Shown here piece after piece: positions 1-64,000 of a stretch of 64,000 bases of DNA (position 1 is its first letter; each line of letters opens with the position of its first letter). The notes under the pieces are model-generated. The model made no database searches. It was given only the letters and a program-made list of their open reading frames with translations, and was not told the origin of the DNA. The translations under genes were made by a program, and so were the position numbers. The DNA comes from an uncultured bacterium (GTDB lineage Bacteria > Bacteroidota > Rhodothermia > Rhodothermales > Rubricoccaceae): NCBI GenBank assembly GCA_947493945.1, contig CANLSR010000003.1:62001-126000 (forward strand), in the 5' to 3' direction.

Positions 1-1
1 C

Positions 2-1951
2 GGCGCCGGGCTGTGCCGCCTGGACCGGGCCGGGGGCGCCGGCGCCTTCACGTGCCTCCGGCCCGACCCGGACGACCCCGCGGCGCTCGCCGACGGCGCC
101 GTGCTCGCGCTCCACGCCCGCCGTGACGGGACGCTGTGGGTGGGCACCGAGGGCGGCTTCCACCGCCTCGACACCGACGACGTCGCGGCGGGGTTCACGC
201 GCTACCGCGCCGCCGACACCGACCTGCCCGGGGACGCGGTCCTGGGCATCGTCGAGGACGAGACGGGGTTCCTGTGGCTGAGCACCAGCGGCGGGCTGAC
301 CCGCTTCGAGCCCGTCACCGAGGCGTTCTACCGACGCCTGGGGACGCAGGGCGCGGACCTGTCGCTCAACGGCGCCGCCGCGCTCGCCCCCGACGGCCAG
401 CTCTTTTTCGGGAGCACGCGCGGCCTGCTCGCCTTCTACCCCCAGAACCTCCGCGCGATCAACGCCAACCCGCCCGAGGTCATTTTGACCGGCGTCCAGG
501 TGGCGGGCCAGCGCGTCGAGCCCCAGCCGGACGGCGTCCTGGAGGCCGCCGCGCCCGTCGCCGACGAGATCCGCCTCGGCCCGGACCAGGCGTACCTCAC
601 CATCCAGTACGCCGGGCTCCACTTTTCGGACCCCGCCGCCAACACCTACCGCTACCGCATGGCGGGGCTCTACGACGACTGGCGCGAGGTCGGGACCACC
701 CGGGAGGCCACCTTCAGCTCGCTCCCGGCCGGGGACTACACCTTCGAGGTCCAGTCCGCCAACGCCGACGGCGTCGGGTTCGGCGACCGCACGGCGTCCA
801 TCGCCGTCCACGTGGCCCCGCCGTGGTGGCGGACCTGGTGGGCGCTGCTGGCGTTCGCCGGGCTGGCGCTGTTCGGGCTCGTCCAGGCCGACCGCTGGCA
901 GAGGACGCGGCTGCTGCACCAGGAGCGCGAGCGGGCCGAGCGCCGCGAGGCCGAGCTCCGCGCCGAGACGGCCGAGGTGGAGCACCGCAAGGCCACCGCC
1001 GAGGCCGCCGCGCTCAAGGCCGAGAACGACCGGAAGGCCGCCGAGATCGAGCGCACGCGCGACGTCCAGGCCGCCAACGACAAGCTGGCCCAGGCCAACC
1101 TCCAGCTCGAGGCCTCGCTCCGCGACTTGCGCGAGACCCAGGCCCAGCTGGTCCAGTCCGAGAAGCTGGCGTCGCTGGGCCAGCTGACCGCCGGCATCGC
1201 CCACGAGATCAAGAACCCGCTCAACTTCGTCAACAACTTTGCCGACCTCTCGGTCGAGCTGGCCCAAGAGCTGCGCCAGGAGATGGCCGAGGCCGGCGAC
1301 CGGCCCAGCGCCGAGGTCCTCGACGAGCTCGGCCCGATCCTGGACGACCTCCAGGACAACGCGCGCCGGATCCACGAGCACGGCCAGCGGGCCGACCGCA
1401 TCGTGCGCTCGATGCTGCTCCACAGCCGCGGCGGCGCCAACAACCGCGGCCGCGTGGTGGTCAACACGTTCGTCGACGAGTACCTCAACCTGGCCTTCCA
1501 CGGCGCCCGCGCCAACGAGTCCGACTTCCAGGTGGAGGTGGCCCGCGACTTCGACGACGCCGCGGGCGAGGCCGAGATCGTGCCCCAGGAGTTTGGCCGC
1601 GTGCTCATCAACCTGCTCACCAACGCGTTCCACGCCGTCGGCGCGCGCGCGCGCGCCGACGGCCCCGGCTACACGCCCACCGTGACCGCCCGGACGCGGC
1701 GCGACGGCGACCAGGTGACGGTCGAGGTCGCCGACAACGGGACCGGCATCTCGGACGCGGTCAAGGCCAAGATCTTCGAGCCGTTCTTCACCACCAAGCC
1801 GTCCGGCGAGGGCACCGGCCTGGGGCTGTCGCTGGCCCACGACATCGTGACCCAGGTCCACGGCGGGCGGATGGAGCTCGAGAGCGTGGAGGGCGAGGGG
1901 ACCGTCTTCCGCGTCGTCATCCCGGCGACGGCCGCCGAGCGCGCCGCCTAG
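2..1951 (+). CDS. Sensor histidine kinase, propeller/Y_Y_Y type (5' partial)
   Basis: The frame is open from base 2, so the N-terminus lies upstream. In order one sees the last two-component-type propeller repeats (GTLWVGT, GFLWLST), a Y_Y_Y-like beta-sandwich ending near YTFEVQSANADG, one membrane helix (WALLAFAGLALFGLVQ), a long charged coiled coil, then the kinase core: H-box GIAHEIKNPLNF, N-box LINLLTNAFHAV, G1 VADNGTGI, and FEPFFTTKPSGEGTGLGLS. The family autophosphorylates the H-box histidine in response to a periplasmic signal and passes phosphate to a response regulator. No receiver domain is fused at the C-terminus and no partner regulator is adjacent; the ligand is unknown. The gene ends in the usual VFRVVIPA strand of the HATPase domain, so the 3' end is intact. 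Confidence 0.93.
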   Translation, partial: GAGLCRLDRAGGAGAFTCLRPDPDDPAALADGAVLALHARRDGTLWVGTEGGFHRLDTDDVAAGFTRYRAADTDLPGDAVLGIVEDETGFLWLSTSGGLTRFEPVTEAFYRRLGTQGADLSLNGAAALAPDGQLFFGSTRGLLAFYPQNLRAINANPPEVILTGVQVAGQRVEPQPDGVLEAAAPVADEIRLGPDQAYLTIQYAGLHFSDPAANTYRYRMAGLYDDWREVGTTREATFSSLPAGDYTFEVQSANADGVGFGDRTASIAVHVAPPWWRTWWALLAFAGLALFGLVQADRWQRTRLLHQERERAERREAELRAETAEVEHRKATAEAAALKAENDRKAAEIERTRDVQAANDKLAQANLQLEASLRDLRETQAQLVQSEKLASLGQLTAGIAHEIKNPLNFVNNFADLSVELAQELRQEMAEAGDRPSAEVLDELGPILDDLQDNARRIHEHGQRADRIVRSMLLHSRGGANNRGRVVVNTFVDEYLNLAFHGARANESDFQVEVARDFDDAAGEAEIVPQEFGRVLINLLTNAFHAVGARARADGPGYTPTVTARTRRDGDQVTVEVADNGTGISDAVKAKIFEPFFTTKPSGEGTGLGLSLAHDIVTQVHGGRMELESVEGEGTVFRVVIPATAAERAA

Positions 1952-1966
1952 CGCCGCCCCGCCGAC

Positions 1967-1980
1967 CGCTGGCGCCAGCG
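1967..1980. repeat. Perfect palindrome of the CGCTGGCG octamer
   Basis: CGCTGGCGCCAGCG, followed by two more GCTGGCGCC copies up to about base 2003, sits just after the histidine kinase stop codon. It is one instance of the octamer that recurs throughout the window and could form a stem, but no T-run follows. Confidence 0.6.
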
Positions 1981-2029
1981 GCTGGCGCCCGGCCGCTGGC
2001 GCCCGTCGGGCGGGAGAGCGGCACGGGTT

Positions 2030-2036
2030 TAGCTTG
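2030..2036 (+). promoter_or_regulatory. Putative -7 element TAGCTTG
   Basis: TAGCTTG lies 35 bases before the cyclic-nucleotide-binding gene and fits the Bacteroidota-type TAnnTTTG pattern. The same word precedes genes at 5168 and 52832. No clear -33 TTG is visible here. Confidence 0.4.
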
Positions 2037-2064
2037 CCCCGGCCGTCTACATCTCCCCCACCCC

Positions 2065-2592
2065 ATGCAAAGCCTCTGGAAGAGCCTGCTCGGCGGCGCC
2101 GCGTCGTCGTCCGAGGACGACCTGATCGGCCGGATCCCGCTGTTCGAGGACCTCACGGGACGCGAGATCGACGCCGTCCGCCGGCTGCTGCACCGGCGCG
2201 ACTACGTCGCCGGCGAGTCGATCTTCGTCCAGGGCGAGCCGGGGCTGGGCATGTACATCATCGTGCGCGGGGCGGTCTCGATCCAGAGCGAGCCCACCGG
2301 CCGCGAGCTGGTGGAGCTGGCCAACGGCGACTTTTTCGGCGAGATCGCGCTCTTGAACGAGGTCATCCGCACGGCGACGGCCCGCGCCAAGACCGACTGC
2401 ACGCTGCTGAGCCTGTTCCAGCCCGACCTGTTGAGCTTGCTCGACCGCAACCCGCGGCTGGGCGTCAAGGTGCTGCTGTCGCTGGCCCGGCTGGTCGGGC
2501 TCCGGCTGGTCGAGGTGTCGGACGAGGTCGAGGCGCTCACGCGCGAGTGCGACGAGCTCCGGGAGGCCGCCGGCCTCTCCACCGATGGCTGA
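2065..2592 (+). CDS. Cyclic nucleotide-binding domain protein
   Basis: 175 residues. Residues about 20-135 form a cNMP-binding (CAP_ED) beta-roll: IPLFEDLTGREIDAV opens it, FVQGEPGLGMYIIVRGAV and NGDFFGEIALLNE are the phosphate-binding cassette region, followed by helices. No DNA-binding helix-turn-helix follows; the C-terminal 40 residues are helical and acidic, so this looks like a stand-alone sensor rather than a CRP-type activator. The conserved arginine expected after the FGE.ALL motif appears as RTATARA, so ligand binding is plausible. ATG at 2065 is preceded by a C-rich leader without Shine-Dalgarno. The stop overlaps the next ATG by 8 bases, suggesting translational coupling to the permease. 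Confidence 0.88.
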   Translation: MQSLWKSLLGGAASSSEDDLIGRIPLFEDLTGREIDAVRRLLHRRDYVAGESIFVQGEPGLGMYIIVRGAVSIQSEPTGRELVELANGDFFGEIALLNEVIRTATARAKTDCTLLSLFQPDLLSLLDRNPRLGVKVLLSLARLVGLRLVEVSDEVEALTRECDELREAAGLSTDG

Positions 2593-3727
2593 GGTGCTCG
2601 CCGACGCCCCGCCGGCCGTCCTGCCCCCGCAAGACGGCGGACGGGCCCGCGGCCCCGACCGCGCCCCGTCGGGGCCCGAGCCCGCCCACGCCCCGCCCGC
2701 GACCACCGCCAGCCGGCTGAGCGCGTGGGCCACCGCCGCCGCCGTGGCCGGGCTCGTCGCCCTGACGGTGATCGCCAGCGACATCGCCAGCCTCGTCCTG
2801 ATGGGCGCCGTGCTGGCCTACCTGCTCATGCCGCTCGTCGACGCGCTGGAGCGCCGCGGCGTCGAGCGCGTGCTGGGCGCGGCGCTCGTGCTCACCGGCG
2901 TGCTGGCGGCGGGCGCGCTGCTGGTCGCGCTGGCGCTCCCCGTCGTCGTCGGCCAGGTGGCCTCGCTCCAGGTGCGGTGGGACAACGGCGAGCTGCTGAC
3001 GCTGGTGAGCAACGCCGAGGCCGCGCTGGCGGCCCGCCTCGGCTTCGTGGAGGCCCACGACCTGGGCCTGGTGGACTCCATCCGCGAGGCGGTCCACCCG
3101 GAGGCCGGCCCGCTCATCGGCTACGTGCCGGACGCGCTGGAGACGATCGGGAATGCCGTTGTGGTCCCGTTCGTGCTGTTCGCGCTGCTCAAGGACGGCC
3201 CCACGCTGCGCCGCCGGCTGCTCGCGTTCGTGCCCAACCGCTACTTCGAGTTCGCCATGACGGTGGTCTACAAGGCCGACGCGAGCCTGGGCGGCTACCT
3301 CCGCGGCCAGGCGCTGATCGCGCTCCTGGTGGGCGCCTCGACGGCCCTGGGCCTGGGCGTCCTGGGCGTGGACTACTACCTCGTGTTGGGCCTGGTGACC
3401 GGCCTGGCCAACTTCGTGCCCTACGTCGGGTTCGTGGTCTCGGCCGCCTTGGCCGTCCTGGTCTCGGTCGTGACCACGGGCGGGATGGACCAGGTGGCCG
3501 CCGTGGTGATCCTCTACGTCGTGCTCCAGACCGTCGAGAACGTCGTGTTCCAGCCCTGGATCACCGGCAAGAACGTGTCGATGCACCCGGTGCTGGTGCT
3601 GCTCGCGATCCTGGTCGGCGGCAAGATCGGCGGGGTCATGGGGATGGCGCTGGGCGTGCCGGCGGCGGCGGTGCTCAAGGTGCTGTTCTTGGAGACCGCC
3701 GTCGGCCTGCGCCGCTACCACCTGTGA
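2585..3727 (+). CDS. AI-2E family (PerM/UPF0118) transporter
   Basis: 380 residues with a proline-rich N-terminal tail of about 45 residues, then about eight membrane helices. The long loop after helix 3 and the block GYLRGQALIALLVGAS / GLANFVPYVGFVVSA / VLQTVENVVFQPWITGKNV are hallmarks of the AI-2E/PerM family. Members are exporters of varied small molecules or Na+(Li+)/H+ antiporters; the substrate cannot be read from sequence. Overlap with the upstream cyclic-nucleotide-binding gene suggests co-expression and perhaps regulation of transport by the sensor. Confidence 0.88.
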   Translation: MAEVLADAPPAVLPPQDGGRARGPDRAPSGPEPAHAPPATTASRLSAWATAAAVAGLVALTVIASDIASLVLMGAVLAYLLMPLVDALERRGVERVLGAALVLTGVLAAGALLVALALPVVVGQVASLQVRWDNGELLTLVSNAEAALAARLGFVEAHDLGLVDSIREAVHPEAGPLIGYVPDALETIGNAVVVPFVLFALLKDGPTLRRRLLAFVPNRYFEFAMTVVYKADASLGGYLRGQALIALLVGASTALGLGVLGVDYYLVLGLVTGLANFVPYVGFVVSAALAVLVSVVTTGGMDQVAAVVILYVVLQTVENVVFQPWITGKNVSMHPVLVLLAILVGGKIGGVMGMALGVPAAAVLKVLFLETAVGLRRYHL

Positions 3728-3802
3728 CCCCGACGCCCGGCGCCAGCGGCCCGCGGCCCAGCTCGCGCGTCTCCCCCACCGCGCGGATGCGATCTTAGGC
3801 CG

Positions 3803-4651
3803 ATGCCCGACCGTTCCTCCCCCCCGGCCCGCTTGACCGTCCGCTTCTGGGGCGTGCGCGGCTCCATCCCCACGCCCGAGGCCGGCTTCCTGAAGGTCGG
3901 CGGCAACACGTCGTGCGTCGAGGTGGTGGCCGCCGACGGCACCACGCTGGTGCTCGACGCCGGGACCGGCGCGCGCTCGCTGGGCTACGCGCTCGCGGCG
4001 CGCGCGGCCGGCCGCGAGGGCGAGATCCACCTGGCGCTGTCCCACTTCCACTGGGACCACCTCCAGGGGCTCCCCTTTTTCGCGCCGCTCTACACGCCGA
4101 GCCAGACCGTCCGGTTCTACGCCGCCACCGACGACGAGCACATGCTGGCGCTGCTGCGCGGCCAGATGACCCACCCGTACTTCCCGGTCCCGTTCGGCGA
4201 CCTCGCCGCGGCGACCCAGACGCACCAGGTCCGCGACGGCGAGCCGTTCGAGGTCGGCCCGATGACCGTGCTCCCGTTCCCGCTCCACCACCCCCAGGGC
4301 GCCCACGGCTACCGGATCGAGTGTGACGGGGCCGTCGTGGTCTACGCGACCGACTACGAGCACGGCTCGCCGGCCCACGACGAGGGGATGCGCGAGGTCT
4401 GCGCCGGCGCCGACCTGTTGATCTCGGACGCGCAGTACACGCCCGATGAGTACCCGCTGCGCGAGGGCTGGGGCCACACGACCTGGCAGCACGCCGCCGA
4501 GCTGGCGGCCGGGGTCGGCGTGGGCCACCTGCTGCTGTTCCACCACGACCCGTCGCACGACGACGCCGCCCTGGCGCGGATCTGCGCCCAGGCCCAAGCG
4601 CTCTTCCCGGCCACCGGCCTGGCGACGGAGGGCCTGGAAGTTCGGGTCTAG
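3803..4651 (+). CDS. MBL-fold metallohydrolase
   Basis: 282 residues of metallo-beta-lactamase fold: N-terminal FWGVRGSIPTPE and GGNTSCVEV, the metal motif SHFHWDHLQGLPFF (HxHxDH), later histidine in FPLHHPQGAHGYR, aspartate in YATDYEH, and GHTTWQHAAELA before the final helix. The opening GVRGSIP is typical of a bacterial subfamily related to PhnP/RNase Z-like phosphodiesterases, often found beside sensor proteins. Two metal ions and a hydrolase role are implied by the intact ligands; substrate unknown. Cytosolic, no signal peptide. Confidence 0.87.
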   Translation: MPDRSSPPARLTVRFWGVRGSIPTPEAGFLKVGGNTSCVEVVAADGTTLVLDAGTGARSLGYALAARAAGREGEIHLALSHFHWDHLQGLPFFAPLYTPSQTVRFYAATDDEHMLALLRGQMTHPYFPVPFGDLAAATQTHQVRDGEPFEVGPMTVLPFPLHHPQGAHGYRIECDGAVVVYATDYEHGSPAHDEGMREVCAGADLLISDAQYTPDEYPLREGWGHTTWQHAAELAAGVGVGHLLLFHHDPSHDDAALARICAQAQALFPATGLATEGLEVRV

Positions 4652-4724
4652 GTCGGGCGTCGGCCGGCCGCTAGCGCCGGCCCCTTTCCACCCCGTCCAG
4701 GCGCGACTTCATACAGGGGCTTCG

Positions 4725-4755
4725 TTTGTCGAGTCCGCCGCCCCCTCGTAGTTTC
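4725..4755 (+). promoter_or_regulatory. Putative promoter TTTG-N20-TAGTTTC
   Basis: TTTG at 4725-4728 and TAGTTTC at 4749-4755 are separated by 20 bases, the spacing known for Bacteroidota housekeeping promoters (TTTG, 19-21 bases, TAnnTTTG). It lies 48 bases before the CsbD-like gene and is the clearest promoter of this class in the window. Confidence 0.5.
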
Positions 4756-4803
4756 AGAGACCGATAGCCGTCACCGTCCGGGCCGGACACAGCCAACCGT
4801 ACA

Positions 4804-4992
4804 ATGGGTAAGAAGCGCATGACCGACAACTGGGAGCGCATGAAAGCGCAGATCCTCTCGACCTGGGACGACCTCGACGAGAGCGAGATGAAGAAGGCCC
4901 GCGGCGACCTGAGCCAGATGGTCAACCTCATCCACTCCCAGACGGGCGAGGACCGGGCGGTGATCATGCAGAAGATGTCGGCCTTCCTCTAG
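4804..4992 (+). CDS. CsbD-like stress protein
   Basis: 62 residues, highly charged and helical: NWERMKAQILSTWDDLDES matches the CsbD pattern in which the repeat W..l kg.....W..L is followed by a hydrophilic helix. The family consists of small soluble proteins induced under general stress; biochemical function is unknown. The gene stands alone with its own promoter-like sequence; no neighbour explains it. It lacks the KxxGxxK core of longer CsbD members, so this is a divergent, short form. Confidence 0.7.
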   Translation: MGKKRMTDNWERMKAQILSTWDDLDESEMKKARGDLSQMVNLIHSQTGEDRAVIMQKMSAFL

Positions 4993-5050
4993 GCCGCGCC
5001 TCGGCCGATCTGTAGCGGCGTGCTCCCCGGGGCGCGCCGCTTCTTTGTGT

Positions 5051-5120
5051 CCGCCCCGCTGGCGAGGTCGCCGGCGGCGGGGTACGCGCCGCGTGCCGGC
5101 CGCCGCCGCCAGCGGGGCGG
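5051..5120. repeat. 14-bp inverted repeat with the CGCTGGCG octamer
   Basis: CCGCCCCGCTGGCG at 5051-5064 is exactly matched by its reverse complement at 5107-5120; the 42 bases between are GC-rich and partly self-complementary. It follows the CsbD-like gene and could act as a terminator or mRNA stabiliser, though no T-run is present. Confidence 0.6.
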
Positions 5121-5140
5121 GATGGACCGGGGCCGCTCCG

Positions 5141-5147
5141 TAGCTTG
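5141..5147 (+). promoter_or_regulatory. Putative -7 element TAGCTTG
   Basis: TAGCTTG lies 21 bases before the acyl-CoA carboxylase start, directly after the inverted repeat; implies a short leader. Confidence 0.4.
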
Positions 5148-5167
5148 CGGGACACCGACGCACGCCC

Positions 5168-6886
5168 ATGTCTGAGACCGCCGCCGCCCCCGAGACCGAC
5201 CGCCCCTTCCCCCTCGGGACCGACGTCCCCGACGACGGCCCGCTCCGCCAGGCCTACGAGCGCCGGGTCGCCTTCCACGAGCGCGAGCTGGCGGCGCTGG
5301 AGCAGCAGGCCGCCGAGGTCCGCCGGGGCGGAGGCGAGAAGGCCGCGGCCCGCGCCCACCAGCGCGGCAAGATGACGGCGCGCGAGCGCGTGGCGGCCCT
5401 GGTCGACGACGGCTCCGACTTCCAGGAGCTCGGCCTGTTCGCCGGGCGCGGGATGTACGAGGACGAGGGCGGGTGCCCCGCCGGCGGCACGGTCATGGGG
5501 CTGGGCCGCGTCTCGGGGCGGCTGTGCATGGTCGTGGCCAACGACGCCACCGTCAAGGCCGGCGCGTGGTTTCCGATCACGGCCAAGAAGAACCTCCGGG
5601 CCCAGGAGATCGCCCTCGAAAACCGCATCCCGATCCTGTACCTGGTGGACTCGGCCGGCGTGTTCCTGCCGATGCAGGACGAGATCTTCCCCGACCGCGA
5701 CCACTTTGGCCGCATCTTCCGCAACAACGCCCGGCTGAGCGCGCTGGGCGTGCCCCAGATCGCGGCCATCATGGGCTCGTGCGTCGCCGGCGGCGCCTAC
5801 CTGCCGATCATGTCCGACGAGAGCCTGATCGTCGACGGCACGGGCTCCGTGTTCCTGGCCGGCCCGTTCCTGGTCCAGGCCGCCATCGGCGAGGAGGTGG
5901 ACGTGGAGACGCTGGGCGGCGCCACCACCCAGACCGACATCTCGGGCGTCTGCGACTACAAGATGCCCGACGACGCGACGTGCCTCGCCACCATCCGCGA
6001 GTTGGTGGCCGGGCTCGGGCCCCTCCCCCGCTTCGGCTTTACGCGCGACGAGGCGAGGGCGCCGGCGTTCGAGCCCGACTCGGTCCTGGGCGTCTTCCCC
6101 GAGTCGCGCCAGCAGCCGTACGACACGCGCGAGGTGCTGGCGCGGATCGTCGACGCCGAGTCGTGGACGGAGGTGAAGGCCGGCTACGGCCAGACGCTGG
6201 TGTGCGGCACGGCCCGGATCGACGGCTGGTCGGTCGGCATCGTGGCGAGCCAGCGGCAGGTCGTGCGCGCCAAGGCGCCCAAGGGCAAGGCGTCCGAGAT
6301 GCAGATCGGCGGGGTGATCTACGGCGACGCGGCCGACAAGGCGGCGCGGTTCGTGATGCAGTGCAACCAGAAGCGCATCCCCCTGATCTTTTTCCAAGAC
6401 GCGACCGGGTTCATGGTCGGCACGCGGGCCGAGCAGTCGGGGATCATCAAGGACGGGGCCAAGCTGGTCAACGCCGTCGCCAACTCGGTCGTCCCGACGT
6501 TCACCGTCGTGGTCGGCAACTCGTTCGGGGCGGCCAACTACGCCCTCAACGGCCGGGCCTACGACCCGCGCCTGTTCCTGGCCTGGCCGACGGCCCAGAT
6601 CGCGGTCATGGGCGGCGCCCAGGCCGCCAAGACGCTGCTCTCGATCGAGGAGCGGACGTTGAACAAGCAGGGCATCGAGCTCAGCGACGAGGACCGCCAG
6701 GCGCGGCTGGACCAGATCGAGGCGCGCTACCAGGAGCAGACCTCGTCCGTCTACGCCGCCGCCCGGCTCTGGGTCGACGCCATCGTCGACCCGCGCGAGA
6801 CCCGCCAGTGGCTGGCGACGGGCCTGGAGATGGCCGACCACAACCCCGAGATGGAGGTCTGGCGCTCGGGCGTGCTTCAGACGTAG
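5168..6886 (+). CDS. Acyl-CoA carboxylase, carboxyltransferase beta subunit
   Basis: 572 residues, full length for the MccB/PccB family. The N-terminal half shows HQRGKMTARERVAALVD and LVDSAGVFLPMQDEIFPD, the latter typical of methylcrotonyl-CoA carboxylases rather than propionyl-CoA ones; GSCVAGGAYLPIM forms an oxyanion loop. The C-terminal half has VASQRQVVRAKAPKGKA, FFQDATGFMVG and GNSFGAANYALNGRAYDPR. It transfers carboxyl from carboxybiotin to an acyl-CoA, probably 3-methylcrotonyl-CoA in leucine breakdown. The biotin-bearing alpha subunit is not in the window, unusual because the two are often adjacent. Start ATG chosen for length and for the -7 element 21 bases upstream. Confidence 0.92.
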   Translation: MSETAAAPETDRPFPLGTDVPDDGPLRQAYERRVAFHERELAALEQQAAEVRRGGGEKAAARAHQRGKMTARERVAALVDDGSDFQELGLFAGRGMYEDEGGCPAGGTVMGLGRVSGRLCMVVANDATVKAGAWFPITAKKNLRAQEIALENRIPILYLVDSAGVFLPMQDEIFPDRDHFGRIFRNNARLSALGVPQIAAIMGSCVAGGAYLPIMSDESLIVDGTGSVFLAGPFLVQAAIGEEVDVETLGGATTQTDISGVCDYKMPDDATCLATIRELVAGLGPLPRFGFTRDEARAPAFEPDSVLGVFPESRQQPYDTREVLARIVDAESWTEVKAGYGQTLVCGTARIDGWSVGIVASQRQVVRAKAPKGKASEMQIGGVIYGDAADKAARFVMQCNQKRIPLIFFQDATGFMVGTRAEQSGIIKDGAKLVNAVANSVVPTFTVVVGNSFGAANYALNGRAYDPRLFLAWPTAQIAVMGGAQAAKTLLSIEERTLNKQGIELSDEDRQARLDQIEARYQEQTSSVYAAARLWVDAIVDPRETRQWLATGLEMADHNPEMEVWRSGVLQT

Positions 6887-6897
6887 GCGAGGGGAGA

Positions 6898-6985
6898 GTG
6901 ATGAGGAATCAGGGATCGGGCGAGGAACGGCTACCCACAATGGCCAAACTGCCCGCTGATTCCTGCCTCCTGTCGCCTGATCCCC
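6898..6985. repeat. Inverted pair of 7-bp-period arrays between convergent genes
   Basis: The left array reads AGTGATG/AGGAATC/AGGGATC/GGGCGAG and the right reads TGATTCC/TGCCTCC/TGTCGCC/TGATCCC, so the arms are partly reverse complementary around about 35 bases. It fills the gap between the carboxylase stop and the permease stop and could act on transcripts from both sides. Confidence 0.6.
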
Positions 6986-8092
6986 CTAGGCCACCATCGC
7001 CCGCTGGGCCGCCTCCCGGCCGCTGGCGGTGAGCGCCAGCCGGTCGCCCGAGCGGCGGACGGCCCCGCCGCGCTCGGCCGCCTTGACGGCGCGCGAGGCG
7101 AACGACCGCTCCCAGCGCAGGTGCTCCTGCAAGTGCCCCACGCGGCACTCCGTCTCGGCCTCGGGCGTGTGCTCGTGGTGCAGCAGGTGGACCAAGAGCA
7201 TCCGCTCGGCGAACGCCACCCGCTGCCGGGCGCGGCGCCGGGCCTGGGCCACCAGGCCGCGGTCGGGCGCGAACGCCAGCGCGACGGTGAACACGACGCC
7301 GGCCACCACGGCCATCGCGCCGGCAATCGACACGTCCAGGCCGCGCGCCAGCCAGTAGCCCGCCACGGCCGAGACGACGCCCAGCGCGACCGAGAGCGCC
7401 AGCAGCACGGGCAGCCGGTCGGTCAGCAGCCAGGCCGCGGCCGGCGGCGCGATCATGAGCCCGACCACCAAGATCGAGCCGACGACGTCGAACGCGCCCA
7501 CGGCCACGACCGACACCAGCGTCATCAGCCCGTAGTGGACCGCCGTCGGCGCCAGGCCCAGAGCCGCCGCCAGCGCGGGGTCGAACGTGCTCAGCTTGAG
7601 CTCTTTGTAGAACGCGACCACGAACGCCGCCACGGCCACCAGCACCGAGCCCATCAGCCACAGCGCCTGCGGCCCCAGGTCGCGCCCGCCGACCTCGAAT
7701 CGGCGAATCCACGAGAACGCGGGGTCGCCCAGGAGCACGGCGTCGATGTCGAGGTGGACGCCCGAGGCGTAGCGCGAGATCAGCACGACGCCGATCGAGA
7801 ACAGCGCGGGGAAGACGAGCGCGATGGCGGCGTCCTGCTTGACGAGTTGCGTCCGCCCCAGAGCCTCGATCAGCGCGACGGTGACGACGCCGGTGACGGC
7901 CGCCGCCACCAGCAGCAGCGGCGAGTTGAGGTTCTCGGTCTGGAAAAACGCCAGCACGATGCCCGGCAGGATCGCGTGGCTGATCGCGTCGGACAGGAGC
8001 GCCGTCTTGCGGAGGACCAGGAACGCGCCCACCAGCGCGCACGCGGCGGCCGTGACGGCGGCGATGACCTGGATTTCGAGTTGCGGGGTCAC
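6986..8092 (-). CDS. Metal ABC transporter permease with winged-helix tail
   Basis: 368 residues, ABC-3 permease family (MntB/ZnuB/TroD). Eight to nine membrane helices; FLVLRKTALLSDAISHAILPG is the conserved early motif and GAFDVVGSILVVGLMIAPPA the coupling region. After about residue 285 the protein continues as a soluble domain of roughly 80 residues ending LALTASGREAAQ, which resembles the winged-helix DNA-binding fold of MarR/DtxR proteins. Starts at GTG (GTGACCCCG). Last gene of the metal operon, separated from the other permease by 120 bases that hold a 7-bp-period array. With its sister it probably forms the membrane channel for manganese or a related divalent cation. Confidence 0.9.
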   Translation of the reverse strand: MTPQLEIQVIAAVTAAACALVGAFLVLRKTALLSDAISHAILPGIVLAFFQTENLNSPLLLVAAAVTGVVTVALIEALGRTQLVKQDAAIALVFPALFSIGVVLISRYASGVHLDIDAVLLGDPAFSWIRRFEVGGRDLGPQALWLMGSVLVAVAAFVVAFYKELKLSTFDPALAAALGLAPTAVHYGLMTLVSVVAVGAFDVVGSILVVGLMIAPPAAAWLLTDRLPVLLALSVALGVVSAVAGYWLARGLDVSIAGAMAVVAGVVFTVALAFAPDRGLVAQARRRARQRVAFAERMLLVHLLHHEHTPEAETECRVGHLQEHLRWERSFASRAVKAAERGGAVRRSGDRLALTASGREAAQRAMVA

Positions 8093-8098
8093 GTCGTG

Positions 8099-8119
8099 GT
8101 GCGCGGTGCGTGGTGCGTG
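8099..8119. repeat. 7-bp-period array (GTGCGTG)
   Basis: GTGCGCG, GTGCGTG, GTGCGTG in tandem, seven bases from the start codon of the downstream permease. One of five such arrays in this operon. Confidence 0.65.
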
Positions 8120-8212
8120 GGGGCCGACCGTCTCGCTGCGTGCTCGACGAACCTCAGGAGCGACTGGCGGTTTGTGTCGAGAAGCGCCGAAGGGATCCGG
8201 CGGACGAGGGAC

Positions 8213-9328
8213 TCATGCATCGCGCCCCTCCCCTCGGTCCCTGGCCAGCCGCTGGGCCTCCGCCAGCCCGCGGCCGGTGAGCGCCCACGCGTCGTCCCGG
8301 GCCTCGACGAGCCCCTGCTGGCGGAGCGCGTCCAACGTGGGCTCGACGGCGTCGGGGCTGTGCGTCATCGTGCGGAGCGTGGCCGCGGGGTGCGGGTAGT
8401 GCGGGTCGGCGTGGCCGAGGGCGAGCGTGTAGAGGTCCTCCAGCGTCCCGGCGACGCGCAACACCTGGCGGTTGCGGCGGCCCCGCAGCCAGGCCGAGAC
8501 CAACCCACGCCGGGGCGCAAACGCCAGGCTGACGACGACGACGGCCGTGGCGCACAGCACGATGGTCGGGCCGGTCGGCAGGCGCGCCGTGGTCGCGCTC
8601 AGGATGGCGCCCGAGGCCCCGCTCAGCGCGCCGAAGGCGCCCGCCCCAGCCACGACGCCAATCAACCGGTCCGTCCACTGGCGGGCCGCGGCGGCGGGCG
8701 CGACGATCAGCGCGCTCATGAGCACCACGCCGACGGTTTGCAGGCCGATCACGATGGCGACCACCAGGAGCGTCGTCAGGCCGATGTCGAGGGCGCGGAC
8801 GGGGAAGCCCTGGACGGCCGCGAAGTCGGCGTCGAACAGGAGCAGCTTGAACTCTTTCCAGAACACGCCCATCAGCACGAGCGCCAGGGCGCCGATGCCG
8901 GCCATCGTGGCCACGTCCCGGCCGACGAGCGCGGCGGCCTGGCCGAACAGGAACGTGTCGAGCCCGGCCTGGCTGGCCTGCGGCCGGGCTTGCAGGTACG
9001 TCAGCAGCACCATCCCCAGGCCAAAAAACACCGAGAGCACGATGCCCAGCGCGGCGTCGTACGGCACGCGGCTCGTGCGCGTGATGCCCATGACGCACAG
9101 CGTGCCCACCCAGCCCGCCAGCCCGGCGCCGATCACCAGCACGAGTGGCGCCTTGCTGGCCGTCAGCAGGAACGCCAGCGCTACGCCGGGCAAGGCGGCG
9201 TGGCTGATGGCGTCGCCCAAGAGCGACTGGCCGCGGAGCACGGCGAACGCGCCGAGCGCCCCGGACGAGAGCCCGAGCACGGCCGCGCCCAAGGCGACCG
9301 TCCGCAGCGTGTAGTCGAACTCGATCAC
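8213..9328 (-). CDS. Metal ABC transporter permease with winged-helix tail
   Basis: 371 residues, ABC-3 permease. [21 protein letters not shown] near residue 27 and [20 protein letters not shown] near residue 200 are family signatures. About nine membrane helices end near residue 265; the rest is a cytosolic tail with [19 protein letters not shown] followed by [11 protein letters not shown], again reading like the wing of a winged-helix domain. Starts at GTG 9328, overlapping the ATPase stop by four bases (GTGA), so the two are translationally coupled. Together with the second permease it would form the heteromeric pore of an Mn/Zn-type importer. Confidence 0.9.
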
Positions 9329-10242
9329 AGCCTGGAGGGATTCGGGGCGGGGGACCCGGGATGCGGAGGCGTGCCGTCGCCCCGCTGGCGCTCGCCGTCC
9401 GCCAGCGGGGCGGGAGTTCCTGGCTCCTGGCCCCTGCCCCCTGACTCCTCGGACCTGGCCTGGAACGGGACGCGGCCGCCGTAGGCCATGCGCAGGTTGG
9501 CGTCGGTAAAGACCTCGGCCACCGGGCCGGCGGCGATGCGGCGGACGTTGAGGAGGAGCACCCAGTCAAAGTACTCGGGCACCGTCTGGAGGTCGTGGTG
9601 GACCACCAGGACCGTCTTGCCCTCTTCCCGGAGGCGCTGGAGCAGCGCGACGATGGTCCGCTCCGTCGTCGCGTCGACGCCCTGGAACGGCTCGTCCATC
9701 AGGTACACGCGGGCGTCCTGGACCAGCGCGCGCGCCAAGAACACGCGCTGCTGCTGGCCGCCCGAGAGTTGGGCGATCTGGCGGTCGGCAAAGTCGGCCA
9801 TGCCGACCTGCTCCAGCGCCGCCCGGGCGTCGGCCTTCTCCCGCGCCCCGGGCCGCTTGATCCACCCCAGCCGGCCATACGTCCCCATCAGCACCACGTC
9901 GAGCACCGACGTCGGGAAGTCCCAGTCGACCGAGCCGCGCTGGGGCACGTAGGCGACCGCGCGGCGCGTCGCCGCCAGCGGCTGGCCGAGCACCTCGACG
10001 CGGCCGGCGGCCGTGGGCAGCAGCCCCAGGATGGCCTTGACGAGCGTGGTCTTGCCGGCCCCGTTCGGCCCGACGATGGCCATGAGCACGCCCTCGGGCA
10101 CGACCAGGTCGATGTCCCACAGGACCGGCTCGTCGCGGTAGGCCACGGTGAGGTCGGCGACGTCGATGGCCGGGGAGTTGGGCGCGTGGTGCGTGGTGCG
10201 TGGGCCTCGGCCCGCACCGCTGGCGCTAGTCGTGGGCGTCAT
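9325..10242 (-). CDS. Metal ABC transporter ATP-binding protein
   Basis: 305 residues from the ATG at 10242; an upstream in-frame ATG at 10290 would run deep into the preceding gene. Walker [16 protein letters not shown]-loop [12 protein letters not shown] (the SVDWDFP form typical of Mn/Zn ATPases such as MntA/TroB), signature [15 protein letters not shown], Walker [10 protein letters not shown]-loop VHHDL. The first 25 and last 45 residues are not part of the fold: they are encoded by a 7-bp-period array (10182-10202) at one end and by an inverted repeat plus another array (9378-9457) at the other, so repeats have been read through as coding sequence. Overlaps the permease start by four bases. 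Confidence 0.92.
9378..9457. repeat. 13-bp octamer inverted repeat followed by a 7-bp-period array
   Basis: CGCCCCGCTGGCG (9378-9390) is matched by its reverse complement at 9400-9412 with a 9-base loop. Directly after it GTTCCTG/GCTCCTG/GCCCCTG/CCCCCTG/ACTCCTC/GGACCTG runs from 9416 to 9457. Both lie inside the 3' end of the ATPase gene. Confidence 0.7.
10182..10202. repeat. 7-bp-period array (GCGCGTG, GTGCGTG, GTGCGTG)
   Basis: Three heptads near the 5' end of the ATPase gene, the same word as the array at 8099-8119. They encode the non-conserved stretch before the first beta strand of the ATPase. Confidence 0.65.
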
Positions 10243-10702
10243 CGTCACTGTCGAGGGTGTAGGGAACGGACGGCTCGCGGAGGTGGACATCTCGCTCGTT
10301 CCTGGACGTCACCGTCAGCAGACGAACGATGGACGTGAGCACGCGGATCTGAGACTCGGCCCGCTCGGCACCGACAACACGGCGACCTTCGAGGGACCAA
10401 TCACGAGCCTCACGCGCAGGCCCGAGTGCATACTCTAAAAAACGCGCGCGGTCGCGCCCGCCGTCTCTGGAGTATCCCTCGGCAATGTTGGCGCTGATCG
10501 ATCCGAGAGAGCGGTTGAGTTGATCGGCGAGGCTCCGCGTGCGAACGTCCTCTCCCAGGGCCGCCACGTCATTCCACGCGGTGTCGCAAACGTAGAGGCC
10601 GAGCCGGTAGGCTTCCATTCGCCACATCGCGCCATCACGCACGTCCTTGGGGACCGAGCCGGACCAAGCGCGCACGGAGGCCGCCGGTTGAGAGTCACGC
10701 AT
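10226..10702 (-). CDS. Four-helix bundle protein (23S rRNA intervening-sequence family)
   Basis: 158 residues from ATG 10702 (GTG at 10705 also possible). [20 protein letters not shown] and the following [18 protein letters not shown] are the diagnostic motifs of the small four-helix bundle family first met as the protein encoded inside intervening sequences of 23S rRNA. The function of free-standing members is unknown. It interrupts the metal-uptake operon: its ATG overlaps the TGA of the binding-protein gene (TGATG), and its stop overlaps the ATPase start region by 17 bases. It has no evident metal role. The start region lies in a 7-bp-period array (10694-10721), suggesting that the repeat and the gene arrived or spread together. 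Confidence 0.8.
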
Positions 10703-10721
10703 CACGAACCACGCGCCTGAT
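10694..10721. repeat. 7-bp-period array at the SBP / four-helix junction
   Basis: GTCACGC/ATCACGA/ACCACGC/GCCTGAT; it supplies both the stop codon of the binding-protein gene and the start of the four-helix gene on the minus strand. Confidence 0.55.
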
Positions 10722-11700
10722 CCCCAGCCAACCCCGAAACAATGGTCGAGACGTTGTGCCGAATCATCCCCTCGTACGTCCCCTCGGGCGTGCCGGCGTC
10801 GCCGAGGGCGTCCGAGAACAGGCTGCCCCCGATGCGGACGTCGAAGCCGCGCGCCTGGACGGCCTGGAGCACGGCCTCGATGCTGCGCTGGGAGACCGAG
10901 GTCTCGACGAACATGGCCGGGATGCGGCGCTCGGCCACGAACACGGCCAGGTCGCGGACGTCGGCCGTGCCCGCCTCGGTCGCCGTCGAGATGCCCTGCA
11001 GGCCCTTGACCTCGAAGCCGTAGGCCCGGCCAAAGTAGTTGAACGCGTCGTGGGCCGTCACCAGCACGCGCCGGTCCGCCGGCACGCGCTCGACCTGCTG
11101 CCGGACCCAGCCGTCGAGGCTGTCCAGCCGCGCCTGGTAGGCCTGGGCGTTGGCGGCGTAGGCCTCGGCGTGCGTCGGGTCGAGGGCGGCGAGCACGTCG
11201 GCGACGGACCCGGCGACCTGGCGCCAGAGTGCCACGTCCATCCAGACGTGGGGGTCCGGGTTGCCCTTGAACTCGGCCGGCGCCAGCAGGAGGTCCGGGC
11301 CGATGATCTCGGCGACCGGCTCGGCGACGATGCCTCGGCCCTCGACCTGCTCCAGCACCTCGCCCATCTTGCCCTCCAGCTCCAGGCCGTTGTAGAGCAC
11401 GACGTCGGCGCCGACCAGCCGGGCCACGTCGCTCTCGCGCGGCCGGTACAGGTGCGGGTCGATGCCCGGCCCCATGAGCCCGTCCACGTCGACGCGGTCG
11501 CCGCCGACCTCGCGCGCCAGGTCGGCGAGCATGCTCGTGGTGGCCACCACCCGGACCTCGCGGTCGGCCAGGTCGCCCGTGGCGGCGCCGCCGGCCGGGC
11601 CGCAGGCGGAGAGGGCGACCACCGCGGCCAGCGTCAGCGCCAGCCGCTGGCGGAGCCCGTGGGCGGTCGGCGGTCGGCGGTCGGGTGTCCAGGCGTTCAT
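10702..11700 (-). CDS. Metal ABC transporter substrate-binding lipoprotein (Mn class)
   Basis: 332 residues. After a non-conserved start comes a lipoprotein signal with lipobox LSAC near residues 30-33. The mature part is a TroA/ZnuA-type cluster A-I protein: metal ligands are seen as His in GIDPHLYRP, His in NPDPHVWMD, Glu in AMFVETSV and Asp in SLFSDALG. His-His-Glu-Asp is the Mn/Fe set of MntC/PsaA/TroA, as opposed to the three histidines and loop of ZnuA, so manganese (or iron) is the best guess. No His-rich loop is present. The first 10-20 residues are encoded by a 7-bp-period array (11659-11686), so the true start could be slightly downstream. ATGA overlap with the regulator gene. Confidence 0.9.
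   Translation of the reverse strand: MNAWTPDRRPPTAHGLRQRLALTLAAVVALSACGPAGGAATGDLADREVRVVATTSMLADLAREVGGDRVDVDGLMGPGIDPHLYRPRESDVARLVGADVVLYNGLELEGKMGEVLEQVEGRGIVAEPVAEIIGPDLLLAPAEFKGNPDPHVWMDVALWRQVAGSVADVLAALDPTHAEAYAANAQAYQARLDSLDGWVRQQVERVPADRRVLVTAHDAFNYFGRAYGFEVKGLQGISTATEAGTADVRDLAVFVAERRIPAMFVETSVSQRSIEAVLQAVQARGFDVRIGGSLFSDALGDAGTPEGTYEGMIRHNVSTIVSGLAGDQARGS
11659..11686. repeat. 7-bp-period array (GTCGGCG)
   Basis: GTGGGCG/GTCGGCG/GTCGGCG/GTCGGGT directly after the binding-protein start codon on the minus strand. Confidence 0.65.
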
Positions 11701-12368
11701 TCGATGTCGTCGAGGAAAAGGGAGGGGGTGGACTCGGGGTCGAGCCCGACGGTCTCGCCGGCCCGGTCGCCCGAGAGCAGCTCCACCAGGACCGACCCGC
11801 CGGCCGTGACGGCCGCCAGCCGGAAGCGGACGCCCGGGAACAGGCCCGCCGCGCCGACGGCGCGGAGCAGCGCCGGGTCGTGGTCGCTCACGCGCGCGAC
11901 CGTCGCCTGCTGGCCCGGCTCCAGCCGGGCCAGCGGCACCAGCTCGCGCTCGGACAGGACCAGGTCAGGCGTGGGGATCGGGGAGCCGTGCGGGTCGTGC
12001 GTCGGGTGCCCGAGGGCGGCGTCCATCCGCGCCTCCAGGTCCTCGCTCAGGACGTGCTCCCAGGCCTCCGCCTCGTCGTGCAGGCGGTCCCACGGCACGC
12101 CGAGCGCCTGGTGGAGGTAGGTCTCGACCAGCCGGTGGTGGCGGATCGTCTCGACCGCGACCCGCCGGCCGGCCTCGGTCAGCCGGGCGCCCTGGTACTT
12201 CTCGTGGTCCACGAGCCCGGACGCCGCCAGCTTTTTGAGCATCCCCGTCACCGAGGCCGGCGCCACGTCCAGCCGCTCCGCCAGCGCAGACGTCGTGGCC
12301 GCCTCGCCCGTCCGGCCGAGGGCGTAGATCGACTTGAGGTAATCCTCGACGGCGGGGGTGTGGGACAT
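11697..12368 (-). CDS. DtxR/MntR-family metal-dependent repressor
   Basis: 223 residues from the ATG giving MSHTPAVEDYLKSIY, the canonical DtxR-family start; an upstream in-frame ATG at 12437 would place the operator inside the gene. Residues 1-70 are the winged helix (LAERLDVAPASVTGMLKKLA), 70-140 the dimerisation/metal domain with HHRLVETYLHQALGVPWD and HDEAEAWEHVLSED, and 150-223 an SH3-like FeoA domain, as in DtxR, IdeR and ScaR but not in short MntR. It should bind DNA when loaded with Mn2+ or Fe2+ and shut off the operon it heads. Its stop overlaps the binding-protein ATG by four bases, so regulator and transporter are one transcript with autoregulation. Confidence 0.92.
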   Translation of the reverse strand: MSHTPAVEDYLKSIYALGRTGEAATTSALAERLDVAPASVTGMLKKLAASGLVDHEKYQGARLTEAGRRVAVETIRHHRLVETYLHQALGVPWDRLHDEAEAWEHVLSEDLEARMDAALGHPTHDPHGSPIPTPDLVLSERELVPLARLEPGQQATVARVSDHDPALLRAVGAAGLFPGVRFRLAAVTAGGSVLVELLSGDRAGETVGLDPESTPSLFLDDIE

Positions 12369-12684
12369 GGCTGGTAGCGGAGCGAAGCCGCTGTCTGGTC
12401 GGGGTCCAAGTTTAGGCTCGGCGAAACCGTTTTGCATTTAGGCTTGGCGAAATAATTCCTCTTTAGCCGGTCTAGTCCTGCCCCGAGGTCTCCACGTGCC
12501 CGCTGTCATCCGCGCGGCTGGCGGAGGTCGCCGGCCAACCCGAGGCCGGTGCTCGTCCGGGCTCAACCGACACGGCGCGCTCAGCCCCCAGTTGGAACAC
12601 GGAGCGCTGGCAGGCTCTGGGGTCCGCGTCGGCGCCTCGGCTCGTTTGCCTCCTCTGCGACGACAGCGACCGCCAGCGTGCGGC
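12369..12684. other. 316-bp intergenic region in front of the metal operon
   Basis: The half next to the regulator gene holds the doubled operator and a locally AT-richer stretch (about 12405-12475) fitting a promoter. From about 12480 to 12684 the sequence is GC-rich; I see no gene, RNA or repeat there. Confidence 0.6.
12411..12452 (-). promoter_or_regulatory. Double operator for the DtxR/MntR-type repressor
   Basis: Two copies of TTTAGGCTYGGCGAAA, at 12411-12426 and 12437-12452, differ at one base and are offset by 26 bases. The AGGCT..GGC core with flanking T and A runs has the look of DtxR-family boxes. They lie 43-84 bases upstream of the repressor start codon, overlapping the likely promoter. 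Confidence 0.7.
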
Positions 12685-13065
12685 CTACTCAGACTCGGGC
12701 GGGAGGGCCACGGCGCCCGCGCCGTCTGGAGCGTCAGGCCCCAGCTCCAAGGCCGTACCGGACGGCAGCCCGTCCACGTCCAGGACCTCCAGCGACGTGC
12801 TGTCGAGCGTGAGGCGCACGGGCGTCCCCCCGGCGATGCCGTCGAGCAGGGCCGGCGTGGCGAGCCGGAAGGCCATCCGCATGGCCGGCATCCGGCCGGG
12901 GATGGCCTCGTGGTTGACCAGCATCGCTTGGCCGTCGTACATCGACTCGACGAACACGCCGCGGACCTCGACCGTCGCGGGCTCCTCCGCCGGTGCGTCG
13001 GCGCAGGCGCCGAGGGCCAGGGCGCAAACGACGACGTGAGCCGACAGGGTGAGAAGCGGGCGCAT
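12685..13065 (-). CDS. CusF-like copper-binding lipoprotein
   Basis: 126 residues: signal peptide with lipobox (ALALGAC), a short acidic linker, then one OB-fold-sized domain. VNHEAIPGRMPAMRMAFRL matches the copper motif of CusF-type and Sco-associated periplasmic proteins (HExIPG.MPAM.M.F), where His and two Met bind Cu(I). The role would be periplasmic copper handling. No cus efflux or Sco gene is next to it; downstream lies a HmuY-like lipoprotein on the same strand after 71 bases. Its own promoter is not evident. Confidence 0.75.
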   Translation of the reverse strand: MRPLLTLSAHVVVCALALGACADAPAEEPATVEVRGVFVESMYDGQAMLVNHEAIPGRMPAMRMAFRLATPALLDGIAGGTPVRLTLDSTSLEVLDVDGLPSGTALELGPDAPDGAGAVALPPESE

Positions 13066-13136
13066 CGGGTTTGGATGGGTGGGGCGGACGGATGCGCGAC
13101 GGGCGCGCCCGCCGGCGGCGCGGGGCCGGGGCGGCG

Positions 13137-13802
13137 CTACTCTTCAGGCTCGACGAAATATGGGCCCTGGTCGTTGGCCACGAACTCGAACGTGTAGAAC
13201 CCGCCCCGAGACGAGCCCGTGATCTCGGACGGCGGCGGCCCGCCTTGGTAGTAGCTCAGAAACCGGACCTTGGCGTAGCCCGAGTTGTCCCCCAGCCACA
13301 CGAGGAGCGTCTGATCCGGGATGGGTTGGATGATTCCGTCGGGATCGCCCGGCGCCGAGGAGACGAACCAGCCGTTGCCGGATCCGGGGCAGACCGCGCG
13401 CCGAACATTCGTCACGAGGCCCGCGGGCGTTACGGCGTCTGGGCACGCCGACTCGCCGTCGCGGCGGTAGGCGAACGCGTCGCCGCGCGCGTCCTCGACG
13501 GCCTGGAACGCCGTGTCCACGACGACCCCGACGGCGGCGCCCGGCCCGCTGGTGCCGCCGTTGAGGATGACCTCGGTGCCGCGGAACCCGACGTCCCACC
13601 ACGTCGACGCGCGCTGGGCGCTGTCGGCGCCGACCACGACCGAGTCGCTCCGCAACGAGTAGAGCGTGAACTGCCCGGTTCCGTCCAGGCCGGCGGGCAC
13701 GTCGGTCGCAACGCGGACTCTGAGATCGGGCTCCTCGTCGGAGCTGGAGTCGCAGGCCACGAGCGTGGCCGCGAGCAGGGCGACGGCGAGGAGGCGCTTC
13801 AT
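13137..13802 (-). CDS. HmuY-like lipoprotein
   Basis: 221 residues. The ATG at 13802 starts a lipoprotein signal (LLAATLVAC). The body matches the HmuY family: FTLYSLRSDSVV near residue 45, WWDVGFRGTEVILNGG near 70, and YAKVRFLSYYQGG with YTFEFVANDQG at the end. HmuY proteins are outer-membrane-anchored heme-binding lipoproteins of Bacteroidota, usually beside a TonB receptor; none is nearby, so heme binding is unproven. Two pairs of cysteines (SACPD, RAVCPG) could form disulfides. The open frame continues far upstream only as an antisense shadow of the next gene. Confidence 0.8.
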   Translation of the reverse strand: MKRLLAVALLAATLVACDSSSDEEPDLRVRVATDVPAGLDGTGQFTLYSLRSDSVVVGADSAQRASTWWDVGFRGTEVILNGGTSGPGAAVGVVVDTAFQAVEDARGDAFAYRRDGESACPDAVTPAGLVTNVRRAVCPGSGNGWFVSSAPGDPDGIIQPIPDQTLLVWLGDNSGYAKVRFLSYYQGGPPPSEITGSSRGGFYTFEFVANDQGPYFVEPEE

Positions 13803-13864
13803 GGCGGAGAGGAGGGCGGCGGGCAAGATCGCGCGGCCGACGGCCTCCGCCAGCCGGGCGTGAG

Positions 13865-15079
13865 CTAGCGGGTGCGGAAGAGGCGGTCGGCGTCGGTGGG
13901 CGTCTCGACCCAGTCGGCCACGAACACGTTGGTGTCGCGCGTGGGCACGCCGTCGGCCTGGCGGTTGCTGGCGAACACCAGGCGGGTGCCGTCGGGCGAG
14001 AACATGGGGAACGCGTCGAAGGTGCCGCTGAACGTCACGCGCTCCAGCTCGCCGCCGTCGAGGTCCACTAGGAACAGGTCGAACTCGCGGCCGCCCTCGG
14101 CCAGGGTGTGGTGGTTGGTCGCGAACAGGATCTTGCGGCCGGACGGGTGGAAAAACGGCGCCCAGTTGGCCCCCGGCAGCGTGGTGACGCGGCGCTTGTT
14201 CTGGCCGTCGGCGTCGGCGACGTAGAGGTCGAGCTCGCCCGGCTGGACGGCGTCCTGGGCCAGAAGCTGGCGGTACTCGTCGGCCTCGGCGCCGGTCGGG
14301 CGCGAGGCGCGCCAGACGATCTGGGAGCCGTCGGGCGAGAAGAAGGCGCCGCCATCGTAGCCCAGCTCGTCGGTGAGCTGGAGCAGGTCGCCGGTGGCCA
14401 CCTCGTAGCGCCACAGCTCCAGGTCGCCGCTCCGCGTCGAGGTAAAGATCACGAACCGGCCGTCGGGGCTGACGGTCGGCTCGGCGTCGTAGCCCTCGCC
14501 GCCGATGAGGAGCTCGGGGTTGGAGCCGTCGGCGTCGGCGGCGTAGATGTCGAAGGTGCCGAACACGTCCCAGACGTAGCGGCCCGTCCGGCTGGCGGCC
14601 GTCACGGGGCAGGCCGGGGCCGCCGCGTGCGTGGACGAGTAGACGATGCGGTCGTCGCTCAGGAAGTAGCCGCACGTGGTCCGGCCCTGGCCGGTCGAGA
14701 CCAGCTCGGCGCCGTCGCCCGTCTCGCCGGCGCCGCGCGCGGCCGACATCACGAACTGCTGGTCGCAGCCCTGGTCGTTGATGGCGCCCCAGTCGCTCTG
14801 GAAGATCAGCTCCTGGCCGTCGGGGCTCCAGTAGGCCTCGGCGTTGTTGCCGCCGAACGTGAGCTGGCGGACGTTGCGGAGGTGGACCTCGCCCGGGAAC
14901 CGCAGCCCGTCGGCCGTCGGGTCGTAGTCGGCCACCAGCGGGGCCGGGCGGCCGGTGATGGGCTGGTCGGCCGTGGCCGCCTCGACGGCCTCCTCCACCT
15001 GGATGGACCGGGCGGCCTCGAGCCGTTGGCACCCGGGCAGCGTGAGCGCGACGAGGAGGAGGGCGGAGAGCGAGCGCAT
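13865..15079 (-). CDS. TolB-like PD40 beta-propeller lipoprotein
   Basis: 404 residues from ATG 15079, giving a lipoprotein signal with lipobox LPGC. The body holds five or six WD40-like PD40 repeats: AYWSPDGQELIFQSDW, PTVSPDGRFVIFTSTRSG, AFFSPDGSQIVWRASRP, PFFHPSGRKILFATNHH and PMFSPDGTRLVFASNRQ. Such proteins resemble the TolB propeller or the propeller part of periplasmic peptidases, and probably bind proteins or glycans in the periplasm; there is no peptidase domain. It lies upstream of the HmuY-like gene on the same strand with a 62-base gap, so they may be co-transcribed. Confidence 0.85.
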   Translation of the reverse strand: MRSLSALLLVALTLPGCQRLEAARSIQVEEAVEAATADQPITGRPAPLVADYDPTADGLRFPGEVHLRNVRQLTFGGNNAEAYWSPDGQELIFQSDWGAINDQGCDQQFVMSAARGAGETGDGAELVSTGQGRTTCGYFLSDDRIVYSSTHAAAPACPVTAASRTGRYVWDVFGTFDIYAADADGSNPELLIGGEGYDAEPTVSPDGRFVIFTSTRSGDLELWRYEVATGDLLQLTDELGYDGGAFFSPDGSQIVWRASRPTGAEADEYRQLLAQDAVQPGELDLYVADADGQNKRRVTTLPGANWAPFFHPSGRKILFATNHHTLAEGGREFDLFLVDLDGGELERVTFSGTFDAFPMFSPDGTRLVFASNRQADGVPTRDTNVFVADWVETPTDADRLFRTR

Positions 15080-15302
15080 GCGACCGGTAGCTGGCTGGGG
15101 CACCGGGCCAACCGCAGGCCGGGGCGGGAGTTGCCGCCAGCGGTTTCATTTCCAGTTTATTCGTTCTCCCCGGCGCGACCACGACCTCCGCCAGCGGGCG
15201 GCGCGCGTCGGCGGGTCGGGTCGCTCGCGGAGAGCGACCGCCAGCGGGGCGGCGAACACCGCCGGGGGGCCGTGGTTGACGGGGGCCCCGTCCCCCCACC
15301 CC

Positions 15303-16220
15303 ATGTTCGAAGTCGTCCCGTTGGGCGTTGGCTCTGCCCTGCCCACCCAGACCCGCCACCTGGCCGGCACCGTCGTCCGCCGCGAGGGCCGGAGCGTGCT
15401 GTTCGACTGCGGCGAGGGCAGCCAGCTCCAGATGGTGCGCGGCGGGCTCACGCGCGGCCCGCTCGACGCCGTGTTCGTGACCCACCTCCACGGCGACCAC
15501 CTCTACGGCCTGCCCGGACTGGTGACCACGCTGGCGATGCTGGAGCGCGAGGACCCGCTCACCATCGTCGGGCCGGAGGGCATCCAGGCGATGATGCGCG
15601 CCATGCCGGGGATCAAGAGCGACGGGTCGCTGCCGATCCGCTACGTCGAGTTGGCGGAGGGGTTTGGCCACCAGGTCGTGTACCGAGGGCACGGCGTCAC
15701 CGTCGAGGCACGGCCCCTAGAGCACCGCGTGTTCTGCGCCGGCTACCGCTACCAGGAGGACACGCGGCCGGGCTCGCTCGACGGCCCAGGCGCGCGGGCG
15801 GCCGGGATCACCGAGGGCGACCAGTTCGAGGCCCTAAAGGCGGGCCGCGACGTGACGCTGGCCGACGGGGCGACCGTCCGCTCCGCCGACCTGCTCGGCC
15901 CGCCGCGCCCCGGCGCCGGCTTCGCCTACGTCCTGGACACCATGCCCTGCGACGGCGGCCGCCAGCTGGCGGCGGGCGCGGACCTGCTGATGCACGAGGC
16001 CACGTTCACCGACGCCGAGGCCGAGCGGGCCCGCGAAGTCGGCCACTCGACCGCGCGCCAGGCCGCCCAGGTCGCCCGCGACGCCGAGGCCCGGCGGCTG
16101 CTGATCACCCACTTTTCGGCGCGCTACAACGACCCGGCGCCGCTGGTGGCCGAGGCGCGCGAGGTGTTCCCCGAGACGGAGGCGGCCGTCGAGCTGGAGC
16201 GGTACGCCGTCAAGCGGTAG
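15303..16220 (+). CDS. rnz: Ribonuclease Z
   Basis: 305 residues, the usual length for bacterial RNase Z. The metal site is intact: THLHGDHLYGLPGL (HxHxDH), His in RPLEHRVFCAGYR, Asp in YVLDTMPC, and HSTARQAAQVARDA followed by LITHFSARY near the C-terminus. It removes the 3' trailer from tRNA precursors. This matters here because neither tRNA gene in the window encodes its CCA end. Start ATG follows CCCCCCACCCC with no Shine-Dalgarno. The 220 bases upstream, shared with the divergent TolB-like gene, contain several CGCTGGCG octamers and nothing else recognisable. Confidence 0.93.
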   Translation: MFEVVPLGVGSALPTQTRHLAGTVVRREGRSVLFDCGEGSQLQMVRGGLTRGPLDAVFVTHLHGDHLYGLPGLVTTLAMLEREDPLTIVGPEGIQAMMRAMPGIKSDGSLPIRYVELAEGFGHQVVYRGHGVTVEARPLEHRVFCAGYRYQEDTRPGSLDGPGARAAGITEGDQFEALKAGRDVTLADGATVRSADLLGPPRPGAGFAYVLDTMPCDGGRQLAAGADLLMHEATFTDAEAERAREVGHSTARQAAQVARDAEARRLLITHFSARYNDPAPLVAEAREVFPETEAAVELERYAVKR

Positions 16221-16516
16221 CCCAGAGCCCCCCCGCGACTTCGCCAGCGCCCAGGCGACGGACGTCTCGAAGTCGCCCCGGCGCTCGGCAGCGGTGGGAG
16301 ACGCCGTCAGGCACGGGTCCGACCCCGCCGGCCAGCGCCGTCCCCCTGGGGCGGCAGACGTCGCCCGGGGCGCCCGCGCGCTCCTCGCCGAGCAGCGCGT
16401 ACCCGACGTCGTCCAGACTCCCCACGCGCCTTGCCCGCCAATGTGAGGCACTGGCGGAGACCGACCGCCAGCGGGCCGGGCCGGAACCGCGCCCGCCGGG
16501 CCGGGGTCGCTGGGCC
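16221..16516. other. 296-bp gap between rnz and the ABC exporter
   Basis: GC-rich, with a GACCGCCAGCGGG octamer near the 3' end. Short frames exist on both strands, none with a recognisable start, motif or codon pattern. Confidence 0.4.
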
Positions 16517-18343
16517 GTGGCTGACGACACCCCTCTCAAGCGCCCGCCGCGCAAGCTGGCCCGCCGCCTCGGGGCGCTCTTGTGGCCCTACCGCTGGCTC
16601 GTCGTCGGCGCGCTGGCGCTCACGTTCACCGTCGCGTTCCTCGGCCCGCTGCGGCCCCGGCTGGTCCAGATCGCCGTCGACGAGCACATCGTCGCCGGCG
16701 ACGTGCCCGGCCTGCTGCGGATCGTGGGGCTGCTGGCGCTGGTGCTCCTGGGCGAGGGGATCGCCTACTTCGGGCTGGGCTACCTGACCCAGTGGATCGG
16801 GCAGCACGCGCTCTACGACCTGCGCACGCGCGTCTTTCGCTTTGTCGAGCGCCAGCGGCTGGCGTTCTTCGACAAGACGCCCCTGGGCACGCTCATCACG
16901 CGCGCCACCAGCGACATCGAGGCCCTGGCGGACCTGCTCTCGGCCGGCGCGGTGACCATGCTGGGCGACCTCGCCCGGCTGGTGTTCATCGGCTACTTTA
17001 TGCTGTCGCTGGACCTGGAGCTGGGGCTGGTGGCCATGCTGGCGCTGCCGCCCATGATCCTGGCGACCGAGGCCTTCCGCCGCCGGATGCGGACGGCCTA
17101 CCGCGAGACGCGCAAGCAGGTCGGCCGCCTCAACGCGTTCATGCAGGAGCACGTGACGGGCATGTCGGTGGTCCAGATCTTCGGCCGCGAGGCCGAGGAG
17201 CAGCGCCGCTTCCAGGCCGTCAACGCCGCCCACCGCGACGCCCACGTCCAGACGGTCCACTACTACGCGCTGTTCTACCCCGTCGTGGACATCATCGCGT
17301 CGGCCGCGCTGGCGCTCGTGATCTGGTTCGGCGGGACCGAGGCCATGCGCGAGGCCGTGACGGTCGGCACGCTGATCGCCTTCGTCCAGTACGTGCGGAT
17401 GTTCTTCGAGCCGGTCCGCAACCTGTCCGACCAGCTCAACTCCATCCAGGCCGCCTTTGCCGCCTCGGAGCGCGTGTTCGACTTGTTGGACGACGATCAG
17501 TCGCTACCCGAGCCCGCCGAGCCCAAGCACCTGGCCGGCCGAGCGGCCGGGCGCATCGCCTTCGAGAACGTGTGGTTCGCGTACGAGCGCCTGCCCGAGG
17601 TCGGCGGAGACGGCGCGCCCGCTGGCGGCGACCGCCAGCCGGACTGGAACTGGGTGCTCCGCGACGTCTCGTTCACGGCTGAGCCCGGCGAGACGCTGGC
17701 CTTGGTCGGCGCGACCGGGAGCGGCAAGAGCACCATCCTGTCGCTGCTGCTCCGGTTCTACGAGCCCCAGCGCGGCCGCGTCACCATCGACGGCGTCGAC
17801 GTCCAGGACCTGCCGCTCGACGAGCTCCGCCGCCAGGTGGGCCTGGTGCTCCAGGACGTCTTCCTGTTCTCGGGGTCCATCGCCGAGAACGTGACGCTGG
17901 GAGCCGACCTCCCGCCGGAGCGCATCGCCGAAGCCGCCCGACTGGTCGGCGCCGACCGGTTTATCGACGCGCTCCCCGACGGCTACGCGAGCGACGTGGG
18001 CGAGCGCGGCGCGACGCTGTCGCTAGGCCAGCGCCAGCTGCTCTCGTTCGTCCGGACGCTGCTCTACGACCCGGCCGTGCTGGTCTTGGACGAGGCCACC
18101 TCGTCGGTCGACACCGAGACCGAGGAGATGGTCCAGCAGGCCGTGGACCGACTGATGGAGGGGCGGACGGCGCTGGTGGTGGCCCACCGCCTGTCCACCG
18201 TCCAGCACGCCGACCAGATCCTGGTGCTCCACAAGGGCGTGGTGCGCGAGCGCGGAAGCCACCAGTCGCTGCTGGCCGCCGACGGCCTCTACCGCCGCCT
18301 CTACGAGCTCCAGTACGCCGACCAAGAGCGGGCCGCCGCCTGA
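16517..18343 (+). CDS. ABC exporter half-transporter (MsbA type)
   Basis: 608 residues starting at GTG 16517 (VADDTPLKRPP). Six membrane helices span about residues 30-320, including the family motif FDKTPLGTLITRATSDIEAL. The C-terminal nucleotide-binding domain has Walker A GATGSGKSTILSLL, Q-loop LVLQDVFLFSGSIAENV, signature LSLGQRQLLSFVRTL, Walker B VLVLDEATSSVD and the H-loop VAHRLST. The signature reads LSLGQ rather than LSGGQ, common in exporters of this subgroup. Probable lipid or drug exporter acting as a dimer. The linker before the ATP-binding domain carries a short insert (about residues 366-374) encoded by a CGCTGGCG inverted repeat. Confidence 0.93.
   Translation: MADDTPLKRPPRKLARRLGALLWPYRWLVVGALALTFTVAFLGPLRPRLVQIAVDEHIVAGDVPGLLRIVGLLALVLLGEGIAYFGLGYLTQWIGQHALYDLRTRVFRFVERQRLAFFDKTPLGTLITRATSDIEALADLLSAGAVTMLGDLARLVFIGYFMLSLDLELGLVAMLALPPMILATEAFRRRMRTAYRETRKQVGRLNAFMQEHVTGMSVVQIFGREAEEQRRFQAVNAAHRDAHVQTVHYYALFYPVVDIIASAALALVIWFGGTEAMREAVTVGTLIAFVQYVRMFFEPVRNLSDQLNSIQAAFAASERVFDLLDDDQSLPEPAEPKHLAGRAAGRIAFENVWFAYERLPEVGGDGAPAGGDRQPDWNWVLRDVSFTAEPGETLALVGATGSGKSTILSLLLRFYEPQRGRVTIDGVDVQDLPLDELRRQVGLVLQDVFLFSGSIAENVTLGADLPPERIAEAARLVGADRFIDALPDGYASDVGERGATLSLGQRQLLSFVRTLLYDPAVLVLDEATSSVDTETEEMVQQAVDRLMEGRTALVVAHRLSTVQHADQILVLHKGVVRERGSHQSLLAADGLYRRLYELQYADQERAAA
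17621..17639. repeat. Octamer inverted repeat inside the ABC exporter gene
   Basis: GCTGGCGG (17621-17628) and CCGCCAGC (17632-17639) with a 3-base loop, in frame, encoding a Gly-rich insert in a surface linker. Confidence 0.6.
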
Positions 18344-18452
18344 GCCCGCCCGCTGGCGGTTCGAGAGCGCGAGGTCTGCGTCCGGTCCCATTCGGGTTGG
18401 CCTAGGGAACAGGCGGCAAGATGGCGCCAGAGTAGAGGTTCAGAGTCACGCC

Positions 18453-18480
18453 GTAGGGGCGTATTGCAATACGCCCCTAC
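18453..18480. repeat. 28-bp perfect palindrome between convergent genes
   Basis: GTAGGGGCGTATTG followed directly by its reverse complement. It lies between two converging genes and could fold into a 14-bp stem in either transcript. The TTGCAA-centred form resembles a short palindromic repeat I have seen in unrelated bacterial phyla. Confidence 0.85.
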
Positions 18481-18527
18481 CGAGCAGCTTCAAATCGCAG
18501 AGCAGACGCCGCCCCGCTCACCATCCT

Positions 18528-19817
18528 CTACCCTCCGGTCCCGTCCGTACTGCGGCGCTCGGCCGGGACCACCGCCAGGCCCCACGCGACGCCCGCGGCC
18601 ATCTCCAGCAGCGCCAGCCCCGCGATCACCGGCACCAGCCCGACGCCCGCCTCCAGCAGCCCGCCGGCGGCGAAGATGGACGCGCTCTGGACCAACGTCG
18701 CCAGCAGCCAGTCGGTCGAGATCACGCGGCCCCGGAAGTCGTCCTCGGTGCGCTCCTGGAGCAGCGTGGTCGAGAGCACCCAGTTGGCGCCGCTCGCCGC
18801 GTGCGCGAACACCACCAGCCCGGCCACGACCCACCGGGCGTCCGCCGCGAGCGCGATGCCGAGGTAGCCCAGGCCGCTCGCGACGACGCACGCTGCCAGC
18901 ACCGTCGGCCAGCGGCGGGCGTCGCGGAACAGGGACCGCGCGAGGACCGGCCCGAGGCCCGTCCCCAGCCCGCGCGCGGCGAACAGCAGCCCGATGCCCG
19001 TCGTGCCGGCCGAGGGGAACAGGCCGTCGCCCAGGAGCGCCAGCGCGAACATCAGCCCGCCGCCGCCGACGCCCCACGTGGCCTTGACGAGGGCGATCCG
19101 GCCCACGGCCGGCCGCTGGCGGAGGTAGCGCCAGCCGTCGGCGACCTGGCGCAGGCCCGACCGCACCACGCCGCCCAGCTCGCGCGCCACGGTGCGCGGC
19201 GGCACGCGCAAGAACAGCAGGAAGCCGGCGCTGACCAGGTACGTCCCGGCGTCGAGCCAGAACACGACGTCGGTGCCGAAGGCGTCCACGACCGGCCCGC
19301 CCGCCGCCGCGCCGACGGCCAGCATGATCGACCACGTGGCCGAGAGCAGCGCGTTGGCCGTCAGCAGCTCGTTCGGCCGGGTGATGAGCGGCAGGACCGC
19401 GTTCTTGGCCGGCGTAAACGTCGCGCTCACCGCGATCTGGGCCGCCGCCAGCGTGTAGAGCAGCCACAGGTCGCCCGCGTCGCGGACGAGCAGGAACCCG
19501 AGCACGATGACGGCGCGCACCAGGTCGGCGCCGATCATCAGGCGGCGGCGGTCCAGGCGGTCGGCCAGGACGCCCGCGATGGGCGAGGCCAGCGCCAGCG
19601 GCAAGAGCTTGGTCAGGAACACGCCCCCGAGCGCCGTCTCCGAGCCCGTCAGGTCGAGCACCAACCGGTAGAGCGCCAGCGTGTTGAACCAGTCGCCGAA
19701 CAGCGACACGATGGTCCCACCCCACAGCAGGCGGACGTCGCGGTTGGACCGCAGCAGCGTCCCGAAGCCGACGCTCGGGGACGCGGCGCTCGTCGGGCGG
19801 GCGGAGGGCGTGGGCAT
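18528..19817 (-). CDS. MFS transporter (EntS-like)
   Basis: 429 residues, twelve predicted membrane helices. LWGGTIVSLFGDWFNTLALY opens the first helix, and the loop between helices 2 and 3 reads PIAGVLADRLDRRRLMIGAD, the MFS GxLaDrxxRRxxM motif. The pattern of the first third (G-D-W-F/N near the N-terminus, PAKNAVLPLI in helix 5) is that of the EntS/multidrug branch of MFS, formerly MFS_3. A drug, siderophore or macrolide exporter is likely; substrate unknown. Stands alone, convergent with the ABC exporter. Confidence 0.88.
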   Translation of the reverse strand: MPTPSARPTSAASPSVGFGTLLRSNRDVRLLWGGTIVSLFGDWFNTLALYRLVLDLTGSETALGGVFLTKLLPLALASPIAGVLADRLDRRRLMIGADLVRAVIVLGFLLVRDAGDLWLLYTLAAAQIAVSATFTPAKNAVLPLITRPNELLTANALLSATWSIMLAVGAAAGGPVVDAFGTDVVFWLDAGTYLVSAGFLLFLRVPPRTVARELGGVVRSGLRQVADGWRYLRQRPAVGRIALVKATWGVGGGGLMFALALLGDGLFPSAGTTGIGLLFAARGLGTGLGPVLARSLFRDARRWPTVLAACVVASGLGYLGIALAADARWVVAGLVVFAHAASGANWVLSTTLLQERTEDDFRGRVISTDWLLATLVQSASIFAAGGLLEAGVGLVPVIAGLALLEMAAGVAWGLAVVPAERRSTDGTGG

Positions 19818-19923
19818 CGCGCCCGCTCACGACGACCGACTCGCGCGGTTCGGCTCGGACGACGTCTCCTCCGACCTTACACGCGCCCCGCTAGCGGGCG
19901 CCGCAGCGAGGCGAGAGCAGCGC

Positions 19924-20979
19924 CTAGCCCACGGGAAGCCTCGCCTTGGCCGGCAGCCGCGCCGGAACGGCGGCTGGCCGGACGGCGCGGGCGACCGGCA
20001 CCGAGAGCTCCTCGTCTTCGGGTCGCCAGGTGTGGAGCAGGTCCAGGACGGGATCGCGCTCGCCGTGCTCCATCAGCCGCATTCGCAGCTGGCTGGCGCC
20101 GCGGTGGCCCTTGAAGTAGCCGCCGTACATCCTCCGCATCTCCAGCACGCCCTTGCGCTCGCCCAGCCAGGCGCACTTTAGCGTCAGGTGCTCGGCCACG
20201 ACCGACACGCGCTCGTCCCACGACGGCGGGTCGGGCGTCTCGCCGGTCTCCAAGAGCGCGCGCGCGTCGCGGAAGATCCACGGGTTGCCGATGGCACCGC
20301 GCCCGATCATCACGGCGTCGACGGGCGTCTCCTCGAACATGGCGCGGACGCGTTCCGGCGTCGTCGCGTCGCCGTTGCCGATGAATGGGATGTCGTGCAG
20401 GGCGGCGCGGATGCGGGCAAACCACTCCCACCGCGCCGTGCCCCGGTACATCTGGGCGCGCGTGCGGGCGTGGACCGCCAGCGCGGCGATGCCGGTGGCC
20501 TCCAGCATCCGCGCGACGTCCTCGATCTGGATCGACTCGTCGTTCCAGCCCAGCCGCGTCTTGACCGTCACTGGCCGCGTCGCCGTGTCCACGACGGCCC
20601 CGGTGATGGCCTCCATCTTGGCCAGGTTGCGCAGGATGCCCGCGCCGCCGTCTTTGCAGACGACCTTTTTGACAGGACACCCAAAGTTGATGTCCACCAG
20701 GTCCGGCTCCTGGGCGTCGGCGATGCGGGCCGCCTCCCGGACCTGGTCGAGGTCGCCGCCGAAGATCTGGATGCCGACGGGCCGCTCCTCGGGGTAGAAC
20801 TCCAGCTTTTGCACCGATCCCTCGGCGCCGTAGGTCAGGCCGCCGGCCGAGATGAACTCGGTGTACACCAGGTCGGCGCCGTACCGCTTGCAGATCAGGC
20901 GGAAGGGCGGGTCGGAGACGTCCTCCATCGGGGCGAGGAGGAGCGGGCGGGGGCCGAGGTCGAGGCTGCCGATGCGCAT
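19924..20979 (-). CDS. dusB: tRNA-dihydrouridine synthase
   Basis: 351 residues from ATG 20979 (MRIGSLDLGPRPLLLAPME). FMN-binding barrel motifs: LAPMEDVSDPPFRLICKRYG, DINFGCPVKKVVCKDGGAG with the catalytic Cys, VKTRLGW, ALAVHARTR, IPFIGNGDATTPE and VMIGRGAIGNPWIF. Reduces uridine in the D-loop of tRNAs with NADPH. The order and the VKKVVCKD loop fit the DusB branch found across Bacteroidota. The last 30 residues are Ala/Pro/Arg-rich and not part of the fold. A longer in-frame start upstream is not supported by any conserved residues. Confidence 0.92.
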   Translation of the reverse strand: MRIGSLDLGPRPLLLAPMEDVSDPPFRLICKRYGADLVYTEFISAGGLTYGAEGSVQKLEFYPEERPVGIQIFGGDLDQVREAARIADAQEPDLVDINFGCPVKKVVCKDGGAGILRNLAKMEAITGAVVDTATRPVTVKTRLGWNDESIQIEDVARMLEATGIAALAVHARTRAQMYRGTARWEWFARIRAALHDIPFIGNGDATTPERVRAMFEETPVDAVMIGRGAIGNPWIFRDARALLETGETPDPPSWDERVSVVAEHLTLKCAWLGERKGVLEMRRMYGGYFKGHRGASQLRMRLMEHGERDPVLDLLHTWRPEDEELSVPVARAVRPAAVPARLPAKARLPVG

Positions 20980-21427
20980 ACCCCAACCTACCGCGCCGCT
21001 GGCGGCCAGGTCCGTGAGAGGTCGGAGAGTTCCGCGGTCAGCAGAAGACGCGAGCCGCTGGCGGGACGCACCGCCAGCCGGACGCACCGAAAGCTCCTCG
21101 CTCTCTCCGACCGCCCCGCCTGCGTGCGCAGGGCTGTTAGGTTCTCCGGCGCCGTGCCGATCCCAGTCACCTCCACGAGTCTTACGACCAGACCACCACC
21201 CGCGTCGCCGTCGACTTTGTCCTCGATCTCCTGAACGCGAGGCAACTAGGACGCGCTCTATGCCAGAGGCCCTCACCATCGTGTTCGACGCAGCGGAGGT
21301 CTAGTGAGAGCATAGCCATCATGGGAGGCAGAAAACCCAAGTGACTTTCGATCAAGTCATCAATACAATAATCACAGCGGCGGCTCAACCGAAGCCGGAC
21401 CGCCCCTGCGGGAGGCTCCGAAATCAA
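20980..21427. other. 448-bp region without a recognisable gene
   Basis: It begins GC-rich with octamer copies (GCTGGCGGG near 21057), then becomes clearly less GC-rich from about 21160. Short frames exist, such as one on the plus strand ending at the TAG at 21302, but none has a family signature, so I call no gene. The composition change runs into the following fulvocin-like gene and may mark a segment of different origin. Confidence 0.5.
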
Positions 21428-22330
21428 TTATACTTGGTCGCCGAAGTTGCACGAGGGCGCGTTGGGGTGCAAATCGCAGTAGCCACCACTTCCGGGGCAT
21501 CCCTCTCTCCCAGGGTACACATCGCATTGGCACTGATTCGAGTACGGGTTCTGCGAGCAGTCTGTCTCGCAGGGGTTGTAGTCGCAGTACGTATCGTCGA
21601 TTGGCAGTGGCTCGCCGGGCTCCTGCGAGCACTTACCTGTGCAGGATGCTGTATCGAACGGGCCGCACCCAGTCGGAGTCGAATCGCAACCACCGTTCGA
21701 GTAGCAGCCCGCTCCGGGTCCGAAGTACGTCTCGCAATAGTTGCCGTCTTGGTTATTGCAGTTGCAGATCTGCTGGGGTGTCGAGTTGTGGGTTGTTGTC
21801 AAGCTACTTTGGGAAACTCCGTTCAGGCCTTGGGCAGCCCCCCCCAACACGTCGGGTTGGAACGGGTATCCGACATCAAACAAGACCCGACGCGAGGTCT
21901 CACGGCCGAGGAGGACTTGGAGCGCCTCTAAGTCGACGGCCTCGACAAGCTCGCTTGAGCCAGGCTCGAACATGGTGGGTCGGAGCGCATTGCGGAGGTC
22001 GGCGAGGGCGGCGCGCTGAGGTTGTGTCATCTCGCTTCCCTCGCGGATGTAGTAGTCGAGTTGGGCGATCCAAATTGCCATGCGCCCAGGAGCGGTAAGC
22101 CGGTCCATGACTTGGGTTCGGTACTCTGGCGGGAGCGTAGACAGAGCTGTCCATGAAGTCGGGAGGGTGTCGCCCTTAGCCTCGGCCCACGCCTTGGCGG
22201 CGTCGCAGCCGCGCTTGAGGTCGGTTTGAAAGCTAGCGAGGGAGGGAACAGCAGGGGCCGAGTTGGAGACGTCACAGCCATTGAGGGCGAGGCTGACCGC
22301 CAAGGCAAGACAGACGAAGACTCGTGACAT
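21428..22330 (-). CDS. Fulvocin C-related cysteine-rich lipoprotein
   Basis: 300 residues: lipobox LALNGC at 14-19, a helical middle part (30-175), then a Cys-rich C-terminus. Residues 189-234 carry eight cysteines spaced C-x-C, 7, 9, 5, 6, 7, 3, with STPTGCG near the centre. As I recall the sequence of fulvocin C, a 45-residue Myxococcus bacteriocin with eight cysteines, the order, the 5- and 6-residue gaps and TPTGCG coincide. Residues 249-294 hold eight further cysteines (CDYNPCETDC, CQCD) not in fulvocin C. Related proteins in Bacteroidota are annotated only as fulvocin C-related. Secretion as a lipoprotein is implied; toxicity is not shown. The gene is distinctly less GC-rich than its surroundings, and no immunity or export gene is evident. 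Confidence 0.75.
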   Translation of the reverse strand: MSRVFVCLALAVSLALNGCDVSNSAPAVPSLASFQTDLKRGCDAAKAWAEAKGDTLPTSWTALSTLPPEYRTQVMDRLTAPGRMAIWIAQLDYYIREGSEMTQPQRAALADLRNALRPTMFEPGSSELVEAVDLEALQVLLGRETSRRVLFDVGYPFQPDVLGGAAQGLNGVSQSSLTTTHNSTPQQICNCNNQDGNYCETYFGPGAGCYSNGGCDSTPTGCGPFDTASCTGKCSQEPGEPLPIDDTYCDYNPCETDCSQNPYSNQCQCDVYPGREGCPGSGGYCDLHPNAPSCNFGDQV

Positions 22331-22514
22331 GGTATAGGAGAGCAGTAAGAGGGACCGCGGCGGTGGGGAGAAGCTGCATTATATTAAAATTCTTGATGCG
22401 TTCCAATAAAATTGTGGCTTAGCGCCCCGAGGCCTGCGCGGGGACGTGCAGCAAGGCAGGGCGCAACCCGTGGGGCGGATGTGCCGTAGAGCCGCCCGAT
22501 CTCTCCCGAACCCC

Positions 22515-22745
22515 ATGTCGCTCGTCCTCGCCGCGTCGCTGGCCGGCCTCGCCAAGACGCTCCTGCTCACGCTGATCGCCGTCCTCAACGTCGTGCTGGC
22601 GCTGCTGGCGTCGCTGGCGACCTGGAAGACCTACCTCGCCATCGGCGCCAAGGTGGGGCTGATCGCCCTGTTCTGCATTCCCATCGTGGGCGTGCTGCTG
22701 TTTCTGGTGTGGGGCCAGCGCGTCGTGCGCGGCAACCAGCGCTAG
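22515..22745 (+). CDS. Small two-helix membrane protein
   Basis: 76 residues from ATG 22515, preceded by CCCGAACCCC. Two strongly hydrophobic segments (residues 2-36 and 44-66) end in a basic tail. The second half (KVGLIALFCIPIVGVLLFLVWG) resembles the PLDc_N/phospholipase-D-nuclease N-terminal pattern found in many small membrane proteins of unknown role. Its stop codon lies in the first copy of a 27-bp tandem repeat. A similar small membrane protein follows after 156 bases, so the two may be functionally linked. Confidence 0.6.
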   Translation: MSLVLAASLAGLAKTLLLTLIAVLNVVLALLASLATWKTYLAIGAKVGLIALFCIPIVGVLLFLVWGQRVVRGNQR

Positions 22746-22824
22746 CCGGACGGCGCAGCCAACCAGCGCTAGCCGGACGGCGCAGCCAACCAGCGCTAGC
22801 TGGACGGCGCAGCCAACCAGCGCT
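22733..22824. repeat. 27-bp tandem repeat, about 3.4 copies
   Basis: Full copies at 22733-22759, 22760-22786 and 22787-22813, then 11 bases of a fourth. The copies are identical except for one C to T in the third. The first copy contains the last codons and stop of the small membrane protein gene. An octamer GACCGCCAGCGGGG follows. Confidence 0.9.
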
Positions 22825-22901
22825 CGCCGCGACCGCCAGCGGGGCGCGGGATCGTACCGTCCGCCGGCGGGTTCAGCCCTTCCCTTCTCCTCTCTCCGAC
22901 T

Positions 22902-23171
22902 ATGTCTCGTCTACACCTCCTCCCCGCCCTCCTCCTCACCGCGCTGGCGGTTACGCTGAGCGGCTGCGTCGGCGGCAACGTCGGCGACCTGCTGGGCAGC
23001 GCCGGCGGCGGCGTCTGCGGCCTGCTCATCCTGATCGCCGACATCTGGGCGTTCGTCAAGATCGCCAACAGCGCCGCCGACACCGGCTCGAAGCTGCTCT
23101 GGGCCGCGCTGGTGTTCTTCTTCCCTGTCGGCGGCCTGCTGATCTGGTACTTTTTCGGCCCGAAGGGCTAG
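22902..23171 (+). CDS. PLDc_N-domain small membrane lipoprotein
   Basis: 89 residues. A signal segment with possible lipobox (VTLSGC) is followed by a Gly-rich stretch and a two-helix PLDc_N-type domain: LILIADIWAFVKIANS and GSKLLWAALVFFFPVGGLLIWYFFGPKG, where W....P.GG..WYF.GPKG is diagnostic. PLDc_N occurs in stress-related small membrane proteins and cardiolipin synthase N-termini; function on its own is unknown. It is convergent with the next gene, overlapping its stop by four bases. Confidence 0.75.
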   Translation: MSRLHLLPALLLTALAVTLSGCVGGNVGDLLGSAGGGVCGLLILIADIWAFVKIANSAADTGSKLLWAALVFFFPVGGLLIWYFFGPKG

Positions 23172-24313
23172 GCGACCACGACGCGCGTGCCGCGGCGGTC
23201 GTAGGCGTCGCGGAGCGCCTCGGCCGCCGCGTCGCGGATGTCGGCCGGCTCACCGTCGGCCGGCGCCACGGCGCCGATGAACAGCGGCGGCTCGCCGGCC
23301 GCCAGCGCGTCGCACCAGGCCGCGGTCCCCTCGGGGTCGCGGTCGATGAACGCGCCGAACAAGAGGTCCCCGAACGGCTCGACCCGCCGCACGCCCTCCG
23401 TCTCCTCCAGGCGTCGCCGGAGCGCGGACTCGGCGACGGCGACGGCCTGGGGCGTGTCCTGGGTCAGCCGGCCCTCGGCGTCGGCGAGCGTGACCAGGGC
23501 GAAGGCGAGCGGGCGGCCCTCGGCGTGGGCGTCCTCCTGCTCGTTCGCGATCAGCACCGAGCGGGGCACGTGGGCCTCGCCCGGCTGGCGGCCCGTGTCG
23601 GCGGGCTCGGGCGCGGGCCGGTCGGGCGCCCCCGGGTCGGGCTTGAGCAGGGACGCCGACGCCCCGGGCGTCAGGTCGGCGAGCAGGTCGAGGTAGCGGT
23701 CGGCGGCGGGGCCGTCGCTGCCGTCGCCGCCGACCAGCACCACGAGCGGCCCGACGGGCACGGCCCGCGCCGGCCCGCCCACCATCGACGCCAGCGGGCC
23801 GAGCGCCTGGGCGCCCAGGTCGCGGGGCCCGTCGAGGTCCAGGTCGTCGGCGCGCACGGGCGCCAGCGGGCCGCCGTCGGTCCGGGCCACCACGGCGTAC
23901 TCGCCCCCGTCGCGGCGCACGACGGCGACGTGGCCCCGGCTGTGGGCGCTCAGCGAGCCCAGCAGCAGCGGCACCGCGCGCCCGTTCCAGGGCGCGTCGT
24001 GGCCCAGCCGCACGCCGCCCGGGCGGGGCTCGATGTCGAGGGGCTCGGCGTCTTTCGCCGGCGGCATCAGCACCGACGACCGGTGCGACGTGGGCGTGGG
24101 CCGGAGCGCCGGCGGCGCGGCCCGCTCGCTGACGGGCCGGGCCCCGGCGGGCCGGGCCTCGGAGAGGCCGAGCGACGCGAGGTCGTCCGTGGGGTCGGTC
24201 GGCCGCAGCGGGGGCGCGTCGGGCCGGGCCGGCAGCCCACGGAGGCGCCGCGCCGCGACGGCCCCGGCGACGGCCAGGACCACGAGCAGAAGAAACCAGC
24301 CGACGATGGACAC
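23168..24313 (-). CDS. Membrane-anchored protein with degenerate GGDEF-like domain
   Basis: 381 residues from GTG 24313 (VSIVGWFLLLVVLAV). One N-terminal membrane helix, a disordered Pro/Arg linker to about residue 85, an unassigned domain of roughly 140 residues, then a C-terminal region from about residue 250. The latter follows the order of a GGDEF domain: FALVTLADAEG (strand 1), AESALRRRLEETEGVRRVEPFGDLLFGAFID (where GGDEF would read vaRyGGDEFvvll), LFIGAVAPADGE and EALRDAYDRRGTRVVV (where ALYrAKxxGrnrv is usual). The catalytic GGDEF itself is replaced by PFGDLLF, so no diguanylate cyclase activity is expected. This assignment is inference from pattern alone. Confidence 0.55.
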   Translation of the reverse strand: MSIVGWFLLLVVLAVAGAVAARRLRGLPARPDAPPLRPTDPTDDLASLGLSEARPAGARPVSERAAPPALRPTPTSHRSSVLMPPAKDAEPLDIEPRPGGVRLGHDAPWNGRAVPLLLGSLSAHSRGHVAVVRRDGGEYAVVARTDGGPLAPVRADDLDLDGPRDLGAQALGPLASMVGGPARAVPVGPLVVLVGGDGSDGPAADRYLDLLADLTPGASASLLKPDPGAPDRPAPEPADTGRQPGEAHVPRSVLIANEQEDAHAEGRPLAFALVTLADAEGRLTQDTPQAVAVAESALRRRLEETEGVRRVEPFGDLLFGAFIDRDPEGTAAWCDALAAGEPPLFIGAVAPADGEPADIRDAAAEALRDAYDRRGTRVVVA

Positions 24314-24456
24314 AGCGCGCGCGCGGCGGACCGCGGGATGGGAGGGTGAGCCGGATCGTAAGGTATCCGTCCCGCAGGCGCTCCACAACCTCCGCGTGCG
24401 CCACCGCGCGCAAACGCCGCTCGCCCCCCGCTCCCCCTCCCCTTTTTGCTGCCCCC

Positions 24457-24789
24457 GTGGACACGTACTACAAGCCCGAGCACCTCCCCCGTTTTCCCGA
24501 GATCGCCGAGGGCTCCGGGCCCCTCGCCGACGCGTTCTTCAGCTACTACGGCAAGGTGTTCGAGGACGGGGCGCTGACGGCGCGCGAGAAGGCCTTGATC
24601 GCGCTCGCCGTCGCCCACACGGTCCAGTGCCCGTACTGCATCGACGCGTACACGCAGGAGTCGCTGGCCAAGGGGTCGGACCTGGAGCAAATGACCGAGG
24701 CCGTCCACGTGGCCACGGCGATCCGGGGCGGCGCCTCGCTCGTCCACGGCCTCCAGATGCTCGACGGCGTCAAGGCGCAGACGATGTAG
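24457..24789 (+). CDS. Arsenosugar biosynthesis-associated peroxidase-like protein
   Basis: 110 residues from GTG 24457 (VDTYYKPEHLPRFPEIAEG); the longer frame to 24346 is Arg-rich and lacks similarity. Carboxymuconolactone decarboxylase/AhpD fold: helices with EKALIALAVAHTVQCPYCI, where the C-x-x-C is the redox site and the His follows ten residues later in related proteins as EAVHVAT. The opening YYxPExLxxFxxI marks the subgroup found next to arsS. It directly precedes arsS (120-base gap, same strand), supporting a joint role in arsenosugar formation, though its reaction is unknown. Confidence 0.88.
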   Translation: MDTYYKPEHLPRFPEIAEGSGPLADAFFSYYGKVFEDGALTAREKALIALAVAHTVQCPYCIDAYTQESLAKGSDLEQMTEAVHVATAIRGGASLVHGLQMLDGVKAQTM

Positions 24790-24909
24790 CGGGCCCGGCG
24801 GGCCGCCCGCTCTGCGCCGGGCGGCCCGTGTCAGACAACCGCGCACATCGCCGCTGACCTCGACCGCCAGCGGCCGGCGCCCGTTGGCCCCCGACCTTCC
24901 CCCCGCCTC

Positions 24910-26097
24910 ATGTCCAGCTCTCCCGGCACGCCCGGCCCCGCGACAGCGGGGGACGCCGCGATCTCCCTCCCCGTCCTCTCGGCCGAGCTCATGGCCGACG
25001 TCATGGACGGCCCCAAGCAAACGACGAGTTTGTACGGCCGCCGCACGCCGCTCGCGGAGCCGGCGGCCCAGATCGCGGCCCTCGACGCCGTACCGCTGGC
25101 GGCCGGCCCGAGCGGGACGGGGAGCTTCCACCGCGACCTGGTGGCGAGCGGGTGGGCGGAGGGCCTGAGGCCGGCCGCGCTGGAGGTGTTCCAGGTCAAC
25201 ATCGGCAAGCTGTGCAACATGACGTGCCGGCACTGCCACGTGGACTCGGGGCCGGACCGGACCGAGGAGAACATGGACCGCGCCGCCGTGGACGCGTGCC
25301 TCCAGGCCATCGACCACATCCAGGCCCACCCCGACGGCGGCTCGCTCCACACCGTCGACCTGACGGGCGGGGCGCCCGAGCTCAACCCGCACTTCGAGTA
25401 CCTCGTCGACGAGTGCGTCGCGCGCGGGCTCCACGTGATCGACCGCTGCAACCTGACCATCTTGACGGTCCGCCGCTACCAGCACCTGCCCGAGTGGCTC
25501 GCCGAGCGCGGCGTCGAGGTGGCGTGCTCGCTCCCCCACTACCGCCAGCTCGGCACCGACGCCCAGCGCGGCGACGGCACGTATGGAAAGTCGATCCGCG
25601 CGCTGGGGCAACTCAACGAGGCCGGCTACGGCCAGGGCCACCCGGACCGCGTGCTGACGCTGGTGACCAACCCGGTCGGCTCGTTCCTGGCGGGCGCCCA
25701 GGCGTCGCTGGAGAGCGAGTGGAAGGCGGCGCTGGAGCGGAACCACGGCGTCCAGTTCGACCGCCTGTTCGCCCTCAACAACATGCCGATGAGCCGCTAC
25801 CTGGAGTGGCTCATCGACAAGGGGCAGCTGGCGGCCTACATGGACCGGCTCCTGAGCGCCTTCAACCCCGGCGCCATCGACGGCGTGATGTGCCGGAACA
25901 CGGTCTCGGTCGGGTGGGACGGCGGGGTCTACGACTGTGACTTTAACCAGCAGCTGGAGATGGACGCGGCCGTGCCGTTCGCCACCGTCGCCGACTTCGA
26001 CCTCGGCGCGTGGCAGGCACGGACGGTCCGCACGGAGCGCCACTGCTACGGGTGCACGGCCGGCGCCGGCTCCTCGTGCGGCGGCGCGACGGCGTAG
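24910..26097 (+). CDS. arsS: Arsenosugar biosynthesis radical SAM protein
   Basis: 395 residues. The radical SAM cluster motif is CNMTCRHC near residue 102, in NIGKLCNMTCRHCHVDSGP as in ArsS. Further marks are DLTGGAPELNPHF (GGE-type motif), IDRCNLTIL, LVTNPVGSFLAG, and the C-terminal cysteine set in SVGWDGGVYDCDFNQQLE and HCYGCTAG, typical of the DUF3641 domain. The family makes the adenosyl-arsenical precursor of arsenosugars by transfer of a 5'-deoxyadenosyl group to methylated arsenic. ArsM, which supplies methylated arsenic, is not in the window. The C-terminus ends GSSCGGATA. Confidence 0.93.
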   Translation: MSSSPGTPGPATAGDAAISLPVLSAELMADVMDGPKQTTSLYGRRTPLAEPAAQIAALDAVPLAAGPSGTGSFHRDLVASGWAEGLRPAALEVFQVNIGKLCNMTCRHCHVDSGPDRTEENMDRAAVDACLQAIDHIQAHPDGGSLHTVDLTGGAPELNPHFEYLVDECVARGLHVIDRCNLTILTVRRYQHLPEWLAERGVEVACSLPHYRQLGTDAQRGDGTYGKSIRALGQLNEAGYGQGHPDRVLTLVTNPVGSFLAGAQASLESEWKAALERNHGVQFDRLFALNNMPMSRYLEWLIDKGQLAAYMDRLLSAFNPGAIDGVMCRNTVSVGWDGGVYDCDFNQQLEMDAAVPFATVADFDLGAWQARTVRTERHCYGCTAGAGSSCGGATA

Positions 26098-26121
26098 GGC
26101 GCCAGCGGCTGGCGGGGCGGC

Positions 26122-26154
26122 TTTGGCCCGGCGCGCCCGCCCGCCCTATACTGG
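26122..26154 (+). promoter_or_regulatory. Putative promoter TTTG-N21-TATACTGG
   Basis: TTTG at 26122-26125 and TATACTGG at 26147-26154, 21 bases apart, 23 bases before the GTG of the secreted protein gene. Confidence 0.4.
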
Positions 26155-26177
26155 CAGCCTACACCCCCTCTGAGCCT

Positions 26178-26576
26178 GTGCGCGCCCTCCTCCTTACCGT
26201 CGTGCTCGCCCTCGCGCCGTCCGCGCTCGCGCAGGGCCCGGCCGCCTCTAGCGCCGACGCCCAGGCCAGTTCCATCGCGTTCTCTCTCCAGGTGACGGTC
26301 CCCACGAGCGACGCCCCGGTCCCCGAGGTGGTCGTGGCGCTGTCGAACGACCCCCACCTCGCCAGGCTCGACCTGTCACGGACCGAGTCGCCCCGCGAGA
26401 AGGTCCGGGCAGAGTTCGCGTTCCACGACATGGCGGACTACGTGGCGTGGCGGGAGAGCGCCCGGGTCGTCGCGCTCCTGGCGGAGTTGGACGCGGCCGC
26501 CCAAGGGAGGGGAATGGCTACGGCGTTCCAACTCGTTCGGCCCCCGAGCGCGGACCGCCTCCAGGACGAGGGCTAG
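26178..26576 (+). CDS. Hypothetical secreted protein
   Basis: 132 residues from GTG 26178. The first 20 residues are a clean Sec signal peptide (ALLLTVVLALAPSALAQG, cleavage after ALA). The mature part, about 110 residues, has alternating strands (FSLQVTVPTSDAPVPEVVVAL) and an amphipathic helix (YVAWRESARVVALLAELDAA). I do not recognise a family. It stands after arsS with its own promoter-like sequence and is convergent with the thioesterase gene. Confidence 0.6.
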   Translation: MRALLLTVVLALAPSALAQGPAASSADAQASSIAFSLQVTVPTSDAPVPEVVVALSNDPHLARLDLSRTESPREKVRAEFAFHDMADYVAWRESARVVALLAELDAAAQGRGMATAFQLVRPPSADRLQDEG

Positions 26577-26712
26577 CGCCGGCGGGCAGGCTGCCGCCGC
26601 AGGTCGGTGCGTGGCGTCGGCGCCCCCCACGTCTTCGGGGTTCAACGTCGAGGCCGCGACGAGGGTTGGACGGACTCCGATCTGCCCGGCCCGCTCGCTA
26701 CCGCCGCCGACT

Positions 26713-27105
26713 CTAGCCCGCGTCGCGCAGGCGCTCGCGCAGGGCGTCCGGCACCGGCGTCGGGCGGCCCGTCGAGTGGTCGACCCAGACCAAGGTGATC
26801 TCGGCCTCGGCGGCGGGCGCGTCCTCGCCGTCCAGCGTGACCGCCTGCGTCGTCGGCAGCGACGTGCGGCCGGGCTCGCCGAACGTGACCGAGACGCGGG
26901 CCGTGCCGGGCGTGGTGATGGGCCGGAGGTAGCGGATCGAGGCGGCGACCACGACCGGCCCGGCCTCGTCCCAGTCGGACGCGTCGAGGGCGTCGAGCGC
27001 CTCGATGCGGGACTGCTCGCAGAGCGTGAGGTAGACGGCGTTGTTGACGTGGCCGACGGCGTCGAGGTCGGACCAGCGGAGGGGGATGAGGGAGGTGTGG
27101 GTCAC
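26713..27105 (-). CDS. Acyl-CoA thioesterase (4HBT, YbgC/FadM type)
   Basis: 130 residues with a single hotdog domain. The active-site signature is seen as IPLRWSDLDAVGHVNNAVYL, with the catalytic Asp and the HVNN turn, followed by the long hotdog helix CEQSRIEALDAL. Such enzymes hydrolyse short- to long-chain acyl-CoA in the cytosol as tetramers. Substrate range cannot be read from sequence. The start (GTG or ATG giving MTHTSLIPLRW) sits in a short 7-bp-like stretch (GGTCACG/GGGATCA/GGGGGCG). Confidence 0.9.
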   Translation of the reverse strand: MTHTSLIPLRWSDLDAVGHVNNAVYLTLCEQSRIEALDALDASDWDEAGPVVVAASIRYLRPITTPGTARVSVTFGEPGRTSLPTTQAVTLDGEDAPAAEAEITLVWVDHSTGRPTPVPDALRERLRDAG

Positions 27106-27266
27106 GGGGATCAGGGGGCGTCCGGCTGTAGGCGCGGCCGGCGCGCCCGGTTCCGCCCGCCGCCGCTCTCCGCCGACGCTCCGCCGGCAGCTGGCGCCAG
27201 CCGCCGGCCGCTGGCACGGCCGAGGCGTGGGGGCCGGTGTAAACTCCGTGCCCTCCCGGTCGCCCC

Positions 27267-28862
27267 GTGTCTCGTCGCCTCGCCGTCCTCGTCCTCGCCG
27301 CGCTGGCGGTCGGCACCCTGCCGGGCTGCTGGACCACCGTGCCCGCCCCGCCCGTCGAAGCGCCGCCTCCGGCGCCCGCCCGGCCGCCGGCTCCGCTCCC
27401 CGCGCCGCCCGCGCCGACGCCCCCGCCCGACCCGATGGCGGGCGGCACCGTCGTCCCGGCGGAGTCGCTGCCCGGCCCGGCGCGCGAGTTCCGCGGGGCC
27501 TGGATCGCGACCGTCGCCAACATCGACTGGCCCAGCCGGCCCGGCCTCCGCACCGGGGACCAGCAGGCCGAGCTGCTGGCGCTCCTCGACCGGTCGGTGG
27601 CCCTGGGCTTGAACGCCGTCGTGCTCCAGGTCCGCCCCACCGCCGACGCCCTCTACGCGTCGTCGCTGGAGCCGTGGTCGGGCTACCTCACCGGGCGCCA
27701 GGGCCAGGAGCCCGACCCGTGGTACGACCCGCTGGCGTTCGCCGTCGACGCGGCCCACGAGCGCGGTCTGGAGCTGCACGCCTGGTTCAACCCCTACCGC
27801 GCTGGCCACCCGTCCGCCGCCGGGCGGATGTCGCCAGCCCACATCGCGCGGCGCCGGCCCGACCTGGTGCGCCGCTACGGCGACTACTTGTGGCTCGACC
27901 CCGGCGAGCCCGACGCCTCCGACCACTCGCTGCGCGTGGTCCTGGACGTAGTCCGCCGCTACGACGTCGACGGCGTCCACCTCGACGACTACTTCTACCC
28001 CTACCCCGTCACCGAGCGCGGCCGGCGCGTCCAGTTCCCCGACGCCGACTCCTACGCCCGCGCCCAGGCGAGCGGCGAGACGCTGGGCCGCGACGACTGG
28101 CGGCGCCAGAACGTGGACCGGTTTATCGAGCGGCTCTACCGCGACGTCAAGGACGTCAAGCCCTGGGTCAAGGTCGGGATCAGCCCGTTCGGGATCTGGC
28201 GGCCGGGGAATCCGGCGGGCGTGACCGGGTTCGACCAGTACTCCGAGATCTACGCCGACGCCCGCAAGTGGCAGCAGAACGGGTGGCTGGACTACCTCGC
28301 GCCCCAGCTCTACTGGGCCATCGCGAGCCGCGGCCAGAGCTTCCCGGCGCTGCTCGGTTGGTGGGGCGAGCAGAACGCGGCCGGCCGCCACCTGTGGCCC
28401 GGGCTCTACGACAGCCGCACGCTGCCCGACGTGGGCGGCTACCGCCCGAGCGAGATCGTGGACCAGGTGGAGATGGTCCGCGCCGACCCCCAGGCGACCG
28501 GGACCGTCCACTTCTCGATCAAGGCGCTGCTGCCCGGCCCGTCGTCGCTGGGCCAGGACCTGGCGGACGGGCCGTACGCCACGCCCGCGCTCGTGCCGGC
28601 CTCGCCGTGGCTGGACAACGAAGTGCCGCCGGCGCCGGGCGTACGCATCTCGGGCGGGCGGGCGATCTGGGCCGAGGGCGACCTCGAGCCGGTCCGCCAC
28701 TGGGTCGTGCGCACGCGCGGCGCCAGCGGGGCGTGGGGCTGGGCCGTGCGCCCGGGCGGCGAGCGGTCGCAGGTGCTGGGGCCGGACGTACGGGCCGTCG
28801 CCGTCTCGGCGGTCGACCGGGCGGGCAACGAGGGGCCGGCGCGCGTGGTGGAGGTGCCGTAG
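27267..28862 (+). CDS. GHL10 family glycosidase-like lipoprotein
   Basis: 531 residues from GTG 27267. Lipoprotein signal (LAVGTLPGCW), then a 40-residue Pro/Ala linker, then a (beta/alpha)8 barrel of the GHL10/DUF187 (YddW-like) family: EFRGAWIATVANIDWPSR opens it, ELHAWFNPYR, DVDGVHLDDYFYPYP and WLDYLAPQLYWAI follow. The C-terminal 100 residues look like a fibronectin-III-type domain (VPPAPGVRISGG ... VEVP). Members act on peptidoglycan-type or related glycans at the cell surface; the acidic residues in HLDDYFYPYP are candidate catalytic ones. It is alone, convergent with mnmE. Confidence 0.9.
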   Translation: MSRRLAVLVLAALAVGTLPGCWTTVPAPPVEAPPPAPARPPAPLPAPPAPTPPPDPMAGGTVVPAESLPGPAREFRGAWIATVANIDWPSRPGLRTGDQQAELLALLDRSVALGLNAVVLQVRPTADALYASSLEPWSGYLTGRQGQEPDPWYDPLAFAVDAAHERGLELHAWFNPYRAGHPSAAGRMSPAHIARRRPDLVRRYGDYLWLDPGEPDASDHSLRVVLDVVRRYDVDGVHLDDYFYPYPVTERGRRVQFPDADSYARAQASGETLGRDDWRRQNVDRFIERLYRDVKDVKPWVKVGISPFGIWRPGNPAGVTGFDQYSEIYADARKWQQNGWLDYLAPQLYWAIASRGQSFPALLGWWGEQNAAGRHLWPGLYDSRTLPDVGGYRPSEIVDQVEMVRADPQATGTVHFSIKALLPGPSSLGQDLADGPYATPALVPASPWLDNEVPPAPGVRISGGRAIWAEGDLEPVRHWVVRTRGASGAWGWAVRPGGERSQVLGPDVRAVAVSAVDRAGNEGPARVVEVP

Positions 28863-28917
28863 ACGGGCCCCGCTGGCGGGCGCGCTGGGCGGGCGCGCCG
28901 CGGCGGGCTCCGGGCGG

Positions 28918-30351
28918 CTACTTGCCGATGCAGAACTGGGAGAACACGGCGTCGAGCACGTGCTCGGTCGTGACCGCGCCCGTGACCAGGCCCAGCTCGT
29001 GGAACGCCGCGCGCAGGTCGAGCGCCAGCGTGTCGCCGCCGTCGCCCCGCCCCAGGCCCTCGGCCGCACGGCGGACGGCCTGGAGCGCCGCGCCCAGGTG
29101 CCGCCGGTGCCGCTCGTTGACGGCGACGAGCCCCGCGCCGGCCGCGTCCAGCCCCTCGGCGCGGACGGCGGCCACGAGCGAGCGGCGGAGGGCGTCGAGG
29201 GCGGCGGAGTCGGCGAGCGCGTCGCGGGCGGAGAGGCGCAGGACGGCCGCAGCGCCCTCGCCGCTCGGGCGGCGCCCCCCGCTGTCCAACAGGTCCGCCT
29301 TGTTCTCGACCACGAGCACCGCCAGCTCGCGGCGTCGGGCCAGGCCGTCCAGGAACGCCCGTTCCTCGTCGTCCAGCCCGACCGTCGCGTCGACGACGTA
29401 GACCAACACGTCGGCCGCGTCGATGGCGGCGCGGGCGCGGCGGGTGCCCTCGGCCTCGATGGCGTCGGCGGTGTCGCGGAGGCCGGCCGTGTCTGTGAAC
29501 CGGAAGCGGAGGCCGCCCAGCTCGGCCTCGGCCTCGACGGCGTCGCGCGTCGTGCCCGGCGTGGGCGAGACGATGGCGCGGTCCTGGCCCGTCAGCGCGT
29601 TGAGCAGCGTCGACTTCCCGGCGTTGGGGCGCCCGCCCAGCACCACGGCCACGCCGTCGCGGGCGAGCGCGCCCAGCCGGGCCGTGCCGACGAGCGCCGA
29701 CAGCTCGCGGTCGGCGTCGGCGAGCAGGTCGGCCAGTTGGGAGCGGTCGGCGAATGCCACGTCCTCCTCGCCAAAGTCGAGTTCCAGTTCCACCAGCGCC
29801 GCCGTCTGGACGAGCGACTGGCGGACCGCCTCGACGGCGTCCGACACGCCGCCGCGCAGCGCCGAGACGGCCGCGCGAAGGCCCAGCCGGCTCTCGGACG
29901 AGATCAGGTCGGCGACGGCCTCGGCCTGGGCCAGGTCCAGCTTCCCGTTCAAGAACGCGCGCTGGGTAAACTCGCCGGCTTGAGCCGGATGCGCGCCGGC
30001 GTCGTAGAGCACGCGCAGGACCGATTGGGCGACCGCGTCGCCGCCGTGGCACGTGACCTCGACCACGTCCTCGCCGGTCGACGAGTGCGGCCCGCGCCAG
30101 ACCGTGCACACCACCTGGTCCACCGCCACGCCCCGGCCGTCGCGCAACCAGCCTACCCAGACCGTCCGGCCGGCGGCCTCCGCCAGCTCGGCGTTGGAGA
30201 ACCGGCTCGCGACAATCGGCACCGCGTCCGGCCCGCTGGCCCTCACCACCGCCAGCGCCGCCGTGCCGCGCGCCGTCGCCAGCGCCGCGATGGTGGTGCG
30301 GTCGGCGGGGGGCGCGTCGGAGCCCCGGAGCCGGTCAGGAGAGTCCCGCAT
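28918..30351 (-). CDS. mnmE: tRNA modification GTPase MnmE
   Basis: 477 residues from ATG 30351 (MRDSPDRLRG); an earlier GTG/ATG adds only seven residues. N-terminal formyl-tetrahydrofolate-binding domain (TIAALATARGTAALAVVRAS), helical domain, inserted G domain (GGRPNAGKSTLLNALTG, TPGTTRDAVEAE, DTAGLRDTAD, NKADLL) and the C-terminal CIGK with the conserved Cys. With MnmG it adds carboxymethylaminomethyl to U34 of tRNAs. It follows yidC on the same strand with a 21-base gap holding a 7-bp-period array, in the conserved rpmH-rnpA-yidC-mnmE order. Confidence 0.96.
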   Translation of the reverse strand: MRDSPDRLRGSDAPPADRTTIAALATARGTAALAVVRASGPDAVPIVASRFSNAELAEAAGRTVWVGWLRDGRGVAVDQVVCTVWRGPHSSTGEDVVEVTCHGGDAVAQSVLRVLYDAGAHPAQAGEFTQRAFLNGKLDLAQAEAVADLISSESRLGLRAAVSALRGGVSDAVEAVRQSLVQTAALVELELDFGEEDVAFADRSQLADLLADADRELSALVGTARLGALARDGVAVVLGGRPNAGKSTLLNALTGQDRAIVSPTPGTTRDAVEAEAELGGLRFRFTDTAGLRDTADAIEAEGTRRARAAIDAADVLVYVVDATVGLDDEERAFLDGLARRRELAVLVVENKADLLDSGGRRPSGEGAAAVLRLSARDALADSAALDALRRSLVAAVRAEGLDAAGAGLVAVNERHRRHLGAALQAVRRAAEGLGRGDGGDTLALDLRAAFHELGLVTGAVTTEHVLDAVFSQFCIGK

Positions 30352-30375
30352 CACGTACCCCGCACCGCACACCTA
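30341..30375. repeat. 7-bp-period array at the mnmE/yidC junction
   Basis: GAGTCCC/GCATCAC/GTACCCC/GCACCGC/ACACCTA, degenerate but in register; spans the mnmE start and the yidC stop. Confidence 0.45.
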
Positions 30376-32271
30376 CCGCTTGCCCTTCGGCGAGCCGGCG
30401 CGGCCGTTCTTCGAGACCGCCGCTGCCGTCAGCCCGCCGCGACGGCCGGGGCGGCGCTTCTTCTTGCTCGTCGCCCGGTCCACCTGCTCCGCCGCCGCGT
30501 CGATCTCGGGCGTCTCGCCGCGCTCGTGGGCGTCGTGGACCTGCTTGTTGATCATCCGCTGCTGGACGATCGAGAAGATGTTGAACGCGAGGTAGTACAG
30601 CGACAGACCCGACGGGAACCGGTTGAAGAACACGAAGAACATGACCGGCATCAGGTACATCAGGATCTTCTGCTGCGCCCCGCCCGCCCCGCTGGCGGAC
30701 GACATCGACAGCTTCATCGAGACCACCATCGACACGACCATCAGGATCGTGAAGCCCGACAGGAAGTTGCCCACGAACGGGATCGTGAACGGCAGGTTGA
30801 GCACCGGGTCCGGCGCCGACAGGTCGGCCGCCCACAGGAACGACTCGCCGCGGAGGACCAGCGTCGATTGGAAAAAGCGCCACAGCGCGATCAGCAGCGG
30901 GTACTGGAGCAGCATCGGCAGGCAGCCGCCCAGGGGGTTCACCCCGGCCGTCTTGTACACCTGCATCATGGCCTGCTGCTGCTTCTGCGGGTCGTCGCCG
31001 TACTTCTCCTTGACGGCGGTCAACTGCGGCTGGAGCTCGCGCATCTTGGCCGCGTTCCGGTAGCTCACCGCCGTCAGCGGCCACAGGAGCAGCTTGACCA
31101 GCGCCGCGAACAGCAGGATCACCAGCCCGTAGTTGGGCAGGAACGTGGACAGGAACGCGAACACCGGCGCGACGACGTACTGGGCGATGGGCCGGATCAC
31201 GAACCCGACCCAGGCCCCAAAGTCGACCGTGTCGTAGAGGCCGTAGTCGGCCAGCCGGTTCAGCTCCAGCGGGCCGAGGTAGAGCGTGAACTCGGCGGAC
31301 TCGCCGGCCGGCTGGCGGGGCATCTCGAGCCGCGCGGAATACTCTTGGGCAAAGTCGCTGGCCGGCTCGTCGGCCTCGCCGGTTTGCCGGGCCGTCAGGC
31401 GCGCGCCCGTCGCCGGCGTCTCGGGGATGACGGCGGCGATGAAGAACTTGGTCTTGACCGCCACCCAGTCCACGTCGCCCGTCCGCACCAGCGGCTCGAG
31501 CGCGCCGGGCTCCTTCAGGACCAGCGACTCGGTGTCGCCGCCGGTGCGGACGAACGCGCCGGCCTGCTGGGCCTCGCCCTGGCGGTCGGCCTCGGCCTGG
31601 GGCACGGCGCCGTCCCAGATCAGCTCGTAGCCGCCGCCCTGGGCCAGGAGGTCCGTGCCCGGCGTCTCGATCCGGAAGTCGACGTCGTACGAGTCGTGGT
31701 GGAAGCCGTAGACGAACCGGAGCGCGCCCGAGCCCACGGGCGCCTCGAAGCGGATGTCGCCCTCGCCCTCCTCGATCCTAAGCGTGTCGCCCATGAACGG
31801 CTGGCCGTCGACGACGGGCGTGAACGAGAGCAGGCGCGTGTCGAGGTAGTCGCCCCGGGCCGGCAGCACGCCCACCGCCAGCGCGCCGGTCGAGTCCGAG
31901 ACCAGTTCGACGGGCTCGGCCGTCTCGGAGCGGTCGTAGTTGCGGAGCTTGAACGAGACCGGCGTGCCGCCCTGGGTCGAGAACGTGGCGAGGTACCGGT
32001 CGGTGACGACGGTCACGAGCCGCTCGGGGCGGCCCAGCGCCCGCACGAACGCCGAGTCGGACGGCGGGGCCAGCTCGCGGTCGGCGTCCTCGATCACGGC
32101 CGGCTCCGGCCCGGCCGCTTGGGCCTGGGCGGCGGCGACCGAGTCGGCGGCGGCCTGCTGGGCCGCGACCTGCTCCTGGGTCGGGGCCGTCTGGATCATC
32201 CAGATGCCCAGGATGATCGACATCAGGACGATGCCGAGGATTGCGGTGCGGTCGAGGCCCTGGGGTTCCAC
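30373..32271 (-). CDS. yidC: Membrane protein insertase YidC
   Basis: 632 residues from GTG 32271. N-terminal membrane helix (ILGIVLMSIILGIWMIQTAP), then a periplasmic P1 beta-sandwich of about 290 residues, then the conserved five-helix insertase core: NYGLVILLFAALVKLLLWPLT, KYGDDPQKQQQAMMQVYKTAG in the cytoplasmic hairpin, NPLGGCLPMLLQYPLLIALW and the last helices with FNRFPSGLSLYYLAFNIFS. The conserved positive residue of the groove is in LLLWPLTAVSYRN. The C-terminal tail is Lys/Arg-rich (SKKKRRPGRRGG) as in ribosome-binding tails. Inserts and folds inner-membrane proteins, with or without Sec. No yidD gene is found between it and rnpA. Confidence 0.96.
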   Translation of the reverse strand: MEPQGLDRTAILGIVLMSIILGIWMIQTAPTQEQVAAQQAAADSVAAAQAQAAGPEPAVIEDADRELAPPSDSAFVRALGRPERLVTVVTDRYLATFSTQGGTPVSFKLRNYDRSETAEPVELVSDSTGALAVGVLPARGDYLDTRLLSFTPVVDGQPFMGDTLRIEEGEGDIRFEAPVGSGALRFVYGFHHDSYDVDFRIETPGTDLLAQGGGYELIWDGAVPQAEADRQGEAQQAGAFVRTGGDTESLVLKEPGALEPLVRTGDVDWVAVKTKFFIAAVIPETPATGARLTARQTGEADEPASDFAQEYSARLEMPRQPAGESAEFTLYLGPLELNRLADYGLYDTVDFGAWVGFVIRPIAQYVVAPVFAFLSTFLPNYGLVILLFAALVKLLLWPLTAVSYRNAAKMRELQPQLTAVKEKYGDDPQKQQQAMMQVYKTAGVNPLGGCLPMLLQYPLLIALWRFFQSTLVLRGESFLWAADLSAPDPVLNLPFTIPFVGNFLSGFTILMVVSMVVSMKLSMSSASGAGGAQQKILMYLMPVMFFVFFNRFPSGLSLYYLAFNIFSIVQQRMINKQVHDAHERGETPEIDAAAEQVDRATSKKKRRPGRRGGLTAAAVSKNGRAGSPKGKR

Positions 32272-32318
32272 GTCGGTGGGGATCGGTGAGGCCCGGCGCT
32301 GCCGGGCGGCGGCCTGCC

Positions 32319-32777
32319 CTACGGGGCGAGCGCGTCGGGGGGTGCGGGGGGCCCGGCGCCCGGCGCCCCGCTGGGGACGGCGTCCGCCAGCCGGTCGAGC
32401 GCGCGCGGCAGGTCACGGCGGATGTCGGCCGAGGCCGTCCCCTCGCGCCCGCGGTAGAGCACCATCAGCGTCAGGCAGTCGGCGCGCCCGGCCATCCGGG
32501 CGAGCAGCCGGCCCTGGTGCTGGCGGAACGTCTCGCGCAGCAGACGGCGGACGCGCGTGCGGACGGCGTTGGTGCTCCGGCGACCCGGCGCGAACCCGAC
32601 CTGGAGGCCCACGTCGCGGCCGGTGGCCTCGCGCGGCACCAAGCGGTGGAGGACCACCACGGTGCCGGCGGTGGCCCGCTGCGAGGTGCCGCGGCCGAAC
32701 AGGGGCCGGATGAGCCGCCGCCGCTTGAGCCGCCGCGAGCGCGGGAAGGCGTGGGCGCGCGGGGCGTCGGCGGCCAT
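32319..32777 (-). CDS. rnpA: Ribonuclease P protein component
   Basis: 152 residues. The basic N-terminal part (RSRRLKRRRLIRPLFGRG) and the block RSTNAVRTRVRRLLRETFRQ mark RnpA, the protein that aids the RNase P RNA in 5' maturation of tRNAs. In most bacteria the conserved box reads RNR; here it is RTR, the Asn being replaced by Thr. The C-terminal 30 residues are Ala/Pro-rich and not conserved. Its position, four bases after rpmH, supports the identification despite low similarity. Confidence 0.88.
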   Translation of the reverse strand: MAADAPRAHAFPRSRRLKRRRLIRPLFGRGTSQRATAGTVVVLHRLVPREATGRDVGLQVGFAPGRRSTNAVRTRVRRLLRETFRQHQGRLLARMAGRADCLTLMVLYRGREGTASADIRRDLPRALDRLADAVPSGAPGAGPPAPPDALAP

Positions 32778-32781
32778 CGGG

Positions 32782-32937
32782 CTACTTGCCCGACTTGGTA
32801 TCGCTGACCGTGAGGTCGCGGCGGCCCTTGGCCCGGCGACGGGCCAAGACGTTCCGGCCGTTCTTGGTGGCCATGCGGCTGCGGAAGCCGTGCTTGTTGG
32901 CGCGCTTGCGGCGGCTGGGCTGATAGGTGCGCTTCAT
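32782..32937 (-). CDS. rpmH: 50S ribosomal protein L34
   Basis: 51 residues: opens [20 protein letters not shown] and continues with GR.VL..RR.KGR as all L34 proteins do. Somewhat longer at the C-terminus than the usual 44-46 residues (TVSDTKSGK), as seen in other Bacteroidota. First gene of the minus-strand block rpmH-rnpA-yidC-mnmE. No dnaA gene or DnaA-box cluster accompanies it. Confidence 0.97.
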
Positions 32938-33110
32938 CGGGGGGCGCCTGGGGCGCGGTCGGCGGACGGCCCGGTCGGGCCGGGCGGGGAGACACGAAGA
33001 CGCCGCGTGGCCGGGCTCGGCACAAGCGGCGGGCGGAAAAGATAGAGCGCGCGCCGGGGTCGCCCGCGTGAAGGGCCGTTGACTTCGCCTCGGCGGCGGC
33101 CCCGCCGTGC

Positions 33111-33141
33111 TTGACGCCAAGGCCGGGCCCCGCGTACCTTC
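33111..33141 (+). promoter_or_regulatory. Putative promoter of the tRNA genes
   Basis: TTGACG at 33111-33116 and TACCTTC at 33135-33141: TTG and TA are 21 bases apart, as in Bacteroidota housekeeping promoters. The first tRNA begins 32 bases after the -7 element. Confidence 0.55.
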
Positions 33142-33173
33142 GTCGTTCCGTCGGCCCCCGGGGCAGGCGCGTT

Positions 33174-33246
33174 GCGGGAATAGCTCAGTTGGTAGAGCAT
33201 CAGCTTCCCAAGCTGAGGGTCGCCGGTTCGAGTCCGGTTTCCCGCT
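33174..33246 (+). tRNA. tRNA-Gly (anticodon CCC)
   Basis: 73 bases. Acceptor GCGGGAA pairs with TTCCCGC; D-arm TAGCTCAGTTGGTAGAGCA; anticodon stem TCAGC/GCTGA encloses the loop TTCCCAA, so positions 34-36 read CCC (Gly GGG codons); T-loop GGTTCGAGTCC; discriminator T. CCA is not encoded (CCG follows). Confidence 0.93.
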
Positions 33247-33355
33247 CCGAGGCCGGCCGGCGCAGTGCGCGTGGGCCGGCCTCTCTCGTTCGACTGGCGC
33301 CCTGGCCGGGCGGGCTCGGCGCGCCGTCCGCGCCCAGGCGGGGCGCCAGCGGGAC

Positions 33356-33429
33356 GGGCGGTTAGCTCAGATGGTTAGAGCATCTCGTTTACACCGAGAG
33401 GGTCGGGGGTTCGAGTCCCTCACCGCCCA
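33356..33429 (+). tRNA. tRNA-Val (anticodon TAC)
   Basis: 74 bases. Acceptor GGGCGGT pairs with ACCGCCC; anticodon stem TCTCG/CGAGA with loop TTTACAC gives TAC, reading Val GTA/GTG. T-arm GGGGGTTCGAGTCCC; discriminator A. CCA is not encoded exactly (CCC). Probably co-transcribed with the Gly tRNA 109 bases upstream. Confidence 0.94.
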
Positions 33430-33792
33430 CCCAAACGCGGCCGCGGGAGGACGGCCTGGCCGGGGCCTCCCGGGACGACGAACGCGCGCCCGTCGACGGC
33501 CAGCTCTGTGCGGGGACCCCTGGAGACCGCCGCCGCTCCGGGCCGCCGGCGCTCCAGGACCGCTGGCGCCCGGGACGGCGGGGCCGAAGCCCGCACAAAG
33601 CCCGGGCCGCCCCCGGCGATGGGCCGGGTCGGGCTCGGCCGCGCCCGACGGACCCGAACCTGCCCTAGGCGGACTCGCTCGCCGGGCGCGCGAGGGGACC
33701 GGTTTGGGCGCCCCCGCTGACGGGCGGCTGACACCGGGCGGCGGTATCTTATCCCGGTTGTTCGTCCCCCGTTTTTCGCCCCCCCGGCCCCG
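33430..33792. other. 363-bp gap between tRNA-Val and gyrA
   Basis: It starts with a possible hairpin, GGGAGG (about 33446) against CCTCCC (about 33467), a candidate terminator for the tRNA transcript. Near the end TATCTTA at 33745-33751, 42 bases before gyrA, resembles the -7 element of other genes. The rest is GC-rich with no gene. Confidence 0.45.
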
Positions 33793-36483
<2,691 letters not shown>

Positions 36484-36801
36484 TTGCGCGTCGGCGGGGC
36501 GCTCCGTCTCAGCGGGCTCGGCGCTCCGGCCTCCTCCGCCAGTCGGGCGCGGCGTAGGCGCTCTGCCGCGCCGGCGTCCGCTCGTCTCGGGAGGACGCCC
36601 GGGGCCTCGCGCGGCGTACGGGCAGCGGTGGTTGGCCGAGATGCCGATGTCAGTGGCCGAGCTGGAGTGGGGCGAGCGCCTGACGGCGCAGCGTCAAGCA
36701 CGGACGTCGCCGCCGGTTGCGTTCTTGAAGACGCCGCGCAGATTCGTCGTCCACTAGGCGCGCCGCATACCCCTGCTCCCCCGTGTCCACCCCAGCTCTC
36801 C
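36484..36801. other. 318-bp gap between gyrA and the DUF302 gene
   Basis: No gene with a recognised family. A short plus-strand frame beginning at ATG 36641 and ending at TAG 36757 (MPMSVAELEWGERL at its start) faintly recalls a PIN-toxin helix but is too short to call. Confidence 0.4.
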
Positions 36802-37707
36802 ATGACGTCCAAGCTCGCTCCCGTCCTCATGCTCGCGCTCGCCGCGTGCTCCAGCACGGCCCCCGACGGGAGCCGCCCGCCGGCGGTCGCCGGGACGGGG
36901 TCCGCCGAGAGTCGCCAGTCGGCCGCGGCCACCCTCGACGCAGTCGAAGCCCAAATCGAGGGCCTCCCGCCGGTCAGCGTCGTCGCCCGGCTCGACCACG
37001 CGGCCAACGCCTCCGGCGTCGGGCTCGACCTTCCACCGACCGGGGTCCTCTTTTTCGGCAACCCACGGCTCGGGACGCCGCTCATGCAGCGCAACCAGAC
37101 GGCCGGGATCGACCTCCCGCAGCGCGTGCTCGCCTACCAGGACGGGGACGCGGTGTACGCCCTCTACAACACCGCCGACTACCTCGCCGCCCGGCACGGG
37201 CTGGCGGGCGTGTCGACGCTGGACGACGTCGCTGGCGCTCTCCGGTCCCTCGTCGAGAGCGCCACGGGCGGGACGGTCGGGCAGAGCGGGGCGGGGAGCA
37301 TCGGGCCGGGCGAGGGGCTCGTCGTCGTGCCCAGCGCCTATGGCGCCGACGAGACGTTCCGGCGGCTCCGGAGCGCCGTCGAGGCCAAGTCGCCGCTCTC
37401 GGTCGTCTTCGAGCTCGACCACGCGGCCAACGCGGCGAGCGTCGGGCTGGAGCTCCGGCCGACGCGCGTGCTCGCCTTCGGCAACCCGCGGCTCGGGACG
37501 CCGCTCATGAGGGACGCGCGGTCGGTGGGGCTGGACCTCCCGCAGAAGGTGCTCGTGTGGCAGGACGCTCAGGGCGACGTGTTCCTGGCGTACAACGACC
37601 CGTTCTACCTCGCCGGCCGTCACGGTCTCAGCAGCCAGCAGGACACGCTCCAGACGATCTCGGATGCCCTCGCCGGCCTCGCCGCCGAGGCCACAGCGGC
37701 AGACTGA
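36802..37707 (+). CDS. Lipoprotein with two tandem DUF302 domains
   Basis: 301 residues from ATG 36802; the frame upstream is not coding-like. Signal with lipobox (LMLALAACSS). Two copies of DUF302 follow: LDHAANASGVGLDLPPTG with FFGNPRLGTPLMQ and IDLPQRVLAYQD in the first, LDHAANAASVGLELRPTR with AFGNPRLGTPLMR and LDLPQKVLVWQD in the second. The copies are clearly homologous, so the gene arose by internal duplication. DUF302 proteins are common periplasmic or cytosolic proteins of unknown function, sometimes linked to thiol or heavy-metal stress. Residues FGNPxxGTPLM are the likely binding face. Confidence 0.88.
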   Translation: MTSKLAPVLMLALAACSSTAPDGSRPPAVAGTGSAESRQSAAATLDAVEAQIEGLPPVSVVARLDHAANASGVGLDLPPTGVLFFGNPRLGTPLMQRNQTAGIDLPQRVLAYQDGDAVYALYNTADYLAARHGLAGVSTLDDVAGALRSLVESATGGTVGQSGAGSIGPGEGLVVVPSAYGADETFRRLRSAVEAKSPLSVVFELDHAANAASVGLELRPTRVLAFGNPRLGTPLMRDARSVGLDLPQKVLVWQDAQGDVFLAYNDPFYLAGRHGLSSQQDTLQTISDALAGLAAEATAAD

Positions 37708-37768
37708 CGCTCGGCCAGTTGCACCGCCTTCCACCACACGGCCTGAGACGCCGCCCCGGCGACGCGCG

Positions 37769-38500
37769 CTACGGGTACTCCGGGCTCTCGTAGCCAAAGC
37801 GCGCCCCGTCGGCCCAGGCGCTCTCCTGGTTCCCATAGGCGGGCACGCCGCCGGCGTCCTTCAAGAGCCGCGCGAGGTGGACCAGGTTCCACGCCATGAA
37901 CGTCGCGTTCCGGCGCGTAAAGTCGTTGTCGAGCCCGACGCGCGAGCCGCCGTCGCGCTCGTCGCCGTAGCTCGGGCCCGGCCCGGCCTCGCCGACCCAG
38001 CCGGCGTCGGCCTGGGGCGGGATCGTGTAGCCGAGGTGCTGGAGGCCGTAGAGCACGCCTTGCGCGACGTGCTTGATGCCGTCCTCGTTGCCGGTCACGA
38101 TGCACCCGCCGACCTTCCCGTAGTACACGTACTGGCCCTGCTCGTTGAGCTGGCCGCTCATGGCGTAGAGCCGCTCGATGAGCCGCGACGCCACCGACGA
38201 CCGCTCGCCGAGCCAGATCGGCGTGCCGATCACTAGGATGTCGGCCGCCTGCACCTTTTCGTAGAGCGCCGGCCAGTCGTCCCGGCCGGCCCCGTGGTCC
38301 GTCATGTCGGGCTGGACGCCGGGCGCGAGCTCGAGGTCGACGGCGCGGACGGTCTCGACCGTAACGCCCTGGTCCTCCCAGATGCCGACGGGGACCTGGA
38401 GAAGGAGTTCGGTGTGCGAGCGGGCGGGCGACGGCTTGAGCGTGCAGTTGACGACGAGCGCGCGGAGGTCGGAGTAGTCGGCGGGCGGGGAATCGGGCAT
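37769..38500 (-). CDS. Flavodoxin-fold NAD(P)H-dependent oxidoreductase
   Basis: 243 residues, flavodoxin fold of the FMN-reductase/NADPH-quinone-oxidoreductase superfamily: strand 1 and phosphate loop LRALVVNCTLKPSPARSHTE, then AADILVIGTPIWLGERSSV, YYGKVGGCIVTGNEDG and the following GLQHLGYTIPP. FMN binding is expected at the loop after strand 1 and at GTPIW. Electron donor and substrate unknown. The C-terminal third (NDFTRRNATFMAWNLVHLARLL) is helical. Convergent with the DUF302 gene; 58 bases upstream of its start ends the GH144-type gene, same strand. Confidence 0.85.
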   Translation of the reverse strand: MPDSPPADYSDLRALVVNCTLKPSPARSHTELLLQVPVGIWEDQGVTVETVRAVDLELAPGVQPDMTDHGAGRDDWPALYEKVQAADILVIGTPIWLGERSSVASRLIERLYAMSGQLNEQGQYVYYGKVGGCIVTGNEDGIKHVAQGVLYGLQHLGYTIPPQADAGWVGEAGPGPSYGDERDGGSRVGLDNDFTRRNATFMAWNLVHLARLLKDAGGVPAYGNQESAWADGARFGYESPEYP

Positions 38501-38558
38501 CGAGAGTTTGAGTGGCGAGCGAGAGAGCGACGACGCCGCGAGGGCGAAGCGGGGCGGG

Positions 38559-39857
38559 TCAGGGCGCGGCGTCGAGCCAGCCGCCCGTGAACCCGGCGCG
38601 GCGGAGGCCCCGGGCCAGCGGCGCGCAGCCGCGCATGAGCCGCCACGGCAGGCCCGTCCGGTAGTTCTCGATCATGAGCACGATCGGCCCCTGGTCGAGC
38701 CCGTAGTAGCCCTCCGAGACCCAGCCGCCCTCGGCCGTCTCGTCGCCGGGGAAGGTCGGGTTGAACGAGCACTTGAAGCCGTACGTGCTCGTGACCTCAG
38801 GGTGCTCGCGGTTGGTGTGGGCGAGCGCCGGGAGCACGATCTCGGGCGCAAACGGCAGGCTCGCGACCACGGCCCAGGGCGAGAGCGTCCCGTCGTCCGG
38901 GCCGAACGGCGCGCCGCGCGCGAGGTAGGCCCAGAACTGGCGGTCCTCGCCGTCGACGGTGTGCTCGGCCGGGCCGGGGCCGTCTGAGGCCGTCACGCCC
39001 CACGCGTTGGGGCCGTAGCCTTTGAACCCCCGGGGGTTGCGGGTGGCGTACTCGCGCTGGACGTAGGTCGCGCGGCGGCTGTTCTCGGCGTAGTCGACGC
39101 CGCGCGCGCGCACGAAGTCGTCCTGGATGCCGCGGAAGTCGATCCAGGCGTGCGAGAGCTGGTGGATAAAGAGCGGCCCGGCGTAGACGTGCTCAATGCC
39201 GTAGAGCGTCCGCCAGTCGTAGGTCCCCAGCCAGTCGGCGTAGCTCGCCTCGGGGACGGGGTGCGTCGGGGAGCCCAACGCCAGGGCGTAGAGCAGGAGC
39301 GCCTCGCTGTAGCCTTCCCAGCGGTACGGGATGAACCCGCCCTCGGGCGTCCACCCGTGCGAGACGGTCGGGCCGCCGTTGAAGGCCCAGTCCCACTCGA
39401 CGCGTCGGTAGAGCGCGTCGGCCAGCTGGCGGACCTCGGCCTCGTCGCCGCCGCCGCCGAAGTACTGCGCGGCGAGGAGCGCCCCGGCGACGAGGAACGT
39501 CGTGTCGATGGTCGAGAGCTCGGACGCCCACGCCCGCCGCCCGGAGTCGAGGTGGAGAAAGTGGTAGTAGAAGCCCCGGTGGCCCGTCGCGCCGGGCGAC
39601 TCGCTCTGCTCGCTCTGCTCGCTCTCCCAAAAAAAGCGGAGCGTGGCGAGCACGCGCTCGACGGCCTGGGCGCGGTCGAGGTAGCCCCGCTCGACGGCGA
39701 CAGGGAAGCAGGCCAGCCCCAGCCCGACGGCGGCGATGCTCGCGTGCGCGCCCTCGCGCGTGTTGTCCTTGACCAGGCCGTTGTCGGGGTTGGCCTCGTA
39801 GAGGAAGTAGTCGAACGTGTGCCGCTGGAGGTCGGCGAGGAGCGCGTCGTCGGACAT
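38559..39857 (-). CDS. Glucoamylase-family (GH144-like) glycosidase
   Basis: 432 residues from ATG 39857 (MSDDALLADLQRHTFDYF). An (alpha/alpha)6 barrel of the Glycoamylase/GH144 type: FDYFLYEANPDNGLVKDNT, AAVGLGLACFPVAVERGY, RGFYYHFLHLDSGRRAW, DTTFLVAGALLAAQYF, GWTPEGGFIPYRWEGYSEA, GPLFIHQLSHAWIDFRGI and the closing LDQGPIVLMIENYRTG. Characterised GH144 enzymes are endo-beta-1,2-glucanases, but the wider family has other exo- and endo-activities. No signal peptide is seen, so it would act in the cytosol unless another start is used. A remnant of another coding frame lies just before its start. Confidence 0.87.
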   Translation of the reverse strand: MSDDALLADLQRHTFDYFLYEANPDNGLVKDNTREGAHASIAAVGLGLACFPVAVERGYLDRAQAVERVLATLRFFWESEQSEQSESPGATGHRGFYYHFLHLDSGRRAWASELSTIDTTFLVAGALLAAQYFGGGGDEAEVRQLADALYRRVEWDWAFNGGPTVSHGWTPEGGFIPYRWEGYSEALLLYALALGSPTHPVPEASYADWLGTYDWRTLYGIEHVYAGPLFIHQLSHAWIDFRGIQDDFVRARGVDYAENSRRATYVQREYATRNPRGFKGYGPNAWGVTASDGPGPAEHTVDGEDRQFWAYLARGAPFGPDDGTLSPWAVVASLPFAPEIVLPALAHTNREHPEVTSTYGFKCSFNPTFPGDETAEGGWVSEGYYGLDQGPIVLMIENYRTGLPWRLMRGCAPLARGLRRAGFTGGWLDAAP

Positions 39858-39859
39858 GG

Positions 39860-39979
39860 TCAGGCGTCGAGGGTGACCGGGGCCACGGCGTGCGCGGGGA
39901 GGTCGAACTCGACAACGAGCGCGTCGCCGTCGCGGGTCCACGCCAGAGGCCCGACCTCGGCGCCGTCGCCGACGCGCTT
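39860..39979 (-). pseudogene. C-terminal remnant of a coding sequence
   Basis: Directly upstream of the GH144-type start a minus-strand frame reads KRVGDGAEVGPLAWTRDG, continues DALVVEFDLPAHAVAPVTLD and ends with Ala and TGA two bases before the ATG. A TAG stands immediately before the Lys codon, and no start codon exists. The alternating hydrophobic pattern ending in a beta-strand suggests the tail of a glycosidase or similar beta-sandwich protein; parent gene unknown. The tight spacing suggests the lost gene once formed an operon with the GH144 gene. Confidence 0.5.
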
Positions 39980-40066
39980 CTAGGGTTGACAGACAGTTAA
40001 ATCCGGCCGGCCGGCGGACCTCGACGCGGCCCGGCTCGTGGACGGAGCCCATCCCCCCTGCCCCCC

Positions 40067-40600
40067 ATGCCGACGACCCCGCTCCCCCGCCAGCCTGCCC
40101 CGGATCTCACCGCCGACCTCGTCGACGGCGGCACCTGGCGCCTCGCCGACCAGTCGCCCGAGGCGTTCACGCTCGTCGTCGCCTACCGGGGCCTCCACTG
40201 CCCCGTCTGCAAGAGCTACCTCGAGACGCTCTCCGACGTCCGGGCGGACTACGCCGAGCGCGGCGTCGAGGTGGTCGCGGTCAGCATGGACACGGCCGCG
40301 CGGGCGCGCAAGGCGCGGATGGACTGGGCCGTCGAGGGCGTGCCGATCGCGTACGGGATGTCTCGGGAGACGGCCCGCGCCTGGGGACTCTACCTCAGCG
40401 AGGGCATCAAGGACGGCGAGCCCGACCTGTTTTCCGAGCCCGGCCTCTTTCTCGTCCGGCCCGACGGGACGCTGTACTACGCTGCCGTGAACTCGGCGCC
40501 GTGGGGCCGCCCGCACCTGCCGTCGTTCCTAAAGGCGGTCGACTTTGTCGAGGACAACGACTACCCGGCGCGCGGCGAGGTCGAGCAGGGCGCGGCGTAG
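40067..40600 (+). CDS. AhpC/TSA-family redoxin
   Basis: 177 residues with a thioredoxin fold. LVVAYRGLHCPVCKSYLET holds a C-x-x-C after strand 1 where peroxiredoxins of the AhpC/TSA type have a single peroxidatic Cys, so this belongs to the peroxiredoxin-like group that may act as peroxidase or thiol oxidoreductase. RPDGTLYYAAVNSAPWGRP replaces the usual cis-Pro strand region. No signal peptide. TTGACA at 39986-39991 may be part of its promoter. Convergent with the DMT transporter gene. Confidence 0.87.
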   Translation: MPTTPLPRQPAPDLTADLVDGGTWRLADQSPEAFTLVVAYRGLHCPVCKSYLETLSDVRADYAERGVEVVAVSMDTAARARKARMDWAVEGVPIAYGMSRETARAWGLYLSEGIKDGEPDLFSEPGLFLVRPDGTLYYAAVNSAPWGRPHLPSFLKAVDFVEDNDYPARGEVEQGAA

Positions 40601-40825
40601 CGGCGCGCGAGGCGCCGTGCCGCACGACGTGGGGCCGGCTCCCTTCGAGAGCCGGCGGCGGGGAGTGGGCTCACATCGTGGCGCCCTCCGCCGAGGAGAA
40701 CGTCGACGAATACGTCTGGTGGCTGAGGAGCGCGAGTTGCACGCCGGCCGACGCGTGGTCCCGGCGCTCTGAGCCCGTCGGCTGGCGGAGCGCCTCCGCC
40801 AGCCGAGCGGCGGCACGGGCGGCCC

Positions 40826-41755
40826 CTACCCCGCCAGCAGCACCAGCGCCGCGGCGGCCAGGCCGAGCCCGGCCAGGTTGGCCCGCGAGAGCCGCTCGCC
40901 CCACGCCACGCGGCCCACGAGCGCCGCGCCCAGCACGATAGCCACGTTGTTGACGGGGAACGCCACGGTGCCGTCCAGGCGCTCCAGCGCGCGCAGGAAA
41001 AACTCGGCCGAGCCGTAGTTGACCAGCCCCAGCGCGGCGCCCCACGCCCAGACCTCGGCGGTTGGCCAGCGGCCCGTCCGCAGCCCCTGCGCCGTCACCA
41101 CGAGCGCGCCGACGGCGCAGGCCACCCCGAACACGAACAGCAGGAACGTGGAGATCGGCACGCCCGCCGCTCCCGAGAACGACTCGTCGAACAGCTTCAT
41201 GTTGACGTCGACCACGCCGCCCACCGCGAACAGCAGGCCGAGCACCGCGGCCGTCCGGCCGGCGCTCGCCACGGGCGAGGCGGGGAGCACGGCGCGGCCG
41301 GGTTCCTGGACTGGCGACGCCCCGAGCGGGCCCGGGTCGCCCGGCGCCCCGGCCGCGGGGCGCGCGACCAGGAAAAAGGCGACGCCGGCGAGCACCAACC
41401 CGGCCAGCTGCCACGGCGTCGGCGCCTCGCGCCAGACCAACCACGAGGCCCAGAAGGGGACCACCACCGACAGCCGCATCACGCCGGCCGCCAGGCCCAT
41501 GCCGGCCTCGCGGATGGCGAGCGAGAACAACCAGAAGCCGGCGATAAACAGCACGCCCTGCACCACGCCCAGCGCCACCAGCCCGGCCGTGACCTTCCCC
41601 TCGGGCTCGACGCCCTGGAGCGCGACCGCCAGCGCGGCGCCGGCCAGGTAGTTCACCGTCAGCAGCGCCGTCCGGTCGAGGTCACGGCGCTCGGACGCCT
41701 TGAACAGGACGGCGATCGATAGGCTGCAGGTGACGGCGAGGGCGAGGAACAGCAT
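40826..41755 (-). CDS. DMT-superfamily (EamA-like) transporter
   Basis: 309 residues from ATG 41755, ten predicted membrane helices in two repeats separated by a Pro/Gly-rich loop (residues about 138-165). LFSLAIREAGMGLAAGVMRLS and LVNYGSAEFFLRALERLDGT / FPVNNVAIVLGAALVG are the paired EamA-type motifs near helices 3-4 and 8-9. Probably exports or imports a small metabolite; substrate unknown. A much longer upstream frame is only antisense or non-coding. Confidence 0.85.
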   Translation of the reverse strand: MLFLALAVTCSLSIAVLFKASERRDLDRTALLTVNYLAGAALAVALQGVEPEGKVTAGLVALGVVQGVLFIAGFWLFSLAIREAGMGLAAGVMRLSVVVPFWASWLVWREAPTPWQLAGLVLAGVAFFLVARPAAGAPGDPGPLGASPVQEPGRAVLPASPVASAGRTAAVLGLLFAVGGVVDVNMKLFDESFSGAAGVPISTFLLFVFGVACAVGALVVTAQGLRTGRWPTAEVWAWGAALGLVNYGSAEFFLRALERLDGTVAFPVNNVAIVLGAALVGRVAWGERLSRANLAGLGLAAAALVLLAG

Positions 41756-41904
41756 CGTCGGGGAACGGCAGGGGAACGTCGGGCGGGGCGCCGTCTCACG
41801 ACGTGCAGTCGGGCGTAGGGCCGGCGGGCTCGTGGGGCCGCGCGTCCGTCGCCCGGCGGCCCACCGATCAAAGCGACCGCCGCCGAACCGCCGGGCCGCC
41901 CGCC

Positions 41905-42966
41905 CTAGTTCCCCGCGCCCCCCGGGTCCACCGGCTCCGCGGGCCGCTGGATGAAGTACTCCACGCGCGTGGGCAGCAGCGTCACGTCGCGGATGTCGAG
42001 GTCGGCCGGCCAGCGGGCCGAGACGGGGACCTCGCCGTCGGTGGAGTCGCGCGCGATGTCGAAGTAGTCCACCACGGCGCGGAACTCCGGGGTGGCCTCG
42101 GCGCGGTCGTAGGCCTCGCCCTCGACCGGCACGCGGAAGGTGGCCGTCACGCGCGTCGGGTCGAAGCGCACGCCGAGCACGTCCCGCGGCAGGTTCTCGA
42201 CCTCGATGGGGAGGTCGCGGACGGCCTCGGTAAACTCGCCCACGTCGACCTGGACGAGGGTCGCGTCGACCGACGGCGAGAGCAGGCCGCCGAACGTGTC
42301 GGCGATGGCCACCATCCGCCGCAGGCTCTGGGTGACGTCCTGGGCCGCCAGCACCTCGGTCGGCCAGTCGGTGAGGCTGCCAAGGAGCGACTGCGCGCCG
42401 GTGACGACGACCGAGTCGGGCTGGAGGCGGGGCGGGCGCAGCAGGTCGTAGGCCGGCTCGGTGACGATGTTGCGGCGCAGCCGGATGGGCAGCCGCCGCG
42501 AGGTCCGGGTGTCGAGGGCCAGCTCCATCGACTGCGGCTGGACGCTCTGGATCTGGACGCCCGCCGGCAGGCCGGTCTCTTGGAGCGCCGCCGCCAGGTT
42601 CACGCTCGGCCCGTCGGCGTAGACGCGGATCATGGGGACGGCGCGGGTGAGCGAGAGGAGCGTCCAGCCCTCGCCCTGGAGCGTCACGGTGGCCGCCTCC
42701 AGCGGCACCTCGCGCAGGGCCTGGCCCGCCGGCGTGCGCACGATGTCGATGGGCAGCCGCAGCGTCACCGAGTACGTCTCGCGCATGCTGAAGCTGAACC
42801 ACATCACCAGCGCGACGATGAGCGAGAGCAGCATCGCCAGCCCCCGGCGGCTGGGCGGCTCCTCGCCGTCGGCGGGCTCGGCGCCGGAGCTGGGCAGGAG
42901 CGCGCGCAGGCGCTTGCGGGTCGCCAGACCCGGCCTCGGCTTCCGAGGCGGCGGGGCCGGCGTCAT
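41905..42966 (-). CDS. YbbR-like (CdaR-type) membrane-anchored protein
   Basis: 353 residues. A cytosolic basic tail of about 40 residues, one membrane helix (LAMLLSLIVALVMWFSFS), then about 290 residues outside the membrane with YbbR-type repeats: LPIDIVRTPAGQALR.VP, RLPIRLRRNIVTEPAYDL with PDSVVVTGAQSLL, and ARWPADLDIRDVTLLPTRVEYF. In Firmicutes the YbbR protein CdaR regulates the c-di-AMP cyclase CdaA encoded next to it. Here no cyclase gene is present; instead it overlaps the second BMC shell gene by four bases (ATGA) and so is translated with it. Role in this setting unknown. Confidence 0.82.
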   Translation of the reverse strand: MTPAPPPRKPRPGLATRKRLRALLPSSGAEPADGEEPPSRRGLAMLLSLIVALVMWFSFSMRETYSVTLRLPIDIVRTPAGQALREVPLEAATVTLQGEGWTLLSLTRAVPMIRVYADGPSVNLAAALQETGLPAGVQIQSVQPQSMELALDTRTSRRLPIRLRRNIVTEPAYDLLRPPRLQPDSVVVTGAQSLLGSLTDWPTEVLAAQDVTQSLRRMVAIADTFGGLLSPSVDATLVQVDVGEFTEAVRDLPIEVENLPRDVLGVRFDPTRVTATFRVPVEGEAYDRAEATPEFRAVVDYFDIARDSTDGEVPVSARWPADLDIRDVTLLPTRVEYFIQRPAEPVDPGGAGN

Positions 42967-43505
42967 CCGCCGGCGGGCGGCTCGCTCTCGCGCAGGAACG
43001 CCACCAGCTCGTCCTTGGAGGCGGCCGAGATGGCGCGGCCGCTCAGCCGGTCGTCGTCGCGGTCGCGGGCCAGCACACGGAGCTCGCGGACGGTCTGGTC
43101 GTCGTAGTCGTCGCCCGCCGCTGGGGCGGTGGCCGGCGGCGGGTCGTTGGGGTCGGGGTCCGAGTCGGCGAACGTCGCGCTGGCGGGCGGCGCCAGCGGC
43201 AGGGCCTGGCCGGGCACGGCGCCAAGGAGCACGCGCCAGACGTCGTCCGACGGGCTCGGGATCACGTGCGCTGAGGCCACGCGGCCCACGCGCGCCGCCG
43301 CCGCCACGCCCGCGTCCACGGCCGACTGGACGGCCGCGGTGTCGCCCACCACGACGTGCGTGATGAGCGCCGGGACCGTCTTCTCCTGGCGCACCAACCG
43401 GACGGCCGACGCCTTCAGCATGGCGTCGGCGGCCTCGACGGCGGCCACCAGCCCGTGCGTTTCGAGCAGGCCCAGCGCCGAGCCGGCGGGGATGTCGGCG
43501 GCCAC
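42963..43505 (-). CDS. BMC shell protein with altered pore and SAP/Rho-N-like tail
   Basis: 180 residues from GTG 43505. Residues 9-92 are one BMC domain: [40 protein letters not shown] and [10 protein letters not shown] align with BMC-H proteins. Differences from its neighbour: the pore loop reads TVPALI (43-48) instead of IGGGFV, and the edge motif RPH is SPS (84-86), although the edge Lys (K31) is kept. After an acidic Pro-rich linker (95-130) a helical domain follows: [15 protein letters not shown] and [12 protein letters not shown] read like the helix-extended-helix of SAP or Rho N-terminal domains. In known compartments such tails bind cargo or DNA; the role here is open. It begins four bases after the stop of the first shell gene. 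Confidence 0.85.
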
Positions 43506-43509
43506 CGGG

Positions 43510-43797
43510 CTACTGGCCCGGGAGGATCGCCTCGACCTCGGTGTGCGGGCGCGGGATCACGTGGACGGAGACGAGCTCGCCGACGCGCTCGGCCGCTGCC
43601 GCGCCGGCGTCGGTGGACGCCTTGACCGCGCCGACGTCGCCGCGGACCATGACGGTCACGAATCCGCCGCCGATCTGCTCTTTCCCGATCAGGTTCACGC
43701 GGGCGGCCTTGACCATCGCGTCGGCGGCTTCGATGGCGCCGACCAGGCCTTTGGTCTCGACCATTCCGAGGGCACTGCCGTAATCTCCGTCAGGCAT
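43510..43797 (-). CDS. BMC-H microcompartment shell protein
   Basis: 95 residues, one canonical BMC domain very close in pattern to EutM/PduA/CsoS1: [60 protein letters not shown] and [15 protein letters not shown]. The key residues are all present: edge Lys30, pore IGGGF (42-46), and Arg83 with His85 in the RPH motif that ties hexamers into sheets. It should assemble as hexamers and tile into a shell facet. No enzyme, pentamer (BMV/EutN) or trimer gene is in the window, so the compartment type is unknown. First gene of a short operon with its own promoter-like sequence. Confidence 0.95.
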
Positions 43798-43844
43798 TGG
43801 ATCTGTAGGTTGGGGAGGGCCGGCGCGGACGTGCGCCGGGGCCG

Positions 43845-43851
43845 CAATCTA
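43845..43851 (-). promoter_or_regulatory. Putative -7 element of the BMC operon
   Basis: On the minus strand TAGATTG, 47 bases upstream of the first shell gene and within the short gap after the flippase stop, fits the TAnnTTG pattern of other genes here. It suggests that the shell genes are transcribed independently of the polysaccharide cluster. Confidence 0.4.
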
Positions 43852-43870
43852 GCGCCGACCCCGCCCGACT

Positions 43871-45358
43871 TCAACGCTCCTCGCTGGGGCCGGGCGTGCT
43901 CCCGCCGTGCTCCCGTCGCCGGACGAGGTCGCGCGCGCGTGCCAGGTCCTCCGGGCCGTAGACGCCCAGCAGCCACAGGCCGGGCAGGTAGGCCAGCGCC
44001 AGGCCGGCGCGCGCCGCCAGCCGGGCGGGCAGGTCCCAGCCGGCCGTGGGCGCGGCCACCAGCCACAGGCCCGCCGTCAGCGCCACCACGTAGGCCAGCG
44101 CGCGCCACGGGTAGTCGGCCGGCGTCGAGGCCTGGGCCGTCCGGGCGGTCACGACGGCCAGGACGGCGTAGGACACCAGCGTGGCGACGGCGGCTCCGGC
44201 GATGCCCACGGTCGGGATCAGGACCAGGTTGAGCACCAGGTTCAAGGCTGCCGCCGCGCTCACGCTGGCGGCGACCGCGCGCGTCCGCCCCGCGGCGTAG
44301 AGCACGTTGACGACCACGTAGTACAGGCCGTAGAACGCGAACCCGCCCGCGATCAGCACCACCAGCCCCTCGGTCTCGATGTAGGCCGGCACGTCGGTCA
44401 AGAGCCGGCTCACGTCGGCGACGAACAGGCCCAGGCCGAGCACCATCCACCCGGCGAGGGCCGAAAAGTGGCGGAACGCCTGGCGGTGGAGGTCGGGCGA
44501 TCCGGTCTCGTCGAGCGACTTGAGCCCGAGCACGGTGAACGCCAGCACGAAGCTCTGGACCAGGAACGAGTTGACGACGCCGCCGAAGCGCGCCGCCCAT
44601 TCGTAAGCGCCGGCCGCCTCGGCGTCGAGCAGGTAGATGATTAGGTACCGGTCGCCCAGGTTCAGGAACCGGGCCGCCAGGCCGGACGCGATGAGCGGGA
44701 CCCCGAACGCCATCATCGGCCCGACCAGGCCCCAGCGGATGCGCCGAGGGACGCGCGTCAGCAGCATCGGCGTCACCACCAAGGCCATCGCGGCGGCGGA
44801 GAGCGCGTAACCCTTCATCACGCCCGCCAGCCCTTGGCCGTCGAGCAGGAACGCGATCACGGCCGCGACCATCAGCGCCGCCTCGGCCGTCCCCAGCAGC
44901 GCGAACGCGCCGACGCGCTCGCGTTGGCGCAGGACGGTGTAGGACACGTCGGAGACGACCTTGAAGCCGATGAACACGACGAGCCAGCGCATCACCTCGG
45001 CCCGGCCGGACGATTCGAGGAACACGCCGGCCGCCGCCTCCGCCAGCGCCAGGCCGACGGCCAGGAACACCGCGCCGGAGATCACCGCCAGCGTCAGGGC
45101 CGTGACCGGAACCGCCTCGCGGTCGGCCGGGGACAGCGCGGGGTTGGAGGCGAACCGGAGGATGCCGAGCGGCAGGCCCACGCCCGCGATCAGGAGCCCG
45201 AACATCATGACGGCGTTGAGGCCGCCCAGGAAGCCAAAGTCGGCCGTGGACAGGATCTCGGGGTCGCCGTAGAACGCCAGCAGCGCGACGCCGCTCAGCT
45301 TGGCCGCCACGTTGGCGAGCGCGTAGGTGCTGCTCTGGCGAAACAGGCGGCGGAGCAC
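43871..45358 (-). CDS. Polysaccharide flippase (Wzx-like)
   Basis: 495 residues from GTG 45358 (VLRRLFRQSSTYALANVAAK). Fourteen predicted membrane helices of the MATE/MOP flippase superfamily; the opening F.QSStYalanv and GLPLGILRFAS are typical of polysaccharide biosynthesis (PST) proteins. The family flips lipid-linked oligosaccharides across the inner membrane. It begins two bases after the stop of the pyruvyl transferase-type gene, so the two are co-translated. The last 25 residues are charged and cytosolic. Confidence 0.9.
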   Translation of the reverse strand: MLRRLFRQSSTYALANVAAKLSGVALLAFYGDPEILSTADFGFLGGLNAVMMFGLLIAGVGLPLGILRFASNPALSPADREAVPVTALTLAVISGAVFLAVGLALAEAAAGVFLESSGRAEVMRWLVVFIGFKVVSDVSYTVLRQRERVGAFALLGTAEAALMVAAVIAFLLDGQGLAGVMKGYALSAAAMALVVTPMLLTRVPRRIRWGLVGPMMAFGVPLIASGLAARFLNLGDRYLIIYLLDAEAAGAYEWAARFGGVVNSFLVQSFVLAFTVLGLKSLDETGSPDLHRQAFRHFSALAGWMVLGLGLFVADVSRLLTDVPAYIETEGLVVLIAGGFAFYGLYYVVVNVLYAAGRTRAVAASVSAAAALNLVLNLVLIPTVGIAGAAVATLVSYAVLAVVTARTAQASTPADYPWRALAYVVALTAGLWLVAAPTAGWDLPARLAARAGLALAYLPGLWLLGVYGPEDLARARDLVRRREHGGSTPGPSEER

Positions 45359-45360
45359 CG

Positions 45361-46701
45361 CTAGACCGCGCCGCCGCCCGTGCCGCTGGCGGCCGGCGCC
45401 GCCAGCTCGGCGGCGAACGCGTCGGCGACCAGCGCGCCGGCCTGCATGGCGTCGGCGCGCATCCGCTCGACGCTGGCGAACAGGTCGGCGCGGGCGGCGG
45501 GGAGCGCGGCCAGCACGCGGTCGGTGGTTTGGACGAAGCCGGCGGGCGTCATCGTCTCGATGTCGGTGGTCCAGTCGCGGAGGCCGAAGGCGGCGAACAG
45601 CTCCTCGGTCTTGAACTGGTAGGCGATGGGCAGCACCGGCGTGCCGGCGCACAAGGCCAGGATGGCGGCGTGCATCCGCGTGGCCACCACCAGGTCGGCG
45701 GCGCGGTAGGCGCCGAGCAGCTCGTCGGGCCGGTGCATCTGGCGGTCCACCTCGACGGATGCGCGGACGTCGGCGGGAAGCAGGTCCCAGACGTCGAGCG
45801 CCACCGCCGAGTCGTCGTAGCGGTAGCCCGGCGTGCCCTGGCACGTCGAGAGGAACCGGACGCGCGCGCCGTGCGCCCGGACCAGGTGCGCCACGCCCGC
45901 CGCGACGGACGCGCGGTAGCGCGCCATGCCGGCGTCGGACGGGCCGGAGACGAAGTGGGGCCAGTCGCGCACCGAGACGGCCACGGTCGGCTGCGACGGC
46001 CACGACCGGCTGGCGGCGGCCGCCAGCGTGTCGGCGTCGGCGAGCGCGAACGCGGCGTCGGCGCGGACCGACGTGGGCGCGGCGGGCGCCAGCGCCTCCA
46101 CCTCGCGCTGGGAGCGGGCGTCGCGCAGCAACGTCACGCGCGACTCCCGAAAGATGCGCGCCAGCCGGTCGCGCGGCATGTCGCCGCCGATCGGCCCGAC
46201 GGACTGGGTGTAGAGCGCGTACGGCTTGCCGAGTGCGTGGAGCACGTCGAACTCCAGGAGCCGAGGCCCGAGCCAATAGGCGGGAACGAAGTAGGTGCCG
46301 CCGGAGCTGACGACCAGGTCGGCGGTGGCGAGCGCCTGGAACGGCCGGGCGCCGTCGGAGCCGGCCAGCTGGCGGGCGCGCTCGTGGCGGCCCTCGGCCC
46401 AGACCTGGGCGGCGGCGATCAGCCGGGGCCGACGCTCCAGCCAGCGGACCGCCCGGCGCGCGCGTGCCGGGATGCCGACGGCGATCTGGGGCCAGGCCAC
46501 GCTCGACAGGCCGTCCACCACGTCCAGGTCGGGGTAGTACGGCGCCATCACCTCGGGCTGGGTGCCGAACACGGTGGTCGCGAACGGCGGCAGCGCCGCC
46601 CGGAGCGCACGCTCGACGCCGTAGAGGATCGCCGCGTCGCCGCCGTTGCCCAGCGTCACGTTGGTGATGGCGACGCGGATCGGGGTCTGGGAGGAGGCCA
46701 T
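45361..46701 (-). CDS. Polysaccharide pyruvyl transferase-family protein
   Basis: 446 residues. VAITNVTLGNGGDAAILYGVER starts the fold; LVVSSGGTYFVPAY, PYALYTQSVGPIGGD, VTLLRDARSQREVEAL and the C-terminal ATRMHAAILALCAGTPVLPIAY (RxHxxIxAl.xGxPv) are the family motifs. Members transfer pyruvate from phosphoenolpyruvate to sugars as ketals (CsaB, WcaK). In this cluster it would modify the surface polysaccharide repeat unit. Sixty bases separate it from the preceding glycosyltransferase gene. Confidence 0.88.
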   Translation of the reverse strand: MASSQTPIRVAITNVTLGNGGDAAILYGVERALRAALPPFATTVFGTQPEVMAPYYPDLDVVDGLSSVAWPQIAVGIPARARRAVRWLERRPRLIAAAQVWAEGRHERARQLAGSDGARPFQALATADLVVSSGGTYFVPAYWLGPRLLEFDVLHALGKPYALYTQSVGPIGGDMPRDRLARIFRESRVTLLRDARSQREVEALAPAAPTSVRADAAFALADADTLAAAASRSWPSQPTVAVSVRDWPHFVSGPSDAGMARYRASVAAGVAHLVRAHGARVRFLSTCQGTPGYRYDDSAVALDVWDLLPADVRASVEVDRQMHRPDELLGAYRAADLVVATRMHAAILALCAGTPVLPIAYQFKTEELFAAFGLRDWTTDIETMTPAGFVQTTDRVLAALPAARADLFASVERMRADAMQAGALVADAFAAELAAPAASGTGGGAV

Positions 46702-46761
46702 GCGCCCAAGCTACCGGGCGCCCGTTTCCGCCCGCCGTGAAGTTTGGAGGCCGGGCCTGCG

Positions 46762-47673
46762 CTACTCGCCCGGCTGCGCCCGCCCCGCGTCCACGGCGCC
46801 CGCCAGCGCGCCGGCGCCGGTCGCGAGGGCGCGGATCGCGCGGTGCCAGGCCGGCCTCCGCACAACGCCGACGGGCGCCGCCGCCAGCCCCGTCGCGACC
46901 TGCTTGCCGGCCTTGAGCACGCTCCACGCCGCCCGCCGCGCCCGCCCGCCGTGTGCGTAGCGCCACGACTGGCGGCCGTTGAGGAAGGCCCGCCGGGCGA
47001 CGTAGCCCGCCGTCTGCTTGGCGGCCGGCTCCAGGTGCTCGACGGCCATCGCGGGCGCGTGCCAGGTCACGTTGCCGAACCGGTCGAACAGCCGGCCCGC
47101 CATCTCGGTCTCCTCCCCCAGCCCCAGCGCCCCGCCGACCATCCCGAGGCCGGGGTCGAAGCCTCCCACCGCTTGCAGCGCGTCGCGCCGGACGGCCAGG
47201 TTGCCGCCCGAAAACCCCAGCCGCGCCGCCGCGTCCGGCAGCGGCCCCTCGGCCCCGAACGTGCGCCGGCTCATCGACCGGTCGAACCAAGCCGGCGGCG
47301 TCGCCTCGAAGCGCGGCTCGATGGGACCGCCGACCAGCCGGACGCCCGGCCGGGCGACGGCGTCCAGCAGCGCGTCCCGCCAGCCGGGCTGCACGAACGC
47401 GTCGTCGTCCAGGAACACGATCCAGTCGGCGGCGCTCTCGGCCAGGGCGCGGTTGCGGGCGTGGCTCAGGCCCGGCGTCGGCTCCACGACCGACCGGAGC
47501 GCCGGCCACCCCGCCCGGCTGGCGATCACCGCCGGCGTGGCGTCCGTCGAGCCGTTGTCGACCACCAGCACCTCGACGCCGGGCGCGCCGGCGAGTTCGG
47601 CGCGCACGTCGTCGAGCGCCTGGGTCAGAACCGGCGCGCGGTCACGCGTGCACACGGCGACGGTGACGGTCAC
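46762..47673 (-). CDS. Family 2 glycosyltransferase
   Basis: 303 residues from GTG 47673, overlapping the upstream stop by four bases (GTGA). GT-A fold: VTVAVCTRDRAPVLTQAL, VLVVDNGSTDATPAV, GLSHARNRALAESAADWIVFLDDD as two segments around the DDD metal site, and LGEETEMAGRLFDRFG as the acceptor-side ED motif. It uses a nucleotide sugar to extend a lipid-linked glycan on the cytosolic face. The C-terminal part after residue 240 is Arg-rich (YAHGGRARRAAW) and may touch the membrane. Confidence 0.92.
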   Translation of the reverse strand: MTVTVAVCTRDRAPVLTQALDDVRAELAGAPGVEVLVVDNGSTDATPAVIASRAGWPALRSVVEPTPGLSHARNRALAESAADWIVFLDDDAFVQPGWRDALLDAVARPGVRLVGGPIEPRFEATPPAWFDRSMSRRTFGAEGPLPDAAARLGFSGGNLAVRRDALQAVGGFDPGLGMVGGALGLGEETEMAGRLFDRFGNVTWHAPAMAVEHLEPAAKQTAGYVARRAFLNGRQSWRYAHGGRARRAAWSVLKAGKQVATGLAAAPVGVVRRPAWHRAIRALATGAGALAGAVDAGRAQPGE

Positions 47674-48986
47674 AGCGCGCGGGGGGCGCCGAGCCCGCGG
47701 ATCACGTCGGCCAGCCGGGCCGTCTGGGCGCGGCGCGTGTACGGCGCGACGGCGTCCCAGGCGGCGCCCGCCAGCGGCGCGCCCTCGGCCCAGGCGCTGT
47801 AGTGGCGCTCGATCTCGCCCGCGATCCCGTCCACGTCGTCGCGGGCGTGCATCGTCCCGCCCTCGCTCCCCGCCAGCAGCGCGGCCGCGTCGCCGTCGTT
47901 GGGGCCGACGCCCAGCACCGGCCGGCCGGACGCGAGGTACTCGTAGAGCTTGCCCGTGATCATGCCGCCGTCGTCGGGGAACGGCTCGATGGACAACAGC
48001 AGCAGCGCCGCTCGCGCCTGCTCGCGGACCGCTTGGGCGTGCGTCACGTAGGGGACGGCCTCGACCGGCGCTCCGGTCTCTTGGGCCGACTGGCGGACGG
48101 CGTCGTCGGTGGTGCCCACCAGCCGGATCGTCAGTTTGGAGATGCGGTCTGACGCGCGCAACTGGCGGATGGCGTCCCACACCGCCGTCGGGTTCCGCGT
48201 GGCGTACAAGCTCCCGACGTGGGACACCACGAACGCGTCGCGGCGCACCACCTCGCCCTCGGCCGCGCCCAGGTCCGCTTGGTCGACGCCGTTGTAGATG
48301 ACCTCAACCGAGCCCGGCGCCAGCCCACCCTGGCGCTCCAAGAGCCGCGCCCACGTCGGGCTGACCGTCGTGACGGCGTCGGCGCGCTGGAGCACGCGGC
48401 GCTCCAGGCGCCGGTCGAGAGCGCGCGCGGCGCGGCTCATGGGCAGGTCGTGGTAGAAGTTGATGGCCGTCCACGGGTCGCGGAAGTCGGCGACCCAGGG
48501 CACGCCGGTGTTCTGCAGGCGCCGCCCGATCAGGTGGACCGAGTGCGGAGGGCCGGACGTGACCACGGCGGCAAACGGGTCCGCCAGCCGGGCGGACTGG
48601 CCCAGCCGCTTCCGCCCCGCGTGGCGCGCAAACGGCACCCAGCCCACGCGGGCGTCGGGCAGGAACACGTTGGCCCGCGCCCACAGCGCCAGTCGTGCCC
48701 TCCAGCCGCGCCCGTCGACGGCGCCCGTCGGCACGCCCTCGCCGCCCGTCACCCGGGCGTAGAGCGCGAACGGGTCCGGCGCCCGCGTCCGGATGGTCTC
48801 GACGCCGTCGGGCACGTCGCCCGCCAGCCCGGGGTCGCGGCTGGGGAAGGCCCCGTCGTCCACGGTCAGCACGACGGGCTCGAAGCCGGCCTCGCGCAGG
48901 TAGCGGACGGTCTTGAGCACCCGCTGCACGCCCGGCCCGCCGGCCGGCGGGAAGTAGTACGTGACGACGAGGACGCGGGGGAGCAC
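47670..48986 (-). CDS. Family 4 glycosyltransferase
   Basis: 438 residues from GTG 48986, which starts right at the first strand (VLPRVLVVTYYFPPAGGPG); a GTG at 49058 would add 24 residues without similarity. GT-B fold: N-domain with GGPGVQRVLKTVRYLREAG, ADFRDPWTAINFYHD, the middle strand DAVTTVSPTWARLL, then EVIYNGVD, VVSHVGSLYATRNP, and the C-domain GMITGKLYEYLASGRPVLGV (the E..xxG.P nucleotide-sugar site). Likely adds a sugar to the same polysaccharide as its neighbours. First gene of the cluster. Confidence 0.92.
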   Translation of the reverse strand: MLPRVLVVTYYFPPAGGPGVQRVLKTVRYLREAGFEPVVLTVDDGAFPSRDPGLAGDVPDGVETIRTRAPDPFALYARVTGGEGVPTGAVDGRGWRARLALWARANVFLPDARVGWVPFARHAGRKRLGQSARLADPFAAVVTSGPPHSVHLIGRRLQNTGVPWVADFRDPWTAINFYHDLPMSRAARALDRRLERRVLQRADAVTTVSPTWARLLERQGGLAPGSVEVIYNGVDQADLGAAEGEVVRRDAFVVSHVGSLYATRNPTAVWDAIRQLRASDRISKLTIRLVGTTDDAVRQSAQETGAPVEAVPYVTHAQAVREQARAALLLLSIEPFPDDGGMITGKLYEYLASGRPVLGVGPNDGDAAALLAGSEGGTMHARDDVDGIAGEIERHYSAWAEGAPLAGAAWDAVAPYTRRAQTARLADVIRGLGAPRAL

Positions 48987-49137
48987 GGGCAGGGGCGGGG
49001 ACGAGGTTCCGAAGGTGCGCGCCCCGCCCGGACGGGGCAAGCCGTTCACCGAATCCACCCGTCCGAGCCGGGCCGCGCCGGCGGCTGGCGGCGGCCCTCG
49101 GCGTGGGGCCCGGGCGCGTCGTCGGGCCGGCGGCGGG

Positions 49138-50238
49138 CTAGCGGACGCGCTTGCGGCGGTTGCGGACGTAGTCCTCGAACAGGAACCCGCCCAGCTCGTC
49201 CAGCCCGGCGTAGTAGGCCCGGCCGTGGTTGACCTCAGTCAGCTGGCGGACGAAGTCCTGGAGGTACGGGTCGCGCGCGATCATGAACGTGGTGATGGTC
49301 ACGCCCTCGCGGCGGCAGATGGCGGCCTCGTCCAGCACCTTGTTGATGATCTTGCGGTCCAGGCCGTAGGCGTTCCGGTACATCCGCCCGTTCTCGAAAT
49401 GGCACGACGGCTTGCCATCGGTGATCATGAAGATCTGCTTGTTCCGGTTCTTGCGGCGCCGGAGGATCTGGCGCGCCCGCTCCAGTCCCGCGCGCGTGTT
49501 GGTGTGGAACGGGCCGACCTGGAGGTACGGCAGGTCCTTCATCTCCACCTCCCACGCCTCGTTCCCAAACGCCACGATGTCCAGCGTGTCCTTGGGGTAG
49601 CGCGTCGTGATCAACTCCGCCAGCGCGAGCGCCGTCTTCCTCGCCGGCGTGATCCGGTCCTCGCCGTAGAGCACCATCGAGTGGCTGAGGTCGATCATCA
49701 GGACGGTCGCGACCGACGTGTGGTGGTCGGTCTCGAACACCTGGAAGTCGTCCTGCTGGAGGCTGAAGTCGCCGATGCCGCCGCGCTTGAACGCGTTCTG
49801 CAGCGTGCCCGTCACGTCGAGGTCGTGGACGTCGTCGCCGAAGGCGAACGGGCGCGTCTCGGGCTGGCGCTCCGAGCCGGCGCCGGCGAACGGCGTCTTG
49901 TGGTTGCCCCGGCCGGCCTTGCGTAGGCTGGTGAAGATCTCCTCCAGCGACCGCTCGCGCAGGCCGCGCTCGGCCTTGGCCGTGATCGAGACGACGCCCG
50001 TCTGGTCGTCGCGGTCGATGTAGCCCTGGTTCTTGAGCTCGTCGATAAAGTCGCCCAGGCCCATCTCGTCGTCGGTCAGGCCGTACTCCTTGTCGATGGC
50101 GGTCAGCCAGCGGAGCGCCTCGTCGGCGTCGCCGCCGGTGTGGAGCAGGAGTTGCTGGAACAGGTCGAGGAGGGTGTCGAACGTGGACCGGGTGGATCCG
50201 TGGCGTTCGGCGTCCCACTCGGAATAGCGGAATCGCAT
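49138..50238 (-). CDS. VWA-domain protein
   Basis: 366 residues. The N-terminal 170 residues are a helical domain (LLDLFQQLLLHTGGDADEAL, EYGLTDDEMGLGDFIDELKN) also seen in VWA proteins that work with MoxR ATPases. Residues about 175-350 are the VWA domain: VLMIDLSHSMVLYGEDRITP with the MIDAS DxSxS, IFMITDGKPSC with the Thr/Asp, and MIARDPYLQDFV. Metal-dependent binding of a partner protein is expected. No MoxR-type ATPase gene lies in the window. Divergent from the NarL-type regulator. Confidence 0.87.
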   Translation of the reverse strand: MRFRYSEWDAERHGSTRSTFDTLLDLFQQLLLHTGGDADEALRWLTAIDKEYGLTDDEMGLGDFIDELKNQGYIDRDDQTGVVSITAKAERGLRERSLEEIFTSLRKAGRGNHKTPFAGAGSERQPETRPFAFGDDVHDLDVTGTLQNAFKRGGIGDFSLQQDDFQVFETDHHTSVATVLMIDLSHSMVLYGEDRITPARKTALALAELITTRYPKDTLDIVAFGNEAWEVEMKDLPYLQVGPFHTNTRAGLERARQILRRRKNRNKQIFMITDGKPSCHFENGRMYRNAYGLDRKIINKVLDEAAICRREGVTITTFMIARDPYLQDFVRQLTEVNHGRAYYAGLDELGGFLFEDYVRNRRKRVR

Positions 50239-50302
50239 GGGGTCGGGCGGAGGGCGGGGCTCTCACCCGAAACGCGCGCGGGCGTTCCAGACGTGCCCGG
50301 TG

Positions 50303-50309
50303 TAGTTTC
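50303..50309 (+). promoter_or_regulatory. Putative -7 element TAGTTTC
   Basis: Identical to the element before the CsbD-like gene; it would give the NarL-type regulator a leader of about 100 bases. No matching -33 TTTG is seen. Confidence 0.35.
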
Positions 50310-50415
50310 AAACTGGCCCGGAGCCTGTGACACACATGCTGCGCTCCCCCGGGCGGTATCGTCACGACCCGCGCGGACGCGACCGCCCTGCTCCCTAGCC
50401 ACCCGACCTCCCACC

Positions 50416-51063
50416 ATGTCGCATCGCATCTTTCTCGTCGAGGACCACCCCATCACGCGCGAGGGCATCCGGGCGCTGATCTCCAAGACCGACGACCTCC
50501 AGGTGGTCGGCGAGGCGGCCACGGCTCCCGAGGCGCTCGCGCTGCTGTCGTCGGCCTGCCCGGAGCTGGTCATCACCGACATCTCGATCGGCGGGTCGGA
50601 CGGGATCGAGCTCACCAAGCAGATCCACGCGCTCTACCCCGACGTCAAGGTCCTCACGCTCTCGGCCTACGACGAGTCGGTCTACGCCGAGCGCGCCATC
50701 CGCGCCGGGTCCAGCGGCTACGTCGACAAGCAGAAGGCGCCCGAGGTCTTGGTCGAGGCCATCCAGACGGTCCTGGACGGCCGGCTCCACCTGTCGGACT
50801 CGCTCCGCGACCGGGTCGTGGGCAGCTACCTCACCGTCGGCGCGGCGCCGGAGACGGCGGTCTCGGACCTGACCGACCGCGAGCTCGAGGTGTTCCGTCA
50901 CTTTGGCCACGGCCTGACGACCGCCGAGGTGGCCGACGCGATGATGCTCTCGCCCAAGACCGTCGAGACCCACCGGGTCCACATCAAGCAGAAGATGGGC
51001 CTCAAGACGACCAACGAGTTCGTCCAGCGGGCGACGCTGTGGACGGCCCAGAACGAGATCTAG
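50416..51063 (+). CDS. NarL/FixJ-family response regulator
   Basis: 215 residues from ATG 50416. Receiver domain: RIFLVEDHPITREGIRALI with the acidic pair ED, phosphoacceptor Asp in ELVITDISIGGSDGIEL, Ser in LTLSAYDES and Lys in SSGYVDKQKAP. LuxR-type helix-turn-helix: LTDRELEVFRHFGHGLTTAE and MMLSPKTVETHRVHIKQKMG. Phosphorylation should promote dimerisation and DNA binding. The partner kinase is not adjacent. The gene ends near an inverted repeat shared with the convergent lipoprotein gene. Confidence 0.94.
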   Translation: MSHRIFLVEDHPITREGIRALISKTDDLQVVGEAATAPEALALLSSACPELVITDISIGGSDGIELTKQIHALYPDVKVLTLSAYDESVYAERAIRAGSSGYVDKQKAPEVLVEAIQTVLDGRLHLSDSLRDRVVGSYLTVGAAPETAVSDLTDRELEVFRHFGHGLTTAEVADAMMLSPKTVETHRVHIKQKMGLKTTNEFVQRATLWTAQNEI

Positions 51064-51131
51064 CGTTGCGGTAGGTCGGTGGCCTCCAGCGCGGCCCAGG
51101 ACGCTGCACGCACCTTCCGTCATTCTGACTC

Positions 51132-51242
51132 TGTCATCCTGAGCTTGTCGAAGGATCTCGACTCGGACGCTCAGCCCATCGGCGCCGGTGCCGATGACCT
51201 GGGGTGTCGGCGCTGAGATCCTTCGCTGCGCTCAGGATGACA
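51132..51242. repeat. Inverted TGTCATCCTGAG-type repeat between convergent genes
   Basis: Left arm 51132-51158 and right arm 51216-51242 are 27 bases each; the reverse complement of the right differs from the left only in a 4-base block (GCAG versus TTGT). TGTCATCCTGAG and CGAAGGATCT at the arm ends are exact. The 57 bases between include a smaller GGCGCCGGTGCC stem. It lies between two converging genes. Confidence 0.9.
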
Positions 51243-51314
51243 TCCACCTTCGCTCCGCGGTTGGCGCGCGGCGGCTTCCGGGCTAGCGGCGGCGACCGCC
51301 AGCCCGGCGTGGGA

Positions 51315-51989
51315 TCAGTCGGGCAGGCCGTAGGCGGCCTTGACGGCTTCGTAGTCGCGGAGGTCGATGCGCGCGCCGGCCTGGGCCGTGTAGTAGAGCT
51401 CGTTCGGGATCACGACGAGCCGTAGGTCGATGTCGTCCGGGCCGCCGGCGACGCGCTGCGGGACGATAAAGTCGAACAAGACCGACCGGTCGTCGCCGAA
51501 GTCCGTGTACTCGGCGGACGACACGACGTCGAAGTAGAAATCTTGGTTGTCGAACGAGTACTCGTAGGACGCCGTAAAGCCCACCACCTTTTGAACAAAG
51601 TCTCCGTTCTCGTCACGTGCGAGGACGGATTCCTCGAACGAACGTGTGACGGGGAGCGGCGTCCACGTCCTGTTCCCGTCCGCCCCAACGATGTTCGACA
51701 CCAACTCGGCGTCGATGTAGGCCATCACCATCGCGCCGTCGCCGGCCGTTCTGAGCGCGTCGGCGAGGTTGCCCCGGACCACCCGGGCGTCCCTGGCGTC
51801 GTACGACTGCGTGTTGAGGTCCGACTCTCGCGGGTCGAAGTCGCCGGGGGCGAAGCTGAAGTCGGCGACGAACACGTTGAGCGCCGTGTCGTCGGTGGTG
51901 TCGCAGCCGCTGGCGGCGACCATGAACGAGGCGACGGCGACGGCCGCGAGCGTGGAGCGGAGCGAGCCCGCAAACGAGAGAGAAGGCAT
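51315..51989 (-). CDS. Hypothetical lipoprotein
   Basis: 224 residues from ATG 51989 (MPSLSFAGSLRSTLAAV). Signal peptide with lipobox VAASGCD. The mature part is acidic and beta-rich: LNVFVADFSFAPGDFDPRES, MVMAYIDAELVSN, FTASYEYSFDNQDFYFDV and a long C-terminal IDLRLVVIPNELYY. Length and pattern resemble small outer-membrane lipoproteins of Bacteroidota without assigned function. It has no adjacent partner on its strand. Confidence 0.7.
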   Translation of the reverse strand: MPSLSFAGSLRSTLAAVAVASFMVAASGCDTTDDTALNVFVADFSFAPGDFDPRESDLNTQSYDARDARVVRGNLADALRTAGDGAMVMAYIDAELVSNIVGADGNRTWTPLPVTRSFEESVLARDENGDFVQKVVGFTASYEYSFDNQDFYFDVVSSAEYTDFGDDRSVLFDFIVPQRVAGGPDDIDLRLVVIPNELYYTAQAGARIDLRDYEAVKAAYGLPD

Positions 51990-52131
51990 GAGAACGGGGG
52001 GAATGGAGACTGAACTCTGGGCCGCGCGTGCGCGCGACCGGGTAACGCGGGCTCTGTAAACGAGTGCCGCCCGCCGTTCGCCTCTGCCGGAGCAGACGAC
52101 GCCGGCGGGCGGCAACACGCAGGAGGAAAAC

Positions 52132-52722
52132 TCAGGCCGTGGCGCGGCGGGCGCCGGCGTAGACCGAGGCCACCAGCAGGATCTTGGTCACGTCCCACGG
52201 CAGGAACTTGACCCAGCCGTTGACGAGCGCCTGGCCCCAGCCCAGGTCCGCGACCAGATACAGGCCGACCACGCCACACGCGAACAGCGCGGCCGAGCCG
52301 GCCACGAGCCCCAGCAGCACGCCCCCAAACGAGCGGTTGCGCTCGGTCACGAGGCCGCCCGCCAGCGCCACGAGCGGGAACCCGACCAGGTAGCCGACCG
52401 AGGCGCCCATCAGGTGCTCGATGCCGCTCCCGCCGCCGGCGTAGACCGGCAGCACCAGCCCGAGCGCGAGGTAGGCCAGCATCGACAGCGCGCCCAGGCG
52501 CCAGCCCAGGAACAGGCCGCTGCCGTAGACCGCCAGCGACTGCAACGTGAGCGGGACTTCCCACAGGTAAAGCCGCAGTTCGAACTGGGCCAGCAGCGCG
52601 GTCAGCAGCGCCACGCCGACGACCAGGGCGCCCTGGAGCGCGAGCGGGGCGTCGGACGCACGGAGGCGGTCGACGGAGGCGGCGGACGGGGCGGCGAGAG
52701 CGGCGGACGAGAGGAGCGACAT
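52132..52722 (-). CDS. bioY: Biotin transporter BioY
   Basis: 196 residues from ATG 52722. About six membrane helices of the ECF S-component BioY: LYLWEVPLTLQSLAVYGSGL near residue 55 (VPiTlQtl is the BioY signature), ALGLVLPVYAGGGSGIEHLM with GxxxxPvfaGG, SVGYLVGFPLVALAGGLV and the final GQALVNGWVKFLPWDVTK. It brings biotin into the cell, alone or with an energising ECF module. This fits the need of the biotin-dependent acyl-CoA carboxylase elsewhere in the window. Divergent from the crotonase gene. Confidence 0.92.
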   Translation of the reverse strand: MSLLSSAALAAPSAASVDRLRASDAPLALQGALVVGVALLTALLAQFELRLYLWEVPLTLQSLAVYGSGLFLGWRLGALSMLAYLALGLVLPVYAGGGSGIEHLMGASVGYLVGFPLVALAGGLVTERNRSFGGVLLGLVAGSAALFACGVVGLYLVADLGWGQALVNGWVKFLPWDVTKILLVASVYAGARRATA

Positions 52723-52800
52723 GGGGAGGCAGAAGAGTGGGCCGGAAGATACGCGCGCCGTCCTGGGCGGCTCCCCAGGACCCGGCCGGCCGCTGGCGGG

Positions 52801-52807
52801 TAGCTTG
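52801..52807 (+). promoter_or_regulatory. Putative -7 element TAGCTTG
   Basis: Same word as before the genes at 2065 and 5168; 25 bases before the crotonase start codon, just after an octamer copy (CCGCTGGCGGG). Confidence 0.4.
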
Positions 52808-52831
52808 GGCGCCCCGATCTCCTCCGCCCCC

Positions 52832-53608
52832 ATGACCGACCCCGTCCAGGACCACGTCGCCACCACGCTCGACGGCCGCGTGCTCCACCTCGTCCTCGAC
52901 CGGCCCGAGAAGAAGAACGCCCTGACGCGCGCCATGTACGCGCGGCTGGCGGACGCGCTCGAAGAGGCCGCCGGCGACGCCGACGTGCGCGCGGTCGTGC
53001 TGAGCGGGCGCGGCGGCGTGTTCACCGGCGGCAACGACCTGGGCGACTTTATGATGGACCCGCCGACCGGCCCCGACAGCCCGGTCTTCCGGTTCCTCCG
53101 CAACGCCGTCGGCTTCCCCAAGCCGCTCATCGCGGCCGTCGCCGGGCCCGCCATCGGAATCGGGACGACGGTCCTGCTCCACTGCGACCTGGCCTACGCG
53201 GCGCCGGACGCCCGCTTCAAGATGCCGTTCGTGGACCTGGGGCTGGTCCCGGAGGCGGCGTCGAGCCTGCTGCTGCCGCGCATCGTCGGGCCGGCACGGG
53301 CGGCGGAGCTGCTGCTGTTCGGCGAGGCGTTCTCGGCCGAGACGGCGCGCGAGATGGGGCTCGTCAACGCCGTCGTGGAGGACCCGGTGGAGACGGCGCT
53401 GGAACGGGCCGCCGTGCTCGCCGCCAAGCCGCCCCAGGCCGTCCGCCAGTCGAAGGCGCTCTTGCGGCGCGAGACGGCCGACGCCGTGGGCGAGACGATG
53501 GCGCACGAGGGCGCGCTGTTCGTCGAGCGGCTGGCCTCGCCCGAGGCGCAGGAGGCGTTCACGGCCTTTTTCGAGAAGCGCACGCCGGACTTTTCTCCGT
53601 TCGAGTAG
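52832..53608 (+). CDS. Enoyl-CoA hydratase/isomerase family protein
   Basis: 258 residues from ATG 52832 after a C-rich leader. Crotonase fold: HLVLDRPEKKNALTRAMYAR, oxyanion loop GRGGVFTGGNDLGDF, second oxyanion loop AVAGPAIGIGTTVLLHCDLA, and FVDLGLVPEAASSLLLPRIV. One Glu (in LVPEAAS) is kept, while the second active-site Glu of hydratases is replaced by Gly/Thr in the GIGTT region, as in enoyl-CoA isomerases and many fatty-acid-modifying members. Probably acts in fatty-acid or branched-acid breakdown as an isomerase or hydratase. Confidence 0.9.
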   Translation: MTDPVQDHVATTLDGRVLHLVLDRPEKKNALTRAMYARLADALEEAAGDADVRAVVLSGRGGVFTGGNDLGDFMMDPPTGPDSPVFRFLRNAVGFPKPLIAAVAGPAIGIGTTVLLHCDLAYAAPDARFKMPFVDLGLVPEAASSLLLPRIVGPARAAELLLFGEAFSAETAREMGLVNAVVEDPVETALERAAVLAAKPPQAVRQSKALLRRETADAVGETMAHEGALFVERLASPEAQEAFTAFFEKRTPDFSPFE

Positions 53609-53670
53609 CGGCCGGATTGGCAAATTGAGGGCCGCAAAGGCGGTTCTCGGCAGAAAAGCCAGGTAAAGGG

Positions 53671-53699
53671 TTGCGTTCGGCTCGGATCTACTATATGAT
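53671..53699 (+). promoter_or_regulatory. Promoter-like TTGCGT-N17-TATGAT before the BlaI-type gene
   Basis: TTGCGT at 53671 and TATGAT at 53694 with a 17-base spacer, a sigma-70-like arrangement. The -10 lies inside the operator palindrome; transcription would start about 18 bases before the ATG. Confidence 0.5.
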
Positions 53700-53704
53700 T
53701 AGTA
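53689..53704. promoter_or_regulatory. BlaI-type operator TACTA-N6-TAGTA
   Basis: TACTATATGATTAGTA is an inverted repeat with TACTA and TAGTA arms, similar to BlaI/MecI boxes (TACA...TGTA core). It overlaps the -10 element, so bound repressor would block transcription of its own gene and the sensor that follows. Confidence 0.65.
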
Positions 53705-53723
53705 CGAACCAAATGAACCCGCC

Positions 53724-54107
53724 ATGCGCAACCCCCTCACGCCTCTCGGCGGCACCGAGATGGAAGTCCTCCGCGAAGTCTGGGCGCTGGGCGAGGCGAC
53801 GGCCCGCCAGGTCCACGACCGGATCCTGACGCGGCGCCGGGTGGCCTACACGACCGTGATGACGGTCCTGAAGAACCTGGCCGACAAGGGCTACCTCCGC
53901 TTCGAGGCCGAGGGCACGGCCTACGTCTACACCGCCGCCCGCCCGGCCGAGGAGGTCCAGGCGACCGTGCTCTCGGGCATCCTGGACAAGGTGTTCGGCG
54001 GCTCGGCGTCGAGCCTGGTCCAGGCGCTGGCCCGGCACGAGGCGCTGAGCCCGACCGAGCGCGACGAGATCCGCCAGCTCATCGATTCCCTCGACGACGA
54101 TGCCTGA
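53724..54107 (+). CDS. BlaI/MecI/CopY-family transcriptional repressor
   Basis: 127 residues. Winged helix of the penicillinase-repressor family: LGGTEMEVLREVWALGEAT, VAYTTVMTVLKNLADKGYL (recognition helix) and FEAEGTAYVYTAARPAEEVQ, then the C-terminal dimerisation helices with the region normally cut by the sensor peptidase. It would repress its own operon from the TACTA palindrome. It overlaps the M56 peptidase gene by eight bases, the standard blaI-blaR1 arrangement. Confidence 0.93.
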   Translation: MRNPLTPLGGTEMEVLREVWALGEATARQVHDRILTRRRVAYTTVMTVLKNLADKGYLRFEAEGTAYVYTAARPAEEVQATVLSGILDKVFGGSASSLVQALARHEALSPTERDEIRQLIDSLDDDA

Positions 54108-55863
54108 CCTCCACGCCCTCGCGGACCTGGGCCGGGCCTCGGTCCACGCCCTGTGGCTGCCGCTCGCGCTGTGGACCGCGCTCGCGCTGGCGGCCGAGGC
54201 CGGCCTCCGGCTGGCCCGGAGCCGCGCGGCGCTGGCGCTCCCCGTCCGCGGCGCCGTGCTGGCGGCGCTGCCGCTGGCGGTCGCGGTGCCGGTCGTGCTC
54301 CGGGCGCTCGCCCCCGCGGCGGCCCTGTCGTTGGCCTGGGCGCCCCAGATCCAGTGGCTGCCCGGCGTCGTGGTGGGCGGCGGCGAGGTTGCGGGCTCTG
54401 GCCTGGCGGGGCCGCCCGCCCTAGACGTAGCGCTGGGCGCGGCCGTGCTGGCCGCCGGGCTCCTCTCGGCGCTCCACCTCGTCCGGCTGGCGCGGTCGCT
54501 GGCCGACGTCGCCGCCGCCCGACGCCGCCTGGCGCCGGCCGACGCCCTGGCCCAACGCGCCGTCGACGACGCCCGCCAGCGGCTGGGCGTGGCGCGGCCC
54601 GTCGCGGCGGTTGTGGCGCCGGACGGCGCGGCGCCGTTCACGCTGGGCTGGCGCCGGCCCCTAGTGGCGTTGCCCGCCGACCTCGACGATGCCGCGTGCG
54701 AGGTGGCGGCGCTCCACGAGGTCGCCCACGTCCGCCGGGCCGACTTCGCGTGGCACGTCGCCCAACGCGTGGTCACCGCCGCCTTCGCGGCGCATCCGCT
54801 GGCGTGGGCGGTGGGGCGCGGCCTGGACCTCGACCGCGAGCGGGCCGCCGACGCCGTCGTGCTGGACGCCTGCCCCGGCCGCCGCCGCACCTACGCCGAC
54901 CTCTTGTTTTCCTACGTCTCCCTCCCTGCCCCTGCGCTTGCGCTGGGCACGACGGGAGGCTCCTCGTCCCTCAAACACCGCATCGACGCCATGACCTCCC
55001 CCCTCTCCCCCACTCGCTCCCGCCTGCTCGCCCGCTGGGGCCGCCTGGGCGGATTCCTGACCCTCGCCCTCGCCGCCGGCTTGGCGGCGACCACCGCGGC
55101 CACCGTTCCCGACGGCACCCCAACTAAACAGCGCCGCGCTTCCCAGGCCACGCCTCTGGTTCCCGACGCAGACGCTAGCCTCGCCACTACACGAGACACA
55201 ACCGACGTTTACGACGTGGTAGACGAAATGCCAGAGTTGATTGGTGGGCTCGAAGGTCTCGTCGAGCGGCTCGACTACCCCGAGCTCCAGCGTCGCGCTG
55301 GCGTCGAGGGCACGACCGTCATTCAGTTTGTCGTCGGGGCCGATGGCGGGGTCGAGGACGCCAAGGTCGTGCGGACCGCCGGTAACGACGGGCTCGACCG
55401 AGCCGCGCTCCAGGTCGTCGAGACGGCGCGGTTCCAGCCGGGCCGAGAGGGCGGCCGCGCCGTGCGGACTCGGTTCGCCGTTCCCATCACCTTCCGGCTG
55501 CCCAACAGCACGACCCCTAGCGACTCCGAGGTCGTCCGCTCGCGCTACCCCAACACCTACCTCACCCAGACCGGTCTCGACGTGTCCGAGTTGGAGGACC
55601 CGGCCATGATGGAGCGCTTCCTCCGGTCGACTTACGGCCCGCTCATCCGCCAGTACGCCCCTGACCTCTCGAACGGTGCCCAAGCGACGATCCGCGTAAC
55701 ACTCGACGACGAGGGTAAAGCCGATCTCGGGACGCTCCAGGTCGAATCCTCCAGCGAGGTCTTTCAGGACTTATCCGCCTTCCTCGCGGTACCGGTCCAC
55801 ATCCCGGCCCGCGCCGGTGAGGCTATCGAGTTTACCGTGACGTATGTCAAGGGCGACGGCTAA
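54100..55863 (+). CDS. M56 (BlaR1-like) peptidase with TonB C-terminal domain
   Basis: 587 residues. About four membrane helices surround a gluzincin domain: AALHEVAHVRRADFAWHVAQ has HExxH, and DLDRERAADAVVLDACPGRR supplies the third-ligand Glu. A fifth helix (LGGFLTLALAAGLAATTAAT) leads to the periplasmic part, which has no penicillin-binding domain but a TonB C-terminal domain: ELQRRAGVEGTTVIQFVV, DAKVVRTAGNDGLDRAALQV and RFQPGREGGRAV. A second, shorter domain of unknown type follows (55540-55863). This BlaR1-TonB type of Bacteroidota senses an unknown signal and cleaves the repressor; the TonB domain probably contacts the outer membrane. Confidence 0.92.
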   Translation: MPDLHALADLGRASVHALWLPLALWTALALAAEAGLRLARSRAALALPVRGAVLAALPLAVAVPVVLRALAPAAALSLAWAPQIQWLPGVVVGGGEVAGSGLAGPPALDVALGAAVLAAGLLSALHLVRLARSLADVAAARRRLAPADALAQRAVDDARQRLGVARPVAAVVAPDGAAPFTLGWRRPLVALPADLDDAACEVAALHEVAHVRRADFAWHVAQRVVTAAFAAHPLAWAVGRGLDLDRERAADAVVLDACPGRRRTYADLLFSYVSLPAPALALGTTGGSSSLKHRIDAMTSPLSPTRSRLLARWGRLGGFLTLALAAGLAATTAATVPDGTPTKQRRASQATPLVPDADASLATTRDTTDVYDVVDEMPELIGGLEGLVERLDYPELQRRAGVEGTTVIQFVVGADGGVEDAKVVRTAGNDGLDRAALQVVETARFQPGREGGRAVRTRFAVPITFRLPNSTTPSDSEVVRSRYPNTYLTQTGLDVSELEDPAMMERFLRSTYGPLIRQYAPDLSNGAQATIRVTLDDEGKADLGTLQVESSSEVFQDLSAFLAVPVHIPARAGEAIEFTVTYVKGDG

Positions 55864-55949
55864 AGACCCTGAAGTTCCTCTGCTCCCCGCCCCGCTGGCG
55901 CCGGCCGCCACCCCGAAGGGACAGCGCAGCTAGCGGGGCGAGATGGTGG

Positions 55950-55956
55950 TAGGTTG
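55950..55956 (+). promoter_or_regulatory. Putative -7 element TAGGTTG upstream of the riboswitch
   Basis: TAGGTTG lies 12 bases before the riboswitch, in the correct place for the thiC leader to start with the aptamer. Confidence 0.45.
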
Positions 55957-55967
55957 GGCGCGGAAGC

Positions 55968-58058
<2,091 letters not shown>

Positions 58059-58068
58059 GGCCCTCGCC

Positions 58069-58094
58069 CCGCTGGCGGCGCGCGTCGCCAGCGG
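58069..58094. repeat. Octamer inverted repeat after thiC
   Basis: CCGCTGGCG (58069-58077) and CGCCAGCGG (58086-58094) with an 8-base loop, in the 49-base gap between the converging thiC and DUF2147 genes; a candidate bidirectional terminator without T-run. Confidence 0.6.
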
Positions 58095-58107
58095 GACGGC
58101 GCCGGCG

Positions 58108-58566
58108 CTACTGGGCGCGGCGCCAGACCTGGGTGCGGCCCAGCGCCTTGATGCCCAGGAAACCGCGCACGTTGAGGCGGTCGGCGCCCTCGAGCGTCAG
58201 GAGCAGCTTGTAGCGGCGGCCCGAGGTCGGGTCCAAGATGCGGCCGCCCGACAGGCGCTCGCCGTCCCAGGTCATGTCCTGGATCAGCGGCACCTGGCGC
58301 AGGTCGACGCCCTGGTAGCGGCCGTCGCAGTCGTGGCACACAAAGTCAGGCTGCGGGTGCTCGCGCGTGGGGAGCACCTCGACCACCCGCCCCCTCACCA
58401 CGCCGTCGGCCTCGGTGATGCGGATGACCGACTGGGCCTCGCCGGTGTCGTCGCTGTAGGTGGTCCAGTCGCCGAGGTAGGCGCGGGCGGGGGACGGGAG
58501 CGACTGCGCCCAGGCGCTGGCGGAGGAGGCGAGCAGGACGAGGGCGAGACAGGCGAGACGGAGCAT
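58108..58566 (-). CDS. DUF2147 family secreted protein
   Basis: 152 residues from ATG 58566. Sec signal peptide (LACLALVLLASSASAWA), then the DUF2147 beta-barrel-like fold: GDWTTYSDDTGEAQSVIRI, GVVRGRVVEVLP, CHDCDGRYQG with a Cys pair, LIQDMTWDGERLSGGRILDP and LNVRGFLGIKALGRTQVWRR at the end. The family is periplasmic and of unknown function, found widely in Bacteroidota and Proteobacteria. A 242-base gap separates it from the ArsA-like gene upstream on the same strand; nothing is recognisable in that gap. Confidence 0.88.
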   Translation of the reverse strand: MLRLACLALVLLASSASAWAQSLPSPARAYLGDWTTYSDDTGEAQSVIRITEADGVVRGRVVEVLPTREHPQPDFVCHDCDGRYQGVDLRQVPLIQDMTWDGERLSGGRILDPTSGRRYKLLLTLEGADRLNVRGFLGIKALGRTQVWRRAQ

Positions 58567-58808
58567 GGGCCGGGGCGTGGTGGAACGGAGGCTCCCCAAC
58601 GCTCCCGCGACTCCGTCTCTTGCCCGCCCGCGGCCGCGATCCGGATTACTTGCCTGCTACTTCTAGAACCCAGCCCGCGATGGCGGCCGGGCCGCCGGCG
58701 CCCCGCGAACGGGACCGAGGGCGCGCAGGCGCCGACGGGCTCGCGCCCCGCTGGCGGAGGGCGCGCCCGGCGGCCACCGCTCGCCGGGGGACCGCGGCGC
58801 GCGGCGCC

Positions 58809-59975
58809 CTACCCTTCCGGCACGAACTGGGCCTGGAGCCAGCCGTCCTCGACCGTCGCGCCCGCCAGCCGGTAGTAGGCCAGGAACGCGGGCAACGTGA
58901 CGTTGCGGCGCTGGTTGGCGATCTGGACCACGAGGTCGTCCCCGAACTGCTCGGCCTCCACGTCGCCGGGCTCGGCGCCGGGCACGCGCAAGCTCACCGT
59001 GTAGTCGTCGCCGGCGTTCTCGACCTTGTAGGACGGCTCCGAGTGGTAGACGGCCGCCGGGTCGCGGTCGGCGTAGAGCCCCTCGCCGATCTGCTCCAGC
59101 AGCTCCAGCCCGAACACCTCCTGGCCCAGGTGCGGGACCCGGAGCACGGGCAGCGGCGCGAACGACCGTTCGATCTCGTCGAGGTAGCCGGCCTGGGCCT
59201 CGACGTACTTGGCCATCACGCCGCCGGCCTCGTCCTCGGGGATCACGCGGTTGACGATGGCCGCGTCGACGCCGTAGCCGTAGAGCTGGAGGTAGGTGTA
59301 GGCGCGCTTGGCCTCCTGGATCACCATCCGCTCGGGGTTCATCACCAGCCGGGCGCTCGTCACCTCGGAGTCCTGCAACACCTCCTGCACGTCGCCCAGC
59401 TTGCCGAACAGCTTGTCGAGCTCCTCGTAGCCGCGGTCCAGCGGCACGCCGGTCGTCTTGCGGACGGCAAAGCCGACGGTCTTGATGGCCGTCTTTTGCA
59501 GCGGGAACGCCTTCTGGAGCCACCACTGCGTCACCTGGGGCAGCGTCAAGAGCGTCAGCGTTTCGCCTGTGGGCGCGGCGTCCAAGACGATCACGTCGTA
59601 GTCGCCGGAGCGGTAGAACTCGTCGAGCCACAAGAGCGCCGAGCCCTCGCCCATGCCGGGCAGCGCCGCCAGCTCCTCGGCCGCCACGGCGTCGGCGCCC
59701 TGGAACCGGAGCACGGCGCGGACCAGCTCGCGCATGTTGCCCCAGTACTTGCGCATGGAGTAGTACAGGTCCACCTCCATCGCGTCCAGGTTGGGCGCCA
59801 GCTGGCGCGGCTCGGGCCCGAGCGGCTGGTCGACGGCGTCGGCGAGCGAGTGGGCGGGGTCGGTCGAGAGCACCAGCGTACGCTGGCCGCGGCGGGCGCA
59901 GGCGAGCGCCGTGGCCGCGGCGCACGTCGTCTTGCCGACGCCGCCTTTGCCGGTGAACAAGAGAACGCGGGGCAC
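58809..59975 (-). CDS. ArsA/GET3-family ATPase with HSP20-like tail
   Basis: 388 residues from GTG 59975 (VPRVLLFTGKGGVGKTTCA). The deviant P-loop GKGGVGKTT, switch region VLSTDPAHSLADAVDQPLG and DVIVLDAAPTGETLTLLTLP mark an ArsA/GET3-type ATPase with a single ATPase half. The last 75 residues (VSLRVPGAEPGDVEAEQFGD) form an alpha-crystallin-like domain, as in the ArsA_HSP20 group of bacteria. The cysteine triad of true arsenite pumps is not seen, and no arsB is near, so a role in protein targeting or chaperoning is more likely than arsenic export. Confidence 0.9.
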   Translation of the reverse strand: MPRVLLFTGKGGVGKTTCAAATALACARRGQRTLVLSTDPAHSLADAVDQPLGPEPRQLAPNLDAMEVDLYYSMRKYWGNMRELVRAVLRFQGADAVAAEELAALPGMGEGSALLWLDEFYRSGDYDVIVLDAAPTGETLTLLTLPQVTQWWLQKAFPLQKTAIKTVGFAVRKTTGVPLDRGYEELDKLFGKLGDVQEVLQDSEVTSARLVMNPERMVIQEAKRAYTYLQLYGYGVDAAIVNRVIPEDEAGGVMAKYVEAQAGYLDEIERSFAPLPVLRVPHLGQEVFGLELLEQIGEGLYADRDPAAVYHSEPSYKVENAGDDYTVSLRVPGAEPGDVEAEQFGDDLVVQIANQRRNVTLPAFLAYYRLAGATVEDGWLQAQFVPEG

Positions 59976-60053
59976 GTGGGTACCGGGGGATGGACCCGGT
60001 GAAGGGTCGCCGACGCACGCGCGTTCCTCGACCCGTCCGCTTTCACTCGTTAC

Positions 60054-60076
60054 CCGCTGGCGGTTGTCGCCAGCGG
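60054..60076. repeat. Octamer inverted repeat downstream of the PBP gene
   Basis: CCGCTGGCG (60054-60062) and CGCCAGCGG (60068-60076) with a 5-base loop. It lies about 15 bases after the penicillin-binding protein stop (minus strand) and upstream of the ArsA-type gene; possible terminator. Confidence 0.6.
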
Positions 60077-60091
60077 GGCGAGCGCCGCGGT

Positions 60092-62617
60092 TTATCCGTC
60101 GCCGCGCCGTGCCGCGTCGATCATCTCCTGGGCCGTCATGCCGCCCTGGTTGTTCGGGTTGCGCGGCGCGTCCGGGTTCCGAGGCTGGGACGGCCGCTGC
60201 GGACGAGCGGGGGCGGCCGGCTCGTCTCGGCCGCGGCCGGCGCCAGCGGGCGGCGGGTCGGCGCGCTGGCGGTCGTCGCCCCACCCGGCGCGGCGCTCGG
60301 CCGGCGGCGGCTGGCGGAGGTCGGGCGTGTCGGCCGGGGGCCGCTCCACGTCGGGCGCGTCGGGGGGCGCCGGCCGGTACGGGTCCTCGCCGTAGGACCA
60401 CTCGTAGTCGTCGGCGGTGACGTCGGCCACGTCGGGGTCGTCGACCAGCGCCGAGTCGCCGTCCACGTCCCACACCAGCGCCTCGTAGCGGCCGGGCGGC
60501 GGCGGGAAGCTCGCCGGGGGGAGCCCGTCCTGGACGCGCGCCAGGAAGTTGGCCACGACCGGGAGCGCCGTCCTCGACCCCTCGCCGGTCTGCTTGGAGC
60601 GGAACCGGACGCGCTGGTCGTTGAACCCCACCCAGGCGCCGGCCGCCAGCCCGGGGCGCATGGCCAGGAACCAGCCGTCGACGTAGTCCTGGGACGTCCC
60701 GGTCTTGCCGGCCAGGTCGCCCGTCGCGCCCAGCGCGCGCAGGTCGCGGCCCGTGCCCCGGTCGATCACCCCGCGCATCATGTCGAGCAGCTGGCGGGCG
60801 TCGCGCCGCGTCAGCGCCTGGGCGCCGTCGCCGCCGAACGTGTCCAGGACCGTGCCGCTGGCGGTCTCGACGCGCGTGACCACCAGCGGGCGGCGCCGGA
60901 GCCCGTCGTTGGCGATGGTGGCGTACGCCGAGACCATCTCCAACAGCGTCACCGGGCTGGTGCCGAGCCCGATCGACGGCACCACGTCGAGCGGGCTCGT
61001 CACGCCCATCCGCTGGGCCACCAGCGCCACGCGGTGCGGCCCGACCTCGTTGGTCAGCCGGGCGGTGACGGTGTTCTTGGAGAACGCGAGCGCGTCGGCC
61101 AGGGTGCCGGGCGAGGTGCCGCCGACCGGGGACCAGGTCTTGCCGCCGCCCAGGTCGTAGGTCACCGCGCCGCCCTCGACGTCGTCGTCGGGGCTGTAGC
61201 CGCGCTGGAGCGCGCTCGCGAACACGAACGGCTTGAACGTCGAGCCTGGCTGGCGGCGCGCGACGCCGGCGTGGTCATACTCGTCGACGGCAAAGTCGCG
61301 GCTGCCCACGTAGGCGCGGACGGCGCCGGTCTCGGGCTGGATCGCCACCAGCGCGACCTCGACGCGCCGGGCCGCCGCGGCGGCCGAGTCCACGAGCGCG
61401 GCGTCCTGGCGGACCGTCGCGAGCGCGGCCTCCGCGTCCTGGCCGCCGTCGCGGGCGCGGACGTAGGCCAGCGTCTTCCTCAGCGCGGCGTCCACGACGG
61501 CCCGGGGCGGACGGCGCCACTGGGCGTCGGCCGTCCGCTGCAGGCGCTGGGCGCGCTCGGCGACGGCGGCCTCGGCCTGGCGCTGCATCCCCAGGTCCAG
61601 CGACGTGTGGATGACGAGCCCGTCGCGGTCGACGTCGTAGCCGCGGGGCCGAGCCCACGCCTCGATCTCGCGCCGGACGGCGGCCGTAAAGTGCGGCGCG
61701 GCGCTGTACGTCGACGGCTGGGTCCGCAGCTCCACGCCCAGCGGCTCGGCCCGTGCCCGGGCGGCCTCCCCGGCGCCCAGCACGCCCTGCTCCGCCATCA
61801 GCCGCAGCACCAGGTCGCGCCGCGCCAGCGACGCCTCGGGCTGGCGGACCGGGTTGTAGGCGTCCGGCCCCTTGAGCATCGCCACCAGCACGGCCGACTG
61901 CGCCACGGTGAGGTCGGGGGCGTGCGTGCCGAAATAAGTCCGCGCCGCCATCTCGACGCCGAACGCGTTGTAGAGGAACGGGACGGTGTTGAGGTAGGCC
62001 TCCAGGATCTCGCGCTTGGTGTGGTCGCGCTCGATCGCGCGCGCCGCCAGCGCCTCCTTGGCCTTGCGCTCCAGCGTGCTGGCGCTGCCGATCTCGTCGG
62101 GGAACAGGTTGCGGGCGAGCTGCTGGGTCACCGTCGAGCCCCCCTGGCGGTCGCCCCGGGCCGTCGCCCAGATGGCGCCGACGGTGCGCCGGGCGTCGAC
62201 GCCGCCGTGGCGGTAGAACGCCCGGTCCTCGGTCGCGACCAGCGCGTCGACCAGGTGGATGGGGATGGAGTCGAGCGGGACCCACTCGCGGAAGTCGGGC
62301 TCGAACTGCGTCAGCCGCTCGCCGCGCGCGTCGAGCACGACGGACGCCTGGGCCTGGGTGGCCCGCGAGAGCGCGTAGGCGTCGGGCAACTCGGGCACGA
62401 GGGACCACGCGTACGCCGCGCCGGCCAGCACGACCAGCACCCCGGCGCAGGCGAGCGTCGCCAGCGGCACGCCCACGGCCACCGCCAGCCGGCGGCCCCA
62501 CCCGGCCTCGGCGTCGGTCACGGCCCGCCAGTACCGGCGCACCGGGTTGCGCGACGGCGGAGGCGCCGGGGCGGGCCGAGGCGGGGCGGGGCGGGCGATG
62601 GTGGGACGCAGGTCCAC
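60092..62617 (-). CDS. Class A penicillin-binding protein (PBP1A type)
   Basis: 841 residues from GTG 62617 (VDLRPTIARP). A cytosolic Pro-rich tail, a membrane helix (LATLACAGVLVVLAGAAYAW), then the GT51 transglycosylase: ATEDRAFYRHGGVDARRTVG with the catalytic Glu, GGSTVTQQLARNLFPDE, ILEAYLNTVPFLYNAFGVEM. The transpeptidase has SxxK in GSTFKPFVFASALQ, SxN in FSKNTVTARL and KTGTS in LAGKTGTSQDYVDGWF. It polymerises and crosslinks peptidoglycan. The last 90 residues are a low-complexity tail of Pro, Asp, Arg (RPPADTPDLRQPPPAERRAG) ending in a helix, not part of known domains. Confidence 0.95.
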   Translation of the reverse strand: MDLRPTIARPAPPRPAPAPPPSRNPVRRYWRAVTDAEAGWGRRLAVAVGVPLATLACAGVLVVLAGAAYAWSLVPELPDAYALSRATQAQASVVLDARGERLTQFEPDFREWVPLDSIPIHLVDALVATEDRAFYRHGGVDARRTVGAIWATARGDRQGGSTVTQQLARNLFPDEIGSASTLERKAKEALAARAIERDHTKREILEAYLNTVPFLYNAFGVEMAARTYFGTHAPDLTVAQSAVLVAMLKGPDAYNPVRQPEASLARRDLVLRLMAEQGVLGAGEAARARAEPLGVELRTQPSTYSAAPHFTAAVRREIEAWARPRGYDVDRDGLVIHTSLDLGMQRQAEAAVAERAQRLQRTADAQWRRPPRAVVDAALRKTLAYVRARDGGQDAEAALATVRQDAALVDSAAAAARRVEVALVAIQPETGAVRAYVGSRDFAVDEYDHAGVARRQPGSTFKPFVFASALQRGYSPDDDVEGGAVTYDLGGGKTWSPVGGTSPGTLADALAFSKNTVTARLTNEVGPHRVALVAQRMGVTSPLDVVPSIGLGTSPVTLLEMVSAYATIANDGLRRRPLVVTRVETASGTVLDTFGGDGAQALTRRDARQLLDMMRGVIDRGTGRDLRALGATGDLAGKTGTSQDYVDGWFLAMRPGLAAGAWVGFNDQRVRFRSKQTGEGSRTALPVVANFLARVQDGLPPASFPPPPGRYEALVWDVDGDSALVDDPDVADVTADDYEWSYGEDPYRPAPPDAPDVERPPADTPDLRQPPPAERRAGWGDDRQRADPPPAGAGRGRDEPAAPARPQRPSQPRNPDAPRNPNNQGGMTAQEMIDAARRGDG

Positions 62618-62931
62618 GGTCGGGGTGCGGGGGCGGACGGTAGGGTATCGGCGTCGGGCGCCAACTCCAAACTCGCTGTCTGGGGAGGGCGGTTCAACGC
62701 CCTGCCCGCCGCGTCCGTGCACGGTCGTTGCCGTGGCCGCGCCGTTGTCTCCCCACGTGCGTCGGCTTGCCGGCCTCCGCTCCCCCGCTCCAACGTCCGC
62801 CCGGCCCGGCCAGCTGCCGGTTGCACCACGGCCGGGGGCGCTACAGCGACGGCGCGACGCGCGCCACGCCGGGCGACTACGCCGGGACGGCCCGCGAGTG
62901 CGCGACGGCGCCGGACCGCGACCCGTTGGCG
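62618..62931. other. 314-bp gap between the DUF294-type and PBP genes
   Basis: On the minus strand TTTG (62671-62668) and TACCCTAC (from 62647) are spaced 20 bases apart, a weak promoter candidate for the PBP gene. Nothing else is recognisable in the GC-rich remainder. Confidence 0.4.
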
Positions 62932-64000
62932 CTACAGCCCGTAGTGCTTGCGGATGGCGGACTGCGAGGACTGGACGGACTTTAGCGTCTCCTTGAGCAG
63001 GTTCTGCTGGCTCTTGTGCATCACGTCCGGGTCCACCAGGTCGCTCGGCGTCTCGCCGCGCTCGGCCGCCTGCATCTGCTCGCGCAGGTGGACGTCGACC
63101 AGCGTCGTGAACGGCGGGACCAGCGCCTTGGCCTGGGCCGCCAGCGGGTGGCCGGTGCGGGCCACCTCGCGCAGCCGGTCGAACGTGTTGGCCGACTCCA
63201 GGTACGACGCGTCGATGGCCATCGCGCGCGCCAGCCGCACGATGGGCAGCACGGCCCGCTTGCGCAGGTCGAGGCCCGTCCGCCCGCCGACCTCCTCCAC
63301 CTCGATGCGGCCGAACGTCGAGAGCGGGATGTCGATCCGGGTGCCCTCGCGGGCCAGGATCTTGGCCAGCCGCTCGTTGGGCAGGTGGGCCGCGATGGCC
63401 TGGCGGAGCGCCTGGCCCAGCTCCTCGTCGCCGTACAACGTGCGCAGGTCGAAGCAGAGCGCGGCGCGCGACGTGGACTCGGCGTCGGTCCCCGAGGCCC
63501 ACGCCTCGTAGGCGGCCCGCCACGACGAGAGCGGCTGGCGGAACGCCTCGGCGCTGGCGTCGATGCCGTTTTTCGGGTCGCCGAAGCCACACTGTTGAAA
63601 CGCCTTGCCGGCGCGCGTCGCCAGCCGCTCGTAGTAGACCGCCGCGCGCTCGGCGTCGGCGGGGTCGGGGTCGGCGTAGACCAGGCCGTTGTCCTGCCAC
63701 GCCCGCAGCACGGACTCGCGCCGGCCCGAGGCGCCGAACGTGATCCAGGCCCACGGCCCGCGGAACACGTCGTCGCCCAGCTCGGCCGCCAGCTCGGCCT
63801 CGACGGTGCGCAGCACCTGGCGCTTGAGCTGGTCGTCGACCTCGGTCACGAGGTCGAGGAGGTCCTCGGAGTGGACGCCCTGGTGGTAGAGCCGGTAGAG
63901 GCGGCGGCTGGAGTCGGCGCGCAGGCCGGCCAGCTCCTCGACGGAGCGGGCGCGCTCGAGCCGCTCGGTCGTGGCCACCGGGTCCAGGCCGCGGTAGTGG
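62932..64000 (-). CDS. DUF294-type nucleotidyltransferase-like protein (5' partial)
   Basis: At least 355 residues; the frame is open to the window edge (HYRGLDPVATTERL), so the N-terminus, which in this family usually holds cNMP-binding and CBS domains, lies outside. The visible part has helical RSVEELAGLRADSSRRLYRL, the nucleotidyltransferase-like block WITFGASGRRESVLRAWQDN and GLVYADPD, then a long helical C-terminal domain ending SQSAIRKHYGL. In relatives the block reads G-S-x-G-R-x-E..T-D-Q-D-N-A-L; here the first Asp position is Trp (AWQDN), so one expected metal ligand is lost. Such proteins are thought to regulate by binding nucleotides. Same strand as the PBP gene. Confidence 0.85.
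   Translation of the reverse strand, partial: HYRGLDPVATTERLERARSVEELAGLRADSSRRLYRLYHQGVHSEDLLDLVTEVDDQLKRQVLRTVEAELAAELGDDVFRGPWAWITFGASGRRESVLRAWQDNGLVYADPDPADAERAAVYYERLATRAGKAFQQCGFGDPKNGIDASAEAFRQPLSSWRAAYEAWASGTDAESTSRAALCFDLRTLYGDEELGQALRQAIAAHLPNERLAKILAREGTRIDIPLSTFGRIEVEEVGGRTGLDLRKRAVLPIVRLARAMAIDASYLESANTFDRLREVARTGHPLAAQAKALVPPFTTLVDVHLREQMQAAERGETPSDLVDPDVMHKSQQNLLKETLKSVQSSQSAIRKHYGL

Follow-up and report, generated by a model that had tools for sequence, protein, structure and literature searches.

Fulvocin C in its mature form, a free peptide of 45 residues, is among the few myxobacterial bacteriocins of known sequence, and to our knowledge it is the only member of its family for which antibacterial activity is known. 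Myxococcus fulvus produces the peptide (Tsai and Hirsch, 1981, as cited in PMC8708641). In the portions of the literature covered by our search, where fulvocins and the family name rarely appear, a gene or precursor for fulvocin C was not found. The family itself is named and little studied, and is represented by the NCBIfam model NF033852 ("bacteriocin fulvocin C-related protein"), which has a curated cut-off of 35 bits. A system of comparable layout is known from haloarchaea, in which the protein ProC8 is matured into an immune peptide, HalI, and a peptide, halocin C8 (PMC11509114).

Herein we analyzed a 64,000-nucleotide stretch of DNA, referred to as the window (contig CANLSR010000003.1, positions 62,001 to 126,000), from an uncultured bacterium of the Rubricoccaceae (Bacteroidota). 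An initial annotation, made from the letters alone, had noted a gene for a lipoprotein that resembles fulvocin C, is followed by a further eight-cysteine segment, and might be the precursor of a disulfide-rich antibacterial peptide. What is new here is the tail of this protein, which is unique in our sample.

Results

The gene has an ATG start and, according to the open reading frame list, encodes a product of 300 amino acids on the minus strand, which the initial annotation had not specified. Its features are as follows.

21428–22330, minus strand: gene for a putative exported lipoprotein, fulvocin C-related (open reading frame; match to NF033852)
22274–22330, minus strand: putative signal peptide and lipobox L-N-G-C with the lipid-carrying Cys19 (from sequence; the N-termini of L008–L011 are lipobox-like too)
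21833–22246, minus strand: helical leader domain, residues 29–166, homologous to the leaders of other members (NF033852, helices, motif)
21629–21766, minus strand: fulvocin C-like eight-cysteine core, residues 189–234 (NF033852 to model position 150, alignment, spacing)
21449–21586, minus strand: second eight-cysteine segment, residues 249–294, four C-[DS]-x2-P-x4-C units (not in the homologues examined)
22378–22406, minus strand: promoter-like TTGGAA-17-TATAAT, ∼48 bp upstream of the start codon (consensus match only)

When the lipobox was tested against [LVI][ASTVI][GAS]C, Leu −3 and Gly −1 fitted and Asn −2 was atypical. The leader, inside which the NF033852 match begins, is helical within residues 29–166 according to a single-sequence structure prediction of low confidence (pLDDT 38), and it contains a W.....LP....S..P..YR-like motif that is common to the homologues L009 and L106. 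A linker rich in Ser, Thr, Asn and Gln (approximately residues 167–188) leads into the core, and the core and tail are acidic (pI ∼4). Both blocks of eight cysteines lie where the initial annotation had placed them, with the TPTGCG signature that it had recognized in the first block, and the lower GC content that it had remarked upon is real, as the gene has a GC of 0.61 compared to 0.73 for the window and, in a comparison made within the window, a GC3 of 0.72 compared to 0.92–0.99 in the neighboring genes.

NF033852 matches residues 75–235 of the protein over model positions 5–150, well beyond what chance would give (62.4 bits, E 8.5e-17). The span takes in the first block of eight cysteines along with the helical part, and on this profile the window protein is a divergent member of the named family. 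It has the features of the family, which are export (judged by sequence), a predicted helical leader that precedes the core, and an eight-cysteine core with xGCG. Since NF033852 is an independent curated model, the resemblance to fulvocin C that the initial annotation had drawn is confirmed, and the core cysteines line up in the family alignment. The fulvocin C sequence used for comparison matches the same model at positions 108–148 (E 1.1e-6) and shares 51% identity with a protein that is encoded on a plasmid of Streptomyces goshikiensis and carries the annotation bacteriocin fulvocin C-related. The core spacing is 1,7,9,5,6,7,3 in the window protein, 1,6,5,5,6,7,3 in the gene-encoded fulvocin C-like protein L106, and 1,6,5,5,6,6,1 in the comparison sequence of fulvocin C. 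The window protein and fulvocin C have the same eight-cysteine order, near-identical spacing and TPTGCG, but the core of the window protein is internal to a putative lipoprotein, has a longer Cys3–Cys4 gap and is then followed by the tail. Compared to the NF033852 members, it has the same leader and eight-cysteine core over model positions 5–150, and differs in its extra residues past the core and the eight more cysteines that they contain.

Outside of the cysteines the core of the window protein is poorly conserved, no 7-column stretch of the core is conserved in the alignment, and in a tree with long branches the protein was unplaceable. Pfam yielded no family for the whole protein, the core or the tail, a PDB search gave no meaningful match, and neither a phage search nor a scan of genome contigs with fulvocin C as the query gave any match. 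Full-length relatives end in a cysteine-rich domain as a rule, and helical-only relatives that lack the core also exist (L005, L006).

Myxococcota genomes were reached by means of the Myxococcus protein MglA, whose identity was confirmed with the PDB. Members of NF033852 (105–125 bits) were found in 14 of the 96 genomes in the family of genome G712, which we take from its Myxococcus locus L018 to be the Myxococcaceae. In L106 (Myxococcaceae), the core comes after a signal peptide and a ∼150-residue leader, and the last 45 residues, directly before the stop, are identical to the comparison sequence of fulvocin C at 30 of 45 positions (67%), with cysteines at 3, 5, 12, 18, 24, 31, 39, and 43. 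Because this fulvocin C-like core forms the C-terminal end of a precursor whose leader is the same, the precursor proposed in the initial annotation gains support at the level of the family, and L106 provides the strongest evidence for it. Our survey indicates that fulvocin C would be released from the C-terminal end of an exported, helical-leader precursor. The last two spacings are equal in L106 and the window protein (7, 3), whereas those of the fulvocin C comparison sequence are 6 and 1, and this mismatch may be genuine or may stem from a mistake in the comparison sequence or in the sequence published in 1981. The core of L106 ends in ACNGDCLY where published fulvocin C presumably ends in CACNGNFY, and the 1981 C-terminus may merit a check.

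The leader-plus-core layout was found in Myxococcaceae, Minicystis, Bacteroidota, and Streptomyces plasmids, which indicates that this type of precursor is scattered sporadically across Myxococcota, Bacteroidota, and the Streptomyces plasmids. Members from Bacteroidota (L008–L011 and L157) have lipobox-like signal peptide ends, the leader and the eight-cysteine core, Minicystis rosea has two convergent family genes, and the Streptomyces plasmid members start with a thioredoxin-like CxxC part (judged by sequence). Streptomyces sp. NBC_00012 carries a tandem pair in which the leader is identical and the cores are 52% identical (42% outside of the cysteines), and a near-identical plasmid in NBC_00046 has one copy only. 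In the tandem genes of L099 (4908–5978 and 6203–7273; L013), the thioredoxin-like part is identical along with the leader and the cores differ, and the single copy on the near-identical plasmid looks like the product of recombination between tandem copies. A general rule that cores evolve faster than leaders was considered and rejected, as it holds for the Streptomyces tandem pair and not for the other close pairs.

Location of the core at the extreme C-terminus is the rule in our sample, a feature that is outside the curated definition of NF033852. Among the 26 homologues measured, 25 stop 1–3 residues past the last core cysteine, the sole exception being L009 with a cysteine-free tail of 31 residues, and five further homologues (L098, L103 twice, L107, and L157) end no more than four residues past it. 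The window protein has 66 residues after the core compared to 1–4 in 30 of the 31 homologues. A check for the second eight-cysteine segment in relatives found it in none of the 31. The tail is ruled out as a second fulvocin core by its spacing (4,3,8,1,8,6,8) and by its unit structure, which consists of CDYNPCETDC, CSQNPYSNQC, CDVYPGREGC, and CDLHPNAPSC; four such C...P....C units never arose when the residues were shuffled 200,000 times, and they arose in 71 of an equal number of shuffles that kept the cysteines in place. At the DNA level, unit 1 resembles both the core and unit 4, and unit 2 resembles the core's end, a pattern that suggests local duplication. We propose that the tail is a lineage-specific addition that would have come in part from core and linker sequence duplicated locally. 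Searches with the tail of Pfam, the PDB, and plasmids gave no match, and in the order it gave weak, chance-like matches only, at loci without repeated C...P....C units. One occurrence of the tail motif elsewhere in the genome was dismissed as likely due to chance, a reversed control pattern having more.

The gene lies by itself in an insertion between conserved neighbors.

20992–22482, no strand: low-GC insertion of ∼1.49 kb with this gene alone inside (missing at the site in the sister species G048 and G049 and in G043)
19924–20979, minus strand: left flank, dus (tRNA-dihydrouridine synthase), a conserved neighbor
22446–23171, plus strand: right flank, a pair of conserved neighbors that encode small membrane proteins, with PLDc_N in the second

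In the two sister species and in G043, which represents another genus, dus and the next small genes are adjacent, ∼120–190 bp apart. The insert has a GC of 0.616. Neither a recombinase among the open reading frames nor a convincing repeat at the flanks or RNA gene was recognized, a search for RNA families gave no match, and the insertion itself contains no protease, immunity or export gene. The empty site in relatives together with the low GC3 argues for horizontal gain, apparently a recent one, and horizontal transfer of the gene is the simplest reading of these data. In the class, members over the NF033852 cut-off are present in 2 of 245 genomes (the window genome and G370), and G105 has a broken family copy with a frameshift and a stop codon (L004 and L007, on contig C84). 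A stand-alone, secreted leader-like gene without a core is found in 2 of the 114 genomes of the order, namely the window genome (G000:C12:93595–93999; L006/L155), where it sits on another contig and is unlinked, and G029 (L156). Farther along the window, at 24346–26097, a small enzyme-like gene precedes a radical SAM-like one that has a CYGCTAG motif at its C-terminus, and by eye the two resemble an arsenosugar biosynthesis pair.

Discussion

The reading that we prefer, to which we assign a probability of roughly 0.5, is that the gene encodes a membrane-tethered fulvocin-type precursor that was acquired horizontally and has a lineage-specific tail. This is based on the 62-bit match to NF033852 across leader and core, with fulvocin C falling on the same model, on the precursor layout of L106 and its recurrence in several groups, and on the Streptomyces tandem pair, which is as expected for a peptide selected for variety. 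The homology, the architecture, the insertion and a tail unique in our sample are shown by the data; we infer that the window protein would be toxic, that it would be cleaved and that its location would be the cell envelope. Following export by Sec and lipidation at Cys19, the lipid and the helical leader would hold the protein in the envelope, and the eight-cysteine domain at the C-terminal side would, by analogy with fulvocin C, oxidize into a compact disulfide-bonded peptide. Proteolysis in the linker could free a peptide of ∼46 residues, or ∼112 if the tail is retained, or the fulvocin-type domain may instead be displayed on the cell surface. The tail might act as a second module, or as a cap that is removed by trimming. 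Counted against this reading are the 66 residues past the core, unlike 30 of 31 homologues, the lack of a protease, immunity or export gene in the insertion, and the weak conservation of the core outside of the cysteines, a hypervariable core not being general in the family.

A possible, if doubtful, alternative is a surface lipoprotein without antibacterial action, in which the fulvocin-like domain and cysteine-rich tail form a disulfide-locked module for display or adhesion. The lipobox and N-terminal tether, a long tail that breaks the family rule, the low pI of core and tail, and the lack of toxin-system genes nearby would all be consistent with such a role, but fulvocin C, the only characterized relative, is a bacteriocin, and a single-gene insertion found so sporadically in the class (2 of 245 genomes) is more like an accessory gene for competition than a structural gene. 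We consider it rather unlikely that the protein is a two-module precursor that arose in one lineage after horizontal gain, in which a fulvocin-type peptide is joined to a new, repeat-built cysteine module that caps it, guides it or adds a second activity.

ProC8 provides a precedent for a further, unlikely reading, namely a self-immune precursor like that of halocin C8, in which the leader would be the immunity part and the cysteine-rich part the peptide antibiotic, such that one gene would be enough. Like the window protein, ProC8 is an exported precursor with an N-terminal protein part and a C-terminal cysteine-rich peptide antibiotic, but it differs in its Tat export, in its peptide and in the leader immunity that is reported for it (PMC11509114). 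No immunity gene adjoins the window gene, and the leader-like gene that stands alone elsewhere in this genome, and otherwise occurs in just one of the 114 genomes of the order, fits this reading and is no proof of it; that gene is, however, on another contig and may have a different role, and G029 carries one without a full-length gene. A decaying import that lost its original stop, gained its tail by drift and is now functionless would account for the unique tail and long branch, the small duplications between tail and core and the broken copy in G105, but is very unlikely given an intact reading frame, a promoter-like site, a lipobox, all eight core cysteines and tail units of a regularity that no residue shuffle reproduced.

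The precursor layout opens the biosynthesis, release, and immunity of fulvocin-type peptides to direct testing, to which the window gene contributes a new cysteine-rich tail variant and a clean insertion site. Next after each of the two Myxococcaceae genes nearest to fulvocin C (L138, 8603–9910, and L140, 6089–7420) comes a ceramidase-like gene (PF04734) with a membrane-anchored product, a candidate immunity or lipid-targeting partner. Thioredoxin-like CxxC parts occur beside the fulvocin-type protein in Bacteroidota or are fused to it in Streptomyces (L148, 13403–14341; L013, L015, and L098), perhaps for disulfide handling. The proteins of two loci on Rubrobacter and Thermomicrobium plasmids (L100, 3983–5146, and L101, 3998–5017) have the same thioredoxin-like and export part but finish with other long cysteine-rich domains, and are encoded near S8 proteases.
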